Of a DNA stretch of 64,000 bases, positions 1 to 64,000 are shown piece after piece. Where the stretch lies: the NCBI GenBank assembly GCA_027459505.1, contig DAIDIE010000022.1, positions 88,819 through 152,818 of the forward strand, written 5' to 3'. This stretch comes from Acidobacteriota bacterium (GTDB lineage: Bacteria > Acidobacteriota > Terriglobia > Terriglobales > SCQP01). The position numbers and the translations under genes were made by a program. Each line of letters begins with the position of its first letter. Position 1 is the first letter of the stretch. Below the pieces are notes generated by a model. The model had not been told where the DNA came from, searched no databases, and saw only the letters and a list, made by a program, of their open reading frames with translations.

Positions 1-8
1 GAGCTGTT

Positions 9-1763
9 ATGGATCACATGACCCCCCGCCCCCGCTCCAGCTTCATGTTCGCCGCTATGGCCGCCGTTACGGCCGCCCTCTTCCTGTTTGGCTTTGCGGC
101 TACCGTGGCGGCCAAGAGACCTTCTCATCATCCGGTTCATCACGTCACTACCCGCACCGCCCTCGTGCGCGCGCTGCGTGGGCGTATCCGCCATGTCTTC
201 GTCATCTACCAGGAAAACCAGTCCTTTGATCACTACTTCGGAACCTATCCCGGCGCCGACAACCTGGCGACCGCGGAGGCGCGTTCCCACGGCTTCCGCC
301 AGTACGACAACATCGGTCACCGTTGGATCACGCCTTTCCGTATCACCGATCCCGATATCGCCGACACCGCCCACTCCCGCCCGGCACTGCTCGCCAAGAT
401 GGATAAAGGACGCATGGACTGGTTCGTTGGCCAGCAGGAGTACAAGGCGCTTGCCAAACACAGCGGCTTGATCAGCGCGCAAAGGCGGGGTCTGCTGACC
501 ATGTCGTACTACGACTGCGATACGATCCCCTTTCTCTGGATGTACGCCCACAACTTCGCCCTTTACGACCACATCTTCCAGGGCATGACGGGGCCATCGA
601 CGCCGGGCAACATTGAGCTGATTGCGGCTCAGACCGGGGCGACGCAATGGGCTCGCAATCCCTCGCAGGCCGTGGCGGCTGACGCGGAAGGTCCTGGCGA
701 GCCAGTGGTGAACGACTCCGAGCCCGCTTCCGGGCCCTATGCGCTGGGTGCCGCGGCCAAGGTCATCATCCACAAGCGGCAATACGATCAGCGCTACGCC
801 ACGGTCATGCTTACCCTCAGCGGTAAAAACGACTCCCAGGCAACGCACGACACTCAGGGCGTCCGCAAAGATCTGGCTCACGAGGCCGCCTCGGGGCGCG
901 AGCCGATTGCCTGGTACTGGTATCAGGAGGGCTACCGCGGGCCGGACGCGATTCCCGCGCGCGGCTATGTGACCCATCACAATGCGCCCCAGTATTTTGG
1001 CTATCTGCGCCACAACCACGTTTTCTGGAATCATGTGGCGGGGTTGGGCGAACTGCTGCCCGCACTGCGTCAGGGCACCTTGCCCGCGCGCGGCGTCTTC
1101 TATATCAAAGGTGGCGACCACAACTCGTTTGGCTGGCGTCCTGCGGACAAAAAAATCTCAGGCTTTTTGGGCGATGACGACCACCCCGGCGCGGGCGACG
1201 CGGGGCGCGACCTCTCCGAATCGTTTGTCGCCACCTTCGTGAACGCGATTGCGCGCAGCCGCTACTGGCGGGATTCGGCCATCATTATCACCTGGGACGA
1301 CGAAGGCGGCTTTTACGATCACGTGCCCCCGCCGCAATTCGAGCAGTGTCCCGACGGCCATCCCTGCGGAGATGGTCCGCGCCTGCCCTTCATCCTGATC
1401 TCGCCTTATGCCAGGTCCGGCGCCGTGGTTCATAGCGTGGGGGATACCGCTTCGGTGGTGAAGTTTCTGGATGTGCTGTTTCAGTTGCCGGCACTGGCGT
1501 CTCTGCCGGATGAAAAACCCTATCTGCCGCGCGGTCCGCGCGATGCGAATGCGCGGTTGACCGACCTGTTGGGCGGCTTCGATCCGCTACGCCTGGAAGG
1601 CCGCAAACCGCCGATTCCGGCAAGCCAGGCGGAGATAGACGACGCCGTGGTCAACCACTTTCCAGTGCGGATGAGCTGCAAAAGCCTGGGCCTGACTCCG
1701 GTGAAGCTGCAAGGCGCCGCCCAAATCCCGCCCCAGGGCTACGCCCCCCGGGTAGGGAACTAA
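9..1763 (+). CDS. alkaline phosphatase/phospholipase C family phosphoesterase
   Basis: ORF of 584 aa with HVFVIYQENQSFDHYFGTYPGADN motif typical of PF04185 phosphoesterases; N-terminal signal-like hydrophobic segment. Confidence 0.88.
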   Translation: MDHMTPRPRSSFMFAAMAAVTAALFLFGFAATVAAKRPSHHPVHHVTTRTALVRALRGRIRHVFVIYQENQSFDHYFGTYPGADNLATAEARSHGFRQYDNIGHRWITPFRITDPDIADTAHSRPALLAKMDKGRMDWFVGQQEYKALAKHSGLISAQRRGLLTMSYYDCDTIPFLWMYAHNFALYDHIFQGMTGPSTPGNIELIAAQTGATQWARNPSQAVAADAEGPGEPVVNDSEPASGPYALGAAAKVIIHKRQYDQRYATVMLTLSGKNDSQATHDTQGVRKDLAHEAASGREPIAWYWYQEGYRGPDAIPARGYVTHHNAPQYFGYLRHNHVFWNHVAGLGELLPALRQGTLPARGVFYIKGGDHNSFGWRPADKKISGFLGDDDHPGAGDAGRDLSESFVATFVNAIARSRYWRDSAIIITWDDEGGFYDHVPPPQFEQCPDGHPCGDGPRLPFILISPYARSGAVVHSVGDTASVVKFLDVLFQLPALASLPDEKPYLPRGPRDANARLTDLLGGFDPLRLEGRKPPIPASQAEIDDAVVNHFPVRMSCKSLGLTPVKLQGAAQIPPQGYAPRVGN

Positions 1764-1803
1764 GCTGTTCAGCTCCATATTCAAGAGAGTATTGGGTACC
1801 CGC

Positions 1804-2244
1804 TTATTGCTTCAGCCGCGCGTCGAACGGGTATTCGATGGCCTCGACAATACGGAAGCGGCGCGCCTCCAGGTGTGCGGGGTTGAACAGATAGTTGACG
1901 GTCTCCGGAACAATGGCGCTTGGAACCCGGAGTAGGGCGGATTCATTGCGTTCCAGCCACGCCGACCCCAGATCGCGGGTTACCTCCAGACGCCCCCGCC
2001 AGTCCGCCGGAAGGTCCTTCAGTCTGATTTGCGCTACATCGCAATCCGGGGCGGCAATTTTCAGGAGGGTGTATTGCGGGGGCACGTCGTTTGCGGCGGT
2101 GTGGACACAGACTTCCAGCAGCGCGGCGGCGGGGCTTTCGGCAAGGTAGACGACCGGGTGGCCGGCGTGATGCCAGCGTCCGGCGGCGCTCAAGCCGCCG
2201 CGGCCACGCAGGTCGCGATGCCGGCTGATGCGCCAGAGCACCAT
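1804..2244 (-). CDS. RES domain toxin of a RES-Xre toxin-antitoxin system
   Basis: 146 aa ORF, WRISRHRDL...GGLSAAGRWHHAGHPVVYLAESPAAALLEV motif of RES domains; adjacent Xre/MbcA-like antitoxin gene. Confidence 0.88.
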   Translation of the reverse strand: MVLWRISRHRDLRGRGGLSAAGRWHHAGHPVVYLAESPAAALLEVCVHTAANDVPPQYTLLKIAAPDCDVAQIRLKDLPADWRGRLEVTRDLGSAWLERNESALLRVPSAIVPETVNYLFNPAHLEARRFRIVEAIEYPFDARLKQ

Positions 2245-2666
2245 TAGACGAACATGCCTTCATCGATCTGCAGCAGCATCTCCTCAACCATCCGGCTGCC
2301 AGTGCCGGTCCGCAGCAGGGAGAGGGGGGTGCGCCGCTCTAGGCGCGCATGCGGCTTGCGGAGCCAGGCCAGCGCGGCTTCCCGGCTGCCATAAACCGTT
2401 GCCGCCAGCGCCAGCACCCGGATTACGCGCAGCACTCGGTCGGACTCCTCGATCGTGAGCTTTTCCCGGCGCGAACGGCGGTGCTGCAGCGTGCGCGCGG
2501 GAATAATTGCGGCATCAATCTCCGGCCGCTGCAGGCCCAGGGCGACCAGCCGCTTGATGATGGAAGGCGCTAGGCGCGCTTCGACAATGCGCAGTATGTC
2601 GCCTTCGGTGGCGGGCGGCTCCAGTCCCAGCCAGTCGCCGATTTGGGTGTTGGCGCCGTTCATCAC
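2244..2666 (-). CDS. Xre/MbcA/ParS-type antitoxin (DUF2384-like)
   Basis: 140 aa ORF immediately upstream of and overlapping the RES gene; C-terminal SDRVLRVIRVLALAATVYGSREAALAWLRKPHARLERRTPLSLLRTGTGSRMVEEMLLQIDEG matches the toxin-binding domain pattern. Confidence 0.85.
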   Translation of the reverse strand: MMNGANTQIGDWLGLEPPATEGDILRIVEARLAPSIIKRLVALGLQRPEIDAAIIPARTLQHRRSRREKLTIEESDRVLRVIRVLALAATVYGSREAALAWLRKPHARLERRTPLSLLRTGTGSRMVEEMLLQIDEGMFV

Positions 2667-2739
2667 TGTCTACATTATGCCACCGGTTCACCGGCAGAGT
2701 GTAGGAACAAGATCGTGAGGAGATTGAGCTCGAACGCAA

Positions 2740-2826
2740 ACGAGCCAGGGCCGAGTCGAACTGATTTCGAGACGTAAGCTTCGGCAGGATACCGAAGCGG
2801 GTGGAGTAAAGGCGGCCCTGCCGCTT
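2740..2826 (+). repeat. dispersed repeat family B copy
   Basis: cgagccagggccgagtcgaactgatttcgag ... ccgaagcgggtggagtaaaggcggccctgccgc, same framework as copies at 7344, 15668, 25181, 54562. Confidence 0.8.
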
Positions 2827-3854
2827 CAGCTCGCCTTCCCCCGGCGCGCTGGCCGCTTCTCAACGGCGCGCTGTGCGCCCGAAAGATTCCCCCTCGCTAC
2901 TGTTTGGAACGGGCTTTTTCCGGTATAGAGCATCGCGACATCACAGCGGGCATATTCGCCGCCGTAGCGGGCGAGAAGCTCGGAGTTGTGGACAAACCCA
3001 TTGCGCTCATAGAGCCTGATGGCTGCTTCAGCTTTCCTATTGGTCAGCAGGAAGAGCCGCTTGGCCCCCATGGCGAAGGCGCGCTCGATGGTGGCGCGCA
3101 GGAGGAATTCGCCGGCGCCCCGTCCCCGCGCCGCGCTCACCACGGCCATCTTAATCAGCTCGAATTCACCGGGACTTGCCGGTAACAGCCCGCAGGTACC
3201 AATGATGCCGAATTCGGGGTGCTCCACGAAGAGGATGTCGCCACCCGGATCTAAGATCGCGCGGCGCGGGTTGGATAGCTGCGCTTCGTCGACCGGTTCC
3301 ATTGCGAACTTCGCCTCAATCCAGGCCCGGTTGATGCGCTCAAAATCAGCCGCGAGCCCGTCGTGAAAGGGGCGAATCGCAAATCCGGGCCCAGGGCGCC
3401 GGTCCAGGGGGCGGTCAGCGAGTGCGGCTTCCAGTGCTCCCACGTGAGCGAGCAGGGCATTTACATCGCACGCCTCCTCCACCGCCGCCCGGATGCGCGG
3501 CCAAAGCGCCGTTCCGGCGCGTTCCATCGTTTGCCGTCCCGTGTTGGTGAGGCTGAGGCGGCGCACGCGGCCATCCTTCCGGTCGGGCGTGTTTGCAACC
3601 AGTCGCGCTTTCCGGAGCTGCCCGGCAACCCGGGTAATTGCTGGCTGGCTGAACCCGGTCGCTTCCGCCGCTTCCCCCACACTCATCGCGCCGTGCCGCC
3701 AGAGCGCGGTGAGCAGCGGCATTTGTCCGGGCACAGCCACTAGTCCGCAATCTCGTGCCATCAGCTCCGCACCGGCCTGCAGCCGCTCCGCCAGCCGTTT
3801 CAGACGGCTGCCGAGCATCACCCCCGCTTCCTCCGCCAAGACGTCGATCGGCAT
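2826..3854 (-). CDS. bifunctional MarR-family regulator / GNAT N-acetyltransferase
   Basis: 342 aa ORF: N-terminal MarR wHTH (ALWRHGAMSVGEAAEATGFSQPAITRVAGQLRKARLV...DKRR-like), C-terminal GNAT (VVSAARGRGAGEFLLRATIERAFAMGAKRLFLLTNRKAEAAIRLYERNGF). Confidence 0.88.
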   Translation of the reverse strand: MPIDVLAEEAGVMLGSRLKRLAERLQAGAELMARDCGLVAVPGQMPLLTALWRHGAMSVGEAAEATGFSQPAITRVAGQLRKARLVANTPDRKDGRVRRLSLTNTGRQTMERAGTALWPRIRAAVEEACDVNALLAHVGALEAALADRPLDRRPGPGFAIRPFHDGLAADFERINRAWIEAKFAMEPVDEAQLSNPRRAILDPGGDILFVEHPEFGIIGTCGLLPASPGEFELIKMAVVSAARGRGAGEFLLRATIERAFAMGAKRLFLLTNRKAEAAIRLYERNGFVHNSELLARYGGEYARCDVAMLYTGKSPFQTVARGNLSGAQRAVEKRPARRGKAS

Positions 3855-3880
3855 TTCTACCCTCCTTGAAGGAGAATTTC

Positions 3881-3892
3881 ATAACATGTTAT
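3881..3892. promoter_or_regulatory. palindromic MarR-type operator candidate
   Basis: perfect palindrome ATAACATGTTAT directly upstream of the MarR/GNAT start codon. Confidence 0.6.
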
Positions 3893-3956
3893 ACAAGTCA
3901 AGTCTTACCCTGCGCCGCGGCAAGCCGGCTGCGCCCCAGGCTCCGCGACCCGAAAA

Positions 3957-3985
3957 CGCAGGTGGAATAAAAGCGGCCGTGCCGC
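3957..3985 (+). repeat. partial family B repeat (3' end)
   Basis: cgcaggtggaataaaagcggccgtgccgc matches the 3' end of family B. Confidence 0.5.
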
Positions 3986-4129
3986 CTGAGGCTTCCCCGC
4001 ACAGTCGTCCGGGTATTGCCAGAAAAGACGGTCAGCAGTCACTGGTCCGGTGAGGTCGGGTCGCGCCCGCGATTGGTCATGAACTGCGGCCAAGGGCTGT
4101 GCAGCCGGCCATTGCCGGCGCTGCGACCC

Positions 4130-5104
4130 CTACAGGTCCCATTGCAGCGATTTGCGGAGGATCTTGCGGGTGAGGCCGGTCAGGGCGGCGGCGCTGGCTT
4201 GTTGCGGGGTGAACCATTTGCCGCTTTTCGAACGCGCCTCGCGGCTGTGATAAACATTCGCTTCTATACGGTAGCGGGTAATGGTGTGGCGGAACGTGTG
4301 CACCGGCTCGGCGCGTTCGGACGGCCCCGCCTCGGGCAGCTCCCACATGCCGGCCATGCGCGCTGCGGACGCGGGGCGCTGCCGCAGCAGCACGCGGCCG
4401 CGGCGATGCAGCAGCGCGTAATGCTCGCGCAGGGCGGTGCTCTCCTGTTTCTTGCGCTCGCCTTCCAACTCTCCGCGGCTGGCGCATTGCGTGAGCAGGG
4501 GGCAGAGCTGGCACCGCGGTTGACGTGGGGTGCAGACGGTCGCGCCTAACTCCATTAATGCCTGGTTCCATTGCCCGGGACGCGAACAGCGCGCCCAGAC
4601 GGCGGCGCGTTCCTCAACTTCGCGCGGACTGAGCAACGCCCCTTCGAGGCGGCGCGCCACGCGCACCACATTGCCGTCCACCGCTGGAACCGCCGTTCCA
4701 AACGCAATGCTGGCCACTGCGCCGGCGGTGTAGCGGCCAATGCCGGGCAGGCGCAGGATTTGCTCATAGTCGCGGGGAAAGCTTCCGCCATGTTCACTGA
4801 CGATCTGTCTGGCCGCCGCCTGCATCTGGCGGGCGCGGCGGTAATAGCCCAGCCCGCTCCACAGTCCCAGCAACTGCTGCTCGTCCGCCGCCGCCAGATT
4901 CTGCACGTTGGGCAGTTGGGCGAGGAAGCGCTCGTAATAAGGGATTACAACGGAGACGCGCGTCTGTTGCAGCATGATCTCCGACACCCAGACGCAATAA
5001 GGATCGCCGGCACGCTCCGGCTGACGCCAGGGGAGGGGACGTTGCTCGGCGGCAAACCAGCGCAGCAAACTACGGCGCAGCGCGGCGGTGCGTTGCAGGG
5101 TCAT
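4130..5104 (-). CDS. mutY: A/G-specific adenine glycosylase
   Basis: 324 aa; SEIMLQQTRVSVVIPYYERFL, LPGIGRYTAGAVASIAFG HhH motif, C-x6-C-x2-C-x5-C FeS loop (CTPRQPRCQLCPLLTQC). Confidence 0.95.
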   Translation of the reverse strand: MTLQRTAALRRSLLRWFAAEQRPLPWRQPERAGDPYCVWVSEIMLQQTRVSVVIPYYERFLAQLPNVQNLAAADEQQLLGLWSGLGYYRRARQMQAAARQIVSEHGGSFPRDYEQILRLPGIGRYTAGAVASIAFGTAVPAVDGNVVRVARRLEGALLSPREVEERAAVWARCSRPGQWNQALMELGATVCTPRQPRCQLCPLLTQCASRGELEGERKKQESTALREHYALLHRRGRVLLRQRPASAARMAGMWELPEAGPSERAEPVHTFRHTITRYRIEANVYHSREARSKSGKWFTPQQASAAALTGLTRKILRKSLQWDL

Positions 5105-5109
5105 AGGGA

Positions 5110-5137
5110 GTTTACAGTTTACCGTTCACAGTTGACC
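5110..5137. repeat. heptanucleotide array (4 units) abutting the mutY start
   Basis: gtttaca gtttacc gttcaca gttgacc. Confidence 0.75.
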
Positions 5138-5347
5138 GAATGGCGTTGCGGTGGACCTGAGGTTGCGCACGGCTTTGGCGTTGCTCCCCACTGGGGGGGA
5201 GGGTATCCGCATACGGGGCAGGACGATATAGTACAACTGCGCCAACGCCGGTGCGCGCAACCTGGGGCAACGCCGGAAAGTGTGCCGCCAGGCACGTGAT
5301 GGGGTGGGCACAACGATTCCGCCGCGCTGTCCTAAAATAGGGAACGC

Positions 5348-6739
5348 ATGGATCTGCAAGGCAAACGTGTCCTGGTTGTGGGAATGGCAAGCAGTGGGAT
5401 TGCTATTGCCCTGTTTCTGCGCCGCCATGGCGCGCGTGTGGTGGTCTCGGAGATGCGCGCGGCCGAAGACCTGCGCGCCGAGATTTCAGGGCTGCTGGAA
5501 GCGGGCGTCGCCATTGAAACCGGCGGCCATCGCGAGCGCACGTTCCTCGACGCCGACTTCATTGTGGTCAGCCCTGGGGTGCCTTCGCAGTTGCCGCTGC
5601 TGCAGCGGGCGCGCGCGCAGCAGATTCCAGTGCTGGGCGAAATCGAAGTCGCCACACGTTTCCTCAAAGGCAGCATTGTGGCGATTACCGGCTCCAACGG
5701 GAAGACCACGACCACCGCGCTGGTGGGACACATCCTCGCCGGCTGCGGATTCCCGGTGCAGGTGGGCGGGAACATTGGCGTGCCACTCAGCTCGCTGGTC
5801 GAAACCTCCACGGACGATACCGTGAACGTCATGGAACTCTCCAGCTTTCAGTTGGAGACAGTGCAGGATTTCCATGCGCACATCGCCGTGGTTCTTAATC
5901 TTACCCAGGATCACCTGGACCGGCATGGCTCCATGGAGGCTTATGCCGCCGCCAAGCAGCGTATCTTTCTGAACCAGACGGCACAGGACTATGCCGTGCT
6001 GAATGGCCGCGATGAATGGTGCCGGCGCTACGCCGGGAACGTCTCCAGCAGCGTGCGCTGGTTCAACCCGGAGGACGGCGGCGCACTGGCCGAAGGGGCA
6101 TTTGCGGAGGCGGGCAACATCGTTTGGCGCGAAGCCAGGCGCGTGACGCAGCTTTTCGCGCTTGACGATATCCCGTTGCGTGGACGCCATAACCTGGAAA
6201 ACGTCTTGGCGGCCGTCTCGGTCGCCTGCCTGCTGAGCCGCAAGGCGACCGGAGAGGCGCTTTCCCCGGCGCGCGTGCGGCAGATTGCCGATGCGGTGCG
6301 TAGCTTCAAGGCGGTCGAGCACCGTCTGGAGTTTGTCGCCAAGGTGAATGGGGTGAATTATTTCAACGATTCCAAGGCGACCAATGTCGATTCCACGCTG
6401 CGGGCGCTGGAATCGTTTTCGGGCGGGGTGTGGGTGATCCTGGGCGGCAAAGATAAGGGCAGCGACTATCGTCCGCTGATTCCCCTGCTGCGCGAGAGAA
6501 CGCGCGGAATTTTGCTGATCGGGGCGGCGGCGGCCAAAATTGCCAGCCATCTGGAGCCCTCGGGCCTGCCGTTGACCTCCGCCGGGACGCTGAGCCGCGC
6601 TCTCGAAATGGCTCATGCCCAGGCAAAACCGGGCGACACGGTGCTGCTGGCGCCGGCCTGCGCCAGCTTTGACCAGTTCCAGAATTACGAACACCGCGGA
6701 CGCGTGTTTAAAGAGCTGGTGGCGCGGCTGGCGGTGTAA
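5348..6739 (+). CDS. murD: UDP-N-acetylmuramoyl-L-alanine--D-glutamate ligase
   Basis: 463 aa; ITGSNGKTTTTALVGHIL P-loop, NLTQDHLDRHGSMEAYAAAK, FNDSKATNVDSTLRAL, LGGKDKGSDY motifs. Confidence 0.95.
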   Translation: MDLQGKRVLVVGMASSGIAIALFLRRHGARVVVSEMRAAEDLRAEISGLLEAGVAIETGGHRERTFLDADFIVVSPGVPSQLPLLQRARAQQIPVLGEIEVATRFLKGSIVAITGSNGKTTTTALVGHILAGCGFPVQVGGNIGVPLSSLVETSTDDTVNVMELSSFQLETVQDFHAHIAVVLNLTQDHLDRHGSMEAYAAAKQRIFLNQTAQDYAVLNGRDEWCRRYAGNVSSSVRWFNPEDGGALAEGAFAEAGNIVWREARRVTQLFALDDIPLRGRHNLENVLAAVSVACLLSRKATGEALSPARVRQIADAVRSFKAVEHRLEFVAKVNGVNYFNDSKATNVDSTLRALESFSGGVWVILGGKDKGSDYRPLIPLLRERTRGILLIGAAAAKIASHLEPSGLPLTSAGTLSRALEMAHAQAKPGDTVLLAPACASFDQFQNYEHRGRVFKELVARLAV

Positions 6740-6877
6740 CGGATTTCGCTTGCTCAGCCAAATTCCGCATGCCTGTCTTGACTGCTTCGCTTGGGGTGTG
6801 GAAAGTCCAGTCCAGAAGACGAGCGAGCCTCCGTCCTCCGGTGAAGCACAAGCTGTTCAGAGGCCCCGCGCTCGCAG

Positions 6878-6891
6878 TTGAACGCGTTCAA
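6878..6891. promoter_or_regulatory. TetR-type operator candidate (copy 1)
   Basis: perfect palindrome TTGAACGCGTTCAA. Confidence 0.65.
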
Positions 6892-6932
6892 AAAAACACT
6901 TGACGGCCAGACCGGGGAGGCCTAGGCTGTAG

Positions 6933-6946
6933 TTGAACGCGTTCAA
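6933..6946. promoter_or_regulatory. TetR-type operator candidate (copy 2)
   Basis: identical palindrome TTGAACGCGTTCAA 55 bp downstream of copy 1; a TTGACG -35-like hexamer lies between. Confidence 0.65.
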
Positions 6947-6970
6947 ATTGCGTTTGACGGAGGCTTTCCG

Positions 6971-7312
6971 ATGCACACCGTTACCGTTGCTCTTGCCTAT
7001 AGTCTGTTCGCCGGCGGATTGGTGCTGGCGACTGGTTGGGAACTATCGCGGCATGGGAGCGTCTTGCTGCGTTCAGCCTTTCCCAGCGACCCGGAGAAGG
7101 TTGCCGCCATGCGTTCGCTCCTGCTGTTCGCCTTCTACCTGTTTAATGTTGGCTGGATTTGCGTTTCGCTGGACCTCACAAGCATCAACTACTCGTTGGC
7201 CGCAACCGCTGAAGAGTTCGCGGATAGGGTGGGGATAATGCTGATGGTGCTGGCACTGACGCATTTTTCCTGCGCGCTTCTCTATTCGCGCATGCGGCGG
7301 CGGGGCTGCTGA
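6971..7312 (+). CDS. small hypothetical membrane protein
   Basis: 113 aa with several hydrophobic segments; first ORF downstream of paired TTGAACGCGTTCAA palindromes. Confidence 0.6.
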   Translation: MHTVTVALAYSLFAGGLVLATGWELSRHGSVLLRSAFPSDPEKVAAMRSLLLFAFYLFNVGWICVSLDLTSINYSLAATAEEFADRVGIMLMVLALTHFSCALLYSRMRRRGC

Positions 7313-7343
7313 ACGAGCGGCCATAGGGGTGAAGGGCTTCCCT

Positions 7344-7422
7344 ACGAGCCAGGACCGCGTCGAACTGCTTTCGACGTCGAAATCGCAGGCCGAAGCGGGT
7401 GGAACATAAGCGGCCGTGCCGC
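7344..7422 (+). repeat. dispersed repeat family B copy (short form)
   Basis: acgagccaggaccgcgtcgaactgctttcgacgtcgaaatcgcaggccgaagcgggtggaacataagcggccgtgccgc. Confidence 0.8.
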
Positions 7423-7445
7423 ATGGAGGCCCTTCCAATCACCCC

Positions 7446-7624
7446 AGGAGCGAGCCACCGAGTTTTCCCTGCGGGAGGTGATCGCAGGTGGAGGGCCGCG
7501 AAATTCCGAAGGGCGTCCCCCTCGCGCGGGAGAGGAGCCCGGCATCGGCGGCTTCACGTTCTCACTGGAGAACGTGCCAGCGACCAACGGGAGCGGGCGG
7601 CCTGAAGGAGACGAGGCCGTGCCT
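7446..7624 (+). repeat. dispersed repeat family A copy A1 (179 bp short form)
   Basis: aggagcgagccaccgag...gacgaggccgtgcct; near-identical in length and sequence to copies at 8506 and 25325. Confidence 0.9.
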
Positions 7625-7637
7625 CATTGAGCTGTTT

Positions 7638-8309
7638 ATGAAAATGAATCTTGCCGGCGCAACGCGACGGTCGGGCGAGCAGACGCGTGAGCTGATCCTG
7701 ACTACCGCGCTGAGTTTGTTTCGCGAGCAGGGCTTTGACCAGACCACCATGCGGCAGATCGCCGCCGCCTGTGGCGTGGCGCTGGGCGCGGCTTACTATT
7801 ATTTCCGCTCCAAAGAAGAGCTGGTGATGGCGTTTTACGAGCGGGCGCAGACCGAGCTGAGTCCGGCGCTGGAGCAGGTGCTGGCGGCGCGCCGCCTGGA
7901 GGAGCGTCTACGGCAGTTACTGCGGTTGAAGTTCGATTACTTTCGCCCCTACCGTTCCTTACTCTGGGCCTTATCGCGGCATACCGATCCCCTGGATCCG
8001 CTGTCGCCCTTCAGCGATGCCACGAAGAGCGTTCGCGAGAGGGATATACAGGGATTCGAGCGCCTGATCGACACCGTGCGGGCGCCTGCCGACCTGCGTC
8101 AGCACCTGCCGCGCATTCTGTGGATGTACCAGATGGGAATTCTGCTGTTCTGGATTTATGACCGCTCCGCCGATCAGAAACGGACGCAGGTGCTGGTCGA
8201 AAAGACACTGGGAATGGTGGTGCTGCTGATCAAGCTCTCCAGTCTGCCCTTGATGCGCCCCATTCGCCGCCGGGCGGTGGAGCTGGTCGACATGTTGCAG
8301 GAAGGCTAA
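7638..8309 (+). CDS. TetR/AcrR family transcriptional regulator
   Basis: TRELILTTALSLFREQGFDQTTMRQIAAACGVALGAAYYYFRSKEELVMAFYERA HTH; start placed at 7638 because upstream ORF extension is repeat A1. Confidence 0.9.
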   Translation: MKMNLAGATRRSGEQTRELILTTALSLFREQGFDQTTMRQIAAACGVALGAAYYYFRSKEELVMAFYERAQTELSPALEQVLAARRLEERLRQLLRLKFDYFRPYRSLLWALSRHTDPLDPLSPFSDATKSVRERDIQGFERLIDTVRAPADLRQHLPRILWMYQMGILLFWIYDRSADQKRTQVLVEKTLGMVVLLIKLSSLPLMRPIRRRAVELVDMLQEG

Positions 8310-8337
8310 CGCCGATGCTCAAGGCGGGAGGACTGTT

Positions 8338-9540
8338 ATGAAGATTGTGATTGCTGGCGGGCGTGGGCACATCGGGACGATGCTGGCAGTGCATTGGACG
8401 AGAGCCGGGCATGAGGTGATTGTATTGACGCGCTCGACGGCTCACCCTGCGCGGGAGTCCGCACCCCTCCCGAAGCATGGCGCGAACTTGGAGCTGCACG
8501 TCGACAGGAGCGAGCCACCGAGTCCTCCCTGCGGGAGGAGAACGCAGGTGGAGGACCGCGAAATTCCGAAGGGCGGCTCCCTCGCGGGGGAGAGGAGCCC
8601 GGCATCGGCGGCTTCACGTTCTCACTGGAGAACGTCCCAGCGACCAACGGGAGCGGGCGGCCTGAAGGAGACGAGGCCGTGCCTCTGGCGGGAGCGGCAA
8701 TGGGACGGCGCGACTCCCGGCCCCTGGGTGGAAGCCTTTGAGGGCGCCGATGTCTGCGTCAACCTTGCCGGCCGCTCCGTCGATTGCCGTTACAACGCGG
8801 CGAACCGCAAGGAGATTATCGACTCACGCGTTCGCAGCACCGCGGTATTGAACCAGGTCTTCAGCGGAATGATGGCGCCTCCACGGGTCTGGCTGAATGC
8901 CAGCACCGCAACCATCTACAGTCATTCACTGACACGCGATATGGATGAGGCGAGCGGCGAGATCGCTGTTGCCGACCCGCGGCTGCCGGATACCTGGAAC
9001 TTTTCGACGGGCGTGGCGCGTGCCTGGGAGGAGGCGCTGTTTGCTCCTTGTCTGTCGCGCACCCGCAAGGTGGCGCTGCGTACCTCGTTGTTTTTCAGCC
9101 CGCAGCGGGGCAGCGTGTTCGAAGTTTTCTCACGGCTGGTGCGTCTGGGTTTGGGCGGCGCGCAGGGGAACGGAAAACAGTACGTCAGTTGGATTCACGA
9201 ATCCGACTACGCGCGAGCCCTGGACCTGCTCATTGCTCGGGAAGACATCAGCGGCCCGGTGAATGTGACTGCGCCGCATCCGTTGCCCAACCGGGAGTTC
9301 ATGCGGCTGCTCCGCAAGGCCTGGGGCATGCCGCTGGGAATACCTGCGCCCGCCTGGGTTATCGAAAGCGCGGCCTTGTTACTGCGCACGGAATCGGAAC
9401 TGGTGCTGAAGAGCCGCCGGGTCGTTCCGCAACGTCTGCAGCAGGCGGGTTTTCAATTCGAGTACCCGGATTGGGAGGCCGCCGCCGCCGACTTGGTGCG
9501 GCGCTGGCGGGACAAGGTGATGGAGCAGCCCCGTGAATAG
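8338..9540 (+). CDS. TIGR01777-type NAD-dependent epimerase/SDR with an in-frame repeat-A insertion
   Basis: MKIVIAGGRGHIGTMLAVHW Rossmann start; GADVCVNLAGRSVDCRYNAANRKEIIDSRV; C-terminal DUF1731-like region; residues after VIVLTRS up to WRERQWDG are repeat-derived. Confidence 0.85.
   Translation: MKIVIAGGRGHIGTMLAVHWTRAGHEVIVLTRSTAHPARESAPLPKHGANLELHVDRSEPPSPPCGRRTQVEDREIPKGGSLAGERSPASAASRSHWRTSQRPTGAGGLKETRPCLWRERQWDGATPGPWVEAFEGADVCVNLAGRSVDCRYNAANRKEIIDSRVRSTAVLNQVFSGMMAPPRVWLNASTATIYSHSLTRDMDEASGEIAVADPRLPDTWNFSTGVARAWEEALFAPCLSRTRKVALRTSLFFSPQRGSVFEVFSRLVRLGLGGAQGNGKQYVSWIHESDYARALDLLIAREDISGPVNVTAPHPLPNREFMRLLRKAWGMPLGIPAPAWVIESAALLLRTESELVLKSRRVVPQRLQQAGFQFEYPDWEAAAADLVRRWRDKVMEQPRE
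8506..8684 (+). repeat. family A copy A2 (179 bp) inside the epimerase ORF
   Basis: aggagcgagccaccgagtcctccctgcgggagg...gaggccgtgcct. Confidence 0.92.
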
Positions 9541-9590
9541 CAAGCACTAGCTTCTATGAATCAGAAGACGAAACAGTCGAGCGCCATAGA

Positions 9591-9860
9591 GCGGCACGGC
9601 CGCTTTTAAGTTCACCCGCTTCGGTGTCCGGCCCCCGGCTGAAGCTCACGAATGGCGGCCGCGCCCTAGGCTTCACGTTCTCACTGGAGAAAGTGCCAGC
9701 GACCCAACGGAAAGCAATGCCAGCGGGCGGCTCAGGAGACGAGGCCGTGCCTGCTCGTCGCCAGCCGTGCGGCACCCAATTGACAACCCCGAACCTTTGC
9801 TACTACTTCGGCCTGCGATGACGAGCTCGAAATGAGTTCGACTCGGCCGTGGCTCGTTAT
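9591..9860 (-). repeat. family B copy in reverse orientation, interrupted by a partial family A copy
   Basis: gcggcacggccgcttttaagttcacccgcttcggtgtccggc (B 3' end, reverse complement) ... A3 ... caaccccgaacctttgctactacttcggcctgcgatgacgagctcgaaatgagttcgactcggccgtggctcgt (B 5' end, reverse complement). Confidence 0.65.
9670..9752 (+). repeat. partial family A copy A3 (3' part)
   Basis: cttcacgttctcactggagaaagtgccagcgacccaacggaaagcaatgccagcgggcggctcaggagacgaggccgtgcct. Confidence 0.85.
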
Positions 9861-10201
9861 GCGTCGCAAATGGCCACTTGATTCCGAGATAATGCAGCGA
9901 GGGGTGACCGGCGCATCTTTTCTTTCTCGCGTGAACTAGGCTAGACTCAGGTTGCCAGCAGTTGAACTGGTTTCATTCTTTTCCTTGCCGAGAGCCAGTT
10001 TTTAGGTGCGCGAAACCAGTTCTTACGGCCACTTTTTGCCGTGAGCGCCCCATCTCGATACCGGGCTGCCGCAATCCCTTCCTGGCAGAGCACGCCTGGA
10101 ATCAGCGAGCTGTGCGCCAGCCTGCTTTCGCCCTTTCTTTTGCCCACGTCGGGTCATATCTGGTCGCCAATTTTCCGCTGTCCAACTAAGGAGAAATCCG
10201 C

Positions 10202-12478
10202 ATGAATGCGCCTGCCATTGTATTGTCGCCGGCGGCGATGGCCGCCGGCGTCCTCCAGGCTGTCACACCGGCATCCTCACCTGGTCAAGAGAGCCACGGC
10301 TCGATGTGGCTGGGAGTAGCACTGCTAATCAGCGTGCTATCACTGGCCGTCGCCGCCTGTTTTGCCTTTTGGGTTCTCAAGGCGGACACCGGAACCGCCG
10401 CCATGCGCGTCATCTCTGACGCTATCCGGGAAGGCGCGGAGGGGTTCTTGAATCGCCAGTACCGCACCATCGCGGTGCTGAGCCTGGTGCTGGCGGCGCT
10501 CATCTTTATTGGCTACCACGCCTCACCGGTTAACCAGCCGCTGGCGGTGAAGACTGTCATCTCATTTTTGTTTGGCGCGTTTTGTTCTGGGCTGGCGGGC
10601 TATACCGGCATGTATGTATCGATCCGGACAAACATCCGCACCGCCAGCGCCGCGCGCACTAGTCTGAACCGCGCCCTGCAGATTGCCTTGCGCGGTGGCG
10701 CGGTCACCGGGCTTGTGGTGGTAGCGCTTTCATTGCTGGGCGTGGGGGGATTGTTTTACCTCTACCACGGGTTACAGAACCCGCTGCAGGTTCCTTACCA
10801 GGTTGTCGGCTTCGGCTTCGGCGCGAGCTTTGTGGCGCTCTTCGCGCAGCTCGGCGGCGGCATTTACACCAAGGGCGCTGACGTGGGCGCCGATCTGGTG
10901 GGCAAGGTGGAGGCCGGCATTCCGGAAGACGATCCGCGCAATGCCGCGGTGATTGCCGATCTGGTGGGAGATAACGTGGGCGACTGCGCCGGCCGTGGCG
11001 CCGATCTGTTTGAGTCTACCGCCGCCGAGAACGTGGGTGCGATGATCCTGGGCATCACGCTCTTTCCGATCTTCGGCATCAAGGGCATTCTGTTCCCGCT
11101 GGTGGCGCGCGCATTTGGCCTGATTGCCTCCATGCTCGGCGTCTTGGTGGTGCGCACGCGCGAGGATCAGGATCCCATGCAGGCGCTCAACCGCGGCTAC
11201 TACCTGACCACGGTGCTGGCCATTGTGGGCTTTTGGATCGCGGTGAAAGAACTGCTGATGAACAACATGTGGTTTTTCGCCGCGGGCGTGGTCGGCATTC
11301 TGACGGCGTTTGCCTTCGTCTACATCACGCAGTACTACACCGAAGACCGCTTCCGTCCGGTGCGTAGCATTGCGCTGGCCTCACAGACCGGTGCCGCCAC
11401 CAATATCATCAGCGGCCTGGCGGTAGGGTTGGAAACGCCAGCCCTGCCAGTGGTTGTGATCGGAGGAGCGATTCTGCTGGCGTATTGGTTTGGGGTGCAG
11501 GGTATTCACCAGGTGGCGGCAGTGACCGGCGCGCACGTGAGCGATTACGGCGCCGGTATCTACGGCACCGCGATCGCTACCATGGGCATGCTTTCCACCG
11601 CGGCTTACATTCTGGCGATGGATACTTTTGGGCCGATCACCGACAACGCCGGCGGCGTAATTGAAATGTCGGGACAGCCGGATGAGGTGCGCGCCAAGAC
11701 GGACCGGCTCGATGCGGTGGGCAACACCACCAAGGCGCTGACCAAGGGCTATGCCATCGGCAGCGCCGCGCTCGCGGCCTTTTTACTCTTCTCGGCGTAT
11801 ATGGACGAAGTCAGCTCGCTGGTAAACAAGGGCAATGTGGCCGGCGGTGGCGCCTTTGTCTTTGACCGCGTCAACCTTGCCAGCGTGCCGGTGTTTGTCG
11901 GCGCCATGCTGGGCGGCATGTTGGTCTTTTTATTTAGCTCCCTCGCCATCAAGGCGGTCGGCAAGGCGGCGCAAAGCGTTATCGGGGAGGTTCGGCGCCA
12001 ATTCAAGGCCGATCCCGGCATTATGGCGGGAACCAGCAAGCCCGATTACCGGCAGTGCGTCGACATCGTAACCCGTGCCTCGCTGCGGGCGATGGTGGCG
12101 CCCGGCCTGCTGGCGGTGGGGTTGCCCATTGCGGTTGGGTTGGTCTTCCGCTATTTCCGCGGCTATAGCCTGACCGCCGGACCGGGACCAAACCTGGTCG
12201 GCGCGGAGGCGGTTGCCGCACTGCTGATGGTGGGAACCATTACCGGCATTCTGGTCGCAACGTTCATGAACAACGGCGGCGGCGCCTGGGACAATGCCAA
12301 GAAGTACATTGAAACCGGGATGTACGGCGGCAAGCGCTCGGAGGCGCACAAGGCCGCGGTGGTGGGCGATACAGTCGGCGATCCATTCAAGGACACGGCG
12401 GGTCCATCGCTGCACGTGCTGATCAAGTTGCTGTCGACCATCACGCTGGTGATGGCGCCGCTGTTTTTGCTGCGCTAA
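10202..12478 (+). CDS. hppA: membrane-bound proton-translocating pyrophosphatase
   Basis: 758 aa; GGGIYTKGADVGADLVGKVEAGIPEDDPRNAAVIADLVGDNVGDCAGRGADLFES signature; GNTTKALTKG segment. Confidence 0.96.
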   Translation: MNAPAIVLSPAAMAAGVLQAVTPASSPGQESHGSMWLGVALLISVLSLAVAACFAFWVLKADTGTAAMRVISDAIREGAEGFLNRQYRTIAVLSLVLAALIFIGYHASPVNQPLAVKTVISFLFGAFCSGLAGYTGMYVSIRTNIRTASAARTSLNRALQIALRGGAVTGLVVVALSLLGVGGLFYLYHGLQNPLQVPYQVVGFGFGASFVALFAQLGGGIYTKGADVGADLVGKVEAGIPEDDPRNAAVIADLVGDNVGDCAGRGADLFESTAAENVGAMILGITLFPIFGIKGILFPLVARAFGLIASMLGVLVVRTREDQDPMQALNRGYYLTTVLAIVGFWIAVKELLMNNMWFFAAGVVGILTAFAFVYITQYYTEDRFRPVRSIALASQTGAATNIISGLAVGLETPALPVVVIGGAILLAYWFGVQGIHQVAAVTGAHVSDYGAGIYGTAIATMGMLSTAAYILAMDTFGPITDNAGGVIEMSGQPDEVRAKTDRLDAVGNTTKALTKGYAIGSAALAAFLLFSAYMDEVSSLVNKGNVAGGGAFVFDRVNLASVPVFVGAMLGGMLVFLFSSLAIKAVGKAAQSVIGEVRRQFKADPGIMAGTSKPDYRQCVDIVTRASLRAMVAPGLLAVGLPIAVGLVFRYFRGYSLTAGPGPNLVGAEAVAALLMVGTITGILVATFMNNGGGAWDNAKKYIETGMYGGKRSEAHKAAVVGDTVGDPFKDTAGPSLHVLIKLLSTITLVMAPLFLLR

Positions 12479-12683
12479 GCCGGCGGGGCTCGCGCTCCGA
12501 ACACTCATCGGCCGGACCGCTTGCAGACCGCACCGGTCCGGCCCTCATCCATCCGGGCAGGCGACCCTATGGCTGCTTTGTCCCGCTCAAATTGGAATAT
12601 AGGCTGGCGCGCCCCCCGGCGCCTCGCTGTGCGTACCATGGTTCTGCCAGACGAGCCCGCGGTCTCACTGTTTCGAGGCAACG

Positions 12684-14873
12684 GTGCGGACGCGCTCGCA
12701 CTCCCTTCAGCGTGAGGTCCCCGTGCGATACGCATTCTCTTTGCCCTTGTTTCTCCGCCGGAATTCGCGCGTGATTTGCCGTTCCGCCGTGGTCGCGGCC
12801 GCAGTGGCAGGCGGGCTGATCGCCGCCGCGGTTCCTGGCGGGCGCGCACAGCAAAGGCCTGCGCAGGCTACGAAGAAGGCCGCTGCCGCTGGCGCCACCC
12901 TTCACGGCATTGAAACCGCCAACATGAATACGGCGGTGCGCCCCGGAGATAACTTCTTTTTGTACGCCAATGGGGGCTGGCTGGCGCGAACCCAGATCCC
13001 TCCGGATAAGCCCTCTTACAGCGTGTTCTCCCGGCTTGCGGACCGCAGCCGCAAGCAGGTGGCCAGCCTGATCAAACAATCCGCAAAGGCAAGCGCTCCA
13101 GAGGGTTCCGAAACGCGCAAGATTGCGGATGCCTACTCCGCGTTCATGAACGTACGGCGGATCGACGCGCAGGGCCTCGCGCCGCTGCAGCCGCAATTGC
13201 GGATGATTCACGCCATCCACAACAAGCACGAGCTGGCGCAGGTTTTGGGCAACGGCCTGCGGGCGGATGTGGACATCCTCAATAACGACATCTTGTCCAC
13301 ACCAAACCTGTTTGGCATGTGGGTGGCGCCGGGCTTCAGCGATTCGGCGCATTACGCGCCGTACCTGCTGCAAGGTGGGCTGGAGATGCCCAGCCGGGAA
13401 TACTACCTCGGGGCAAGCCGGCGCATGCAGCGGGTGCGCGCCCAATTCTTGCGGCATGTGGCCGCCATGCTGCGGCTTGCCGCAGTCCATCATCCGGAGC
13501 GGCGTGCGGTCCGCATTATGGCCCTGGAAACCGCAATTGCCAAAACGCATATCAGCGTGGCGCGGATTGAAGACATCGCGAAGGCCAACAATCCCTGGAA
13601 GCTGTCCGACTTTGCCCGCAACGCCCCGGGGCTGGACTGGCCGGCCTACTTCCAGGCCGCCGGACTTTCGCGGCAACCCGTGTTCATTGTGTGGACGCCT
13701 ACCGCTTTGCGCGGCGAGGCGGCCCTGGTTGCTTCCACGCCTTTGGCGGCATGGAAGGACTGGCTGACCTACCATCTCCTGGAAGACTACGCGACCGTTC
13801 TGCCCCAGCCGCTCGAGCGGGAGCACTTCGCGTTCTTCGGAAAGGCGCTCAGCGGTCTGGTGCGTCAGCGGCCCCGCTGGGAGCGCGCGGTGGATTTCGT
13901 CAATGAGGCGCTGGGCGACGCGGTGGGAAAGCTGTATGCACGCAAATACTTTTCTCCCCAGGCCAAAGCCGAGGCGCAGGACATGGTGGCGCACCTGATC
14001 GCCGCCTACCGCGTCCGGCTGAACAAGCTGACCTGGCTGTCGCCTTCCACGCGCGCCGAGGCGCTGGCCAAACTCAATGCCCTCTACGTGGGCATCGGCT
14101 ATCCGGAGGTATGGAAAGACTATTCCGGATTCGTGGTGAAGCCCGATGACGCGTTTGGGAATACATGGCGCTACCGGCTCTGGTATTACCGTTACAATCG
14201 CGCCCGCCTGGGACAGGCGGTCAACCGTCACGAGTGGTCGATGACGCCCCAGACGGTCAACGCGGTGAACCTGCCGCTGCAGAACGCTTTGAATTTTCCC
14301 GCCGCGATCCTGCAGCCTCCTTTCTTCGATCCCAAGCGCCCCGCGGCGGTGAACTACGGCGCGATTGGCTGCGTCATTGGCCACGAGATCAGCCATACCT
14401 TTGACGAGGAGGGAAGTGCTTTTGACGCGCAAGGGCGCGTACGCAACTGGTGGACGCCGGCGGACCGCGCCCATTTTTCCGCCGCGGCGCAAAAGCTTGT
14501 GCGGCAGTATGACGCCTATCAGGTATTTCCCGGACTTCACGTCAATGGCAAGCAGACTATTGATGAGAACATCGCTGATCTGGGTGGAGTGGCCGCCGCC
14601 TACGACGCTTATCGCGCTTCACTGCACGGGAGGGCGGCGCCACGGCAGGACGGCTTCACCGGCACGCAGCAGTTTTTCATCGCCTTTGGCCAGAATTGGG
14701 CGGCAAAGATCCGTCCGGCAGCGCTTCGCCGGCAGGTGCTGACCGATCCGCACTCCCCGGCCGAGTTCCGCGCCGATACCGTGCGCAACTTTGCGGCATG
14801 GTACACAGCGTTCGGGGTGAAGTCCGGGCAAAAGCTCTACCTGCCGCCATCGCAACGCGTGCGGATTTGGTAG
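12684..14873 (+). CDS. M13 family (neprilysin/PepO-like) metallopeptidase
   Basis: VIGHEISHTFDEEGSAFDAQG zinc motif, ENIADLGG motif; exact start uncertain (may lie downstream, near 12723). Confidence 0.93.
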   Translation: MRTRSHSLQREVPVRYAFSLPLFLRRNSRVICRSAVVAAAVAGGLIAAAVPGGRAQQRPAQATKKAAAAGATLHGIETANMNTAVRPGDNFFLYANGGWLARTQIPPDKPSYSVFSRLADRSRKQVASLIKQSAKASAPEGSETRKIADAYSAFMNVRRIDAQGLAPLQPQLRMIHAIHNKHELAQVLGNGLRADVDILNNDILSTPNLFGMWVAPGFSDSAHYAPYLLQGGLEMPSREYYLGASRRMQRVRAQFLRHVAAMLRLAAVHHPERRAVRIMALETAIAKTHISVARIEDIAKANNPWKLSDFARNAPGLDWPAYFQAAGLSRQPVFIVWTPTALRGEAALVASTPLAAWKDWLTYHLLEDYATVLPQPLEREHFAFFGKALSGLVRQRPRWERAVDFVNEALGDAVGKLYARKYFSPQAKAEAQDMVAHLIAAYRVRLNKLTWLSPSTRAEALAKLNALYVGIGYPEVWKDYSGFVVKPDDAFGNTWRYRLWYYRYNRARLGQAVNRHEWSMTPQTVNAVNLPLQNALNFPAAILQPPFFDPKRPAAVNYGAIGCVIGHEISHTFDEEGSAFDAQGRVRNWWTPADRAHFSAAAQKLVRQYDAYQVFPGLHVNGKQTIDENIADLGGVAAAYDAYRASLHGRAAPRQDGFTGTQQFFIAFGQNWAAKIRPAALRRQVLTDPHSPAEFRADTVRNFAAWYTAFGVKSGQKLYLPPSQRVRIW

Positions 14874-14880
14874 GTTGATT

Positions 14881-14907
14881 CCCGCTCCGCCGGGTTGACG
14901 GAGCGGG
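14881..14907 (+). terminator. GC-rich hairpin just after the M13 peptidase stop
   Basis: cccgctccg-ccgggttga-cggagcggg perfect 9-bp stem; no clear T-run. Confidence 0.4.
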
Positions 14908-14992
14908 AGAGTTCAAGGCGTGAACGTCTTCTGGGAGCGATATATCTGGGTGCCCCTCCCAAGGGCGGCACGGCCGACCGGGTGACGTGCCT

Positions 14993-15562
14993 TTAGGCGG
15001 CTTTGCGTTCGCGCTGTCGCTTTTTTTCTTCGGCGAAGACGCGAATCATTTCGCGGTTGAAGTTGGGGATGTCGTCCGGCTTGCGGCTGGAGACCCAGTT
15101 GCCGTCGACCACCACCGTTTCATCAACCCAGTGCGCGCCGGCGTTGCGGAAGTCATCCTGCAGGGTGGGCCAGCTTGTAACCGTGCGCCCCTGGGCCACG
15201 CCACTGGAGATCAGCAGCCATCCTCCGTGGCAGATCACCGCAACCGGCTTACTGTCGTTCACCAGCGCTTTGACCAAGCGCTGCGCCTCGGGATTGACGC
15301 GCAAGCTGTCTCCATTAATGACGCCTCCGGGCAGCAACAGGGCGTCAAAATCGTCGGGGGAGGCCGAGGCGAGGTCGACATCCGCCTGAAACGTATCCCC
15401 CACATCGTGGTGCTTCATTCCCTTCATCTGCTTTTGCGGGGAGACGATGGAGACGGTGGCGCCCGCTTCCCGCAGGGCGTCCCTGGGACCGGTGAGCTCT
15501 ACTTGTTCAAAACGGTCACTCACCAAAGCGGCAACGCGGAATCCTTCCAAGGTTTGGGGCAT
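14993..15562 (-). CDS. DJ-1/PfpI family protein
   Basis: MPQTLEGFRVAALVSDRFEQVELTGPRDALREAGA..., LLLPGGVINGDSLRVN, AVICHGGWLLISSGVAQGRTVTSWP nucleophile elbow; start trimmed to 15562 because the upstream extension is repeat B read backwards. Confidence 0.92.
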   Translation of the reverse strand: MPQTLEGFRVAALVSDRFEQVELTGPRDALREAGATVSIVSPQKQMKGMKHHDVGDTFQADVDLASASPDDFDALLLPGGVINGDSLRVNPEAQRLVKALVNDSKPVAVICHGGWLLISSGVAQGRTVTSWPTLQDDFRNAGAHWVDETVVVDGNWVSSRKPDDIPNFNREMIRVFAEEKKRQRERKAA

Positions 15563-15667
15563 AACTGGCGCTCCTTCCTGGCCCTTTTTCAATGTTGGGC
15601 GATGCCAGTTTGGATTCAGAAAGCGGGCCACAGGCCGCATGGAAATACTTGAAGGAAGTAATGTTCC

Positions 15668-15882
15668 AAACGCGACGAGCCAGGGCCGAGTCGAACTGAA
15701 TTCGAAGCCGAAATCGCACGCCGAACTGACACCAAAGGCCCGGGGTTGCCGTTGAGGTCCCCCACCGCTGGCGCCCGGTAAAGCCCGGCGTGAGCTTCGG
15801 CCCACCCCACGCCGCGCGGCGCGGGTTGAATGTCCGCTGGGGCCGCTCAATCGAAGTGGGTGGAACTAGAGCGGCCGTACCA
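15668..15882 (+). repeat. family B copy (long form)
   Basis: cgagccagggccgagtcgaactgaattcgaagccgaaatcgcacgccgaa...gcccggggttgccgttgaggtccc...gtgggtggaactagagcggccgtacc. Confidence 0.8.
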
Positions 15883-15915
15883 CATCGTTTTATTCGTCAT
15901 TTCCGCGCAGATCGT

Positions 15916-16629
15916 TCACTGCGCCGGGCTGACACTGGAAGTTTCCCGCAGGGCATGGACGGTGAATGCCGTCCCGGCTGCAGCGAGTCCGACGGCGGCG
16001 TAGGAAAGCCAGCGGGTGGACAGGCCAGCCCCTGTGCTGCCCGTGGTAGCCGAGGGCAGCGGCTCATCGGCGGTGGAGAAGCTGAGTTGCAAGCCGGCGC
16101 CAGCGGGAACGCGCCAGCTTTGTCCTCCCGCCTCTAACCGGACCTGACCGGATTGCGTGCCCACTAACACATGTCTGTGGGTGACCAGCACCTGGTAATG
16201 CGCCAGTCCGGGTGCGTCGATTTCAAAACGTTTCGCCAGAACCCGTGTGGCTTTGCCGTAGATCCCCAGCCAGCCCCTTCGCAATAGCAGCACACGATCG
16301 TCTAAACGCACTTCGGTGCGATGCCCTACCGCGACCGCGCCACCTGCGCGCAAGAGCAGATCGGCCTCGCCATGGCCGGAGTCGAGCGTTTCGGCGGAGG
16401 TCATGACCAGCGGCAGACCGGTAACCCGCTCCGCCGCAATCCCCGGACTCCCCTTCGACCGCAACTCGGCCCCTGGCTGAAGCCGCACCAGAGCCACCGC
16501 GACGTTCGCGGAGCGCCGGGGACTCACGGCGAAGCCGCGGAGCAGCAAGAGCGCAGCCAAAAAGACAATGATGGCTTCAGTTTGGGCCAGGGCGGGATTG
16601 AACCCGCAATGACGGCGTTGCAGCTTCAT
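15916..16629 (-). CDS. hypothetical FecR-like membrane-anchored protein
   Basis: 237 aa; N- and C-terminal hydrophobic segments; good SD (aggaggt) upstream; VALVRLQPGAELRSKG / GGSWRVPAG-like FecR pattern. Confidence 0.6.
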   Translation of the reverse strand: MKLQRRHCGFNPALAQTEAIIVFLAALLLLRGFAVSPRRSANVAVALVRLQPGAELRSKGSPGIAAERVTGLPLVMTSAETLDSGHGEADLLLRAGGAVAVGHRTEVRLDDRVLLLRRGWLGIYGKATRVLAKRFEIDAPGLAHYQVLVTHRHVLVGTQSGQVRLEAGGQSWRVPAGAGLQLSFSTADEPLPSATTGSTGAGLSTRWLSYAAVGLAAAGTAFTVHALRETSSVSPAQ

Positions 16630-16915
16630 GTATTGAACCTCCTAAACTTCGGTTCTGCCGAGGCACGTTGCCTGGCAGAGCTGCGCTGGCGCGTTCGTCT
16701 TCCGCGGCAGCGCCGCTCGGTGCGCACTCTCCCGCGTTCCGGCTAGTTCTATCTCCATCGGGCGAACACCTGAGTCAGGACCAGTTGTTCCGCCCGCTTC
16801 CACCCAGTCTTTTGGACAGGTGAACTAACGCTATCGGTCGATCCATGCAACAACACCCCTTTTCTACTCTGGCCAGAACACAAGCCGTGGCTGCCCGGCC
16901 GCGGCGTTCTGAGGG

Positions 16916-17833
16916 GTGCTTTTGCAAAACCGTTTTTCGTTGTGTTCTGTTCTGTTGTCTTTCTCTTGCCTGCTGTTTGCCGCTTGTGGTGGCCGCGGCA
17001 GCTTCACCGCACAGGGCGCCGCGTCCTCCTCCACGTCCTCGATTCCCAGCACGAACCTCTTTCCGAATGCAAAATGGCTGACCACGGCGCCCACTGGCGG
17101 GGGCAGCAGCATCGCTTTCCTGAACGCGGGGTTCCTGCTCAACGACCACAAAGGGGGCTTTGATTACCCGGAAGACACGGCCGACGGCAGCCATGGCTGG
17201 TACACCTTCCATGACGGTTACGGCAACACTGTCAGCGTTCCGGTTCCGGTGGATGGCTTTCACCCTTCCGTGGGCGGCTGGGGCTATAACGACGGTCATC
17301 TTGTCATCCTTGATCTCGCCACTCGAACCTATTACGACTTCTGGAAGTTGAACGTCGACTCCAGTGGAAACCCCACCAGCGACCAGGTAGGCCAGATTCA
17401 AACCGGCTCGCTGGATGGCCAAGGGACGCCCGGCGATACTGCCGCCGGCATTACCGGCGCCGCTGGCGACGTGCTCCCGCAAGAGTTTTCCACCGGGATT
17501 CATCACGCCCTGAACTGCATCGTGCCCGAGGGCTGGAACAACAGCTCGCTGGGACACCAGGCGCCAGCCGTGAAGACCGACGGCCAGTCGAGCAGCGGCG
17601 TACTCAGCGAGGGTGCCAAAATTGGTATTGATCCCTCCATCGATCTCACAACATTAGGGTTGGGCAAGGATGCCCTCACGCTGATGACAGCGGTGCAGCA
17701 ATACGGCTGCGTGATTACTGACCAGAACGGCGGCACCAATGCGATCTCCATCTATTCCGCCGTCCCGGACGAGAGCTCGCTGGATTTAACCGGCTTGGAC
17801 AAGGTGGGACCATACCTGCGGCTGTACATGTAG
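16916..17833 (+). CDS. hypothetical lipoprotein
   Basis: 305 aa with a lipobox-like N-terminus (SFSCLLFAACGG). Confidence 0.65.
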   Translation: MLLQNRFSLCSVLLSFSCLLFAACGGRGSFTAQGAASSSTSSIPSTNLFPNAKWLTTAPTGGGSSIAFLNAGFLLNDHKGGFDYPEDTADGSHGWYTFHDGYGNTVSVPVPVDGFHPSVGGWGYNDGHLVILDLATRTYYDFWKLNVDSSGNPTSDQVGQIQTGSLDGQGTPGDTAAGITGAAGDVLPQEFSTGIHHALNCIVPEGWNNSSLGHQAPAVKTDGQSSSGVLSEGAKIGIDPSIDLTTLGLGKDALTLMTAVQQYGCVITDQNGGTNAISIYSAVPDESSLDLTGLDKVGPYLRLYM

Positions 17834-17902
17834 CCTCCTGCCCATCGGCCATCCGTCGGCCCAGGCGGGCGTGCACAGTCGAGCCTCTGGCGGCGCCTTC
17901 CG

Positions 17903-19669
17903 TCAACGCGTAGGGGGCTGGGCGGAGGCGCCGGCCGGCTCATTGCGTGCCGTCTTGCGGGGGCCTTCTCCCAACCGTTGTGTGTCCGGAGCCCTGAGGG
18001 GAACGCCGGAGCGGGTTAGATCCAGGTAAAAGGGCGCCACCAGGAAAGGCATTTTTTCCTGTGGCGAAAGCAGCGGCACCGCGGGCGCGTCGTCGAAGCT
18101 TAAACCATCCGTCCAGGGATTGATGTCGATGCGTCCGCCCAACGGCAGCGCCGCCGTTTGCTTGAGTGAGAGCGGCTGCAGTGGTGGCGCCTGCTGCATC
18201 AGCTGCGCCAGGTCAGCCAGGTCCGCTCCGGTAATCGAGTTTCCCAACTCGCCGTGGGTCAAATGCGGCAGGTCCGGCGCCGCCTCCGCCAGCGCTCTCA
18301 GATAAAGGCCCGCACTGCCCAACTGACTGCGATAAGGCGAGTGTTCCAGCAGTTGCAGAGCTTTCTTGTCGGCCGCCATCTCTTCCCAGAGTGGCCGGCG
18401 CAGATGGATATCTTCGAAGCTGTCGTGATCGGGAAAGAGCATGCGGTCCGCAAAGGCGTAATCCGTATTGATAGAGTGGCCGAGCACGATGTGCGCCAAC
18501 TCGCGCGCCAGCAGCGCGGCCAGGCTGGCCTCATTGGGGAGGGTATCAACCAGCCCGCGGCTGAACACAATCGTGTGGCCAATACTGAACGCGTCCAGAG
18601 GTGTGGTCAAAAGCACCCGGCAGCGGACAGCGGGCACGATGTTCAGGTGGTTGGTGACGATGAGATTGTTCACCACCGTGGTCAAAACCTGGTCGACCGG
18701 TCCTTGCGGCGCCAACAGGCCGGCCCGCTGCAGCCGCTGCAAAATGTTGTCCTCCGCCTGCCGCTGCCATTCGCGGCGGCTGGCGGCGGGAGACAGAGCG
18801 GGCGGGGAGGTGGCGTTATCGCCCAGTTCTGCCCCCTCAATTTGAATGTTGGTGCGCGTCTCGCGGTGCCGCCAGTAACGCAGGCTGTAGCCCCACAAAC
18901 GGGTTTGCGCCCGGAAGCGCGCATGACGGAACAGGCCGTAACGCAGGTCGTTTTCCTGACTGAACACATTCGTGGGGAGCCAGATGCGCGGCGCCACGTT
19001 GCTGCGCCAGCTGTCAAAGTGCAGGGCGGGATGGTTTCTACCGCCGCCCCAGTAGGCGCCGTTGAAGCGCACTAAAATGTCGTTCCGGTCTTCTACCCAG
19101 ATCCGTCCCCAAAATCCGTGCCGCTGCACGCGCAGCCGCGGCGCCACGTCGAACACGTAGCAGCGCACCTGCCCTAGAAACTGTTCCCGGACAAATTGAA
19201 ACGTGTAGTGTTCCTGATCAAAGTGCCGCGCGTCGGGAAACAGCATCTGCACAAAACCGTTGCGCAGGTAATGCACAGTCAGCGACTCGCGCAGCGGGCG
19301 GGTCACGTGGTCGGTGAGCGGGCCCATCCACTGCTGCCATTCCTTTTGCGGTTCTGGGAGAAAGCTGATCGAGCTCAAGCCATTGTGCCAATCAACGCGG
19401 CTCAGGAAGTACTCATCCCCGGTGGGAACAGAACCCAGTGTGCGCGTGGGCCGCACCATTTGCAGGTACGTCTCGACCCGGGGTGTGAGGGTGCGCATGG
19501 CCGCCAGCAGGTCGTGCTCGTAATGCGACATGCGTCCCAGGATTTCGCTTTGCCGGCGCGCCTGCAGCGAGTTGGATGGGTGCAGGGGCGGCAAGGGGAG
19601 CTGTGCGGTGACCGGGGCGGGGCAGGCGAAAAGCAGCGGCAAAAGGAGAAAGAGAAGAGGTCGATTCAT
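17903..19669 (-). CDS. M48-like peptidase family protein with altered active-site motif
   Basis: 588 aa secreted; LAALLARELAHIVLGHS where M48 peptidases have HExxH. Confidence 0.65.
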   Translation of the reverse strand: MNRPLLFLLLPLLFACPAPVTAQLPLPPLHPSNSLQARRQSEILGRMSHYEHDLLAAMRTLTPRVETYLQMVRPTRTLGSVPTGDEYFLSRVDWHNGLSSISFLPEPQKEWQQWMGPLTDHVTRPLRESLTVHYLRNGFVQMLFPDARHFDQEHYTFQFVREQFLGQVRCYVFDVAPRLRVQRHGFWGRIWVEDRNDILVRFNGAYWGGGRNHPALHFDSWRSNVAPRIWLPTNVFSQENDLRYGLFRHARFRAQTRLWGYSLRYWRHRETRTNIQIEGAELGDNATSPPALSPAASRREWQRQAEDNILQRLQRAGLLAPQGPVDQVLTTVVNNLIVTNHLNIVPAVRCRVLLTTPLDAFSIGHTIVFSRGLVDTLPNEASLAALLARELAHIVLGHSINTDYAFADRMLFPDHDSFEDIHLRRPLWEEMAADKKALQLLEHSPYRSQLGSAGLYLRALAEAAPDLPHLTHGELGNSITGADLADLAQLMQQAPPLQPLSLKQTAALPLGGRIDINPWTDGLSFDDAPAVPLLSPQEKMPFLVAPFYLDLTRSGVPLRAPDTQRLGEGPRKTARNEPAGASAQPPTR

Positions 19670-19692
19670 AACTCTGATCCCAAACCTTGACT

Positions 19693-20766
19693 TCAGTCCG
19701 CCAGGCGGAAGCGGACGTGTAACATCACAACCCAGTCCACAGGATGGCCATCACGTTCCGCGGGCAAAAAGCGGATGGCCTGCGCCGCCAGTTCTGCCTG
19801 GCGGTCGAGACCTCCGCCCAGGTGACGCAAAATCCCGAGCAACTGCACGTGTCCGTTGGCCGCCAACCGCGCCCGCAAGACCACATCCCCCTGCAGTCCC
19901 ATCTGTTTGGCTAAAGGGGTGTACAGAGGCTTGGGCCGGAACAGGATCAGCGGGCTTTGCACGTGGGGCGCGGGCGGCTGCTTGGACGCCGCCGCCGGCG
20001 CGGCTTGCGGAACTGGAAAGCTGCCTAAGCGCGCGGCCAGCGCGGTCGCGGTGGGCACTGTCGCGGTGCTCGTCGCGGCTGCAAAGCCGCCCACCCGCAG
20101 CCCGGGCCCGCGCCCGGCGCCCCCGGTTGCGCCCGGCGCGCCGGCGGCAAACACGCCCACATGGGTGGTTGCGCCTGGTGCGGGTGCGACCGCACCAGGA
20201 TGAGCATTGCCAAAGATGCCAACTTGTACTTGCGGCCGCGGACCCGCGCTTGGCTGCGGCGGCCGGACCTGCGTGCGCGGGGCATGCAGAGCCGCCTCCA
20301 CGGGCGCCGCCGGTGCTACCGCTTGCGGCAAAATGCGCTCCGGCGCGGCAGCCGCCGGCGGCGCCGGCTGCGCCGCGAGGCGCTGGGGAGTGCTGGGCAT
20401 GGGGCGCCGAGCTGTCGGCTGCGGCCGCTTCGGTCGGGACGGTGGCGGAGCCGGCGGCGGACTTAGGGAGGGCGCTGGACCCAGCCACAGCGGCAAACTT
20501 CTGGTGGTGCTGACCTCCCAATGCAGACGGCGCGGCGGTAGCCGCAGGCCAGCCCAAAGCAGCAAAGAAAGCAATAGTACCTGCAGCAGGGCACTGCCCG
20601 CCAAGCTCTGCCGTCGCTGCCGCAGTTGCTCGCTGCTTTCACCCAGCAGGCACACAAAGCCGTCAATCTCTGTTTGAAACTTTCTGGTCGGCGCTGTCGG
20701 TGCAATGCGCATAGCTGCAACTCCGGATGAGGTAAGAAGGGGGGCAGGTTGCGCGCACTGTAGCAA
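19693..20766 (-). CDS. TonB family energy transducer protein
   Basis: 357 aa; TM segment, Pro/Ala-rich linker, C-terminal KPLYTPLAKQMGLQGDVVLRARLAANGHVQ TonB domain. Confidence 0.88.
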   Translation of the reverse strand: MLQCAQPAPLLTSSGVAAMRIAPTAPTRKFQTEIDGFVCLLGESSEQLRQRRQSLAGSALLQVLLLSLLLWAGLRLPPRRLHWEVSTTRSLPLWLGPAPSLSPPPAPPPSRPKRPQPTARRPMPSTPQRLAAQPAPPAAAAPERILPQAVAPAAPVEAALHAPRTQVRPPQPSAGPRPQVQVGIFGNAHPGAVAPAPGATTHVGVFAAGAPGATGGAGRGPGLRVGGFAAATSTATVPTATALAARLGSFPVPQAAPAAASKQPPAPHVQSPLILFRPKPLYTPLAKQMGLQGDVVLRARLAANGHVQLLGILRHLGGGLDRQAELAAQAIRFLPAERDGHPVDWVVMLHVRFRLAD

Positions 20767-20893
20767 ATAGCTGCGGGCATAAGTCCAAAAACAAGGTGCT
20801 TTGCCACCTTAGTCTTATTCGTCACTCCCGCCGCTTTTCTGCTGCATCTTTTCAGCTCTGGCGTGCTTCTCTCTTGAAACGGAGGGGGCAGGA

Positions 20894-21565
20894 GTGAGCG
20901 CCATGCGCAATTGGCGATATTTACAAGGGCAGCCGGAGAGACTGAGAGGCGCCGTTTGCCACCGCGCGACCGGGCGAGTGTTTCCGCCCAGCAGCACCGC
21001 GAGAGGGTTGACCGGGAGGTCGCAGACATTGCGGCGGCCAGGCGCGCCGCCCCGCTTTTGGGCACGGGTTGTGTCGTGCTGCGTGACACGGTCCCGAGGG
21101 GCAATGGTGGTGGCGTTGTTGTTGAGCGCGGGCGCCGCCTGGGCCCAAAGTGCGGCGCAGCCCTATGTGCCCTGCCTGGGCTGCGCCGAGCACACCGAGC
21201 TGCACAATCGCTGGCGCCGCCCCTGGGAGCTGCTGCTGCTGACCCATGGACTGTTATTGACCGAACACTTCTGGCTGGAACAGCGCGCCAGCCGAATGGG
21301 CCTGTGCGAACAGGAGCCGCTGTTGCGCGGCCGCATCCTCTCCCAGAATGGCTGCTATCACTACTCGGCGGCGCGTGCCTGGGGTGTCGAGCTGCCGTTG
21401 GAGTTACTCGTTTTTGTCAGTCCGTCCTGGGGATTGGCCTCCCACGGCCATCCCCGTCTGGGCGCTACCTGGGAACTGGTGCCGATTGCGCTGCACGCGA
21501 TCGCCATTGAGCGCACCGCCAGGGCCATCGATCAGCAAAACAAACTGCAAGCGCTGCTGTTTTAA
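20894..21565 (+). CDS. hypothetical membrane-associated protein
   Basis: ORF with CLGC and hydrophobic C-terminal half; start uncertain. Confidence 0.5.
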   Translation: MSAMRNWRYLQGQPERLRGAVCHRATGRVFPPSSTARGLTGRSQTLRRPGAPPRFWARVVSCCVTRSRGAMVVALLLSAGAAWAQSAAQPYVPCLGCAEHTELHNRWRRPWELLLLTHGLLLTEHFWLEQRASRMGLCEQEPLLRGRILSQNGCYHYSAARAWGVELPLELLVFVSPSWGLASHGHPRLGATWELVPIALHAIAIERTARAIDQQNKLQALLF

Positions 21566-21636
21566 GCCGGCCGCCTTGGGGGCCGGCCCGTGCGCCGAAT
21601 CTGTGCGGCGCGCCTTTCGGTGCGAGGAGATCTGTC

Positions 21637-24600
21637 ATGCGTGGAAACTGGATTAACCGGCAGGCGCTCACAATATGGGCGTGGTTGGAAAGCGGCAACT
21701 TTGTTGTGGCGCGGCGCCGCCACTTTTATGCCGCCGCGGTGGCGTTGGTCTCCAGCGCGTTGCTGGGCGGCTGTGGCGCCCATCTGCCCGCCAACCAGCC
21801 CGTGATTTCCATCAGCCCGGTTTTCGCTCAGCTCCAGGCTGATCTGGGGCAGCAGCATTTTGCCGCCTTCATTCAAAACGACAGCAACACGCAGGTGGTT
21901 TGGAAGGTGAATGGGATTTTGGGTGGCAACGCCGCCTACGGGCATATCGATGGCAGCGGCAACTATTCCGCTCCGGCAGTGGCGCCCGACCCGGCTCAAA
22001 TACAGGTAACGGCGGTCAGCGTGGCGGATAGCCAGCACACCGCCAGCGCCACCGTGCAGATCACGCCCGCCGTGCAGGTGAGTATTTCGCCCGCTAACCC
22101 GTTTGTCAAAGTGCGCACCCAGCAACAGTTCACCGCCACCGTGGACAATGCGGTCAACACTGCCGTGTCCTGGGCGGTGAACGGCGTTGCCGGCGGACTT
22201 CCCGCCACCGGGACAATTGACGCCAATGGCCTGTACACCGCCCCCGCCACCTATCCCGGAGTGGCGCAGGTGACGGTGACCGCCGTCAGCCAGCAGGATC
22301 CCAACCAGTCCGGCAGCACGGCGGTCAATCTGAACAATGGCGTGATCGTAACGGTCACGCCCGCAGTGGCGGCCGTGGACCTGGGTGGTTCGCTGACCTT
22401 CACGGCCAACGTGCAGAATACCGACAACACCGCCGTCAGTTGGAGTGTCAACGATATCGAAGGCGGCAACCCGCAGATCGGCACCATCAGTGCACAGGGT
22501 GTCTACACGGCGCCTCGCGGTTTGCCGGCAAGCAATGCGGTCACCATTACCGCCACCAGTGTGGCCGACCCCACCGCCAGTGGGAGCGCGCAACTCACGC
22601 TCAATGTGCCCCCCGGCGCCTTCAGCCTGTCGCCGGCGCAAGTGCAGCTTTCCATGGCGAAGGCGACCTCGCAAAGTGTGACCTTCACCGTCACCACCGC
22701 TTCGGGCTTTGACGGCACAATTCAGTTTGCCCTTTCGGGCGCGCCACCCAACGTCACTGCCGCCTTCACGCCACAAACACTGACCGGCTCCGGAACTGTC
22801 ATATTGAAGTTATCCACCACCAGCATCAGCCTGGCCGGCTCAAACCTGCCGTTGCTGATCACCGCCACCAGTCAGACCACGGGTGGGGGGAGCACGTTGC
22901 AGACAGCGAATCTCGTGCTCACGATCCAGGGCTGGGCGGGACAGGTACACACGGTCGCTGGTGGTCCCGGTGGGCCCGGCTTCCAGGATGGCTCCGGTCC
23001 CAGCGATGAACTGGAAGCCAATGCGCTGGCCAATGATGGCGCCGGCAATATCTATTTCCTCGACGGGCAGGGCTACGCCCTGCGCGGATTCAATATTCCC
23101 AGCGGCGCGGTAAACACCTTGCAGGGCAGCCCTTACACCTTCTCCTTTGCCGATGGAGAAGGACTGGCCTTGGACCGGCGCAGCAATACCTTCTATATCG
23201 CCGACAGCAGAGATAACCGCATTCTGCGCTATACCGCCGGTGACCAGAAGATGACGGTACTGGCTGGCGGAGGCGCCGCCGGCAGCAAAGACGGGCAGGC
23301 GCAGAACGCGCAGTTCAATCGTCCCATGGGCGTGGCGCTGTCTCCCGACGGGACCACGCTTTACGTGGCCGACTCGCAGAACGATTTGATTCGCAGCGTC
23401 AACGTCGCCAGCGGAATGGTCACCACGATCGCCGGTCAGGCCGGCATCGCCGGTCATCTGGATGGAACCCATCCTACCCTCTGTGCCCCTCGCGGGGTGT
23501 CCCTGAATGACGCCGGAACGACCCTCTATTTTGGGGATACCTGCTCCTACGATATTCGCGCTCTCAACCTGAGCAGCGGCGCCGTCACAACGCTGGCCGG
23601 CACCGGTCAACCGGGGGCGCAGGATGGCCCCGCGCTCCAGGCAAGCTTTTCCGATCTGCGCGGCCTAGCGGTCGATCCACACAATGGCGGCGCGGCATTG
23701 CTCTACGTGGCGGACTCCAACGAGGTTCGCGTGCTGACGCTGGGCCCGGCTCCGCTGGTCTACACGCTGGCGGGCCAGGCCAAACAGGGAACTGCCGACG
23801 GCGGCGGGTCCAGCGCCATGTTCGATAGCCCGCGTGACCTTACGGTTGAAATCGATCAGCGGGGCACCAATACCAGTTCTATTTTTGTCGCCGATACAAA
23901 AAACGGATTGTTGCGCCGCATTGATTTTGCCAACCCGTTGCAAGCCACTAGCGCTGGTTCCGCCAACGTTCTGGTAACCACCATTGCCGGGCAGGTTCCT
24001 GACCGCGGGCGTGCTGACGGGCTTGGCACCGGAACCGGATTCAACTCGCCTTCCGTGGCGCAGTTCAACGCTCCCTGGGGTATCGCCACCGACGGAACGA
24101 AGGCCTACGTGGCCGACAGCGGCAACTCCGCAATTCGCGCCGTTGACCTCTCAACCACCATTGTCAGCACGATCGCGGGACCGGGATTTGGAAATAGTGA
24201 TGGCCCAGCACTCGGAGCCACGTTCAATGGCCCTACGGGACTGGCACTGAATGCGGCAAACGGATGGCTGTTTATCAGTGATACCGGGAACAACGAAGTA
24301 CGCAAGCTGGACCTCAATGCGCAACTCGTTACGACCATTGCCGGTGGCACCACCGCCGGATACACAGACGGCAGTCTGTCTGCCGCGCGCTTTGATCAAC
24401 CAATGGGAATTGCCGCCTCTCCGGACGGCAGCAGAATCTATGTGGCCGATACTGGAAATAACGCCATCCGGATCATCGACCTGAATGCGGACACGGTTAG
24501 TACTCTGGCGGGAGGGCATCCAGGGACCGCCGACGGCGTCGGCACGCTGGCCGAGTTCAACGGGCCAGAGGGGGTGGCCCTCGATCCTACTGGTGCGGCG

Positions 24601-25008
24601 CTTTACATCAGCGATTCCGGCAACCACACCATACGGCGGCTGGACCTTTCCACGCGAGCCGTCACCACCATTGCAGGCACAGCAGGGGATTGCGGCTTTG
24701 CCGATGGCTTTGGGGCCAACGCCTTGATCTGCGATCCGGGAATGATCGCCACCGACGGCAATAGTATCTTTTGGGGCGATCAGGCCGGAGGCTTGGTCCG
24801 TGCTTTGAACCTTTCTACCGGCGCGGTCACCACGTTGGCTGGACAGCCAGCTCTGATTCACATGGCCGACGGAGATTACACTGAAGTGCCCGGAACGCTA
24901 ACCGGCCCAGTGCGCTACAACGTGACTGGGGCAGTTGCCGTCGCTCCTGACGCCAGCTTTCTCCTGTTCAGTGATCGCACAGCCAATACCGTACGGATCG
25001 TGCAATAG
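21637..25008 (+). CDS. secreted NHL-repeat beta-propeller protein with N-terminal Ig-like repeats
   Basis: 1123 aa; lipobox-like LLGGCGAH; repeated AVSWSVNGxxGGNxxxGTI Ig-like modules; repeated LYVADSGNNxIRxxDL...VTTIAG NHL units. Confidence 0.9.
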   Translation: MRGNWINRQALTIWAWLESGNFVVARRRHFYAAAVALVSSALLGGCGAHLPANQPVISISPVFAQLQADLGQQHFAAFIQNDSNTQVVWKVNGILGGNAAYGHIDGSGNYSAPAVAPDPAQIQVTAVSVADSQHTASATVQITPAVQVSISPANPFVKVRTQQQFTATVDNAVNTAVSWAVNGVAGGLPATGTIDANGLYTAPATYPGVAQVTVTAVSQQDPNQSGSTAVNLNNGVIVTVTPAVAAVDLGGSLTFTANVQNTDNTAVSWSVNDIEGGNPQIGTISAQGVYTAPRGLPASNAVTITATSVADPTASGSAQLTLNVPPGAFSLSPAQVQLSMAKATSQSVTFTVTTASGFDGTIQFALSGAPPNVTAAFTPQTLTGSGTVILKLSTTSISLAGSNLPLLITATSQTTGGGSTLQTANLVLTIQGWAGQVHTVAGGPGGPGFQDGSGPSDELEANALANDGAGNIYFLDGQGYALRGFNIPSGAVNTLQGSPYTFSFADGEGLALDRRSNTFYIADSRDNRILRYTAGDQKMTVLAGGGAAGSKDGQAQNAQFNRPMGVALSPDGTTLYVADSQNDLIRSVNVASGMVTTIAGQAGIAGHLDGTHPTLCAPRGVSLNDAGTTLYFGDTCSYDIRALNLSSGAVTTLAGTGQPGAQDGPALQASFSDLRGLAVDPHNGGAALLYVADSNEVRVLTLGPAPLVYTLAGQAKQGTADGGGSSAMFDSPRDLTVEIDQRGTNTSSIFVADTKNGLLRRIDFANPLQATSAGSANVLVTTIAGQVPDRGRADGLGTGTGFNSPSVAQFNAPWGIATDGTKAYVADSGNSAIRAVDLSTTIVSTIAGPGFGNSDGPALGATFNGPTGLALNAANGWLFISDTGNNEVRKLDLNAQLVTTIAGGTTAGYTDGSLSAARFDQPMGIAASPDGSRIYVADTGNNAIRIIDLNADTVSTLAGGHPGTADGVGTLAEFNGPEGVALDPTGAALYISDSGNHTIRRLDLSTRAVTTIAGTAGDCGFADGFGANALICDPGMIATDGNSIFWGDQAGGLVRALNLSTGAVTTLAGQPALIHMADGDYTEVPGTLTGPVRYNVTGAVAVAPDASFLLFSDRTANTVRIVQ

Positions 25009-25042
25009 CGCCCCTAAGACGCCCGATTTTCTTGCAGTGGTC

Positions 25043-25080
25043 AGCGGCCCAAAACGGCACTCCGTTCTGGGCCGCTTTCA
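25043..25080 (+). terminator. intrinsic terminator after the NHL protein
   Basis: agcggccca-aaacggcactccgtt-ctgggccgctttcatt. Confidence 0.65.
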
Positions 25081-25180
25081 TTCGCAGTCGGCCATCGCGG
25101 AAGGCCTTGCGGAGAAGCAAGCCACCGCGTCGTTCCCAGGAAAGAGCCCTAAGAGAACGCCTGTGGCGGCCCGCGTAATA

Positions 25181-25230
25181 CCAGCCAGGGCCGAGTCGAA
25201 CTGATTTCGAGTTCGAAATCACAGGCGTCA
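25181..25230 (+). repeat. partial family B copy (5' end)
   Basis: cagccagggccgagtcgaactgatttcgagttcgaaatcacaggc. Confidence 0.75.
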
Positions 25231-25324
25231 CTGCCACCAATGCCGGCGGGCGGCTCAAGCGACGACGCCCTGTCTTCCTCCCCCGCCTTTTGTCGCCCTC
25301 CGGCCCAGTCCAGCATCATTCCTT

Positions 25325-25503
25325 AGGAGCGAGCCACCGAGTCCTCCATGCGGGAGGAGATCGCAGGTGGAGGGCGGCGAAATTCCGAAGGGCGTCCCCC
25401 TCGCGCGGGAGAGGAGCCCGGCATCGGCGGCTTCACGTTCTCGCTGGAGAACGTGCCAGCGACCAACGGGAGCGGGCGGCCTGAAGGAGACGAGGCCGTG
25501 CCT
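25325..25503 (+). repeat. family A copy A4 (179 bp)
   Basis: aggagcgagccaccgagtcctccatgcgggaggag...gaggccgtgcct. Confidence 0.92.
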
Positions 25504-25659
25504 TTAGCGAAGGTCGCTCAGAGAAAGTGGACGGAACTCCCCTCGGTTAGCGGCGCAGATTGCAGCGCTACAAGTTTTTATTTCGCTCCGGTTCGTTGCC
25601 GATACCCTCCGCGATGCAACGGTGGTACGCTTCCTGCTCGGGCCGGAGCGGGTTCCTGT

Positions 25660-25756
25660 AGAGTGGAAGTTGCTCCACTCTGAACAAGCGTGGAGGATGG
25701 GGAAGTGTGCCTCCCAAACGCTCCAGAAAGAGGAAACCGGAACAGAGCAGTTCCGG
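25660..25756 (+). promoter_or_regulatory. three consecutive hairpins in the 5' UTR of the GH18-NodB-GT2 gene
   Basis: AGAGTGGA/TCCACTCT (25660-25681), GCG.GGAGG/CCTCC..CGC (25688-25721), CCGGAAC/GTTCCGG (25737-25756), ending 11 nt before ATG 25768. Confidence 0.5.
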
Positions 25757-25767
25757 GCGGTGAATGG

Positions 25768-28700
25768 ATGGAAAAGCAGCCAATTTTCTTTGATCCCGCT
25801 CGGCGCCGCTGGAAGCGTACGTTGCGATTGCTGAACCTGGCCGCCGTTCTGGGTGTCGTCCTGTTGGCAGGTTTTATTTTTGAGCTCGCCCACAGTGTGA
25901 GCTTACCGGCGCTGATCCTTCATCCTCATCCCAACGCCTATCCCGTCCGCACCGTTCCCCACGGCCGTCATCCGCGCTTTACGCGTGTGCGTTACCGGCT
26001 GCGTTATCGCCGCTATCCGAAGCTCCGCCATCGTGGCAAGAACGGAGGTATCCGCGCGGCCTTTTACGTGAACTGGGACGCACCCTCTTACGCCTCGCTT
26101 CGCACCCACATACGCGATTTTGATTTCGTTTTTGCGGAATGGCTGCACGCCATCACTCCGGACGGAGAGGTGGAGTCGACTTTCGATGCAAACGCCGATT
26201 GGGGCAATCGCGACTCGGCGATTCAAAACTGGATCCGGCGGGAAAAATCCAACGTCAAGATGATTCCCTTGCTGAACAACTATGACGGCAGCGTCTGGCA
26301 GGGAGACATCCTGGCGCAGGTTCTGAGCGATCCCGATAAGCGCCAGAATCTGGAACAGCAGGCGGTGAATTGGGTCGTGGAGAACCATTACACCGGGCTG
26401 ATGGTCGATTTTGAGGGCCTGCCGCGCAGCGCGCAACCTGACTACCAGGCTTTTGTAGCGGAGCTGCATCCCATGTTGCAGGCCGACGGCTTGAAGTTGT
26501 TCCTCTCGCTCCCCGTCACCGATGACGATTACAACCTGGGGCATTTTGCCAGGAATGCCGACACCGTGCTGCTGATGGACTACGATCAGCACACCCCGGA
26601 CAGCGCTCCCGGCCCGATTGCCGCCCAGGACTGGTTTGACACCAATTTGCGCTCCGCCATGCGCGTGATTCCCCACAACAAGCTGATGCTGGGGCTGGCG
26701 AACTACGCCTATGATTGGCCCGCCGGCGAGCGTGCCAGCACAATCAGCGTGCAACAGGCCCTGCTCGACGCGGATGAAAGCGGCTCGGCGCTGAGCTTTG
26801 ATCCCATGTCGCTGAATCCCGAATTGCAGTACAGCGACGATACCGGACGCAATCACCAGGTCTGGATGACGGACGCGTTGACCGCGGTGAATGAAATGCG
26901 CGTGGCCTCCAGCCTGGGGATCAACTCGTTCGCGGTGTGGCGGCTGGGATCGGGCGACAATTCGCTGTGGCCGGTTTTTGACAAAGCCAACGATAATACC
27001 GCTGTGCGCAAGGCGCTCTCCCACCCCCCCCCTGGCAATGAAATCGATATCGAGGGCAAGGGCGACATCATGCAAGTTGCCGGCGCACCCGAAACCGGTG
27101 AGCGCACGATTCACATCGACAAGTCGTCTTTCCTGCTTACGGATGAGACTTATTTGCGCTACCCGCAGGCGTACCGCATTGAGCAGTACGGGTGGGAGCC
27201 GAAGACCGTTGCGCTTAGCTTCGACGACGGCCCCGATCCGCAATGGACGCCGGCCATTTTGAAAATTCTCAAGCAATACAACGTTCCCGCGACGTTTTTC
27301 GAAATCGGGGTGAATGCCGAGCGCTATCCCTCGATTGTGCGCCAGGTTTACCAGGACGGGAACGAAATTGGAAACCACACCTTCCTGCACCCCGATGCCG
27401 CCGATATCACCAGCCTGCAGTTGCGGCTGGAGCTGAATGGAACGCAAAGGCTACTGGAAAACATCCTTGGGGTGAAGACGGTTTTGTTCCGCCCGCCCTA
27501 CGGCGTCGACAGCACTCCGGAAACCAACGACGAAGTCGTCCCCCTGCAGGAAGCCGAGCAACTGGGCTATATCGTCGTGGGGAATAGCATCGACCCGCAC
27601 GACTGGAAGCATGGCAAGACCGCGGACGAGATTGTCGACGGTGTCTTCAATCAACTTGGGGATGGCAGCATCATCCTGATGCACGACGGAGGAGGCAATC
27701 GCGAGCAGACGGTGCTGGCGCTGCCCCGCATTTTACAGGGCTTGCGCGACCGCGGTTATCGCATCGTTCAGCTTTCCGACCTGATGGGCAAGACGCGCGC
27801 CGAGGTCATGCCAAAGCTGGGACGCTGGGATTTGATCGAGGTGCGCCTCGCCGGATCGCTGTTCCTGGTGCTGCGCTGGATTGAGACCGCCATCATCTGG
27901 ATCTTTTTCGCCGGCATCGTTCTGATGGGCGTGCGCGTGTTTGTTATCGGTTTGCTGGCGATCCTGCAGAAACTCCGGCCGCATCGCCCGCATTCGGATT
28001 ACGCCCCTCCCCTTGCCGTGGTTATTCCGGCCTACAACGAATCCGCGGTCGTGGTCAACACCGTGCATTCGGTTTTGCGCAGCCGTTACGAAGATTTCCG
28101 CGTCATCGTCGTCGACGACGGTTCCACCGACAACACCTTCGAGTTGCTGCGTGAAAACTTCGCCCTCGATCCACGCGTGGTGCTGTTGCACAAATCCAAC
28201 GGTGGCAAGGCTAGCGCGTTGAACCTCGCCATCTCGCAGGTGCGGGAAGACGCCTTCATCACCATCGATGCCGACACCAATATTGACCCGGATGCGCTGC
28301 GTTTGCTGGCGCGCCACTTGAGCGACCCCGCGGTGGGCGCGATTGCCGGAAATGCGAAAGTCGGCAACCGCATCAATCTTGTGACCTGGTTCCAGGCCGG
28401 CGAATACATAACCAGCCAGAATCTTGAACGCCGGGCGCTTGATGTCCTCAACTGCATTACCGTGGTCCCTGGCGCCATTGGCTGCTGGCGCTCCGATGTC
28501 GTGCGGAAGGTGGGCGGTTTCACTGATGTCACCGCCGCCGAAGACGCGGATCTGACCGTAACCATTCGCCGTTTGGGATACCGCATCGTTTACGAGGACG
28601 GCGCCTGTGCCTATACCGAAGCTCCGGTCACGGTGCGGGCTCTGATGAAACAGCGCTTCCGCTGGTCCTACGGCATTATGCAGACGGTGTGGAAGCACCG

Positions 28701-29127
28701 CGACGCCTTTGGCCGCGAAGGCACGTTAGGCAAATTCGCCTTACCCAACATTGTTGTCTTTCAACTCGTCTTGCCGCTGCTCGGCCCCATCACCGATTTC
28801 ATGCTGGTTTTCGCCTTGCTGATGGAATGGTTCGAGTACACCATGCACCCGCAAAGCTGGACGCCTGACAGCCTGGAGCGGCTGCTGTTTTTCTTCGCCG
28901 TCTTGATGCTCATTGACGTGCTGGGTTCGGTGCTGGCCTTTGCCCTCGAGCACAAAGAACAGTGGACGCTCACTGGCTCCGTTCTGCTGCAGCGCGTCCT
29001 CTACCGTCACGTCATGGCGGTGGTGATGTACCGGACTATTAAACATGCCATCAAGGGCGGCGATTTTCATTGGGGCAAGCTGGACCGCACTGGAACCGTC
29101 AAGCCGCAGCCGGTTTCGGTGCCCTAG
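25768..29127 (+). CDS. trifunctional fusion: GH18-like domain, NodB polysaccharide deacetylase, family 2 glycosyltransferase
   Basis: GLMVDFEGLP (GH18-like), VALSFDDGPDPQWTPAILKIL...HDGGGNREQT (NodB), PLAVVIPAYNESAVVVNTVHSVL...QRFRWSYG (GT2 QxxRW); start chosen at MEKQPIFFDP. Confidence 0.93.
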   Translation: MEKQPIFFDPARRRWKRTLRLLNLAAVLGVVLLAGFIFELAHSVSLPALILHPHPNAYPVRTVPHGRHPRFTRVRYRLRYRRYPKLRHRGKNGGIRAAFYVNWDAPSYASLRTHIRDFDFVFAEWLHAITPDGEVESTFDANADWGNRDSAIQNWIRREKSNVKMIPLLNNYDGSVWQGDILAQVLSDPDKRQNLEQQAVNWVVENHYTGLMVDFEGLPRSAQPDYQAFVAELHPMLQADGLKLFLSLPVTDDDYNLGHFARNADTVLLMDYDQHTPDSAPGPIAAQDWFDTNLRSAMRVIPHNKLMLGLANYAYDWPAGERASTISVQQALLDADESGSALSFDPMSLNPELQYSDDTGRNHQVWMTDALTAVNEMRVASSLGINSFAVWRLGSGDNSLWPVFDKANDNTAVRKALSHPPPGNEIDIEGKGDIMQVAGAPETGERTIHIDKSSFLLTDETYLRYPQAYRIEQYGWEPKTVALSFDDGPDPQWTPAILKILKQYNVPATFFEIGVNAERYPSIVRQVYQDGNEIGNHTFLHPDAADITSLQLRLELNGTQRLLENILGVKTVLFRPPYGVDSTPETNDEVVPLQEAEQLGYIVVGNSIDPHDWKHGKTADEIVDGVFNQLGDGSIILMHDGGGNREQTVLALPRILQGLRDRGYRIVQLSDLMGKTRAEVMPKLGRWDLIEVRLAGSLFLVLRWIETAIIWIFFAGIVLMGVRVFVIGLLAILQKLRPHRPHSDYAPPLAVVIPAYNESAVVVNTVHSVLRSRYEDFRVIVVDDGSTDNTFELLRENFALDPRVVLLHKSNGGKASALNLAISQVREDAFITIDADTNIDPDALRLLARHLSDPAVGAIAGNAKVGNRINLVTWFQAGEYITSQNLERRALDVLNCITVVPGAIGCWRSDVVRKVGGFTDVTAAEDADLTVTIRRLGYRIVYEDGACAYTEAPVTVRALMKQRFRWSYGIMQTVWKHRDAFGREGTLGKFALPNIVVFQLVLPLLGPITDFMLVFALLMEWFEYTMHPQSWTPDSLERLLFFFAVLMLIDVLGSVLAFALEHKEQWTLTGSVLLQRVLYRHVMAVVMYRTIKHAIKGGDFHWGKLDRTGTVKPQPVSVP

Positions 29128-29136
29128 GCCGTTCTT

Positions 29137-29745
29137 CTAAAGGTAGGTCTTGACCAGCTCCGCTTTGCGCCGGCACAAGGGGCAGTCCTGTTGCGCCCAA
29201 TATTGCGGCTGAACGCGCGCCAAATAAAACAGGGGCACGTCTTTGGGAAGTTCTTCCGCCCCGGCCAGCGGCTGATGCACCAGGACCGCCAATCCCAGTA
29301 CCTGCGCCCCGCAAGATTCCACCAAGGCCTTGAGTTGTTTCAGCTTGCGCCCAGTGCGGTAGATGTCGTCCACCAGAATCACCTGCTCCCCTTTGTGATC
29401 CTCCATGAACTGCCGGAACGCCAGGTGGTCATCTTCCTTTTCCGCCCAGTACGTCTGCGCCGCGCGCAGCGCTTCGGAAATGCCATAGGCGACCGGCAGT
29501 CCGCCCGTGGCCGGCGCCACAATGCTCACCTTCGGCAGATGGCGCCGGATTTCGTCGTTCGCGCGCAGTAGCCGGCTCAGCCCTACGCTCAGCACCTTGG
29601 ATTCCGTGTAGTGCCGCATCGCCAGCGGAAGCTGCAAGTAGATGTCGGAATGCAGTCCGTTCGGATTCAGGAAATGGCCTTCCCGCAGGGCGCCGGTAGA
29701 GGTTAACAGCTCGACCACTTCCGCTGGGCTGGGAATCAGTTCCAT
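29137..29745 (-). CDS. orotate phosphoribosyltransferase-like protein
   Basis: GHFLNPNGLHSDIYLQLPLAM, VILVDDIYRTGRKL PRPP-binding motif, C-terminal CPLCRRK. Confidence 0.82.
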   Translation of the reverse strand: MELIPSPAEVVELLTSTGALREGHFLNPNGLHSDIYLQLPLAMRHYTESKVLSVGLSRLLRANDEIRRHLPKVSIVAPATGGLPVAYGISEALRAAQTYWAEKEDDHLAFRQFMEDHKGEQVILVDDIYRTGRKLKQLKALVESCGAQVLGLAVLVHQPLAGAEELPKDVPLFYLARVQPQYWAQQDCPLCRRKAELVKTYL

Positions 29746-29842
29746 GCCGCCATGCTAGCAAAGTTGGCTAGGCGGCAGCCGCGGCGCTGCCCGCCTCAGG
29801 GCGTCGCCCGGTGCCCCCTTTATCCCGGGCGGCGGCAATTTA

Positions 29843-29858
29843 TGTGAGCGGCGTCACA
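29843..29858. promoter_or_regulatory. CRP/FNR-family binding site candidate
   Basis: TGTGA-GCGGCG-TCACA, perfect TGTGA-N6-TCACA palindrome. Confidence 0.6.
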
Positions 29859-29866
29859 AAATGGGG

Positions 29867-29872
29867 TATACT
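29867..29872 (+). promoter_or_regulatory. -10 element TATACT
   Basis: TATACT 7 nt upstream of the A of ATG at 29880. Confidence 0.55.
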
Positions 29873-29879
29873 CTTGGGG

Positions 29880-29951
29880 ATGTCGCATGCCAAGCGGAAC
29901 TCGGCGCCCTGTTGTTGTCGCTGCAGCCTGAGTCTGCCTGGTGAGCGCTAA
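29880..29951 (+). CDS. poly-cysteine leader peptide MSHAKRNSAPCCCRCSLSLPGER
   Basis: ATG TCG CAT GCC AAG CGG AAC TCG GCG CCC TGT TGT TGT CGC TGC AGC ... CGC TAA; four Cys in five codons; lies between a TATACT box and an intrinsic terminator upstream of sulfite reductase. Confidence 0.72.
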   Translation: MSHAKRNSAPCCCRCSLSLPGER

Positions 29952-29990
29952 GCTTCTACCCAAAGCTTAACTACAGTCCACGAAGACACG

Positions 29991-30024
29991 CCCACCGCAG
30001 AGGAGCCTCCCCGGTGGGTTTTTT
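29991..30024 (+). terminator. attenuator terminator
   Basis: CCCACCG...CGGTGGG followed by TTTTTT, 35 nt upstream of the reductase start codon. Confidence 0.82.
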
Positions 30025-30058
30025 GTTGTCCGATTTTTCCCAAGTGTGATCGCAAATC

Positions 30059-31723
30059 ATGGCTGATACCACCCACGAGACCACGGCGCAGAAACAGGAG
30101 CGCCTGAAGAAACTGCAGAACCCCTGGGAAGAGCTGCCGCGGCTGTTCAGCTCGTTCCGCAGCGGCTTCTATTCCATGTCCCCGGTGGACCGGGATATGC
30201 GCTTGCGCTGGTGGGGACTCTACACGCAGGGCGATGGCGGCGGCGCCTTTGGCGAGATGGCGCCCTACTTCATGATGCGCGTCCGCACCCCCAATGGCCT
30301 GCTGAGTTCGCAACAGATGCGGACGGTGGCTTACATCTCGCGCCGTTATGGGCGTGGCCTGGCGGACATCACCACGCGGCAGAACTTCCAACTGCACTGG
30401 CTGGAGGCGGAAGAACTTCCCGACATCATGAACCGTCTGGAGGCCGCGGGGCTGACCACCAAATCCGCCTGCGGCGACGATCCCCGCAACGTGACCGGAT
30501 GCCCGCTGGCGGGTGTGGATCCGGAGGAGTTGTTTGATGCCAGCCCCTACGCGCTGGCCATCAATCAGGCGTTGATTGCCGACAATGCGCTGGTGAATCT
30601 TCCCCGTAAATTCAAAGTTTCCGTCAGCGGCTGCCGGCAATGGTGTGTCAATCCCGAAATCAACGACGTGGCGCTGACTGCGCGCGAGTTCAATGGGGAA
30701 TTGGGTTTCGCGCTGCGTGTCGGCGGAGGCCTCTCCAACGCCCCCTTTATTGCCCAGGCGCTGCCTGTTTTCATTAAGCAGAATCAGGTCGTCGAGGTGG
30801 CGCGCGCCATGGGACTGCTCTTCCGTGACACCGGCATCCTGCGGGAGAATCGCGGGAAAGCGCGCCTGAAATTCGTCTTCATTGAATACAAGTGGACGGT
30901 GGAGCGCTTCCGCCAGGAGTTGGAAGCCAAGCTGGGTTACAAACTTCAGGACGCCGCTCCCGATGCCCCACCCAAGCCGGAGTTCCGCGATCACGTGGGT
31001 GTCCACGCGCAGAAGCAAGCGGGCCAGTTCTACATCGGCGCCAGCGTGCTGCGCGGCCGCCTGAATGCGGATCAGGTCGAGGAAGTCGCCGATATCGCTG
31101 AGAGCCTGGCGGGAGGGCAGGTACGGCTCACCGGCATGCAGAACCTGGTGATCACCGGTGTGCCGCAGGCGAATGTTTCTCTCGTGCAGCGGGCGTTGGA
31201 GCGGGCCGGATTGCCGATTCAGGGTTCGGCCTTTCGCCGCGGAACAATGTCCTGCACCGGCAAGGAGTTTTGCAAGCTTTCGATTACCGACACCAAAAAC
31301 TTCGCCGCCGAACTGGTGCGGGACCTGGAGCGGCGGCTGCCGGAGTTCACCGAACCGTTGCGCATCAACTTGAATGGCTGCCCCAATTCCTGCGGACAGC
31401 ATTGGATCGCCGATATCGGCCTGCAGGGCACGCGCGTCAAGACGGCGACCGGCCCGGCCGACGGATTTGACGTCTATCTGGGGGGCGGTTTGGGCGAGGG
31501 CGCCGGAATCGCCAGGAAGACCCTGGCGCGCGTGCTGGGGACGGAGTTGGCGCCGCGCATTGAGTCGCTGCTACGCTATTACCTGCAGCACCGCCACGAG
31601 GGCGACAGCTTTCGCGATTTTGTCCGCCGTGAAGATCCCGGTGTTCTGGCGAAGGTCTTAGGCACCCTGCCGCTTGCTGATGTGCAAGCGAAGCAGACCG
31701 CGGCCGAACCTGCGCTACAGTAA
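30059..31723 (+). CDS. siroheme [4Fe-4S] sulfite (or nitrite) reductase
   Basis: 554 aa; TRQNFQLHWL, TGCPLAG, GTMSCTGKEFC...NGCPNSCGQHWIADIGLQG siroheme/FeS motifs; Cys leader favours sulfite. Confidence 0.92.
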   Translation: MADTTHETTAQKQERLKKLQNPWEELPRLFSSFRSGFYSMSPVDRDMRLRWWGLYTQGDGGGAFGEMAPYFMMRVRTPNGLLSSQQMRTVAYISRRYGRGLADITTRQNFQLHWLEAEELPDIMNRLEAAGLTTKSACGDDPRNVTGCPLAGVDPEELFDASPYALAINQALIADNALVNLPRKFKVSVSGCRQWCVNPEINDVALTAREFNGELGFALRVGGGLSNAPFIAQALPVFIKQNQVVEVARAMGLLFRDTGILRENRGKARLKFVFIEYKWTVERFRQELEAKLGYKLQDAAPDAPPKPEFRDHVGVHAQKQAGQFYIGASVLRGRLNADQVEEVADIAESLAGGQVRLTGMQNLVITGVPQANVSLVQRALERAGLPIQGSAFRRGTMSCTGKEFCKLSITDTKNFAAELVRDLERRLPEFTEPLRINLNGCPNSCGQHWIADIGLQGTRVKTATGPADGFDVYLGGGLGEGAGIARKTLARVLGTELAPRIESLLRYYLQHRHEGDSFRDFVRREDPGVLAKVLGTLPLADVQAKQTAAEPALQ

Positions 31724-31729
31724 TTCACT

Positions 31730-32863
31730 ATGGCTGAAGCAAAAGGGAGCGGCTTGGTTTCGCTGGTAGGCGCCGGGCCCGGTGATCCCGAACTTCTTAC
31801 GCTCAAGGCACAGCGCCGGCTGCAACAAGCCGGCGCTGTGCTTTATGACGAGCTGGTCAATCGCGACCTGCTCCACTGGGCGCCCGCCGATGCGGAACGC
31901 GTCTACGTCGGCAAGAACGAGTTTCGCCACTCCGTTCCCCAGGAACTGATCGCGGAAATGCTCGTCGAGCGCGCCCGGCGCGGACTGCGCGTGGTCCGCC
32001 TCAAAGGCGGCGATCCGTTCGTCTTCGGACGGGGCGGAGAAGAGGTCGAGCGCCTGGTGGCCGCGGGTGTCGCCTGGGAAGTGGTTCCCGGAATCAGCTC
32101 GGGAATTGCCGCCGCCAGCGCCGCCGCTATTCCCGTCACCCACCGTGGCGTCTCTTCCAGCGTCACTTTTATGAGTGGTCACGTAGCCGAAGAGATGGAA
32201 AATACCAGCGGTGAAACCCTGGTGATCTTCATGGGGCTGGGCCGCTTGCAGGAGCTTACCGCGGCGCTGCGGCGCAAAGGGCATGCGGACGCGACTCCCG
32301 TCGCCGTGATCTCCCACGGTACGCAGCCCACACAGCGCGTGGTCACGGGCGTTCTGTCCGATATCGCCGACAAGGCCGCTCATGCTGGTCTGACTTCGCC
32401 AGCATTGATTGTTTTGGGTGATGTCGTAAAGTTTCGCGAGCAATGGCTGGGCCAGGAGACGGGTCCGCTGCCGGCGCGCCGCTTGCCGGCCCTGATCCTG
32501 ATGGCGCACGGATCACCGGTCCAAAGCTGGCATGACAGCATCGACCGGCTGGTGGCTTCGCTGGCTCGCACCGGGCGTTACTGCCGCGCCGCCTATCTTC
32601 CCAAAGCCGAGCCACAACTGCTTGAGGTCATCGGCCAGGCGGTGGCTGATGGGCAGCATTCGATTGTGGTCGTTCCTTATTTCCTTGCCGAGGGGCTGCA
32701 CGTCACCGAAGACATTCCCGAACTGGTGGCGCAGGCGCGCCAGCGCTATCCCCAGGTTGAGATTGCACTGTCGCCCAGCCTGGAGGGGCATCCCGCCCTG
32801 CTGACCGCGGTCCTGGCGCGCGCCGCCGAGGGCGCGGCGTTGTTGCCGCAAACCTCAAGCTAG
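31730..32863 (+). CDS. uroporphyrinogen-III C-methyltransferase fused to a CbiX/SirB-like chelatase
   Basis: VSLVGAGPGDPELLTLKAQRRL, GRGGEEVERLVAAGVAWEVVPGISSGIAA (SUMT); LILMAHGSPVQSWHD...VVPYFLAEGLHVTEDIP (CbiX). Confidence 0.93.
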   Translation: MAEAKGSGLVSLVGAGPGDPELLTLKAQRRLQQAGAVLYDELVNRDLLHWAPADAERVYVGKNEFRHSVPQELIAEMLVERARRGLRVVRLKGGDPFVFGRGGEEVERLVAAGVAWEVVPGISSGIAAASAAAIPVTHRGVSSSVTFMSGHVAEEMENTSGETLVIFMGLGRLQELTAALRRKGHADATPVAVISHGTQPTQRVVTGVLSDIADKAAHAGLTSPALIVLGDVVKFREQWLGQETGPLPARRLPALILMAHGSPVQSWHDSIDRLVASLARTGRYCRAAYLPKAEPQLLEVIGQAVADGQHSIVVVPYFLAEGLHVTEDIPELVAQARQRYPQVEIALSPSLEGHPALLTAVLARAAEGAALLPQTSS

Positions 32864-34812
32864 CCCGGATTCGGATTTCGCTGCGCAGCGAAAAACGCTT
32901 CCACGTCGGCAATGTCATTGGTGTGCGGAAGGCTGGGAAGACTCTCCAGAAACAGCCTTCCGTAGCGCTGGTGCACCACTCGCCGGTCCAACAGCGCCAC
33001 CACTCCGCGATCCTGCGCGGAGCGGATCAGCCGTCCGAATCCCTGCTTCAGCGACAGCACCGCCTCCGGCACCTGGAAGTCCATGAACGCGTTGAGCCCG
33101 TTGCGATTCAAGTGCTGAATTCGGGCCGCCACCACCGGATCGCCCGGCGAGGCGAAGGGCAGCCGGTCGATAATCACCAGGCTGAGTTGCTCGCCTTGCA
33201 CGTCTACGCCCTGCCAGAAACTGGAGGTGGCGAACAGAACCGCGTTGGGGGTACTGCGGAAGCGCTCCAGCAGTGTATGCCGTGGCGCGGAGCCCTGCAG
33301 CAGCATGGGGTAGGGCAGGCGCCCGTCAAGGCGCGCATACTGGTCGCGCATCTGCTCATAGCTGGTGAACAGCACAAAAGCGCGGCCTTGCGAGCACTCC
33401 AGCAGACGCGTGATCTCCTCGCTGGCGCGGCGGCCATATTCGCCCGAACGCGGATCGGGAAGGTGAGCCGGCAAATAAAGCAGCGCCTGCCCGCGGTAGT
33501 CGAATGGAGAGGCCACCACCTGCACGCGCGCGTGCTCCACTCCCAGCCGCTGGCGCAGGTAGTCGAAGCTGTCCCGTACGGCGAGCGTCGCTGAAGTCAG
33601 AATCACCGTGTCGGTGGTTTGGAAAAGCGCTTCCGACAGCAGGGCGGCGACATCGATGGGAGTAGCTTGCAGGTACACGCCCCGCCCGCGCCGTTCCAGC
33701 CAGAAAACCACGCCGGGATCATCCGCCTCCAGCAGGTAGGCCAGCTTCTGTTTGAGCTCCCCCAGCCGCCGCACCAGGTTATGGATCTCTTCCGGCTTGT
33801 CGCTGATCGCCTCCAGGTTGGCGCGGAGTCCGAGCAGCGCCCGCTGCGCCCGGTCGTAGGCGGGAAAGTGCTTTTCCAAAAAGCCGGCGCGGTGGTGAAA
33901 CGTGGTGCGGCCCTCCCGCTCGGTGAGCAGGGAAAACAATGCCAGCCCGCGTTCCTTGACTTCGGCGCTTTGCGCCGCCAGCGCCGCATCCCAGCGCTCG
34001 CTTGTCCGTAGTACGTGCTCGGTATCGCGCGCGATCTCCTCCCATTGATAGGAACTGATGCTGACGCCAAAGTACGATGAGGCTACCCCTTCCAGTTCAT
34101 GCGCCTCGTCAAAAATCACCGCTTCGTAGGGAGGCAGAACTCCGGGAACGTCTTTCTGTTTCAGCGTGAGGTCGGCAAAGAACAGGTGATGATTGACGAT
34201 GACCAGTTCCGCCTGCATCGCCTCTTGATGCAGTTGCGTCACGAAGCAGCTTTCGAAAAACGCGCATTTTTGTCCGGTGCACGCCTCGCGCCGGGCGTTG
34301 AAGCGCTCCCAAAAAGGCGAGTGCTCCGCCAGAAAGTCCAGCTCCATGCGATCACCGCTGGCGGTTTCCTTCTCCCAGTCGCGCAGCTTGCGGTAAATAT
34401 CCAGTTCTTCCAGGGTTAACAACGTCGGCTGGGTTTCCAGTTGTGCGATCTTCTGCCGGCAGGCGTAGTTGCCGCGGCCTTTCATGCAGACCACGTTCAG
34501 CTTGCGTCCCAGCGCCTGTTCCAGCAGCGGAATATCTTTGAAGACCAGCTGTTCCTGAAGGTTCTTGGTGCCGGTGGAGACGATGACGCGCCGCCCGCTG
34601 CTCAAGGCGGGCAGCAGATAGGCTAGAGTCTTGCCGGTCCCGGTCCCCGCCTCGATGAGCAGGTGATGACGTTCTTCCAAAGCCTGCGCCACCGCGCGCG
34701 CCATCTCCAGTTGCCCCTGGCGATACTCGAACACCGGAAGGGTCGCCGCCAGCCGCCCGCCACGGCCAAAAAAGCCAAACAACGACTCAGTGGCGGCGGT
34801 TGAGGTCCCCAT
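32860..34812 (-). CDS. DinG/XPD-type ATP-dependent DNA helicase
   Basis: LIEAGTGTGKTLAYLLPAL Walker A, FDEAHELEG, four Cys of FeS domain, QGFGRLIRSAQDRGVVALLDRR motif VI. Confidence 0.93.
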   Translation of the reverse strand: MGTSTAATESLFGFFGRGGRLAATLPVFEYRQGQLEMARAVAQALEERHHLLIEAGTGTGKTLAYLLPALSSGRRVIVSTGTKNLQEQLVFKDIPLLEQALGRKLNVVCMKGRGNYACRQKIAQLETQPTLLTLEELDIYRKLRDWEKETASGDRMELDFLAEHSPFWERFNARREACTGQKCAFFESCFVTQLHQEAMQAELVIVNHHLFFADLTLKQKDVPGVLPPYEAVIFDEAHELEGVASSYFGVSISSYQWEEIARDTEHVLRTSERWDAALAAQSAEVKERGLALFSLLTEREGRTTFHHRAGFLEKHFPAYDRAQRALLGLRANLEAISDKPEEIHNLVRRLGELKQKLAYLLEADDPGVVFWLERRGRGVYLQATPIDVAALLSEALFQTTDTVILTSATLAVRDSFDYLRQRLGVEHARVQVVASPFDYRGQALLYLPAHLPDPRSGEYGRRASEEITRLLECSQGRAFVLFTSYEQMRDQYARLDGRLPYPMLLQGSAPRHTLLERFRSTPNAVLFATSSFWQGVDVQGEQLSLVIIDRLPFASPGDPVVAARIQHLNRNGLNAFMDFQVPEAVLSLKQGFGRLIRSAQDRGVVALLDRRVVHQRYGRLFLESLPSLPHTNDIADVEAFFAAQRNPNPG

Positions 34813-35076
34813 TGCTTCAGCATACCCCGGCCTAACGGGCTAGCGCCCAGGCGGACGGAACTCGAGGCTGCGATGGCAAGCCAAAGTGGCAGCAATGGCC
34901 AACGGTGTACCTTTGTGAACTTCGGCCCGATCCTGGCCGCTCGTGGCGTGGAGTAGCGCCGGCACAACGGAGTGGGTGGAATGAATCCCGTTTCAGCGTG
35001 GAGGCAGGAGGGAGAAGCCGATTTGGAAATCGAGAAAACCGGCGAATGGCGCTGTTGTGCAGCAGGCCAGCGGTGA

Positions 35077-35472
35077 CTAACGCCGTTGCTTCGCTCGCTT
35101 GGCCACTTCCGCCAGGGCGGCATCGCGCGCCGCTTGCAGGACTTCTTCGTCCAGCAGAACGAGCTCGATCAGCTCTTTAAACACCGGGTTATTCTTGTAC
35201 GCGTTCAAGAGCGTGGCGCTCGGCACCGCGGTTCCGGTTTGCTCTCCACCTAACCCTTCGATTAACGAGCCCAGCTCCCGCGCGTTCAGATGTGCCGCTT
35301 GAAACAGTGGCCAGGCGGCCTCAAACATCTCTGAACCGATGGTGGACGCTCCGGTCGGTCGACCGCCACGGCGCAGCCCCGCTTCTTCCGCCCGACGGCG
35401 CTCGGCTGCTTTCTGCATGGCTTCCACCATGGAGCCGTAAATATAAAAGCTGATAGGTTTGCGCTCAATCAT
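35077..35472 (-). CDS. hypothetical protein
   Basis: 131 aa ORF with plausible composition and RBS-like ggagg upstream; no recognised family. Confidence 0.6.
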   Translation of the reverse strand: MIERKPISFYIYGSMVEAMQKAAERRRAEEAGLRRGGRPTGASTIGSEMFEAAWPLFQAAHLNARELGSLIEGLGGEQTGTAVPSATLLNAYKNNPVFKELIELVLLDEEVLQAARDAALAEVAKRAKQRR

Positions 35473-36155
35473 CTTGGAGGACCAAAAAGATTTTCCACAA
35501 AAAGCAGAACAAAGGCTTGGACTGATTTTTTAAAACTCGATATAGTTCAATAAATAACGATCATGCACGTTCATGGAAATAAGCGGCAGTAGCGAAAAAC
35601 AGGCCTTGAGCATCATTCCGCTTCACACTCCCACGCACCCTCCAACCACCCACTTGCCGCGCTCACTGCTGCCCAAGAAAGCTTACTACTCTAAAGTTCC
35701 CCGGAAAAGCAAGATCTTTCCACTGCTTACTTTCCCCTCTTCGGACGCCGGTTCGCAAGGCGGTCGATTTCCCGGCTTGCCCCCTCGTTCCACGCGCTCG
35801 GGATCTTGCTTTCCGCAAACGTCCCATTTCTCTTATGGTGAGGATGGGCGTGGCCGCTCCCCACTCGAACGCCAGCCTTGGCAAGCTGTGGTGGAAACTC
35901 ATTTCGCTTCTCCTGTGGCTCTTTTGGGGAGACGCGCTCGGCCACTCTCATCCGCAACGGCCACACATATTGCGGTACTCGGCTGTAGTGCTGGTGCGGC
36001 AACTGGGGCAGAACCGGTTTTGTTGTGGACTCCGTTGGCTCGCCGGGGCTGTGGTGCTGGCCTGCGGTAAAATTGCATTGCAACGTTTTGGAGAGATGGC
36101 AAGCCGGCTGCGCTTCGTGCCCAGAGCGTCTTGCTGGGAGCATTTTTAGGGCTTT

Positions 36156-36617
36156 ATGACCATCGCTTGTGCCTGCGATCATGCCGGATTTCCCCTCAAA
36201 GACCGGGTCCTGCAGGAGATTCGCCGCTTTGGCGCCGAACCCCTCGATCTCGGCACGTACAGCACCGATCCGGTTGATTACCCCGACTATGCCGAGGCGC
36301 TTGGCAAGGCCATTCTGGAAGGGCGAGCCGCCGCCGGCATTTTGATTTGCGGCAGCGGCGTGGGCGCCTCGGTGGCGGCCAATAAGCTCCCCGGCATTCG
36401 CGCTGGGCTTTGCCACGACGTGTTCAGCGCGCGCCAGGGCCGCGAGGATGATGATGTGAACGTCCTCTGCCTCGGCGCGCGGGTGATTGGCGTCGAGTTG
36501 GCGGCCGAAGTGGTGAAAGCCTGGTTGCCGGCGCGATTCTCCGGCCTGGAGCGGCACCGCCGCCGGGTGGATAAGATTCGCGCTCTGGAAGAAAAGTACG
36601 GTGTGCTGGCGCGCTGA
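36156..36617 (+). CDS. rpiB: ribose-5-phosphate isomerase B
   Basis: MTIACACDHAGFPLKDRVL, CGSGVGASVAANKLPGIRAGLCHD, NVLCLGARVIG. Confidence 0.93.
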   Translation: MTIACACDHAGFPLKDRVLQEIRRFGAEPLDLGTYSTDPVDYPDYAEALGKAILEGRAAAGILICGSGVGASVAANKLPGIRAGLCHDVFSARQGREDDDVNVLCLGARVIGVELAAEVVKAWLPARFSGLERHRRRVDKIRALEEKYGVLAR

Positions 36618-36701
36618 GCAGCGCCACACCGGATGGATACTACAACGGTATAGCTTTTCACTCGAGTTTTCTGGGTTCGCCCGCAACGGAGAGTCTTCCC
36701 C

Positions 36702-39572
36702 ATGCCTCAAAATCCCCTGCAGCAGTTACACCAGTTTGGCCAGAGCTTCTGGTACGACAACATCACTCGCGACCTGTTGGTCAAAGGCGGCTTGAAACGC
36801 CTGGTTGAAGACGACGGCCTGCGCGGCCTCACCTCCAACCCCACCATTTTTGGCAAGGCTATCGCCGCCAGCGCCACCTATGACGCGACTATTGCCAAGC
36901 GCATCGACCGCGGCCCCGAAGAGATCTTCATTGATCTGGCGGTGGAAGACATCCAGGGCGCCTGCGATGTCCTGCGCCCCGTCTACGACAGCAGCAATGG
37001 CCAGGACGGTTTCGTCTCCATGGAAGTTTTCCCCAACCTGGCCCGCGACGCGCAAGGCACGCTGGCGCAGGCCCGCGACTTCTGGCATCGCATCAGCCGC
37101 CCCAACGTAATGATCAAGGTGCCTGCCACCCCGGAATGCATCCCGGTAATCAAGCAGCTTTTGGGCGAAGGCATCAACATCAATATCACGCTGCTGTTTG
37201 GCTACGAGTCCTATCGCCAGGTGGTGGACGCCTTCATGGGCGGCTTGGAAACCCTGGTGGCCAAAGGCCAGAAGATAGATCGCCTCGCCTCCGTCGCCAG
37301 CCTGTTTGTCAGCCGCGTGGATACCAAAGTCGATAAGCTGCTCGACGCCACCGCCAAACAGCAGCCCCAGCGCGCCGCCGAGTTGCAGAAGCTCCGCAGC
37401 AAGGCCGGTATCGCCAACGCGCAACGCATGTACCTCTACTTCCAGGAGGCCTTTCAGAGCGACCGCTTCCAGAAGTTGCGCGCGCAAGGCGCCCAGACCC
37501 AGCGTTTACTCTGGGCCTCCACCAGCACCAAGGATCCCAAGCTGCCCGACACCATGTACGTCGAGGCGCTGATTGGTCCCGAAACCGTCGACACCATGCC
37601 TGAGGTGACAGTGGAAGCCTACCGCGACCACGGCAAACCCGCCGAGCGGCTGGTCGCCTCCTTGCCCCAGTCCGCGCCTACGCTGCAGGCGCTGGCCGCG
37701 GCCGGCATCGATATGGACAAGGTCCTCGACGAGCTTCAGGTCGAGGGCGTCAACCTGTTTCAACAGTCCTTTGACGAGCTCATGCAGTGCATTCGCGATA
37801 AGCAAGCCGTCCTCAAAGGCGGTGGCGCGGTAGAGATGGCGATTGAGCCGGATGGGCTCGAAGCGCAATACCAGCAGGCCATCAAAGATCTGGACAAGAA
37901 GGGCGCCGTCGCTCACCTGTGGGCGCACAAGGCTGACGCCTGGACCAGCGACTCCGCCGTGAGCGCGAAAATCCTGAATCGACTCGGCTGGCTCCCGCTG
38001 CCCGATGCCATGCCCGCCAAGGTGCGCGACATTGAAGCCTTTGCGCAGCAGTGCCGCACCGCCGGGTTCCGCCACGCCGTCTTGCTCGGCATGGGTGGCA
38101 GCAGTCTCGCGCCGGAAGTTTTGGCGCAGACCTTTGGCCGTTCTTCCAATGGCCTCGAGCTCAGCGTTCTCGATACCACTGATCCCGTAACCCTCGCCCA
38201 TCTGGAGGCGCGCCTCAAGCTGAAGGAGACGCTGTTCCTCTTCTCCAGCAAGAGTGGCGGCACCATTGAGCCCAGTTCGCTGTTTGCTTACTTCTGGGAC
38301 AAACTGACCCAAGCCGGTATCGCTGAACCCGGCGAGCACTTCGCCGCCATTACCGATGAAGGCACCGGCCTGCATAAACTCGCCCAGGAACGCAAGTTCC
38401 GCAAAATTTTCGTCAACCCTTCCGACATTGGTGGCCGTTACTCGGCGCTTTCCTACTTTGGACTGGTGCCCGGCGCGCTGTTGGGCGTCGATATCGCCAA
38501 GTTGCTGGAGCGGGCGGGAGTGATGGCGCACGCCTGCGCCGCCACCGTGCCCACCAAGCAGAATCCCGGCGCCAAGCTCGGCGCCGCGCTGGGCGCCTGG
38601 GCCCTGGCCGCACACGATAAGCTCACGCTCCTGGCGCCTCCCGAGCTGAAGAGCTTTGGCATGTGGCTGGAGCAGCTCATCGCCGAAAGCACCGGCAAGC
38701 AGGGCAAGGGAATCGTTCCCATCGACGCCGAGCCCGCCGGCGCTGCCGCCGATTACGGCAAGGACCGCATCTTCGCCGTTCTGCAACTCGGCGATCAGCA
38801 GACCCAAAGCAACGCCTGGATTAAGGAGCAACTGCATGGCGGCAGTCCGGTGATCACGCTGAAGTTGCGCGATCGCTACGACCTGGGGCAGGAGTTTTTC
38901 CGCTGGGAGTTTGCCACCGCCCTGGCGGGCGTGGTGTTGGGCATCAATCCCTTTGACGAGCCCAACGTGCAGGAGAGCAAAGACAATACCGCGCGCGTCA
39001 TTCAGCAGTTTGTCTCCGGCGGCGCACAGGCCGCTGGTTTGGCCGCGGAGCCGAACGCCGTTGACGCCAAGTCGGGCTTGAAGGTTTATACCGCAGGCAA
39101 TAAGCCCGTTCCCGATGTGGAGAGCGCTTTGCGCGATCTGCTCAATCAGCTTCAGCCCGGCAAGTACTTCGCGATAACCGCTTACGTGGAATCCACCCCG
39201 CAACTGGAAAAGACGCTGGAGCAGCTTCGCGTTCTGGTGCGCGATTCCCGCCAGGTGGCGACCACCTTGGGCTTTGGCCCCCGCTTCCTGCACTCCACTG
39301 GACAACTGCATAAAGGCGGTGCGAATAGCGGCGTCTTCCTGCAGTTAATCTCCACTGGAGGCGAGGACCGCTCCATTCCCGGGCAGAAGTATGGCTTTGC
39401 CACCTTGATTGCCGCGCAGGCTATGGGCGACTACCAGTCCCTCATCGCCCACCAGCGTCCGGTGCTTCGGGTTGACCTGGGCGCCAAGCCGGAAGCCGCC
39501 CTGAAGCGTCTGCTGGAAGTCGCGCAGGCGGTGCTGCAGAACGCTCCCGCTCTGGAGCTCAAGAACTCATGA
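36702..39572 (+). CDS. bifunctional transaldolase / glucose-6-phosphate isomerase
   Basis: 956 aa; LTSNPTIFGKAI, VMIKVPATPECIPVIKQLLGEGININITLLF (Tal) and MGGSSLAPEVL, SGGTIEPSS (Pgi). Confidence 0.95.
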   Translation: MPQNPLQQLHQFGQSFWYDNITRDLLVKGGLKRLVEDDGLRGLTSNPTIFGKAIAASATYDATIAKRIDRGPEEIFIDLAVEDIQGACDVLRPVYDSSNGQDGFVSMEVFPNLARDAQGTLAQARDFWHRISRPNVMIKVPATPECIPVIKQLLGEGININITLLFGYESYRQVVDAFMGGLETLVAKGQKIDRLASVASLFVSRVDTKVDKLLDATAKQQPQRAAELQKLRSKAGIANAQRMYLYFQEAFQSDRFQKLRAQGAQTQRLLWASTSTKDPKLPDTMYVEALIGPETVDTMPEVTVEAYRDHGKPAERLVASLPQSAPTLQALAAAGIDMDKVLDELQVEGVNLFQQSFDELMQCIRDKQAVLKGGGAVEMAIEPDGLEAQYQQAIKDLDKKGAVAHLWAHKADAWTSDSAVSAKILNRLGWLPLPDAMPAKVRDIEAFAQQCRTAGFRHAVLLGMGGSSLAPEVLAQTFGRSSNGLELSVLDTTDPVTLAHLEARLKLKETLFLFSSKSGGTIEPSSLFAYFWDKLTQAGIAEPGEHFAAITDEGTGLHKLAQERKFRKIFVNPSDIGGRYSALSYFGLVPGALLGVDIAKLLERAGVMAHACAATVPTKQNPGAKLGAALGAWALAAHDKLTLLAPPELKSFGMWLEQLIAESTGKQGKGIVPIDAEPAGAAADYGKDRIFAVLQLGDQQTQSNAWIKEQLHGGSPVITLKLRDRYDLGQEFFRWEFATALAGVVLGINPFDEPNVQESKDNTARVIQQFVSGGAQAAGLAAEPNAVDAKSGLKVYTAGNKPVPDVESALRDLLNQLQPGKYFAITAYVESTPQLEKTLEQLRVLVRDSRQVATTLGFGPRFLHSTGQLHKGGANSGVFLQLISTGGEDRSIPGQKYGFATLIAAQAMGDYQSLIAHQRPVLRVDLGAKPEAALKRLLEVAQAVLQNAPALELKNS

Positions 39573-41203
39573 GCACTCCCCCGGCGCCTCCCCTTGCTCC
39601 TCCCGCGGCCATCCCGGGCGCTCCCGCTTCCGGGATGGCGCCCGCCCTCAATCCCCTGCGCGGCGGCCTGCGCGGCGAACGTGTCGCGCCCCCCTGCATT
39701 GCCGTCATCTTCGGCGCCTCCGGCGACCTCGGCCGCCGCAAACTGCTGCCCGCCTTGTATTCGTTGGCGGCCCAGAACCGCTTGCCTCCCGGCTTTGCCG
39801 TCGTTGGCGTCTCCAATGCCACTTGGACTCCCGACCAGTTCCGCAATGAGATCCGCCAGGCGCTCGGCGAGTTGGCCCATGTGAACCCTTCCCCCGAGCA
39901 GTGGGAGGCGTTTGCCAAGCGCCTCGACTACATCGAAGGCGATTTCAGCGACCCCAACCTCTATCAGGAACTGACGCGCCGTCTGCGCCAGATGCCCGGC
40001 AACCCGGGCAATGTGCTGTTTTACATGGCCACGCCCCCCAGCGTGTTCCCGATCATTGCCGAACAGCTCGGCCGTGCCGGCTTGAACAAGCCCGGCGCCA
40101 CCACCCCGCAAAACGGGGTGGCGGGCAAAGGCTGGACGCGCGCCATCGTCGAAAAGCCGTTTGGCCGCGATCTCGCCAGCGCCCAGGTGCTCAACCACGC
40201 CCTGCACCAGGTCTTTGACGAATCGCAGATTTACCGCATCGATCACTACCTCGGCAAAGAGACGGTGCGCAACATCCTCATCCTGCGCTTCGCCAACGGT
40301 ATCTTCGAGCCCATCTGGAACCGCCGCTACATCGACCACGTGCAGATCACCGTGGCCGAGACGCTGGGCGTCGAACAGCGCGGTCGTTACTACGAAGAGG
40401 CGGGCGCCCTGCGTGACATGATCCAGAACCATCTCATGCAGGTTCTGTCGATTGTCGCCATGGAGGCCCCGGTGCGCTTCGAGGCTAACGCCGTCCGCGA
40501 CGAAAAGGCCAAGGTCATCAGTTCCATCCGTCCGCTGATTACCTCCTCCTCTATTTCCCCCGACGAGGTCACGCACTTCGCCGCCCGCGGCCAGTATGGT
40601 CCAGGCTTCATCTATGGCGAGCCTGTTCCCGGGTATCGTCAGGAGCCCGGCGTTTCGCCCACCTCCGGGCGCGAGACTTACGCCGCCTTGCGCCTGCAGA
40701 TTGAGAACTGGCGCTGGGCCGGCGTTCCCTTTTATCTGCGCAGCGGCAAGCGCATGCCCAAACGCGTCAGCGAAGTGGCCATCCGCTTCAAGCAGCCGCC
40801 CTTCCGCATGTTTGGCGATCTCGGCGAAGACGCCATTGACGCCAACGTGCTCAGCATCCGCATCCAGCCCGACGAGGGCATCTCGCTGCGCTTTGAAGCC
40901 AAGGTCCCCGGCGCCGATATGCGCCTGCGCCCCGTCAATATGGACTTCCATTACGGCAGCAGCTTTGGCGAACAGCAGCCGGAAGCCTACGAGACCCTGC
41001 TGCTCGACGCCATGCTCGGCGACCAAATGCTGTTTGCGCGCTGGGATATGGTGGAAACCGCCTGGGCTCTGACCACGCCTTTGATCGAGTTCTGGGAAGC
41101 CCACCCCCCCCGCCATTTCCCCAACTACGCCGCCGGCGAGTGGGGACCCCCGCGCGCTGACCAGATGCTCGCCCGCGAAGGCCGTGAATGGAGACGTCCG
41201 TGA
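39569..41203 (+). CDS. zwf: glucose-6-phosphate 1-dehydrogenase
   Basis: VIFGASGDLGRRKLLPALY, RIDHYLGKETVRN, overlaps upstream stop (ATGA). Confidence 0.96.
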   Translation: MSTPPAPPLAPPAAIPGAPASGMAPALNPLRGGLRGERVAPPCIAVIFGASGDLGRRKLLPALYSLAAQNRLPPGFAVVGVSNATWTPDQFRNEIRQALGELAHVNPSPEQWEAFAKRLDYIEGDFSDPNLYQELTRRLRQMPGNPGNVLFYMATPPSVFPIIAEQLGRAGLNKPGATTPQNGVAGKGWTRAIVEKPFGRDLASAQVLNHALHQVFDESQIYRIDHYLGKETVRNILILRFANGIFEPIWNRRYIDHVQITVAETLGVEQRGRYYEEAGALRDMIQNHLMQVLSIVAMEAPVRFEANAVRDEKAKVISSIRPLITSSSISPDEVTHFAARGQYGPGFIYGEPVPGYRQEPGVSPTSGRETYAALRLQIENWRWAGVPFYLRSGKRMPKRVSEVAIRFKQPPFRMFGDLGEDAIDANVLSIRIQPDEGISLRFEAKVPGADMRLRPVNMDFHYGSSFGEQQPEAYETLLLDAMLGDQMLFARWDMVETAWALTTPLIEFWEAHPPRHFPNYAAGEWGPPRADQMLAREGREWRRP

Positions 41204-42372
41204 GCACTCCGGTGGCCAACTCCCCGCTGCTAGCCGATCCCACGCAGTTGCTGCGCCTCGGCGAAATCGAGCGCCGTCTTAACGACGCCATGCACATGCC
41301 GCAAAACCGCAGCCGCACCAGCACCATCAACCTGATCTGTTGCGCCAGCGACGATGAGGACGCCGCCTACGTGCTCAACACCCTGTGCCCGGCGGCCTCC
41401 GCGACGGCCGCCAGGAACAACGCGGTCGCCGAACGTCACCCCGGCCGCTTCTTCATCCTCAAGTGCTCCAACGATCACTCCGGCGAGTGGCGCGCGCGCG
41501 TGATGGCGCTGGTCCGTGCCGGCGAGAGCAGTCCGCTGTTGGGCGAAATCATTCAGCTCGAGGCCTCTGGGGACGCCTTCCTGGCCGCCGAGAGCACCGT
41601 AACCCCGCTGCTGCTGGATGGCCTGCCGGTGGTGCTCTGGTGGCGCGGTTCCGATCCCGGCCACAGCGCGCTCTTCCCGCACTTGGCCAACATCTCTGAT
41701 CGCGTACTGCTCGACTCCCAGGAACTCGGCTTTCAACCGGAACAGTTCCTCTCCTTCGGCGAGGCGCAACTCCGCCGCCACATCCCTTCCTCGGACCTTA
41801 CCTGGGCGCGCCTGCTCCCCTGGCGCCGTCTGCTCGCCCAGATCTTTGACACTCCTGCCGCTTTGGCTCAACTCTCCCGGCTCAAGCAGGTCACCTGGGA
41901 GAGCTGTGGTCGCCAGCCTCAGCTCAATGGCCCGGCCCTGCTCACCGCCGGTTGGTTCGCCGCGCGTCTGCAATGGACCCCGATCAAGGCCACTGGTGAC
42001 GACCGCCTGTTATTCTCCGCGCCTGGCCAGAACGAGCCGGTGGAGATGGTCTTCGCCTTTCCTTCCACCGCCAACCCCGCCGGCGAAGCGAACCTGGAAA
42101 AACGCCGCCGCTCGCCGCTGCTCAAGGGCCTTACCTTGCTGAGCAGCGACAATCCCGCCTGGACCATCCGCCTGGATCGTAAGGGCGCCGAGATGTGCGC
42201 GGAAATCATGCAGGGCGATAACCTGGTCGCCGCCTCGCGCACCACCGCTCCCGTGCCCAGCCTCTCCGATGCTCTCATGGCCGAATTGGGCGAGAGCGGC
42301 ACCGACCAGGTCTTCGCCTCCGCCATGCAGTCCGCCATGGCCATTCTGCGCGTCCTGCGCGGCACTGAGTAG
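41188..42372 (+). CDS. opcA: OpcA-like glucose-6-phosphate dehydrogenase assembly protein
   Basis: 394 aa downstream of and overlapping zwf; PQNRSRTSTINLICCA, LLLDGLPVVLWWRG; GTG start at 41200 is also possible. Confidence 0.87.
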   Translation: METSVSTPVANSPLLADPTQLLRLGEIERRLNDAMHMPQNRSRTSTINLICCASDDEDAAYVLNTLCPAASATAARNNAVAERHPGRFFILKCSNDHSGEWRARVMALVRAGESSPLLGEIIQLEASGDAFLAAESTVTPLLLDGLPVVLWWRGSDPGHSALFPHLANISDRVLLDSQELGFQPEQFLSFGEAQLRRHIPSSDLTWARLLPWRRLLAQIFDTPAALAQLSRLKQVTWESCGRQPQLNGPALLTAGWFAARLQWTPIKATGDDRLLFSAPGQNEPVEMVFAFPSTANPAGEANLEKRRRSPLLKGLTLLSSDNPAWTIRLDRKGAEMCAEIMQGDNLVAASRTTAPVPSLSDALMAELGESGTDQVFASAMQSAMAILRVLRGTE

Positions 42373-42415
42373 TCAGCTGCCAGTTGTCAGTTGCCAGTGG
42401 TCAGTTGCCCGTAGG
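42373..42415. repeat. heptad array abutting the opcA stop
   Basis: gtcagctgccagttgtcagttgccagtggtcagttgcc. Confidence 0.8.
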
Positions 42416-42420
42416 ACGTT

Positions 42421-42484
42421 AGGAGCGAGCCCCCGCATCCTCACTTTGGAGACTCCTGAAGCGCAAGTGGCAGGCGGGCGGTTA
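42421..42484 (+). repeat. degenerate/partial family A copy
   Basis: aggagcgagcccccgcatcctcactttggagactcctgaagcgcaagtggcaggcgggcgg. Confidence 0.45.
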
Positions 42485-42494
42485 ACTGCGCACG

Positions 42495-42550
42495 GTGCAC
42501 GGTTCCCAGTGCACGGTTCCCAGTGCATGGTTCCCAGTGCATGGTTCAAT
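42495..42550. repeat. 4x 14-bp tandem repeat (2x7)
   Basis: gtgcacggttccca gtgcacggttccca gtgcatggttccca gtgcatggttcaat. Confidence 0.9.
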
Positions 42551-42655
42551 GTGGAATGGCCATGAACGCCAGTGCGGCCGCCCCCGTCAGCCGGTAAGGG
42601 ACGTTTGGCTCGTGTGCGCCGCCAGCCTCCTCCGTACCCCACCCGTAACCCCGCG

Positions 42656-42710
42656 GTGAACTGTGAATGTTGAACTGTGAACTGTAGACTGTGCACTGTC
42701 CGCCGTCCAC
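42656..42710. repeat. heptad array
   Basis: gtgaactgtgaatgttgaactgtgaactgtagactgtgcactgtccgccgt. Confidence 0.75.
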
Positions 42711-42760
42711 TTCCTCTCCGAGCATCCCGCCCATCTGGGGGATTGTGTCACCTTCGCTCC

Positions 42761-43397
42761 ATGCCTGAGAATTCGGCTATGGCAGCCGTTCGGTCTTACC
42801 GGGAGCTACGGGTTTGGCAGCTTGCCATGGAGCTTGTCACCGAGGTCTATCCGATTGTTGCCAAGTTTCCAGGCGAGGAGCGCTACGCATTAGGCAGTCA
42901 AGTGAGGCGGGCAGTTGTCTCCGTCGCCGCAAACATCGCAGAAGGAGCCGCGCGCCGTCAGGTCCCTAGCTTTCTAAACCATTTGGCAATCGCTCGGGGG
43001 AGCCTCGCCGAAGTCGATACTCTCCTCTGTGTCTCAAGGAGCGAGCCACCGAGTCCTCCCTGCGGGAGGAGATCGCAGGTGGAGGGCCGCGAAATTCCCC
43101 CGGGGTCCCGACAAAGCGCAGTTTGCTTTGTTGGGGTGGGAAGGGCGGCCCCCCCCCGCGCGGGAGAGGAGCCCGGCATCGGCGGCTTCACGTTCTCACT
43201 GGAGAACGTGTCAGCGACCCAACGGAAAGCAATGCCAGCGGGCGGCTCAGGAGACGAGGCCGTGCCTCCAGCGCCTGGGTTACGCTTCTGAAGCGGAGCT
43301 TCGCGCTCCTCTGGAAAGGATACAGACACTCCGGCAGGGCATTTACGGGCTTTCCCGAAGCCTGCGGCCAGACCCCTGTCACGAGCCGGGGGACTGA
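42761..43397 (+). pseudogene. four-helix-bundle protein (S23/bAvd-like, PF05635 type) disrupted by family A insertion
   Basis: N-terminal YRELRVWQLAMELVTEVYPIVAKFPGEERYALGSQVRRAVVSVAANIAEGAARRQVPSFLNHLAIARGSLAEVDTLLCVS then repeat A5, then QRLGYASEAELRAPLERIQTLRQGIYGLSRSL in a +1-shifted frame. Confidence 0.85.
43037..43267 (+). repeat. family A copy A5 (231 bp, long form with internal hairpin)
   Basis: aggagcgagccaccgag...cccgacaaagcgcagtttgctttgttggg...gaggccgtgcct. Confidence 0.92.
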
Positions 43398-43414
43398 AAC
43401 CGCACAAGGCGGCC

Positions 43415-43589
43415 ACCGACAACTGACAACCGGCAACTGACAACCGGCAACTGACAACTGACAACCGGCCCACCGGCAACTGACAACTGACAACTGACAA
43501 CCGGCCAACGGCAACTGACAACTGACAACTGACAACTGACAACCGGCCAACGGCAACTGACAACTGACAACTGCCCCCTGTAAACTGTC
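43415..43589. repeat. long heptad array abutting the rpe start
   Basis: runs of caactga / caaccgg / caactgc units up to 4 nt before ATG 43594. Confidence 0.92.
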
Positions 43590-43593
43590 ACCC

Positions 43594-44271
43594 ATGCACG
43601 ACCCCCGCCCCTTCCACCTGGTCCCTTCCATTCTGGCCTGCGAATTTCATCACCTCGCCGATGAGGTGGCCGCCGCGGAAGCCGGTGGCGCCACCCGCTT
43701 CCAGGTTGATCTCATGGACGGCCATTTCGTCCCCAACATCTCCATGGGTCCGATGTTTGTGGAAATCCTGCGTGGCATGACCAGGCTGCCCATAGAAGCC
43801 CACCTCATGGTTTCTGATCCGGCGCAATGGATTGATCCCGTGGTGAAGGCGGGCGCCGGCTGGGTCATTGTGCATCAGGAAAGCACCCCTCACCTGGACC
43901 GCGCCCTGCAGCACATCGCTTCCCTGGGCGCCCGCCCGGCGGTGGCGCTGAACCCATCCACGCCGCTGGAAACCCTGGACGTGGTCCTCCCGCTGTGCCG
44001 GATGGTGCTGCTGATGACGGTGAATCCCGGCTTTGGCGGACAGAAATTTATCCCCTATGTGCTGGAGAAAGCCCGGGCGCTGCGCCAGCGGATTGTCGCG
44101 CGCGGCCTCGACTGCGACATAGAAGTGGATGGGGGCATTGACGAGCAGACCATCCGCCCCGCCGCCCAAGCCGGCGTGAACGTCTTTGTCGCCGGCTCGT
44201 CCGTCTTCGGCGATCCTCGCGGCCCAAAAGCCGCCGCGCAGTCATTGCTAGCCCGCCTGAATGAAAAGTGA
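43594..44271 (+). CDS. rpe: ribulose-phosphate 3-epimerase
   Basis: LVPSILACEFHHLADEV, FQVDLMDGHFVPNISMGP, MTVNPGFGGQKF, DIEVDGGI. Confidence 0.95.
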   Translation: MHDPRPFHLVPSILACEFHHLADEVAAAEAGGATRFQVDLMDGHFVPNISMGPMFVEILRGMTRLPIEAHLMVSDPAQWIDPVVKAGAGWVIVHQESTPHLDRALQHIASLGARPAVALNPSTPLETLDVVLPLCRMVLLMTVNPGFGGQKFIPYVLEKARALRQRIVARGLDCDIEVDGGIDEQTIRPAAQAGVNVFVAGSSVFGDPRGPKAAAQSLLARLNEK

Positions 44272-44357
44272 GCCGTGCGCTCGGGCAGCGCACTGTTCAC
44301 AGTAGGAGGACCAGGAACGTCAGCCTGCAGTGCCGCTCCAGCGCAGGCGGACCACAA

Positions 44358-44397
44358 ACAGTGCACAGTACACAGTTGACAGTTAACAGTTCACCGT
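44358..44397. repeat. heptad array
   Basis: cagtgcacagtacacagttgacagttaacagttcaccg. Confidence 0.7.
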
Positions 44398-44564
44398 AGG
44401 CGCGCCACGTCCGTAAGCGCCGCCGCCAAGGTCATCTGTTGCCGATGGTCGTTGAGAAACAAGCGCTGGGCTAGTGCGCGCCGCCCGTCCCCACCGCGCC
44501 CCACGGTGCACTGTAACCCGTAAACCGTGCACTGCTCGGGCCGTGCGCGCCGTCAGCCCTCACC

Positions 44565-44656
44565 ACAACTGACAACCGACAACCGACAACTGCCTCCGCC
44601 CCCACCGCGCCCTACCGACAACCGACAACCGACAACTGGCAACTGACCCCGACAAC
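44565..44656. repeat. heptad array upstream of IclR
   Basis: acaactgacaaccgacaaccgacaactg ... accgacaaccgacaaccgacaactggcaactg. Confidence 0.85.
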
Positions 44657-44681
44657 CCCCCTTGACCTTCCCCCCCGCCTC

Positions 44682-45608
44682 ATGCGATCTTCCCCTATCG
44701 CAATCGTGAACCCAGCGTTTCACTGTATGAAACACGTGCCCGAGGCTGACCAGAATCCCGCACCGGCGGCGCGCAGCGGCGCCCATCCCGCCTCCCGCCC
44801 CGACCCCTACATCGTCGACGCGGTCACCTGCGCCCTGGATGTGCTGGACGCCTTCCAGGGCGCCGGCGAGCTCGGCCTGGAAGACATCCGCCGCGCCACC
44901 GGACTCACCAAAAGCCGCAGCTTCCGCCTGCTGCACACGCTGGCCGCGCGCGGCTACGTGGAGAAGTCCACCGACGGCGCCCGCTATCGCCTCGGCATTC
45001 GCATCTGCGAGCGCGCCGCCCAGGTGCGCCGCGATCTGCGCCGGGTCGCTTTGGACGTGATGCGGCCGCTGTCGCAGCGCTTCAACGAAAGCGTGAACCT
45101 GGGTGTGCTGCAGGGCGGGGAAGTCCTCTACCTCGACATTCTGGAAAGCAGCCGTCCCTTCCGCATGGCGGCCTCGGTGGGAAGCCGCATGCCGGTGGAA
45201 TCGACGGCGCTGGGCAAGGTGATTGCCGCCCACCTGCCCGCCGAAGAGTGTGCCGCGCTGCCCTGCTCGTCTCCGGAGACCTTTCGCCGCGAGCTGCAGT
45301 TAGCGCGCCGCCGCGGCTACGCCCTCGATCCGGAAGAGAACGAGCCCGGCGTGAGCTGTATTGGGGCGGCGCTGCTCGATCCTTCGGGTTACCCGGTCGG
45401 AGCAATTTCTATCTCGGGACCGACGCATCGCATGAGCGCGCAGCGCCGCGAGATGGCCGAGGCGTTGCTTGACGCCTGCGACGCCGCCGCGCTGCGATTG
45501 GGTGGCGATGGCGAGCGTCCGTCGAAGCAAGGGCATAGACAAGGTTCCCGGTACAGCTCCCACAATGGCGCCGCTCCCGGCGCCGCCGGCCGGAGGTTGC
45601 ATGACTGA
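44682..45608 (+). CDS. IclR family transcriptional regulator
   Basis: LGLEDIRRATGLTKSRSFRLLHTLAARGYVEK HTH; FNESVNLGVLQGGEVLYLDILES; VESTALGKVIAAHLP. Confidence 0.93.
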   Translation: MRSSPIAIVNPAFHCMKHVPEADQNPAPAARSGAHPASRPDPYIVDAVTCALDVLDAFQGAGELGLEDIRRATGLTKSRSFRLLHTLAARGYVEKSTDGARYRLGIRICERAAQVRRDLRRVALDVMRPLSQRFNESVNLGVLQGGEVLYLDILESSRPFRMAASVGSRMPVESTALGKVIAAHLPAEECAALPCSSPETFRRELQLARRRGYALDPEENEPGVSCIGAALLDPSGYPVGAISISGPTHRMSAQRREMAEALLDACDAAALRLGGDGERPSKQGHRQGSRYSSHNGAAPGAAGRRLHD

Positions 45609-46746
45609 TTCCGTGGCCGCTTTCGAGCTGCCCCTGCGGCCCTCCAGCGCGGCGCGTTTCGACCTGGTCAGCCTGGGAGAGGTGATGTTGCGCCTTGATC
45701 CCGGCGACTTCCGCATCGCCACCACGCGGCAGTTCCGCGCCTGGGAGGGTGGCGGAGAATACAACGTGGCGCGCGGCCTGGCGCGCTGCTTTGGACTGCG
45801 CACCGCGGTGGTCACCGCCTTCGCCGATAACCCGGTGGGACGCCTGATCGAAGACCTCATGCGCCAGGGCGGCGTCGATCTGCGCTTTGTGCGCTGGCTT
45901 CCCCACGATGGCGTGGGGCGCAGCGTGCGCAATGGGCTGAACTTCACCGAGCGCGGCTTCGGCCTGCGCGCGGCGCTGGGCTGCTCCGACCGCGGACACA
46001 CCGCCGCCTCGCAACTGCGTCCGGGAGAGATCGACTGGGACGCGGTCTTTGCCGGAACCAAAGGGCAGGGAAGCGCCGCCGGGGGCGGGGCGCGCTGGTT
46101 CCATACCGGAGGCATCTTCGCCGCTCTTTCGGAAACCACCGCCGCCGTCGCCGAGGAGGCCATGCGCGCCGCCCGCCGCCATGGCGTGGTGGTCTCCTAC
46201 GACCTCAACTACCGCCCCTCGCTGTGGAAGTCGATTGGGGGCAGCGCGCGCGCCCAGCAGGTGAACCGCACGCTCGCGCCGCTGGTGGACGTGATGTTTG
46301 GCAACGAGGAAGACTTCACCGCCGCGCTCGGCTTCCAGGTGGAAGGCGCCGACGAGCACCTGCTGCAACTGGAAACCGCCGGCTTCCGCCGCATGATGGA
46401 GAGGGTGGTCGAGAGCTTTCCCAATCTCAAGGTCATCGCCACCACGCTGCGCCACGCGCATACCGCCTCGCGTAACGACTGGGGCGCCATCTGCTACGCC
46501 GGCGGCCAACTCTATGAGGCGCCCGGCTGGAAGCAACTGGAAATCTATGACCGCGTTGGCGGCGGCGACTCGTTCGCCTCGGGCTTTATTTATGGATTGC
46601 TCAGCGGGCGCGGCCCGCAATGGGCGCTGGAGTGCGGCGCCGCGCATGGCGCGCTGGCGATGACCACTCCCGGGGACACCAGCATGGTCACCCAGTCCGA
46701 AGTCGAGCGCGCCATGAAACGCGGCTCCGCCAGAGTAGATCGCTAA
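45601..46746 (+). CDS. PfkB family sugar kinase (2-keto-3-deoxygluconate kinase-like)
   Basis: LVSLGEVMLRLDPGDFR, GGGEYNVARGLARC, YDLNYRPSLW, DRVGGGDSFASGFIYGLL. Confidence 0.9.
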   Translation: MTDSVAAFELPLRPSSAARFDLVSLGEVMLRLDPGDFRIATTRQFRAWEGGGEYNVARGLARCFGLRTAVVTAFADNPVGRLIEDLMRQGGVDLRFVRWLPHDGVGRSVRNGLNFTERGFGLRAALGCSDRGHTAASQLRPGEIDWDAVFAGTKGQGSAAGGGARWFHTGGIFAALSETTAAVAEEAMRAARRHGVVVSYDLNYRPSLWKSIGGSARAQQVNRTLAPLVDVMFGNEEDFTAALGFQVEGADEHLLQLETAGFRRMMERVVESFPNLKVIATTLRHAHTASRNDWGAICYAGGQLYEAPGWKQLEIYDRVGGGDSFASGFIYGLLSGRGPQWALECGAAHGALAMTTPGDTSMVTQSEVERAMKRGSARVDR

Positions 46747-46756
46747 GAAAGGAGAA

Positions 46757-46850
46757 GTTGCCAGTCAGGTCAGTTGTCAGTTGCCAGTTGTCAGTTGTGA
46801 GTCGTGAGTTGCCAGTTGTGAGTTGTCAGTTGCCAGCTCAGTTATCAGCT
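46757..46850. repeat. heptad array downstream of the sugar kinase
   Basis: ttgccagtcaggtcagttgtcagttgccagttgtcagttgtgagtcgtgagttgccag... Confidence 0.85.
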
Positions 46851-46867
46851 AACCTCTGGGCGCAAAC

Positions 46868-47160
46868 CGTGCGCTGTTCGTTTCTGTTTAGCCGAGGTCA
46901 AGCGCGCCGTTAACGATCAGTAACGCCCCACGGTAAACCGTCAACTGTAAACTGTGAACTGTAAGCCGTCCGTCGTGCGCTGTTCGTTTCTGTTTAGCCG
47001 AGGTCAAGCCGCGCCGCCAACGATCAGCAACGCCCCACGGTGAACTGTAAACTGTGAACTGTAAACTGTTCGCCGTGCGCTGTTCGTTTCTGTTTAGCCG
47101 AGGTCAGCCGCGCCGTTAACGATCAGCAACGCCCCACGGTAAACCGTCAACTGTAAACTG
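46868..47160 (+). repeat. three tandem ~100-bp higher-order repeats combining a GCCGAGGTCA module with a heptad array
   Basis: cgtgcgctgttcgtttctgtttagccgaggtca...aacgatcagYaacgccccacggt + heptads, starting at 46868, 46974, 47074. Confidence 0.9.
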
Positions 47161-47176
47161 CTGCGCAGCCCCCGGC

Positions 47177-47210
47177 AACCGACAACTGACAACCGACAAC
47201 CGACAACTGC
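47177..47210. repeat. heptad array abutting the KDPG aldolase start
   Basis: aaccgacaactgacaaccgacaaccgacaactg followed by a C-run and ATG 47219. Confidence 0.85.
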
Positions 47211-47218
47211 CCCCCCCC

Positions 47219-47875
47219 ATGTCTCCCACTCTCCAACGCATACATGCCACCGGCCTGGTGCCGGTCATCCGCGCCGAGTCCGCCGAAACCGCGGTGCGCG
47301 CCATTGACGCGGTGCGCGCCGGCGGCGTGGACGTCGTTGAAATCACCATGACCGTGCCCGGCGCCATCGACGTGATTGCCCAGGTCGCCCGCCGCTGCGG
47401 TGACAGTGTGGTCGTGGGCGCGGGCACCGTGCTGGACGAGGTGACCGCTCGGCAGTGCATCCTGGCCGGGGCGCAGTTCGTCGTGAGTCCCGCCCTCGAC
47501 CTCGCAACGATTGCCTGCTGCCGCCGCTATGGCGTGCCCATCGTGCCCGGCGCGCTGACGCCTACTGAAATCGTTGCCGCCTGGACGGCGGGCGCGGACG
47601 CGGTGAAGGTCTTTCCCGCCGGCGCCCTGGGCGGCCCTTCTTATATCAAGTCGCTGAAGGCCCCGCTGCCGCGGATTCCGCTGCTGCCCACCGGAGGCGT
47701 AAGTCTCACCACCGCCGCTGCTTTTATCCAGGCTGGCGCCTGGGCGCTGGGCGTGGGCGCCGACCTGATCGATCTCAAACTGCTGGCCAAAGGCGAGGAC
47801 ACGGTGATCTCCGAACGCGCCCGCCAGTTCGTCAACATCGTTGCCGAGGCGCGCGCCGCCTCCGGGAGCAAGTGA
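47219..47875 (+). CDS. eda: bifunctional KHG/KDPG aldolase
   Basis: [68 protein letters not shown]. Confidence 0.95.
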
Positions 47876-47880
47876 ACGCC

Positions 47881-49089
47881 ATGAAGATCAAAGACGCCAA
47901 GGTTTTCGTAAGCTGTCCCGACCGCAACTTCATCACCCTGAAGATTTACACCGACCAGGGCATCTACGGGCTGGGTGACGCCACCCTCAACGGCCGTGAA
48001 CTCTCCGTGGCCAGTTACCTGAGCGATCACGTCATCCCCTGCCTGATCGGCCGCGATCCCTTCCAGACCGAAGACATCTGGCAGTACCTCTACAAGGGCG
48101 CCTACTGGCGCCGCGGTCCGGTCACCATGACCGCGATTGCCGCGGTGGACATGGCGCTGTGGGACATCAAGGGCAAGGCGCTCAATACCCCGGTATATAA
48201 CCTGCTGGGCGGCAAGAGCCGCACCGGCGTGCTGGTCTACGGACACGCCAACGGCCGCGACATCGCCGAGACGGTGGACCGGGTAGGCGAATACATGGGC
48301 CTGGGTTACAAGGCGATTCGCGCCCAGAGCGGCATTCCCGGCCTGGAGTCGACTTATGGCGTGGCCAAAGACAAGCTCTTTTACGAGCCCGCCGAAAAGG
48401 GCTTGCCGCCCGAAAACCTGTGGTCCACCGAAAAGTATCTGCTGCACGTCCCCAAGCTCTTTGAGACCTTGCGCGTGAAGTACGGGGAAGACGTGCACCT
48501 GCTGCACGACGCGCATCACCGTCTGCGGCCCATTGAAGCGGCGCGGCTGGGCAAGAGCCTGGAACCCTACCACCTGTTTTGGCTGGAAGACCCCGTACCG
48601 GCGGAGTTGCAGGAAGGCTTCCGTCTCATCCGCCAGCACACCACCACCCCGCTCGCGGTGGGCGAGGTGTTTAACGCTATCTGGGATGCCAACCTGCTCT
48701 TCACCGAGCAATTGGTCGACTACATTCGCACCACCGTGGTCCACGGCGGCGGTATCACCCATCTCAAGAAGATGGCCAGCATGGCGGAGATCTACCACGT
48801 ACTGACCGGCTGTCATGGCGCCACGGACTTGTCGCCGGTGGCGATGGCGGCGGCCCTGCACTTCGACATCAGCATCAATAACTTCGGCATTCAGGAGTAC
48901 ATGCGCCACACGGACAAGACCGATGAGGTGTTTCCGCACGCCTATTACTTCAAAGACGGCATGCTGTATCCGGGAGACCAGCCGGGGCTGGGCGTCGACT
49001 ACGACGAGAAGCTCGCGGAAAAGTTTCCTTACGAGCGCGCCTACCTGCCGGTAAACCGCAAACTCGATGGAACGATGTACAACTGGTAG
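47881..49089 (+). CDS. D-mannonate dehydratase (ManD / RspA-like enolase superfamily)
   Basis: [74 protein letters not shown]. Confidence 0.92.
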
Positions 49090-49102
49090 AGGAGGGACCG
49101 TC

Positions 49103-49879
49103 GTGGGCTTTCGCCAACTTGAACTCAATGGACGCACCGCGGTTGTCATTGGCGGTACTTCGGGAATTGGTCTGGCCATCGCGCGCGGGCTGGCCGAAGC
49201 CGGCGCCGACGTGGTCGCCACCGCGCGCAAACAGGAAAACGTGGACGCCGCCGCGGCGCAGATGGAAGCCCTCGGGCGCCGCAGTCTGCGCCAGACTTGC
49301 GACGTCACCAGCCGCGAGTCGATCCAGGCATTGCTGGACGCCAGTGTGGCCGAGTTCGGCAAGGTCGACATCCTGGTGAACTCCGCCGGCCGCACCAAAC
49401 GCACGCCCACCGTGGACGTGCCCGAGCAGGAGTGGAACGACATCATGGAGACCAACCTGACCGGACTGCTGCGCGCCTGCCAGATCTTCGGCCGCCACAT
49501 GATCGAGCGCAAGTACGGGCGCATTATCAACATCGCCTCGCTGAGCTCCTTTGTGGCGCTCTACGAGGTTGCCGCTTACACCGCCAGCAAGGCGGCGGTG
49601 GCGGCGCTGACCAAATCGCTGGCGGTGGAGTGGGCGCCGTTCGGCGTAAACGTCAACGCCATTGCTCCGGGCGTCTTCCGCACCGCGCTGAACACCAACC
49701 TGCTGGACAACACCCCGCGCGGACAGGAGTTCAAGCTGCGCACCCCAATGCGCCGCTTCGGCAACGTCGACGAGCTGGCGGGCGCGGGCGTCTTCCTGGC
49801 TTCGGAAGCGGCCAGCTTCGTCACCGGCCATGTGCTGGCGGTAGACGGCGGCTTTTTGGCCAGCGGCGTCAATCAGTAG
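49103..49879 (+). CDS. SDR family oxidoreductase
   Basis: GGTSGIGLAIARGLAEAGADVV, NSAGRTKRTP, YTASKAAV catalytic motif; GTG start with ggaggg upstream. Confidence 0.92.
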   Translation: MGFRQLELNGRTAVVIGGTSGIGLAIARGLAEAGADVVATARKQENVDAAAAQMEALGRRSLRQTCDVTSRESIQALLDASVAEFGKVDILVNSAGRTKRTPTVDVPEQEWNDIMETNLTGLLRACQIFGRHMIERKYGRIINIASLSSFVALYEVAAYTASKAAVAALTKSLAVEWAPFGVNVNAIAPGVFRTALNTNLLDNTPRGQEFKLRTPMRRFGNVDELAGAGVFLASEAASFVTGHVLAVDGGFLASGVNQ

Positions 49880-49976
49880 TTGTCAGTCAGTTGTCAGTTG
49901 CCAGTTGTCAGTTGTCAGTGCCGGTCGCCAGTTGTCAGTAGCAGTCGCCGGTTGTCAGTGGCAAGTCCTCAGTTGT
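49877..49976. repeat. heptad array abutting the SDR stop codon
   Basis: tagttgtcagtcagttgtcagttgccagttgtcagttgtcag... Confidence 0.88.
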
Positions 49977-49980
49977 CCAA

Positions 49981-50020
49981 AACAAAGGGCTGGAGCGAAG
50001 CTCCAGCCCTTTGTTCCGTT
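49981..50020. terminator. bidirectional intrinsic terminator
   Basis: AACAAAGGGCTGGAG-CGAAG-CTCCAGCCCTTTGTT then ccgtttt, between convergent genes. Confidence 0.88.
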
Positions 50021-50025
50021 TTATG

Positions 50026-50096
50026 CGGAGGTCAATCCACGGCGCCCGACGAACAGCCCCGCCGTACGGTCAACTGACAACCGTCAACTGACAACT
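50026..50096. repeat. GGAGGTCA-type module plus heptad array abutting the esterase stop
   Basis: ggaggtcaatccacggcgcccgacgaacagccccgccgtacggtcaactgacaaccgtcaactgacaactc. Confidence 0.8.
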
Positions 50097-51724
50097 CACT
50101 TCTGGCTCTTCTCCACCAGATTCATCTGCTTCTCCCACGGATCACGTCCTCCCGTGGCGGTGCCCTGTGGCGTGAAGATCATCAAGCCATCCCCCTGCTG
50201 GCTGTAACGCGGCCAATGCGCCAGTCCTGCTCCGTTGGGGTTGCCGGTCTTGGCGAAGTTCACCCAGTAGGCGTGCATGGTGCGCGCCATTTGTTCATCC
50301 TGCGCGCTGGTCTTTTTGCCGTAGTGAAAGCGCACGGTATCAAACGCGAAGGGGATTTCGGTGGCGTGCGGCGCTCCCGGCCACTTGGGACGCATGCTGG
50401 TCGCGACATAAGAGAAGCGGTACACGTAAGTGGGCTGCCCTTTTTGCGCGACGCTGGCCGCGACAAAGCGTGCCGGCTCGAGCATGATGCGCTCCGAACC
50501 CACCCGCTCGCGTAAAGCCATCAGCTTCGCTTTGCCGCTGGGGTCAAACAGTTGCTGCGCCTCCTGACTCTGCGCACCGAAGCTGGAGAACAATTGCTGC
50601 TCATTCGCTGCGGGCAGCGGCCCGATGTCCATGCTGTTGGCCCCGGTCACGATCGGTACGGCAACCTCCTTGCCTTCCTTGTAGGCCTGCTCGACTGGCT
50701 CGGGCATGATCTTGCCGTCAATCATGGGCCCGGAGTAGATGTCGCGCTGCTTGCCCATGCTGGCCATATTGATGCCGTCAACGATCTGGTGCGCGGAGAG
50801 GCGGCGCAGCGCGGCCAGCGCCGCGGCTCCGGTCCCGTGGATCCCCATATGGCGGGCGAAGTTGACGCCCAGCTGCACGGCGGAGGGACGCGTCGCGGTC
50901 GAGGTGTTGAGTTGCGGCGGCGGCAGGATGTTGTCGCGTCCGCCACCGGACTCGACCATGGCGCGCTCGAACAGCCCGCGCGCCAGCGGCGAGGTCATCA
51001 GCATGTTCACCGACATGCCGCCCGCCGACTCGCCAAAGATGGTGACCTGATTGGGGTCACCGCCAAACTGCCCAATGTTCTGTTGCACCCATTTCAGCGC
51101 GGCAATCTGGTCGAGGAAGGCGTAGTTGCCCAGCGGCTGTCCCTGCTGCTCTTTCAACAGCGCCGGGAAAGCGAAAAAGCCGAAACGCCCGAGGCGGTAA
51201 TTGAAGCTGACGAAGACCAGGCCATCCTGCGCGAAGCGGTAGCCGTCGTAGACGCTCGGCGAGGAGCCGCCATTGACGAAGCCGCCGCCGTAGATCCAGA
51301 CCATCACCGGCAGGTGTTTGCCGGTGGCGTTGCGCGGCCGCCAGACGTTGAGGTACAGGCAGTTCTCGCTGGGCGTGTTGCCGAGCGGGGCGGCGTCACC
51401 GGGAAAAGGAAGCTGCATGCAGTCGGGTCCGTACTGGGTGGCGGAGCGGATGTTGTCCCACCCCTTCACCGGCTGCGGCGCCCGCCAGCGCAGCTTGCCG
51501 ATGGGCGGCTGCGCGAAGGGAATGCCGAGAAAGGCGTCCACGCCGCGTTCCACCTTGCCGCGTACGCGCCCGCTGGCGATGCGCACCACGGGACCCGCAT
51601 GGGCAGCCGCCGCGGCCGCTTTTTTGTGCGCGGCTTGATGATGAGCTTGTTGGGAGGCTTGCAGGGAGAAAGGCAGGAAAAGACTGAAGGCGCCGGCCAG
51701 CGCAGCAAGGATTGGTTTCCGCAT
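50096..51724 (-). CDS. type B carboxylesterase/lipase family protein
   Basis: FLGIPFAQPPIGKLRWRAPQPV, SENCLYLNVWRP, TIFGESAGGMSVNML; start trimmed to the signal-peptide Met (MRKPILAALAGAFSLFLPFSLQA). Confidence 0.93.
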   Translation of the reverse strand: MRKPILAALAGAFSLFLPFSLQASQQAHHQAAHKKAAAAAAHAGPVVRIASGRVRGKVERGVDAFLGIPFAQPPIGKLRWRAPQPVKGWDNIRSATQYGPDCMQLPFPGDAAPLGNTPSENCLYLNVWRPRNATGKHLPVMVWIYGGGFVNGGSSPSVYDGYRFAQDGLVFVSFNYRLGRFGFFAFPALLKEQQGQPLGNYAFLDQIAALKWVQQNIGQFGGDPNQVTIFGESAGGMSVNMLMTSPLARGLFERAMVESGGGRDNILPPPQLNTSTATRPSAVQLGVNFARHMGIHGTGAAALAALRRLSAHQIVDGINMASMGKQRDIYSGPMIDGKIMPEPVEQAYKEGKEVAVPIVTGANSMDIGPLPAANEQQLFSSFGAQSQEAQQLFDPSGKAKLMALRERVGSERIMLEPARFVAASVAQKGQPTYVYRFSYVATSMRPKWPGAPHATEIPFAFDTVRFHYGKKTSAQDEQMARTMHAYWVNFAKTGNPNGAGLAHWPRYSQQGDGLMIFTPQGTATGGRDPWEKQMNLVEKSQK

Positions 51725-51929
51725 TGTCTTTTGTTCCCCGGACGATTGGATTGGACCGCAAGGACATTCGCACTCGCAACCGCGGGGCTGCCATATGAAC
51801 TTGCCACGCGCACTCGCCACCGCGGGGCGAATCCCTTTCAGCCTACGCCCCTTGCGCCCCCTGCGTCCACTATTGTCGTTGCAAGGACGATCCGCAAAAT
51901 CAACGAATCCGCCGGGCGGCCCGACCCTA

Positions 51930-52114
51930 AGGAGCGAGCTCCAGAGCCCTCCCTCTGGAAGGAATCGTCGGAGGCGACCTCCACTGGAGGACCGCGTGGC
52001 TCGCGCGGGATGAATACCTCATCGCGGCGGCTTCACGGTTAACCGGAGAGCGTGTCAGCGACCCCACGCCGGACAATGCTGGCGGACGGCTGAAGAAACG
52101 AAGCCGCGCTCCCC
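51930..52114 (+). repeat. diverged family A copy A8
   Basis: aggagcgagctccagagccctccctctgg...gcggcttcacggttaaccggagagcgtgtcagcgaccc...ggcggacggctgaagaaacgaagccgcgct. Confidence 0.7.
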
Positions 52115-52138
52115 TAAGTGCGAAGGTATGGCAATATA

Positions 52139-52153
52139 GTTGTAAATACAGAT
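52139..52153. promoter_or_regulatory. candidate GntR/LacI operator upstream of fructokinase
   Basis: GTTGTAAATACAGAT, 13/15 identical to the reverse complement of 54512-54526. Confidence 0.5.
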
Positions 52154-52240
52154 GCGTTTATCCTGTCAGTACATGTCAGCCCCAACGCGAACGGCGGTGA
52201 CTTCCTGCCGCGTTGGAGGTCCCTTGACCGTGCGGGCCGT

Positions 52241-53164
52241 ATGTCAGCGGGGGTGGTTTTGAAGATCGTCAGCATTGGTGAAATCCTTTGGGATATCGTT
52301 GGCCGGGCGGAATTTCTTGGCGGTGCGCCACTCAACTTTGCGGCTCATTCCCAACGCCTTGGCAATCAGGTGGCTCTGATATCGGCGTTGGGCGACGACG
52401 AGCGCGGCCGGCGAGCGCTGGGCGCGCTCAACGCTCTTGGCCTGTCGACCGCCTTCATTGCAATCACATCGAGCGCACCCACTGGCATGGCCGCCGTCTC
52501 GGTCGATACCTCGGGAAACCCTGCATTCGCCTTCAATCGTCCCTCCGCATATGATTGCGTTGAAACCGACGAACGACAGTTGGCCGCCCTTGCAGCCTTC
52601 AACCCGGACTGGATCTATTACGGAACCCTCGCGCAGACCTCCATTGAGAGCGAAAGGCGGCTGGAGCGCATTCTGGAGCGCTGTCCGCGCGCGGCCCGGT
52701 TCTATGATCTGAACCTCCGCGGGGGGCACTGGAATCCGCCTCTGGTTGAAAGGCTTTGCCGCGCCGCCACGGTTGTCAAGCTGAATGAGAGCGAAGCCGA
52801 ACTTCTCTTCCAGGGGGTGCGGCCTTCCGCGGATTTCACTCTTGAGACGTTCTGTCACCTGTGGGCGGAGACGTTTGATCTGGAATGTGTTTGTGTCACC
52901 CTCGGCGGCCGGGGCTGCGCAATTTACGTTTCAGGTGAATTCACTGTGGCGGCGGGTTATCCAGTGGCTGTGGAAGATACGGTAGGAGCCGGCGATGCAT
53001 TCGCGGCGGCCTTTCTTCAAGGTATGGGTCTAGGGTGGAAGCCTGATCGCGCGGCGTCGCTGGCCAATGCGCTGGGCGCCTTGGTGGCAAGCCGCATGGG
53101 CGCGATACCGGAATGGACAATGAACGAACTGCGGGCTCTGACGGCCGCCACATTCCACAAGTAG
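52241..53164 (+). CDS. PfkB family carbohydrate kinase (fructokinase-like)
   Basis: SIGEILWDIVGRAEFLGGAPLNFAAHSQRLG, DTVGAGDAFAAAFLQGM; fructan locus context. Confidence 0.9.
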   Translation: MSAGVVLKIVSIGEILWDIVGRAEFLGGAPLNFAAHSQRLGNQVALISALGDDERGRRALGALNALGLSTAFIAITSSAPTGMAAVSVDTSGNPAFAFNRPSAYDCVETDERQLAALAAFNPDWIYYGTLAQTSIESERRLERILERCPRAARFYDLNLRGGHWNPPLVERLCRAATVVKLNESEAELLFQGVRPSADFTLETFCHLWAETFDLECVCVTLGGRGCAIYVSGEFTVAAGYPVAVEDTVGAGDAFAAAFLQGMGLGWKPDRAASLANALGALVASRMGAIPEWTMNELRALTAATFHK

Positions 53165-53251
53165 GAGCAGTCCGCGCGGCCGCTCGTTCCGCGTGGCGGC
53201 TCTCTCCTCTGTGAGCGCGCCGCGCAGGGCAAGCCGGCTGGCCCAGTCCGG

Positions 53252-54364
53252 TTAGGCTCTGGTCGATTCCCGCACAACCAGTTTGAAATCGAGGAAAACA
53301 TCGCGCGCCGGCATCTTGGGGTGGGACGCGCGATCAAGCATCGTGCTCAAGGCGGCCACGCCTATTTCCAGGCAGGGTTGCTGGATAGTCGTGAGCGGTG
53401 TCCGCAGCATTTGCGCGTAACGGATGTCGTCCATGCCGGTCACTTTGATCTTCTCCGGAACGCGAATGCCCAGTGCGTCAAGCGAGGTCATGATCTGAGC
53501 GGCGGTAATATCGTTCGCGCAAACGATCGCGTCCGGCCGCAAGCGATCGACCAACCGGCGTATCCCCGTGCTGTCGCCCGGATCGCCTGTCACCGCCTCT
53601 ACCGATGCATCCTTCCTCTGGCCCACAGCCTCGCAACAACCCATCGCGCGAGCGCTCACGGTGGGAGCGGAATTCGGTTGCGCGAAGAAGACTATACGGC
53701 GCGCGCCCGCCTCCAAAACGTGCTGGGTGACGGCGAACCCGGCACGATGATTATCGATTCCCACCAGATCGAAGCGGCTGCGCCGCGGAAACTCACAGAT
53801 ATCGCGATCAAGCAAAACCACTGGAATTTCCGCCTCGTCGAAAGCGCTCGTAATCCGGCGATTGACTTCGTCCTTTCCCCCTAGCAATTCCAGGGGAGCA
53901 AAGAACACACCGGAAACCCCGCGCTGGATGTAGTACTGGCAAAGCTCCTCGGCCTGCGCTTCCCGCGAAGCGGCGGGCGAAACGGTAGGTCCCCAAAGCA
54001 GATCGTGGCCCTCTCCCACTCGCGCCATCGAGATTCCCCGGCAAATGGGCTCAAAGATTTCCGTGGTCCCCAGGTTTGGAATCAGCAGACCGAAGACCAA
54101 GCTGCCCTTGCGGCTGGGGGTACGCGCGAAGGTCCCCGAACCCGCCCGTCTGACAATGAGGCCCTCGTTCTCCAGTTGCGCCAGAGCACGGCCAACTGTC
54201 GGACGGCTGGCGTTGAAGCGCTCCACCAGTTCGTTTTCGCTGGGCAGCTTTCCGCCGGCCGCGTACTCGCCACTTCTCAAAGCGTTGAGGAGTTCGTTGT
54301 AGATCAGCTTATATTTGGGTGCGCCTTCCATTTTCAAGAGACTAGAAGCAGTATGCCTGCCCAT
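53252..54364 (-). CDS. GntR-type HTH / LacI-type ligand-binding transcriptional regulator (AraR-like architecture)
   Basis: YNELLNALRSGEYAAGGKLPSENELVERFNASRPTVGRALAQLENEGLIVRRAGSGTFA plus periplasmic-binding-like C-terminal domain. Confidence 0.92.
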   Translation of the reverse strand: MGRHTASSLLKMEGAPKYKLIYNELLNALRSGEYAAGGKLPSENELVERFNASRPTVGRALAQLENEGLIVRRAGSGTFARTPSRKGSLVFGLLIPNLGTTEIFEPICRGISMARVGEGHDLLWGPTVSPAASREAQAEELCQYYIQRGVSGVFFAPLELLGGKDEVNRRITSAFDEAEIPVVLLDRDICEFPRRSRFDLVGIDNHRAGFAVTQHVLEAGARRIVFFAQPNSAPTVSARAMGCCEAVGQRKDASVEAVTGDPGDSTGIRRLVDRLRPDAIVCANDITAAQIMTSLDALGIRVPEKIKVTGMDDIRYAQMLRTPLTTIQQPCLEIGVAALSTMLDRASHPKMPARDVFLDFKLVVRESTRA

Positions 54365-54511
54365 CCGGAGCGCTGTCTACGCGGCGCACTAGCCGCTGGC
54401 CGCATGGCCAAGCATAACCGCCCCAGCCCGCCTTTCCCGGTGTCGATCGGCCCTCAGTCCTTGCAATCTGCTAATCTCAAGTTCAGGCTTGTAGTATAGC
54501 CGCTTAAATAG

Positions 54512-54526
54512 ATTTGTATTGACAAC
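54512..54526. promoter_or_regulatory. candidate GntR/LacI operator overlapping the GH32 promoter -35
   Basis: ATTTGTATTGACAAC; overlaps TTGACA of TTGACA-N18-TACTAT. Confidence 0.5.
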
Positions 54527-54548
54527 ATGGGGCGCGGGCGCTTACTAT
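54519..54548 (+). promoter_or_regulatory. sigma70-like promoter of the GH32-MFS genes
   Basis: TTGACA (54519-54524), 18 bp spacer, TACTAT (54543-54548). Confidence 0.6.
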
Positions 54549-54561
54549 CCAGAACAAAACT

Positions 54562-54683
54562 GGCCAGGGCCGAGTCGAACAGATTTCGCGTTCGAACTCG
54601 GCACAAGTGAAAGCAAAGGTTCGGGGTTGCTTGAGGTCCCGTACCGCTGGTGCTTAGAGGTGGAATCAAAGCGGCCGTGCCGC
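54562..54683 (+). repeat. family B copy within the predicted 5' UTR of GH32
   Basis: ggccagggccgagtcgaacagatttcgcgttcgaactc...aaaggttcggggttgcttgaggtcccgtaccgctgg...gtggaatcaaagcggccgtgccgc. Confidence 0.85.
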
Positions 54684-54761
54684 TTCAATATGCCTGCTTG
54701 CGCTCTTTCAGGCCGGAAACGGCGGGGAGATGCGGGTAGCGGCAACACAGGGTATTCAGGA

Positions 54762-56283
54762 ATGAAACGTCGGAACTTCCTTGTCGCCTTAAGCGGGACG
54801 ACGACGCTGGCGCTGATCGGTATGGACGCCGCCCAAGCCCAATCACAACCGGGCCTGGCACAGGATCCGCTGCGTCCGCAATACCACCTCATGCCGCCTG
54901 GAAACTGGATGAACGATCCCAACGGGCCAATTTGGTGGAAGGGCAAATACCACGTTTTTTACCAGGAGAACCCCTACGCCGCCAATTGGGGCCAAATGCA
55001 TTGGGGCCACGCCGTCAGTACCGACATGGTGCACTGGCGTCACCTGCCCATTGCGCTTTCCCCAACGCCGGGCGGCCCCGATAGCGACGGTTGCTTCTCA
55101 GGCTCCGCCGTCGTCAATGCCGGCGTGCCAACCATCATTTACACGGGCGTTCAGAAGGCGCCGCATGACCAGGTCACCCTTCGCGACGCGGGTTGGTCCC
55201 TCCGCGAGACACAACTGTTGGCAACCGCGCAAGACGAGAACCTGATCCACTGGAAAAAGCGCTCCACCCCGGTCGTTGCCGCCCCCCCCGGCCAGTATCC
55301 GTGAGACTGGCTTTCGCGATCCCTGTCTTTGGAAAGAAGACGACGGTTGGTATTTGGGGCTGGGATCCGGCCAGCGCGGCAAGGGCGGTTGTGTGCTGTT
55401 ATACCGCTCGCAGGATCTGCGGCATTGGAAGTATTTGCACCCGCTGGTCTGGGGCCACTGGAATGGCCAGCACGCTGCCAATCCCTGTGACAGCGGTGAA
55501 ATGTGGGAATGCCCTGATTTCTTCCCTCTCGGCGACCGGCACTGCCTGCTTTTTTCGACCCGGGGACAGTCATTTTGGAGTACTGGTGAATACGACCGTA
55601 AGCGCCACACCTTTACTCCCCAGCAACGGGGATGCCTCGATGCCGGGAGTTATTACGCCCCCAAAAGTTTTCTGGCGCCCGACGGCCGCCGCATCCTGTG
55701 GGGCTGGATCAAAGAGGCGCGGCCACCGGCGCAATTCATGGCCGCGGGATGGGCCGGAGCCATGTCTTTGCCGCGCGTCCTCACCCTTGGCGAGGACGGC
55801 CGGCTCCGCATGACTGTGGCGGAAGAGGTGAAACACCTTCGCGAATCCGAACGCCGAATCGAAGCTGGCGCGATGGCAGCCGGACGGCGCCAAGTCGAGT
55901 TGGGCGCACTGGACGCGTGTTGCGGTGAACTTGAACTGCATGCGAAAAGCGATGGCGCTCCTTTTACTGTGGGGTTGTTGGGAAGCAGCGAACCCAACTG
56001 GCTCGAAATCGAGTACATCCCCGGCCAGCACCCACTGATCCGGATCGACCGGCAGTCCCTGCCTGTCACGCTGAAGGCTGCAGAACCCGTCCACATTCAT
56101 GCATATGTCGACGGCTCGGTAATAGAGGTGTTCCTCAACCGCCAAAAAGCGTTTACCAAGCGCTTTTACTACCCCGGCCGCGCCCAGAACTGTCGCATCT
56201 TCTGGCGCGGAAACGCTGGCGATCTTATTTCAGCGTCGAGTTGGAAACTTTCAGCCATCTCTCCCGACAGACTGGCAACGTAA
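54762..56283 (+). pseudogene. GH32 levanase/fructanase with a frameshift at a C8 tract
   Basis: Frame 1: MKRRNFLVALSG...WMNDPNGPIWWKGKYHVFYQENPYAANWGQMHWGHAVSTDMVHWRHLPIAL...VVAAPP; frame 2 continues ASIRETGFRDPCLWKEDDGWYLGLGS...GEMWECPDFF; junction at gCCCCCCCCg 55282-55289. Confidence 0.88.
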
Positions 56284-56300
56284 GGTCCTATTCACGGTTT

Positions 56301-57674
56301 ATGACTTCTTCCACCCCAGTTCGGGCAAGACAGAAAAAAAGGTTGCGACCCGGCGCCACGCTGCTGCGGGCGACACTGACAGCTGCACTGGGCGGCCTTC
56401 TCTTTGGCTTTGATACCGTCGTGATTTCAGGCGCTCTGCATGCTCTGGTAGGTCTGTACCACCTGAGCGCCGCTGGCAAAGGGTGGACCGTCGCGATTGC
56501 GCTGATCGGGACGGTCGCCGGTTCCTTTAGCGCAGGCTTCGTCGGCCAAAAGCTTGGTGGGCGGGAAACGCTGCGGCTCACGGCCGTTCTCTATCTCGTC
56601 TCCGCAATCGGCAGCGCCCTGGCCTGGAGCTGGCCATCGCTGATGTGGTTCCGCTTCGTCGGCGGAGTGGGCATCGGTGCGTCTTCGGTTCTGGGCCCGG
56701 TCTACATCACTGAGTTGTCGCCCGCAAAATGGCGGGGACGCTTGGTGGGCGCCTTCCAGTTCAACGTTGTTTTCGGCATTCTGGTTGCTTATACCAGCAA
56801 CTATGTCCTTCGGCTGATGCGCCTGGGCGCATCCGAATGGCGTTGGCAGGTTGGCGTAGCGGCTGTTCCGGCACTTGTCTTTTTCGTCCTGCTCTACAAC
56901 ATTCCGCGCAGTCCGAGATGGGCCGCGGCCCGGAACCGGGATGACGAGGCTTTAGACATCCTCAAACAGATGGGCGAGGAAGACCCGGAGGGTGAACTTT
57001 CCGGGATTCGCGCCGCGCTTGTCCAGGAACACGCGTCGGCTCGCGAGCCAGTCTTTCGTTGGAAGTATCGTTACCCCCTGTTTCTCGCCGTAACCATTGG
57101 AGCCTTTAACCAGCTCGCGGGGATTAATGCCATCCTTTACTACCTGAACAGCATTTTTGCCGCTGCGGGTTATAGCCAGGTGTCGGGCGATCAACAGGCG
57201 ATCGCCGTCGGCCTTACAAACCTGGTGTTCACCGTGGCCGGCATGTCGATGATTGACAAGCTTGGCCGCAAGACGCTGCTGCTCATCGGCGCGGCGGGGA
57301 CGGCGAGCTGCCTTGCGGGCGTTGCCTGGATTTTCCAGTCGAAGTCTCACCAATCCGCCCTGGTCTGGCTGCTCGCCCTCTACATCGCCTTCTTCGCGCT
57401 CTCGCAGGGCGCAGTGATCTGGGTCTACATCGGTGAGGTCTTTCCCAATCACGTCCGCTCCAAGGGTCAAGGTGTCGGAAATGCGAGTCATTGGATCATG
57501 AACACATGCATTGCCCTGATGTTTCCCATCATTGCCATGCATCTGGGCCGCGGCGTGCCGTTCGTCTTTTTCGCGGCCATGACCGTTTTGCAATTCATCG
57601 TTGTCCTTTTCACGTATCCGGAAACCAAGGGAAGGACGCTTGAAGACCTGCAGCGCGACCTGGTCCGAGCGTGA
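56301..57674 (+). CDS. MFS sugar porter
   Basis: GGLLFGFDTVVISGAL, GRETLRLTAVLYLVSAIGSALA, YITELSPAKWRGRLVGAFQ, PETKGRTLEDLQ signatures. Confidence 0.94.
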   Translation: MTSSTPVRARQKKRLRPGATLLRATLTAALGGLLFGFDTVVISGALHALVGLYHLSAAGKGWTVAIALIGTVAGSFSAGFVGQKLGGRETLRLTAVLYLVSAIGSALAWSWPSLMWFRFVGGVGIGASSVLGPVYITELSPAKWRGRLVGAFQFNVVFGILVAYTSNYVLRLMRLGASEWRWQVGVAAVPALVFFVLLYNIPRSPRWAAARNRDDEALDILKQMGEEDPEGELSGIRAALVQEHASAREPVFRWKYRYPLFLAVTIGAFNQLAGINAILYYLNSIFAAAGYSQVSGDQQAIAVGLTNLVFTVAGMSMIDKLGRKTLLLIGAAGTASCLAGVAWIFQSKSHQSALVWLLALYIAFFALSQGAVIWVYIGEVFPNHVRSKGQGVGNASHWIMNTCIALMFPIIAMHLGRGVPFVFFAAMTVLQFIVVLFTYPETKGRTLEDLQRDLVRA

Positions 57675-57771
57675 ACGTCGTGAATGCCCCCTTTTTTAAA
57701 AGCAAGCGCGTGCCCGGAGCACGGCTGTGGACCGCGGCTCGCGCCGCGGCAATCACCCTTTTGCACCCTTT

Positions 57772-58011
57772 AGGAGCGAGCCACCGAGTCCTCCCTTTCG
57801 GAGAGATCGCCGGAGGAGATCGCAGGTGGACGGCCGCGAAATTCCCCCGGGGTCCCGACAAAGCGCAGTTTGCTTTGTCGGGGTGGGAAGCGCGGCTCCC
57901 TCGCGCGGGAGAGGAGCCCGGCTCGGCGGCTTCACGTTCTCACTGGAGAACCTACCAGCGACCCGACGGAAAGCAATGCCAGCGGGCGGCTCAGGAGACG
58001 AGGCCGTGCCT
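57772..58011 (+). repeat. family A copy A6 (240 bp, long form)
   Basis: aggagcgagccaccgagtcctccctttcggagagatcgccggaggagatcgcaggtgg...cccgacaaagcgcagtttgctttgtcggg...gaggccgtgcct. Confidence 0.92.
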
Positions 58012-58038
58012 CTTTGGGATGCGACATTGCGAGGAGAA

Positions 58039-60273
58039 ATGAAGCACTCGGCACGCTGTACGCTAACTCTGCTGGCATCCATTGCTGTCTCGGCGGCGCT
58101 AGGGTTGCCGGCCACCGCTCAAACACCGCAGGGCAGGCCATGGATGAACACGAGCCTCAGTCCCGGCGCGCGCGCTGACCTCGTCATGCAGAGAATGACG
58201 CTCGATGAAAAGATTCGCCTGATCCACGGAACCGGCATTCCCTGCGACGAGCCGGTCACCCCGGAGAACGCGAAGTCCAATCGCGGCGTGGGTTATGTGC
58301 CTGGCATTGCGCGGCTTGGAATTCCAGCCATCAATATGGCCGACGCGGCTTATGGAGTCCGCCCCAGCGCCGTTGACGGGCGCTACTCGACGGCTCTTCC
58401 CGCCGATCTTGCAGCGGCGGCAAGTTGGGACCTGCGGGTGGCTTATGAATATGGGGCGTTGATCGGACGCGAATTACGCGCCCAGGGATACAACATGAGC
58501 CTTGGTGGGGGCGTGGATATTACCCGTGAACCCCGCAACGGACGTACCTTCGAGTACCTGGGCGAAGATCCCATTCTGGCTGGGTCAATGGTGGCCAGCT
58601 TGATTCAAGGCACCCATTCCGCTGGCGTCATCACTGACATTAAACACTATGCCCTCAACGACCAGGAAAGCGGACGCATGGCGATCAACGCAGTCATCGG
58701 CGAGCGCGCCGCGCGCGAAAGCGACCTCCTGGCGTTCGAGATCGGCGTCACGGAGGGAAGACCCGACGCGGTCATGTGCGCCTACAACCGGGTCAACGGT
58801 GACTACTCCTGTGAAAATGATTACTTGCTCAACCAGGTCCTCAAGCGCGACTGGCGCTTCCAGGGCTTTGTAGTCTCTGACTGGAATGCCGCCCACAGCA
58901 CCGTCAAGGCTTCAAAGGCCGGTCTGGATATGGAGCAGCCCTACGATGTCTTTTACGGGAGCCGCTTCAAAGCGGCAGTTGAAGCGGGGCGGATTCCGCT
59001 AGCGGAGCTCGATGATCATGTGCATCGAATTCTCCGTTCCATGTTCGCCTCGGGAGCAATCGATGCTGCATCTGATCGCGTTGAAGTCGACCCATTTGCC
59101 GATTTGAGGGTTGCTCGCGACATCGAGGAGCGCAGCATCGTGCTCCTGAAGAATCATAACGAAGCGCTTCCTCTGGACCCCACGCGCCTCAAAACCATCG
59201 CTGTGATCGGCGCCCACGCGGATGTTGGCATGATCTCAGGCGGCGGTTCGGCGCAGGTCGATCCGCCCGGGGGCAACGCGATTATGCCTCCCGGCCGGCG
59301 TGGAACTCATTGGCTGGAGCCGATCTGGTTTCCAACTTCGCCCTTGAAGGCCATTGTGGCGCGTGCGCCCGGTGCCCTGGTCCGTTTCGATTCTGGCGCC
59401 GATCCAGCGGCCGCCGCGGCCTTGGCAAGGGCTTCCGATGTCGCAGTCGTCTTTGCCTATAAGTGGTCGACGGAGACCGTGGACCAGCACTCACTGGCAT
59501 TGCCGGGTAACCAGAACCAGCTGATCGCCGCGGTCGCCGCCGCCAACCCGCACACCATTGTGGTCCTGGAGACCGGAAATCCGGTGTCGATGCCTTGGGT
59601 CAAGGCTCCTGCCGCCATCATCGAGGCATGGTATGCGGGCAGCGATGGCGCCGATGCGCTGGGCAACGTCCTTTTTGGCAAGGTAAATCCAAGCGGAAAA
59701 CTGCCCATTACTTTTCCGGTCAGCGATCAGGAGCTGCCACGAAAGATGGTGAAACAGCCGCCCGCGGCGTCGCGGGATACGGCGGCGTTTTGGAGTCTGC
59801 CAAAACTGGAGAGGGGAAAGGGTTTGCCACCCTTCAATGAAGATTACACCGAAGGTGTCGAGGTCGGTTATAAGTGGTTCGACGCCGAGAGGAAGCCCGT
59901 CTTGTTTCCCTTTGGTTACGGTCTTTCATATACGACGTTTAAATATTCACGGCTAGCCGTGAAGGGTGGCGACAGCCCGTCCGTAAGCTTTTTGCTGACC
60001 AATACGGGAAAGCGCGCAGGCGCTGAAGTGGCCGAGGTGTATGCGGAGCTTCCCGCGGCGGCCCACGAACCTCCCCGGCGCCTGGTCGCGTGGAGCAAGG
60101 TGACCCTCGCCCCTGGCGCAAGCAAGACAGTGATGCTGCAGCTGAAACCTAAGTTCCTGTCGGTTTTCAATGTTGAAAAAGACAAATGGTCGTTGATCCC
60201 TGGCGCCTATACCCTCTTCGCAGGCAGCTCCTCGCGGGATCTGCCGTTGAAGGCCACTATTCACCTGAAATGA
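58039..60273 (+). CDS. glycoside hydrolase family 3 beta-glucosidase-like protein
   Basis: MTLDEKIRLIHG, KHYALNDQESGR, SDWNAAHS, fibronectin type III-like C-terminus; start set at 58039 (gaggag SD) because the upstream ORF extension is repeat A6. Confidence 0.94.
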   Translation: MKHSARCTLTLLASIAVSAALGLPATAQTPQGRPWMNTSLSPGARADLVMQRMTLDEKIRLIHGTGIPCDEPVTPENAKSNRGVGYVPGIARLGIPAINMADAAYGVRPSAVDGRYSTALPADLAAAASWDLRVAYEYGALIGRELRAQGYNMSLGGGVDITREPRNGRTFEYLGEDPILAGSMVASLIQGTHSAGVITDIKHYALNDQESGRMAINAVIGERAARESDLLAFEIGVTEGRPDAVMCAYNRVNGDYSCENDYLLNQVLKRDWRFQGFVVSDWNAAHSTVKASKAGLDMEQPYDVFYGSRFKAAVEAGRIPLAELDDHVHRILRSMFASGAIDAASDRVEVDPFADLRVARDIEERSIVLLKNHNEALPLDPTRLKTIAVIGAHADVGMISGGGSAQVDPPGGNAIMPPGRRGTHWLEPIWFPTSPLKAIVARAPGALVRFDSGADPAAAAALARASDVAVVFAYKWSTETVDQHSLALPGNQNQLIAAVAAANPHTIVVLETGNPVSMPWVKAPAAIIEAWYAGSDGADALGNVLFGKVNPSGKLPITFPVSDQELPRKMVKQPPAASRDTAAFWSLPKLERGKGLPPFNEDYTEGVEVGYKWFDAERKPVLFPFGYGLSYTTFKYSRLAVKGGDSPSVSFLLTNTGKRAGAEVAEVYAELPAAAHEPPRRLVAWSKVTLAPGASKTVMLQLKPKFLSVFNVEKDKWSLIPGAYTLFAGSSSRDLPLKATIHLK

Positions 60274-60315
60274 GCCAGGGCGATGGTGCGGGATAGAGGA
60301 ACCGGAGGAGCGAGC

Positions 60316-60370
60316 CACGTCCGGGTGCCCCAGGCCATGTGCCCAATACAAAGCCCTTTGGCGTTGCCCG
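60316..60370. repeat. direct repeat copy 1 in the GH3/GH42 intergenic region
   Basis: tccgggtgccccaggccatgtgcccaatacaaagccctttggcgttgcc. Confidence 0.85.
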
Positions 60371-60380
60371 GTCCGCCCAT

Positions 60381-60452
60381 GCCGAGGTCAACCACGCCGC
60401 CAGGAATCAGCCACGCCCCACGGTGAACGGTCAACGGTCAACTGTCAACTCT
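60381..60452. repeat. GCCGAGGTCA module plus heptad array
   Basis: gccgaggtcaaccacgccgccaggaatcagccacgccccacggtgaacggtcaacggtcaactgtcaac. Confidence 0.8.
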
Positions 60453-60589
60453 CTCACCGCCGGGTGCCACTCAACGCTTTTTGTTGAGCGGGCGCCGTCG
60501 CCACAAAGAAAGCGTTTGGGTGTCTTTCGCAACCGGGTTGATCTATGAAACTAGTGATTTTTGCGGCCGTGCCGCCCCGCCCCGGCCAC

Positions 60590-60638
60590 TGCGTCGCGGA
60601 GCGACGCACCGGAAAGTAGCCAGCGGCGAAGCCGCTGG
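60590..60638. repeat. tandem perfect hairpins (REP-like)
   Basis: TGCGTCGC-GGA-GCGACGCA (60590-60608) and CCAGCGGC-GAA-GCCGCTGG (60620-60638). Confidence 0.7.
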
Positions 60639-60698
60639 TCAGCCGACGCCGGCCGCCCCTATACCTTTGAGGTTGGGATACCGCTAGGAGGAGTCACT

Positions 60699-60750
60699 TC
60701 CCGGGTGCCCCAGGCCATGTGCCCAATACAAAGCCCTCTGGCGTTGCCTG
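60699..60750. repeat. direct repeat copy 2
   Basis: cccgggtgccccaggccatgtgcccaatacaaagccctctggcgttgcc. Confidence 0.85.
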
Positions 60751-60810
60751 GGCGACGCTGAGGTAAACCACATCCGCTCAGGACTTCTCCGTGCTGCTGA
60801 GGTCCGCCCA

Positions 60811-60919
60811 TGCCGAGGTCAAACCACGCCGCCAAGAATCAGCCCCGCCGCACGGTCAACTGACAACTGTCAACCGTCAACTGTCTCAACTGTCAACTGT
60901 CAACCGTCAACCGTCAACT
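60811..60919. repeat. GCCGAGGTCA module plus heptad array overlapping the GH42 stop
   Basis: gccgaggtcaaaccacgccgccaagaatcagccccgccgcacggtcaactgacaactgtcaaccgtcaactgtctcaactg... Confidence 0.85.
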
Positions 60920-63025
60920 TCCGCCTCCCCGCGCCAGATCAGCTTCCCAGGGGCCCAGCACGATCTCGCCTCGATACGTTTTCCCAGTGATGACGCCGTG
61001 TTTCACGCCGGCAATGGGAATCGTCTGCGCTCTCCTGGTGGTATTCACGTAAAGCGTTCGTCCGTCCACAACGCGTGCGTAGACCCCGGGCGGCGTTTTC
61101 GGACCCACGATGCCGAGCTTTCCGCAGAGCGTCTGCAGCAGCGGTCCGATGGCCGAGGCCTTGGGCCAGGTGGCGAGGTAGATTGCCTCTCCCTTGCCGT
61201 ACTTGTTGACGGTAATGGCGGGCGCATGATCGGCGGCCTTCCCGAAGCGAGCCCAGACCTCGGCGGTGATAGGCCGTAACACCTCGTATTGATGGGTCCC
61301 GGCGTCGATCTTGCGGCCACCGAGTGTGTAGTCGAGCGTCCGCCTGGTCCGGTAAAACGCGTTGGTTTTCAGGCCAAAGACGTCGCTCAACCTGCCGGGC
61401 AGCGGCGTGTTGAACCAATTTCCGTGCTCGTCCACCTTATCGGAAAACATGGTCATGACGGCGGTCCCGCCCTGGCGCACGTAGTTGCGGATGGCGGCCG
61501 CGCTCGCCGCGTCCATCAGGTAATCGGCCGGCACGACGACCATTTTGTAGGGTGACAGGCTGTCGTGCCCGATGTCGATGAAGGCGGTATCCAGATTGGC
61601 GCGGAACAGCGGCTCGAAGGCATTCTGCACCTGCAGGTCGTACGGCGGCTTGAAGTATTGCAGCGTGGTGTTGGACGGTCCGTTGGGATGGGAGGCGACG
61701 TGCGAGTCGAAGGAATAGGCGATCGCCACCTCCGGGTGCGTATAACGCGGAAAGCCGTAGCGCTGCAGCCGCCGGAACTCTGACGCGATGCGCGCCCACT
61801 CCTGCAGCTTCCATGACGGCGAGTTGTCGTGGTTGATCAATCCGAACAACGCCTGCTCTTCGCCGCCCAGGTGCGAATTAAATGTCCATGCCAGAAATCC
61901 CTGGGCGCCCATCATCAGCCCCAGATAGGCATACATGCGGCTCCGCCCGGGCGTTCCGTAGTCTCCTCCTCCGCCGGCGGTGAATTCGTTGAACCACAGC
62001 GGTGTCTCCAGGGCGCCCTTCTGCGTCAATGCGAGAAAAGCCCCGCTCACCGGATCGCCGGGATAGAATCCTTCCGCCCCGTAGGAGACATAGGATCTGT
62101 AGGAGCTCAGGTAATCGAATCCTCGCCGGTCCGCGCCCGGCCACAGGTTGGAGATCGCCGGCACGTCAGGCATATAGCGCTCGCGCGCCTTTTCCAACTG
62201 CTTGAGGCGGGCAATGGCGACATCCGACCAGTAGCGGTGCAGGTCGAGATAGCTCTCCGGCGGTCCAGGACCATCGGCCAGCGGCATATACACCTGACTG
62301 AAGCTATTCAGCCGGCGCGACCACCACTCCGTCTGCCAGGCGGCGTTGAGCGCCTGCACGGTGCCGTATTTCCGCCGCAGCCAGACGATGAAGCGTTCCC
62401 GGTCCGCGGGCGAATACGACATGGAACCGTTCCCAATCTCGTTGTCGTATCCGACCGCGATGATGGCCGGGTTATGCGCGTAATGCCGCATCATGGTTCG
62501 CGCCAGGATGCCGGCTTCCCGTACATAGTTGGGGTCGGCGATGTCGTCCATGTAGCGTTCCGCCGGCGGCATGCGCTTACCGTCTTCGTTGACGATATCC
62601 ACTCCCGGGTAGGCGCGGTGCAGCCAGATCGGCGCTGGCGTGCCGGGGATGTCGAGAATTACGCGGATTCCCGCCGCGTGCATCTTCTGGAGAATCGCGT
62701 CGAACCACGCGAAACGGAATTGTCCCTGCTCCGGCTCGAACGAATCCCAGGAAAGGTCGCCCATGCGGACCACGTTGAACCCCGCCCGCCGCATGCGGGC
62801 GATATCCTGATCGATCTCCGCCGGCGTGCGTTCAATCGGCTGATAACAGGTGCCAACGTAGAGCTGCCCAGGCCCCGGCCAGTGCGGGTGCCCCGCCGCG
62901 CTCTGCGCCGCCGCCCGGCACGGCATCATCGCCACCAAAAGGCAGGCGACCAATATCGATGCCAGCAACGATCGCATTGCGGCGCGCTTTCGGGAGCAGT
63001 AATCCAACACGTTTTTTGTCATCAT
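60914..63025 (-). CDS. GH42-type beta-galactosidase, secreted
   Basis: VGTCYQPIERTPAEIDQDIARMRRAGFNVVRMGDLSWDSFEPEQGQFRFAWFD, VGYDNEIGN, NEFTAGGGGDYGTPGRSRMYAYLGLMMGAQGFLAWTF. Confidence 0.93.
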   Translation of the reverse strand: MMTKNVLDYCSRKRAAMRSLLASILVACLLVAMMPCRAAAQSAAGHPHWPGPGQLYVGTCYQPIERTPAEIDQDIARMRRAGFNVVRMGDLSWDSFEPEQGQFRFAWFDAILQKMHAAGIRVILDIPGTPAPIWLHRAYPGVDIVNEDGKRMPPAERYMDDIADPNYVREAGILARTMMRHYAHNPAIIAVGYDNEIGNGSMSYSPADRERFIVWLRRKYGTVQALNAAWQTEWWSRRLNSFSQVYMPLADGPGPPESYLDLHRYWSDVAIARLKQLEKARERYMPDVPAISNLWPGADRRGFDYLSSYRSYVSYGAEGFYPGDPVSGAFLALTQKGALETPLWFNEFTAGGGGDYGTPGRSRMYAYLGLMMGAQGFLAWTFNSHLGGEEQALFGLINHDNSPSWKLQEWARIASEFRRLQRYGFPRYTHPEVAIAYSFDSHVASHPNGPSNTTLQYFKPPYDLQVQNAFEPLFRANLDTAFIDIGHDSLSPYKMVVVPADYLMDAASAAAIRNYVRQGGTAVMTMFSDKVDEHGNWFNTPLPGRLSDVFGLKTNAFYRTRRTLDYTLGGRKIDAGTHQYEVLRPITAEVWARFGKAADHAPAITVNKYGKGEAIYLATWPKASAIGPLLQTLCGKLGIVGPKTPPGVYARVVDGRTLYVNTTRRAQTIPIAGVKHGVITGKTYRGEIVLGPWEADLARGGGS

Positions 63026-63389
63026 TGTTGCTCTGGAAGTCAGCGCCCGCGGGGGCGATCCTCTCTGGATGCTGGAGACACGGGGAAGGGAACTGGCATA
63101 CCTGGGTCGGCCTGCGAGCGTGCCGGTGAGAGTGTGCTGGAGATAAATGTTGCGATTTGCAGGCTGAAGAAGTCAAGCTTGCGCAAGGTAATCGGCATGG
63201 AGCGCTTCGCGGTTCATTCCTTCTGTCTTTCGCTTCCCGGGTGACCCGGCATACTCTCGCTTCGCTCGGATATGCCGGGCTAGTCTTGCGCGGCGCCGAA
63301 CGTCGTCTCCGTCGTTGGCATCCTGGCAGACGCGTGGGCTGGGACGCAGTAGCTCATTGCTCTGGCGCTGCGCGATTCATTCTTTTTTC

Positions 63390-63690
63390 AGGAGCGAGCC
63401 ACCGAGTCCTCCCTTTCGGAGAGATCGCCGGAGGAGATCGCCAGTGGAGGGCCGCGAATTCTCCCGGGGTCTCCAACAAAGCGCAGTTTGCTTTGTTGGG
63501 GTGGGAAGGGCGGCCCCCGCCGCCGGGGCCCCCGCGAAGCCCCGTTGGCATTGAATGTCTGGCTTCGTTGTGTGGCTCGTGCGGGAGAGGAGCCCGGCAT
63601 CGGCGGCTTCACGTTCTCACTGGAGAACGTGCCAGCGACCCAACGGAAAGCAATGCCAGCGGGCGGCCTGAAGGAGACGAGGCCGTGCCT
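63390..63690 (+). repeat. family A copy A7 (301 bp, long form with extra insert)
   Basis: aggagcgagccaccgag...ccaacaaagcgcagtttgctttgttgg...gaggccgtgcct, with an extra ~60 bp (cgccgccggggcccccgcgaagcc...gtgtggctcgtg). Confidence 0.9.
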
Positions 63691-63871
63691 CATTTTCGGC
63701 GAGCAGCACAGTTCCAGCAGATGGGCGCTGCCAGCATCAGAGCCGTGCACGCGCAGTCTTTCTCAGGGGTTGCCGCAGTTGCCTTGATTGCGAGCTGCGA
63801 CCAGGCGACGGCTCACCAGCCGTGCCTCAAGATCGCACTCAAATCGATGACGACCACGCCTAGACCCAGTC

Positions 63872-64000
63872 TCATAAACGTCGCAAGAGCAACAGGAGGC
63901 AGCCGAGGCGGACAAAGCCGAGGAAATTCTCCACATGGTACTCCCACCTTGTGACAAGTCGGCGGAAGTTGTGAAGCCAAGCAAACAGGCGCTCCACTTT
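63872..64000 (-). mobile_element. 3' end of an IS5-type DDE transposase, truncated by window edge
   Basis: reverse strand reads [42 protein letters not shown], matching IS5-family transposase C-termini; not in the supplied ORF track. Confidence 0.82.

Follow-up and report, generated by a model that had tools for sequence, protein, structure and literature searches.

Our in silico analysis indicates that the nirA-cobA/cbiX operon, located in a 64-kb stretch of Acidobacteriota DNA (the window), is in all likelihood controlled by a ribosome-mediated transcription attenuator that senses charged tRNA-Cys; we place the probability of this reading at about 0.87. The leader of this operon possesses an ORF rich in Cys codons ahead of a sulfite reductase/siroheme gene pair and an intrinsic terminator between this ORF and the first gene. 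In our folding models, it also contains an antiterminator that excludes the terminator and that would be set free by ribosomes stalling at the Cys codons, an arrangement of the trp type. The anatomy of the leader, its conservation, its gene association and its alternative pairings were established from the sequence and its comparison with relatives.

The sequence-only reading of this DNA had described a 23-codon poly-Cys ORF that is followed by a terminator and then by the reductase gene, and each of its coordinates agrees with the letters (Table 1). It had also proposed a competing stem between positions 29933-29943 and 29993-30001. While the complementarity of these segments (TCTGC-CT-GGTG with CACC-GCAGA) holds, the extent of the stem had to be revised since the antiterminator is longer; it additionally comprises the pairing of GCG (29945-29947) with CGC (29989-29991) and the TAAGCTT hairpin. 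A hairpin analogous to the latter is formed by CCTAG/CTAGG at the loci L005 and L006. When we scanned both strands of the entire 64 kb for a leaderless promoter, a poly-Cys ORF and a terminator, the nirA leader was the sole match. A simple promoter and terminator scan with strict rules missed both elements of the window leader, the terminator because its loop exceeds the length considered by that scan. A second reading frame, with its start at 29887 (MPSGTRRPVVVAAA), has a better Shine-Dalgarno spacing, but it was rejected as its Cys-free peptide is not the conserved one.

Table 1. Features of the nirA leader and operon (window coordinates) and of the further poly-Cys leaders of the genome (contig coordinates)
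Feature	Position	Strand	Basis
-10 box TATACT	29867-29872	+	sequence; promoter/ORF/terminator scan; same 5-11 nt spacing in most homologous leaders
Leader peptide ORF MSHAKRNSAPCCCRCSLSLPGER, 23 codons, ATG 29880, TAA 29949-29951; probably leaderless	29880-29951	+	sequence; poly-Cys uORF kept at same place in relatives
Regulatory Cys codons TGT TGT TGT (CGC) TGC, peptide CCCRC	29910-29924	+	sequence; TGT-rich like other leaders
1:2 protector hairpin, predicted to mask region 2 in the untranslated leader	29882-29948	+	RNA folds
Region 2, predicted antiterminator 5' side, TCTGC-CT-GGTG-A-GCG-C-TAAGCTT	29933-29955	+	RNA duplex; stalled-ribosome fold
Hairpin TAAGCTT 29949-29955 / AAGCTTA 29963-29969, top of the antiterminator, over uORF stop	29949-29969	+	perfect inverted repeat; fold
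Region 3, CGC-C-CACC-GCAGA, common to antiterminator and left arm of terminator	29989-30001	+	duplex; folds
Intrinsic terminator (3:4) GCCCACCGCAGAGGAGCCTCCCCGGTGGGT, arms CCCACCG 29991-29997 / CGGTGGG 30012-30018, then T run of six T, 30019-30024	29990-30024	+	-18.0 kcal/mol; clade covariation
nirA-type ferredoxin-dependent sulfite/nitrite reductase (NIR_SIR, NIR_SIR_ferr), regulated gene, first codon at 30059	30059-31723	+	PF01077, PF03460
Uroporphyrinogen-III methyltransferase-CbiX fusion (TP_methylase, CbiX; siroheme synthesis), second operon gene	31730-32863	+	PF00590, PF01903
1-Cys peroxiredoxin (prx) leader MSTLIRLLCCCCCCCSPSRRCD	G000:C24:57966-58034		
cysD-cysN leader MVRTSSHMCRCCCHTTCMWPEVGRNPR	G000:C39:115501-115584		
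Leader of cysH and APS-kinase-like gene MFHMRHTAVCCRCSGATRPGCV	G000:C34, about 1410-1342	-	

To assess the conservation of this arrangement, we scored a leader as present when a terminator followed a short ORF containing three or more Cys within six codons. Among 29 nirA loci fetched from relatives of the order, upstream DNA was available for 28, and both elements are present in 27 of them; the sole failure (L004, on the same contig as L035) encodes MFTTSQSMCCRPFLAGRCVS and falls one Cys codon short of the threshold. Sixteen of a further 20 loci from the order passed as well; nirA lies directly behind another gene in three of the four exceptions (L285, L286, L289), and the fourth (L294) has a weaker leader. 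The near-threshold leaders among the exceptions of the order are L035/L004 (beginning MFTTSQSMCCRPF) and L294. A separate scan of GTDB genomes, which overlaps with the order set in a few genomes, yielded 64 passing loci among 78 testable ones, and its failures are mostly metagenome-assembled genomes (MAGs) labelled Rokubacteria, Methylomirabilota, Gemmatimonadetes and other groups. Hence, the expectation that Cys codons should be kept in relatives is borne out by the Cys runs found upstream of nirA across the order. At random places of the same loci, the combination of poly-Cys ORF and terminator occurred in only 7 of 885 windows; in view of this background and of its being the only site found in the 64 kb, the poly-Cys leader of the window nirA gene is more than a chance occurrence. 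Paralogous NIR_SIR genes, including the one present in this genome, lacked such a leader in all ten cases inspected. Ten more distant nirA genes of the phylum contributed one clear leader (L261, beginning MNMYDFRTLRCCCSCPC), and another of them (L256) passed the permissive caller only marginally. Terminators were called at 77 of the 78 de-duplicated nirA loci by a caller that also matched 42 of 156 shuffled regions; our argument therefore relies on covariation and on the terminators being found together with a poly-Cys ORF.

Between clades, the leader peptides have the Cys run (about three to seven residues) in common and little else, since their lengths and other residues differ; this is expected for a codon sensor. 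The largest clade also keeps a C-terminal SGAGRLLT sequence that is encoded by DNA pairing with the terminator arm. Leader Cys codons are mostly TGT (300 TGT to 150 TGC), in contrast to those of the window genes (4 TGT to 28 TGC). TGT may have been chosen for slow decoding or to stay unpaired.

The sequence-only reading had further proposed that a ribosome stalled at the Cys codons frees positions 29933-29943, while one at the stop codon covers them. This logic held when the leaders were folded with the ribosome footprint masked and compared with shuffled controls. Folding of the entire window leader yields three elements, namely the 1:2 hairpin, which spans the complete uORF, a small stop-codon hairpin, and the terminator; in this ribosome-free state, region 3 is sequestered to an extent of merely 0.02. 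If a ribosome occupies the first Cys codon and the polymerase has not yet moved beyond region 3, 29933-29955 pairs with 29963-30001 in the best fold (-22.9 kcal/mol). With the ribosome at the stop codon, the antiterminator is abolished (-4.2) and the terminator is able to form. For the window leader, these states correspond to a sequestration of region 3 of 0.89 (stalled) versus 0.04 (at stop), and none of 20 shuffled sequences scored as high. Masked folding of 69 non-redundant leaders, in which RNA 5' of the ribosome was ignored, gave values of 0.66 and 0.18, respectively; the difference of 0.48 exceeds that of the shuffle null (0.14; sd 0.03 across replicates, maximum 0.21). In a set of 74 leaders, the corresponding values were 0.69 and 0.41, and their difference of 0.279 fell to 0.048 after the intervening region had been shuffled.

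An alignment of a clade of 41 sequences revealed strong covariation of the terminator, well beyond that of shuffled alignments. Covariation of the antiterminator helix is weak since, according to the measure used, 16 to 145 of 500 shuffles attain the observed values; this helix is paired in 86% of the alignment cells, compared with 30-52% when it is slid. The competing stem recurs in relatives with different sequences, as had been anticipated. Pairwise duplex tests were individually significant (p<=0.05) in only 12 of 71 leaders, and cognate arms gained modestly over swapped ones (-17.0 vs -15.9 kcal/mol) because similar arms are common to most relatives. Since the swapped-arm test is weak, we used the masked-fold test with shuffles instead. 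Equilibrium folds of the full-length RNA mostly favor the terminator, even when a stalled ribosome is imposed; antitermination would therefore depend on co-transcriptional kinetics, as it does in trp.

The genome contains four poly-Cys leaders, that of nirA and three more located upstream of cysD(N), cysH(C) and the gene for a 1-Cys peroxiredoxin (Table 1). The designations cysD, cysN and cysC derive from a PF01507 match and from reading of the translations, and both cysD and cysH are genes of the PAPS-reductase family. A search of the genome with its own pattern (TGYTGYTGYNNNTGY) returned 62 sites that were leader-like only at nirA and prx; the leaders of cysD and cysH were found by inspecting these genes directly. 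Searches of the genome with terminator and promoter patterns revealed no leader beyond these four. A hairpin with a T-rich tail is present in all three further leaders, that of cysD (GTTGTGTTTT) being the weakest, and all four leaders are predicted to fold as trp-type alternative hairpins. In the prx leader, AGCCG-GA-GGTG can pair with CACC-CGGCT, which is the layout of the nirA antiterminator in other letters; the computed fold contains an overlapping variant of this helix. In the cysD leader, AGGTGGG pairs with CCCACCT, and the folds of both the prx and cysD leaders have a clear 1:2 stem. Relatives also possess leaders on prx, cysD and cysH. The four leaders, those of nirA, cysD, cysH and prx, apparently constitute a cysteine-attenuation regulon. 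Many cysD leaders of the order lack a detectable terminator; at the Acidobacteriaceae loci L216-L220, L222, L223, L225 and L227-L230, for instance, we observed a poly-Cys ORF (e.g., MRACCQCRNCCPACPVAVCCRVR) but no such element. These terminator-less leaders may be translational or Rho-dependent attenuators.

The -10 box of the window leader ends 7 nt upstream of the ATG, and the transcriptional start predicted from it (about 29879-29881) coincides with the uORF start codon. The uORF is for this reason probably leaderless; the -35 region is weak (GTGAGC, 29844-29849). The -10 box of the best-scoring promoter-like site lies 5-11 nt upstream of the in-frame start in the great majority of 70 nirA leaders, and many of these sites carry TTGAC at a spacing of 17-18 nt. 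Because of this spacing, the predicted 5' ends fall at the start codon or within a few nucleotides of it, which suggests that the uORFs are probably leaderless in most leaders. A transcriptional start downstream of the ORF had been named as an outcome that would argue against attenuation; the promoter is predicted, instead, immediately 5' of the ATG. Leaderless genes have been predicted to make up about 13% of the genes in three Acidobacteria (PMC3160421).

From these data we infer the following course of transcription start, translation, stalling and response to cysteine. RNA polymerase would initiate at the uORF ATG or no more than a few bases from it; a ribosome would load onto the leaderless 5' end and translate behind the polymerase. 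When Cys-tRNA is scarce, the ribosome would stall on the Cys codons, thereby breaking the 1:2 hairpin and leaving region 2 free to pair with region 3; the terminator would then come too late, and nirA-cobA/cbiX would be transcribed. When cysteine is plentiful, the ribosome would proceed to the stop codon at 29949 and cover region 2, so that the 3:4 terminator could end transcription. If the leader is not translated, the 1:2 hairpin would form and termination would again ensue by default. The same device would operate on cysD(N), cysH(C) and the 1-Cys peroxiredoxin gene of this genome and would thus create a regulon. More tentatively, and with somewhat less than even odds, sulfate assimilation and part of the peroxide defence of Acidobacteriota might form one regulon that is governed mainly by leaderless poly-Cys attenuators responding to charged tRNA-Cys, in which oxidative loss of cysteine would raise peroxiredoxin levels through the same readout.

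The strongest competing explanation, which we consider unlikely, is translational attenuation as in mycobacteria, where a stalled ribosome would open the nirA ribosome-binding site rather than cause antitermination. For the leaderless poly-Cys uORFs of mycobacteria, such a translational mode of action is cited (Canestrari et al., 2020, as cited in PMC13236596), and several cysD leaders of the order have kept the poly-Cys ORF while a terminator was not seen, so that some members may indeed act translationally. At nirA, however, the window possesses a hairpin of -18 kcal/mol with a T run 35-69 nt before the ATG and no obvious Shine-Dalgarno sequence to hide, and the terminators, called at 77 of 78 nirA loci, covary. 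Considerably less probable is a small functional Cys-rich peptide (metal- or thiol-binding), or a small RNA with its own terminator, that has no bearing on nirA. Although the unit resembles a mini-gene in having its own promoter, ORF and terminator, the peptides are alike between clades in nothing but the Cys run, the peptide has no NCBIfam match, and pairing with the terminator arm constrains the region 3' of the Cys codons; moreover, the leaders precede sulfur and thiol genes and are absent before paralogs. A metabolite riboswitch or a protein-dependent attenuator with an incidental poly-Cys ORF would equally account for a terminator with an alternative pairing, but we regard it as very improbable: Rfam covariance models (riboswitch, T-box and leader families) gave no match in the window at gathering thresholds, and it is the coded Cys run, not an aptamer-like conserved RNA, that the clades have in common. 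That a chance poly-Cys ORF lies beside an ordinary terminator is scarcely credible. Short ORFs are common in GC-rich DNA, and some poly-Cys ORF turned up in 22 of the 885 background windows, but the conservation statistics and the four instances on related genes in one genome contradict this explanation.

The proposed attenuator combines traits of several known systems. Cys leader peptides of mycobacteria were predicted without terminators (Seliverstov et al., 2005; PMC1262725) and have been seen in ribosome profiling (PMC4633059, PMC9094748). The Acidobacteriota leaders resemble the Mycobacterium poly-Cys sORFs in placing a short ORF with a Cys run, predicted here to be leaderless, before the sulfur genes of several operons; they differ from these sORFs, which lack terminators (PMC1262725) and are cited as acting on translation (PMC13236596), by their intrinsic terminator, their antiterminator and their occurrence in a different phylum. 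With the trp and his attenuators of Escherichia coli they have in common the regulatory codons, the 1:2, 2:3 and 3:4 hairpins, the intrinsic terminator and the control of an operon for the sensed amino acid. Unlike in E. coli, cysteine would be sensed, the leader mRNA is probably leaderless, region 1 and much of region 2 belong to the coding sequence of a very short ORF, and the host belongs to the Acidobacteriota. The uORFC-8-2 motif before cysS of Rhodobacterales, a predicted transcription attenuator (PMC8632094), likewise joins Cys codons to an intrinsic terminator, but it has two tandem Cys codons and is found only at cysS and only in Rhodobacterales, whereas the leaders described here have longer runs, precede nirA, cysD, cysH and prx, and occur in Acidobacteriota. 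According to a terminator survey from 2010, knowledge of leader-peptide attenuation had been confined to Proteobacteria and Actinobacteria, to which the survey added Firmicutes, and almost no function had been assigned to the attenuators of Acidobacteria (PMC2965389). In agreement with the sequence-only reading, which knew of no equivalent in this lineage, we found no description of cysteine attenuation in Acidobacteria in the open-access literature; in the papers searched, this is a variant of ribosome-mediated transcription attenuation not previously described in the phylum. It joins two traits that had been known from separate systems: a leaderless poly-Cys uORF, as in mycobacteria, and a terminator switch of the trp type. 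In a phylum that is abundant in soil, a whole sulfur pathway appears to be connected through cysteine codons, and a peroxiredoxin would be linked to the supply of cysteine; this offers an easily testable genome-wide prediction and a natural cysteine reporter.

Several further observations concern the leaders of other groups and the surroundings of the window leader. In two MAGs labelled Gemmatimonadetes (L074, 330 nt upstream of nirA, at about 5670-6000, and L050), Cys-run ORFs (containing CSECCRECCCSCCGCCW and beginning MTILPNSANCCCPKTC) are followed by a hairpin and a T run; if these MAGs are labelled correctly, the device may extend to groups other than Acidobacteriota. A leader without a Cys run is located about 110 nt upstream of nirA in L073, L096 and L102 (MAGs labelled Rokubacteria/Methylomirabilota). 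These leaders have a GTCGAAGC-like motif in common, followed by a hairpin of the CCGAG/CTCGG type and a T run, and look like a different regulatory RNA. A perfect CRP/FNR-like palindrome (TGTGA-GCGGCG-TCACA, window 29843-29858) overlaps the -35 region of the leader promoter, with its center at about -29.5 relative to the predicted start. It was not found at the nirA loci L033, L035, L036 and L038 of the same family and has only 7 matches in 1.5 Mb of fetched loci. Other genes in the window encode a 1145-aa fusion of glycosyl hydrolase 18, polysaccharide deacetylase and glycosyltransferase 2 domains (25690-29127) and a transaldolase-phosphoglucose isomerase fusion protein (36702-39572).

Follow-up and report, generated by a model that had tools for sequence, protein, structure and literature searches.

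The stretch of DNA analysed here (the window, 64 kb) belongs to a 4.06 Mb genome and contains, upstream of a sulfite reductase gene, a short cysteine-rich open reading frame followed by several overlapping RNA elements. Judged by its sequence, the gene starting at 30059 is a ferredoxin-type sulfite reductase: its best PDB match is 1zj8 from M. tuberculosis, and its motif PRKFK corresponds to PRKYK in 1zj8 and to PRKWN in plant nitrite reductases. In this family, lysine at the last position of PRK-x-K denotes a sulfite reductase and asparagine at that position a nitrite reductase. A CobA–CbiX fusion follows after a gap of 6 nt and is probably part of the same operon. The upstream neighbour is a pyrE-like gene (29137-29745) on the strand opposite to the leader, beyond which a single ORF of 1145 amino acids (25690-29127) appears, by eye, to fuse glycoside hydrolase-like, polysaccharide deacetylase-like and glycosyltransferase 2-like parts. 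The features of the locus are as follows.

29867-29872, + strand: probable -10 element TATACT, from the sequence, with a start site placed at about 29878-29880
29880-29951, + strand: leader ORF MSHAKRNSAPCCCRCSLSLPGER plus stop, read directly, kept across the order and probably leaderless
29882-29948, + strand: predicted 1:2 protector, formed when the leader ORF is not translated, from the fold without a ribosome
29910-29924, + strand: putative regulatory cysteine codons TGT TGT TGT (CGC) TGC, read directly, with the cysteine runs of relatives in the same place
29933-29943, + strand: predicted antiterminator 5' arm TCTGC-CT-GGTG, within the leader ORF, from the duplex test and folds
29949-29969, + strand: hairpin of 7 bp, TAAGCTT-ctaccca-AAGCTTA, located at the stop codon of the leader and enclosed by the antiterminator, from the sequence and fold
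29990-30024, + strand: intrinsic terminator GCCCACCG, 14-nt loop, CGGTGGGT and T-run, from the sequence and relatives
29993-30001, + strand: predicted antiterminator 3' arm CACCGCAGA (CACC-GCAGA), overlapping the terminator 5' arm and loop, from the sequence and folds
30059-31723, + strand: sulfite reductase, NirA/SirA family, ferredoxin type, from the sequence and PDB comparison
31730-32863, + strand: CobA–CbiX fusion, siroheme synthesis

Direct reading bore out every coordinate given in the first-pass annotation, which had described a 23-codon ORF at 29880-29951 with four cysteines in five codons, a terminator at 29991-30018 followed by T6, a competing pairing of 29933-29943 with 29993-30001, and a siroheme reductase starting at 30059. 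The terminator arms are CCCACCG (29991-29997) and CGGTGGG (30012-30018), followed by six T residues (30019-30024), and the stem gains one pair beyond that earlier description, between G29990 and U30019. A simple terminator scan missed this element because the tool permits loops of 3-8 nt and the loop here has 14. No covariance-model match to an Rfam riboswitch or T-box reached the gathering score within the window, and NCBIfam holds no model for the leaders.

The distance from TATACT to the ATG of the upstream ORF (uORF) is 7 nt, and the -35 element of this promoter is a poor match. In the leaders of relatives, TTGAC and TANNNT elements were found directly 5' of the uORF. Of the 123 leaders that have a TANNNT, 64 show a gap of 6-11 nt between it and the ATG, a spacing that would place the uORF ATG at or close to the transcription start. 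The window uORF is therefore probably leaderless, with a start site predicted at or next to its ATG; a start downstream of 29951, which the first-pass annotation had named as an observation that would speak against its reading, is not indicated. A perfect CRP/FNR-type palindrome (TGTGA-GCGGCG-TCACA, 29843-29858), the sole such site in the window, overlaps the expected -35 position and may represent a second layer of control; it was not evident in the leaders of relatives. Across all leaders, cysteine is encoded by 538 TGT and 280 TGC codons, and six counted genes of the window use 20 TGC and 2 TGT. Selection for the rarer codon, or against stem pairing, is a possible explanation of the TGT excess in the leaders.

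The sulfite reductase gene was present in 313 of 399 sampled genomes of the order, and the named relatives of the window's protein are mostly labelled Acidobacteria, Terriglobia, Acidobacteriales or Acidobacteriaceae. Conservation of the cysteine codons in orthologous leaders had been suggested as a check and was found: of the 107 loci within the order for which upstream DNA was available, 98 have a poly-cysteine uORF before sulfite reductase, compared with 7 of 108 reverse strands of these regions, and 95 have the uORF together with an intrinsic terminator, compared with 0 of 108. A stricter uORF scan, in which the terminator was not required, returned 93 of 121 loci, the figures being 2 of 118 for reverse strands and 1 of 85 for segments placed inside the gene. 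The nine loci without a cysteine uORF mostly carry weaker versions (L004, L065) or have the gene placed behind other genes, and a recognisable terminator is missing at a few loci (L007, L008, L058). Outside the order, the uORF–terminator pair was seen in 1 of 10 members of the phylum (L053). It was also seen in 3 of 8 close-homologue loci (L261, L266, L267) of the phylum of the Gemmatimonadaceae record L171, several of the remaining loci of which have the sulfite reductase gene behind other genes, and at one further locus titled Gemmatimonadetes (L226); phylum labels beyond the Acidobacteriota are those of the record titles.

Beyond the cysteine codons, the tail of the leader ORF is complementary to the 5' arm of the terminator, often reaching into its loop, so that the two pairings are mutually exclusive. 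Since relatives do not provide independent observations, each cluster entered the pairing tests through a single representative. For the 28 sequence clusters, the tail/terminator-arm pairing had a mean energy of -17.1 kcal/mol, versus -14.1 for dinucleotide shuffles, -13.7 when partners were exchanged among clusters and -10.6 when the part of the ORF before the cysteine codons was used instead (Stouffer z of -6.2; Wilcoxon p values of 5e-5, 7e-5 and 6e-6, respectively). The window's own pairing score, taken alone, is modest (z -1.9, p 0.045). An earlier duplex test, in which 28 loci were used without clustering, gave a Stouffer z of -4.2 and is superseded by the clustered one. The alternative stem of the first-pass annotation is kept in relatives as a constant architecture whose sequence differs between clusters, the arms varying yet staying complementary: GAGGTGGG/CCCACCTC before cysD (L128), CTGGCG/CGCCAG in the largest subgroup and GCGGGTTT/AAACCCGC in L053. 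Covariation within the largest subgroup gave a weak signal, from the flanking pair only (34 of 56 Watson–Crick, p 0.007), because the core CTGGCG/CGCCAG is nearly invariant there.

When the full-length RNA with its complete terminator was folded at equilibrium, the terminator won in all states of the window, even with the ribosome stalled. Such folding is uninformative as a test of the switch, which must then be kinetic and decided during transcription, as in the trp attenuator, and truncated, ribosome-masked folds were used instead. With a ribosome on the first cysteine codon and the RNA ending before the terminator 3' arm, the minimum-energy fold of the window is the antiterminator (-23.7 kcal/mol), which encloses the 7-bp hairpin at the leader stop codon, and the antiterminator pairing probability is 0.85 versus 0.40 for shuffled sequence. 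Over the clusters, the corresponding probabilities are 0.61 and 0.48 (p 2e-4). With the ribosome at the leader stop, the masked fold leaves the antiterminator unable to form, and with no ribosome the leader ORF folds on itself. These computed folds, with and without ribosome sequestration, agree with the first-pass proposal that a stalled ribosome would free 29933-29943 and a ribosome at the stop would cover it.

Taken together, the sequence and its comparison with relatives make it very probable that the element acts upstream of the sulfite reductase–siroheme operon as a ribosome-mediated transcription attenuator, with the supply of charged tRNA-Cys as its signal. To the attenuator of the first-pass annotation, which is supported, are added the probably leaderless uORF, the stop-codon hairpin and the regulon described below. 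From these parts we infer that the leader is translated, that ribosomes stall on it and that it responds to cysteine. Transcription would start at or next to the ATG of the 23-codon leader ORF. When cysteine is ample, a ribosome would pass the cysteine codons, reach the stop and cover 29933-29943, the RNA from 29990 to 30019 would fold as the terminator, and transcription would end before sulfite reductase. Under cysteine shortage, a ribosome stalled at the cysteine codons would leave 29933-29943 free; this arm, with the hairpin at 29949-29969 folded within, would capture 29993-30001 before the terminator 3' arm is made, and RNA polymerase would read into the operon. An untranslated leader ORF would fold on itself, making termination the default.

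Attenuators of the trp/his type in Proteobacteria have a leader peptide with codons for the end product, a protector (1:2), an antiterminator (2:3) and a terminator (3:4). The window leader has in common with them the end-product codons, a terminator before the first structural gene and a computed antiterminator using the terminator 5' arm. It differs in that the amino acid is cysteine, the leader is apparently leaderless, one arm of the antiterminator falls within the leader ORF and the antiterminator contains a further hairpin, placed at the stop codon.

A closer parallel in the leader itself is provided by the polycysteine leaderless sORF attenuators of mycobacteria (Canestrari et al. 2020, doi 10.1111/mmi.14498, as relayed in PMC9031893, PMC13236596 and PMC9094748), for which earlier proposals can be found in PMC4633059 and PMC1262725. 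Both systems have a short, apparently leaderless ORF with clustered cysteine codons before sulfur genes, several per genome. Control in mycobacteria is described as translational (PMC13236596, PMC9031893), and the shared poly-cysteine uORF and near-leaderless start raise the alternative that a ribosome stalled on the window leader would unmask the ribosome-binding site of the next gene, with termination playing no role. This is unlikely, as no Shine–Dalgarno sequence is evident before 30059 in the window, the tail of the uORF is complementary to the arm of the terminator and a conserved terminator with a T-run stands between uORF and gene at 95 of 107 loci. Conserved terminator hairpins were not seen in Mycobacterium (PMC1262725), whereas the uORF described here, from a different phylum, has an intrinsic terminator and a competing antiterminator downstream of it.

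That the ORF instead encodes a functional small cysteine-rich peptide, binding metals or acting in redox chemistry and lying upstream of sulfur genes by coincidence, is very unlikely. Small cysteine-rich peptides can bind metals and no NCBIfam model excludes that role, but the sequence is not conserved outside the cysteine codons, the sole conserved tail (SGAGRLLT, found in a large subgroup) coincides with the terminator-pairing strand, and the ORFs always precede a terminator and gene. Both strands of the window were screened for ATG ORFs of 8-45 codons that contain a run of any one of 13 amino acids and are followed within 90 nt by a terminator; the 29880-29951 leader was the single match. 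A chance cysteine-rich ORF beside the terminator of an upstream transcription unit, of a kind that does arise (the 7 of 108 reverse strands), is refuted by conservation in the order; it is also opposed by the recurrence of such ORFs before other sulfur genes, the uniqueness of the leader in the window and the placement of the upstream pyrE-like gene on the other strand.

The attenuator reading was further compared with the uORFC-8-2 motif of the Rhodobacterales, which lies upstream of cysS and for which sensing of Cys-tRNA is proposed (PMC8632094). Both have uORF cysteine codons followed by a predicted intrinsic terminator. The motif occurs only upstream of cysS, with two tandem cysteine codons at positions 14-15 and a conserved structure (PMC8632094), whereas the leaders described here have runs of 3-8 cysteines before assimilation operons and are variable in sequence; the genes behind them are sir, cysD, cysH, sat and peroxiredoxin, and not cysS. 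According to a broad survey, almost none of the attenuators predicted in Acidobacteria had an assigned function (PMC2965389), and a search for attenuation and leader peptides in Acidobacteria, made in a literature set with few subscription journals, returned no report of such a system. Cysteine-directed attenuation is proposed in the searchable literature only for Actinobacteria and for cysS of Rhodobacterales. An apparently leaderless cysteine leader with a classical terminator and antiterminator, serving a multi-operon regulon in Acidobacteriota and with relatives in Gemmatimonadota, thus appears to be undescribed there. Such a leader would here be joined to a full terminator/antiterminator over several sulfur operons and across two phyla, and the many variants that occur in nature could be used to probe the competition between ribosome stalling and RNA folding. 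The leaders also suggest how abundant, hard-to-culture soil bacteria may sense sulfur limitation.

To locate further leaders, a genome-wide pattern search was carried out, which gave 26 matches versus 21 for the reversed control pattern; among its matches, a short cysteine uORF stood before a sulfur or thiol gene at four places, namely the window and contigs C34, C35 and C24. The leaders found elsewhere in the window's genome are as follows.

Contig C39: cysD–cysN leader MVRTSSHMCRCCCHTTCMWPEVGRNPR, with terminator
Contig C34: cysH–cysC leader MFHMRHTAVCCRCSGATRPGCV, with terminator
Contig C24: peroxiredoxin leader MSTLIRLLCCCCCCCSPSRRCD, with terminator
Contig C35 (L002, G000:C35:18844-23310): second SIR-like gene, cysteine uORF MFHFAPTSAPPTSSAATLLSGCCRCRLSLAR, no clear terminator

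Together with the window leader, these cysteine leaders form a predicted regulon in the genome, and in relatives sat–cysH–cysC (L140, L141) also has such leaders. The uORF of L002 (...GCCRCRLSLAR) resembles the tail of the window leader, CCCRCSLSLPGER. The peroxiredoxin, of the PRK13189 type (G000:C24 near 57990-58861; L246, L270), has a poly-cysteine leader with seven consecutive cysteine codons in the window's genome, followed by a terminator. Peroxiredoxins with a cysteine leader were found in several members of the family and of the order (L271-L274, L278-L280, L282-L286), and some of the leaders precede two tandem peroxiredoxin genes. The cysteine leaders would tie peroxiredoxin to cysteine supply. 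It is a tentative proposal, somewhat more likely to fail than to hold, that poly-cysteine attenuators control much of the sulfate-assimilation regulon in the Acidobacteriota of this order and in some Gemmatimonadota, and that the stalled ribosome, because the regulon includes peroxiredoxin, also serves as a sensor of thiol stress. If true, conditions that drain cysteine would switch on both cysteine synthesis and peroxide removal. The gene cysK, intended as a negative control, had no such leader at 18 of 20 loci. The two others, L297 and L298 (genus g2), have cysteine-rich uORFs, MTASIEPRRCPSCRC and MFASLERRCPSCRC, with terminator-like sequences, and these leaders may be real.
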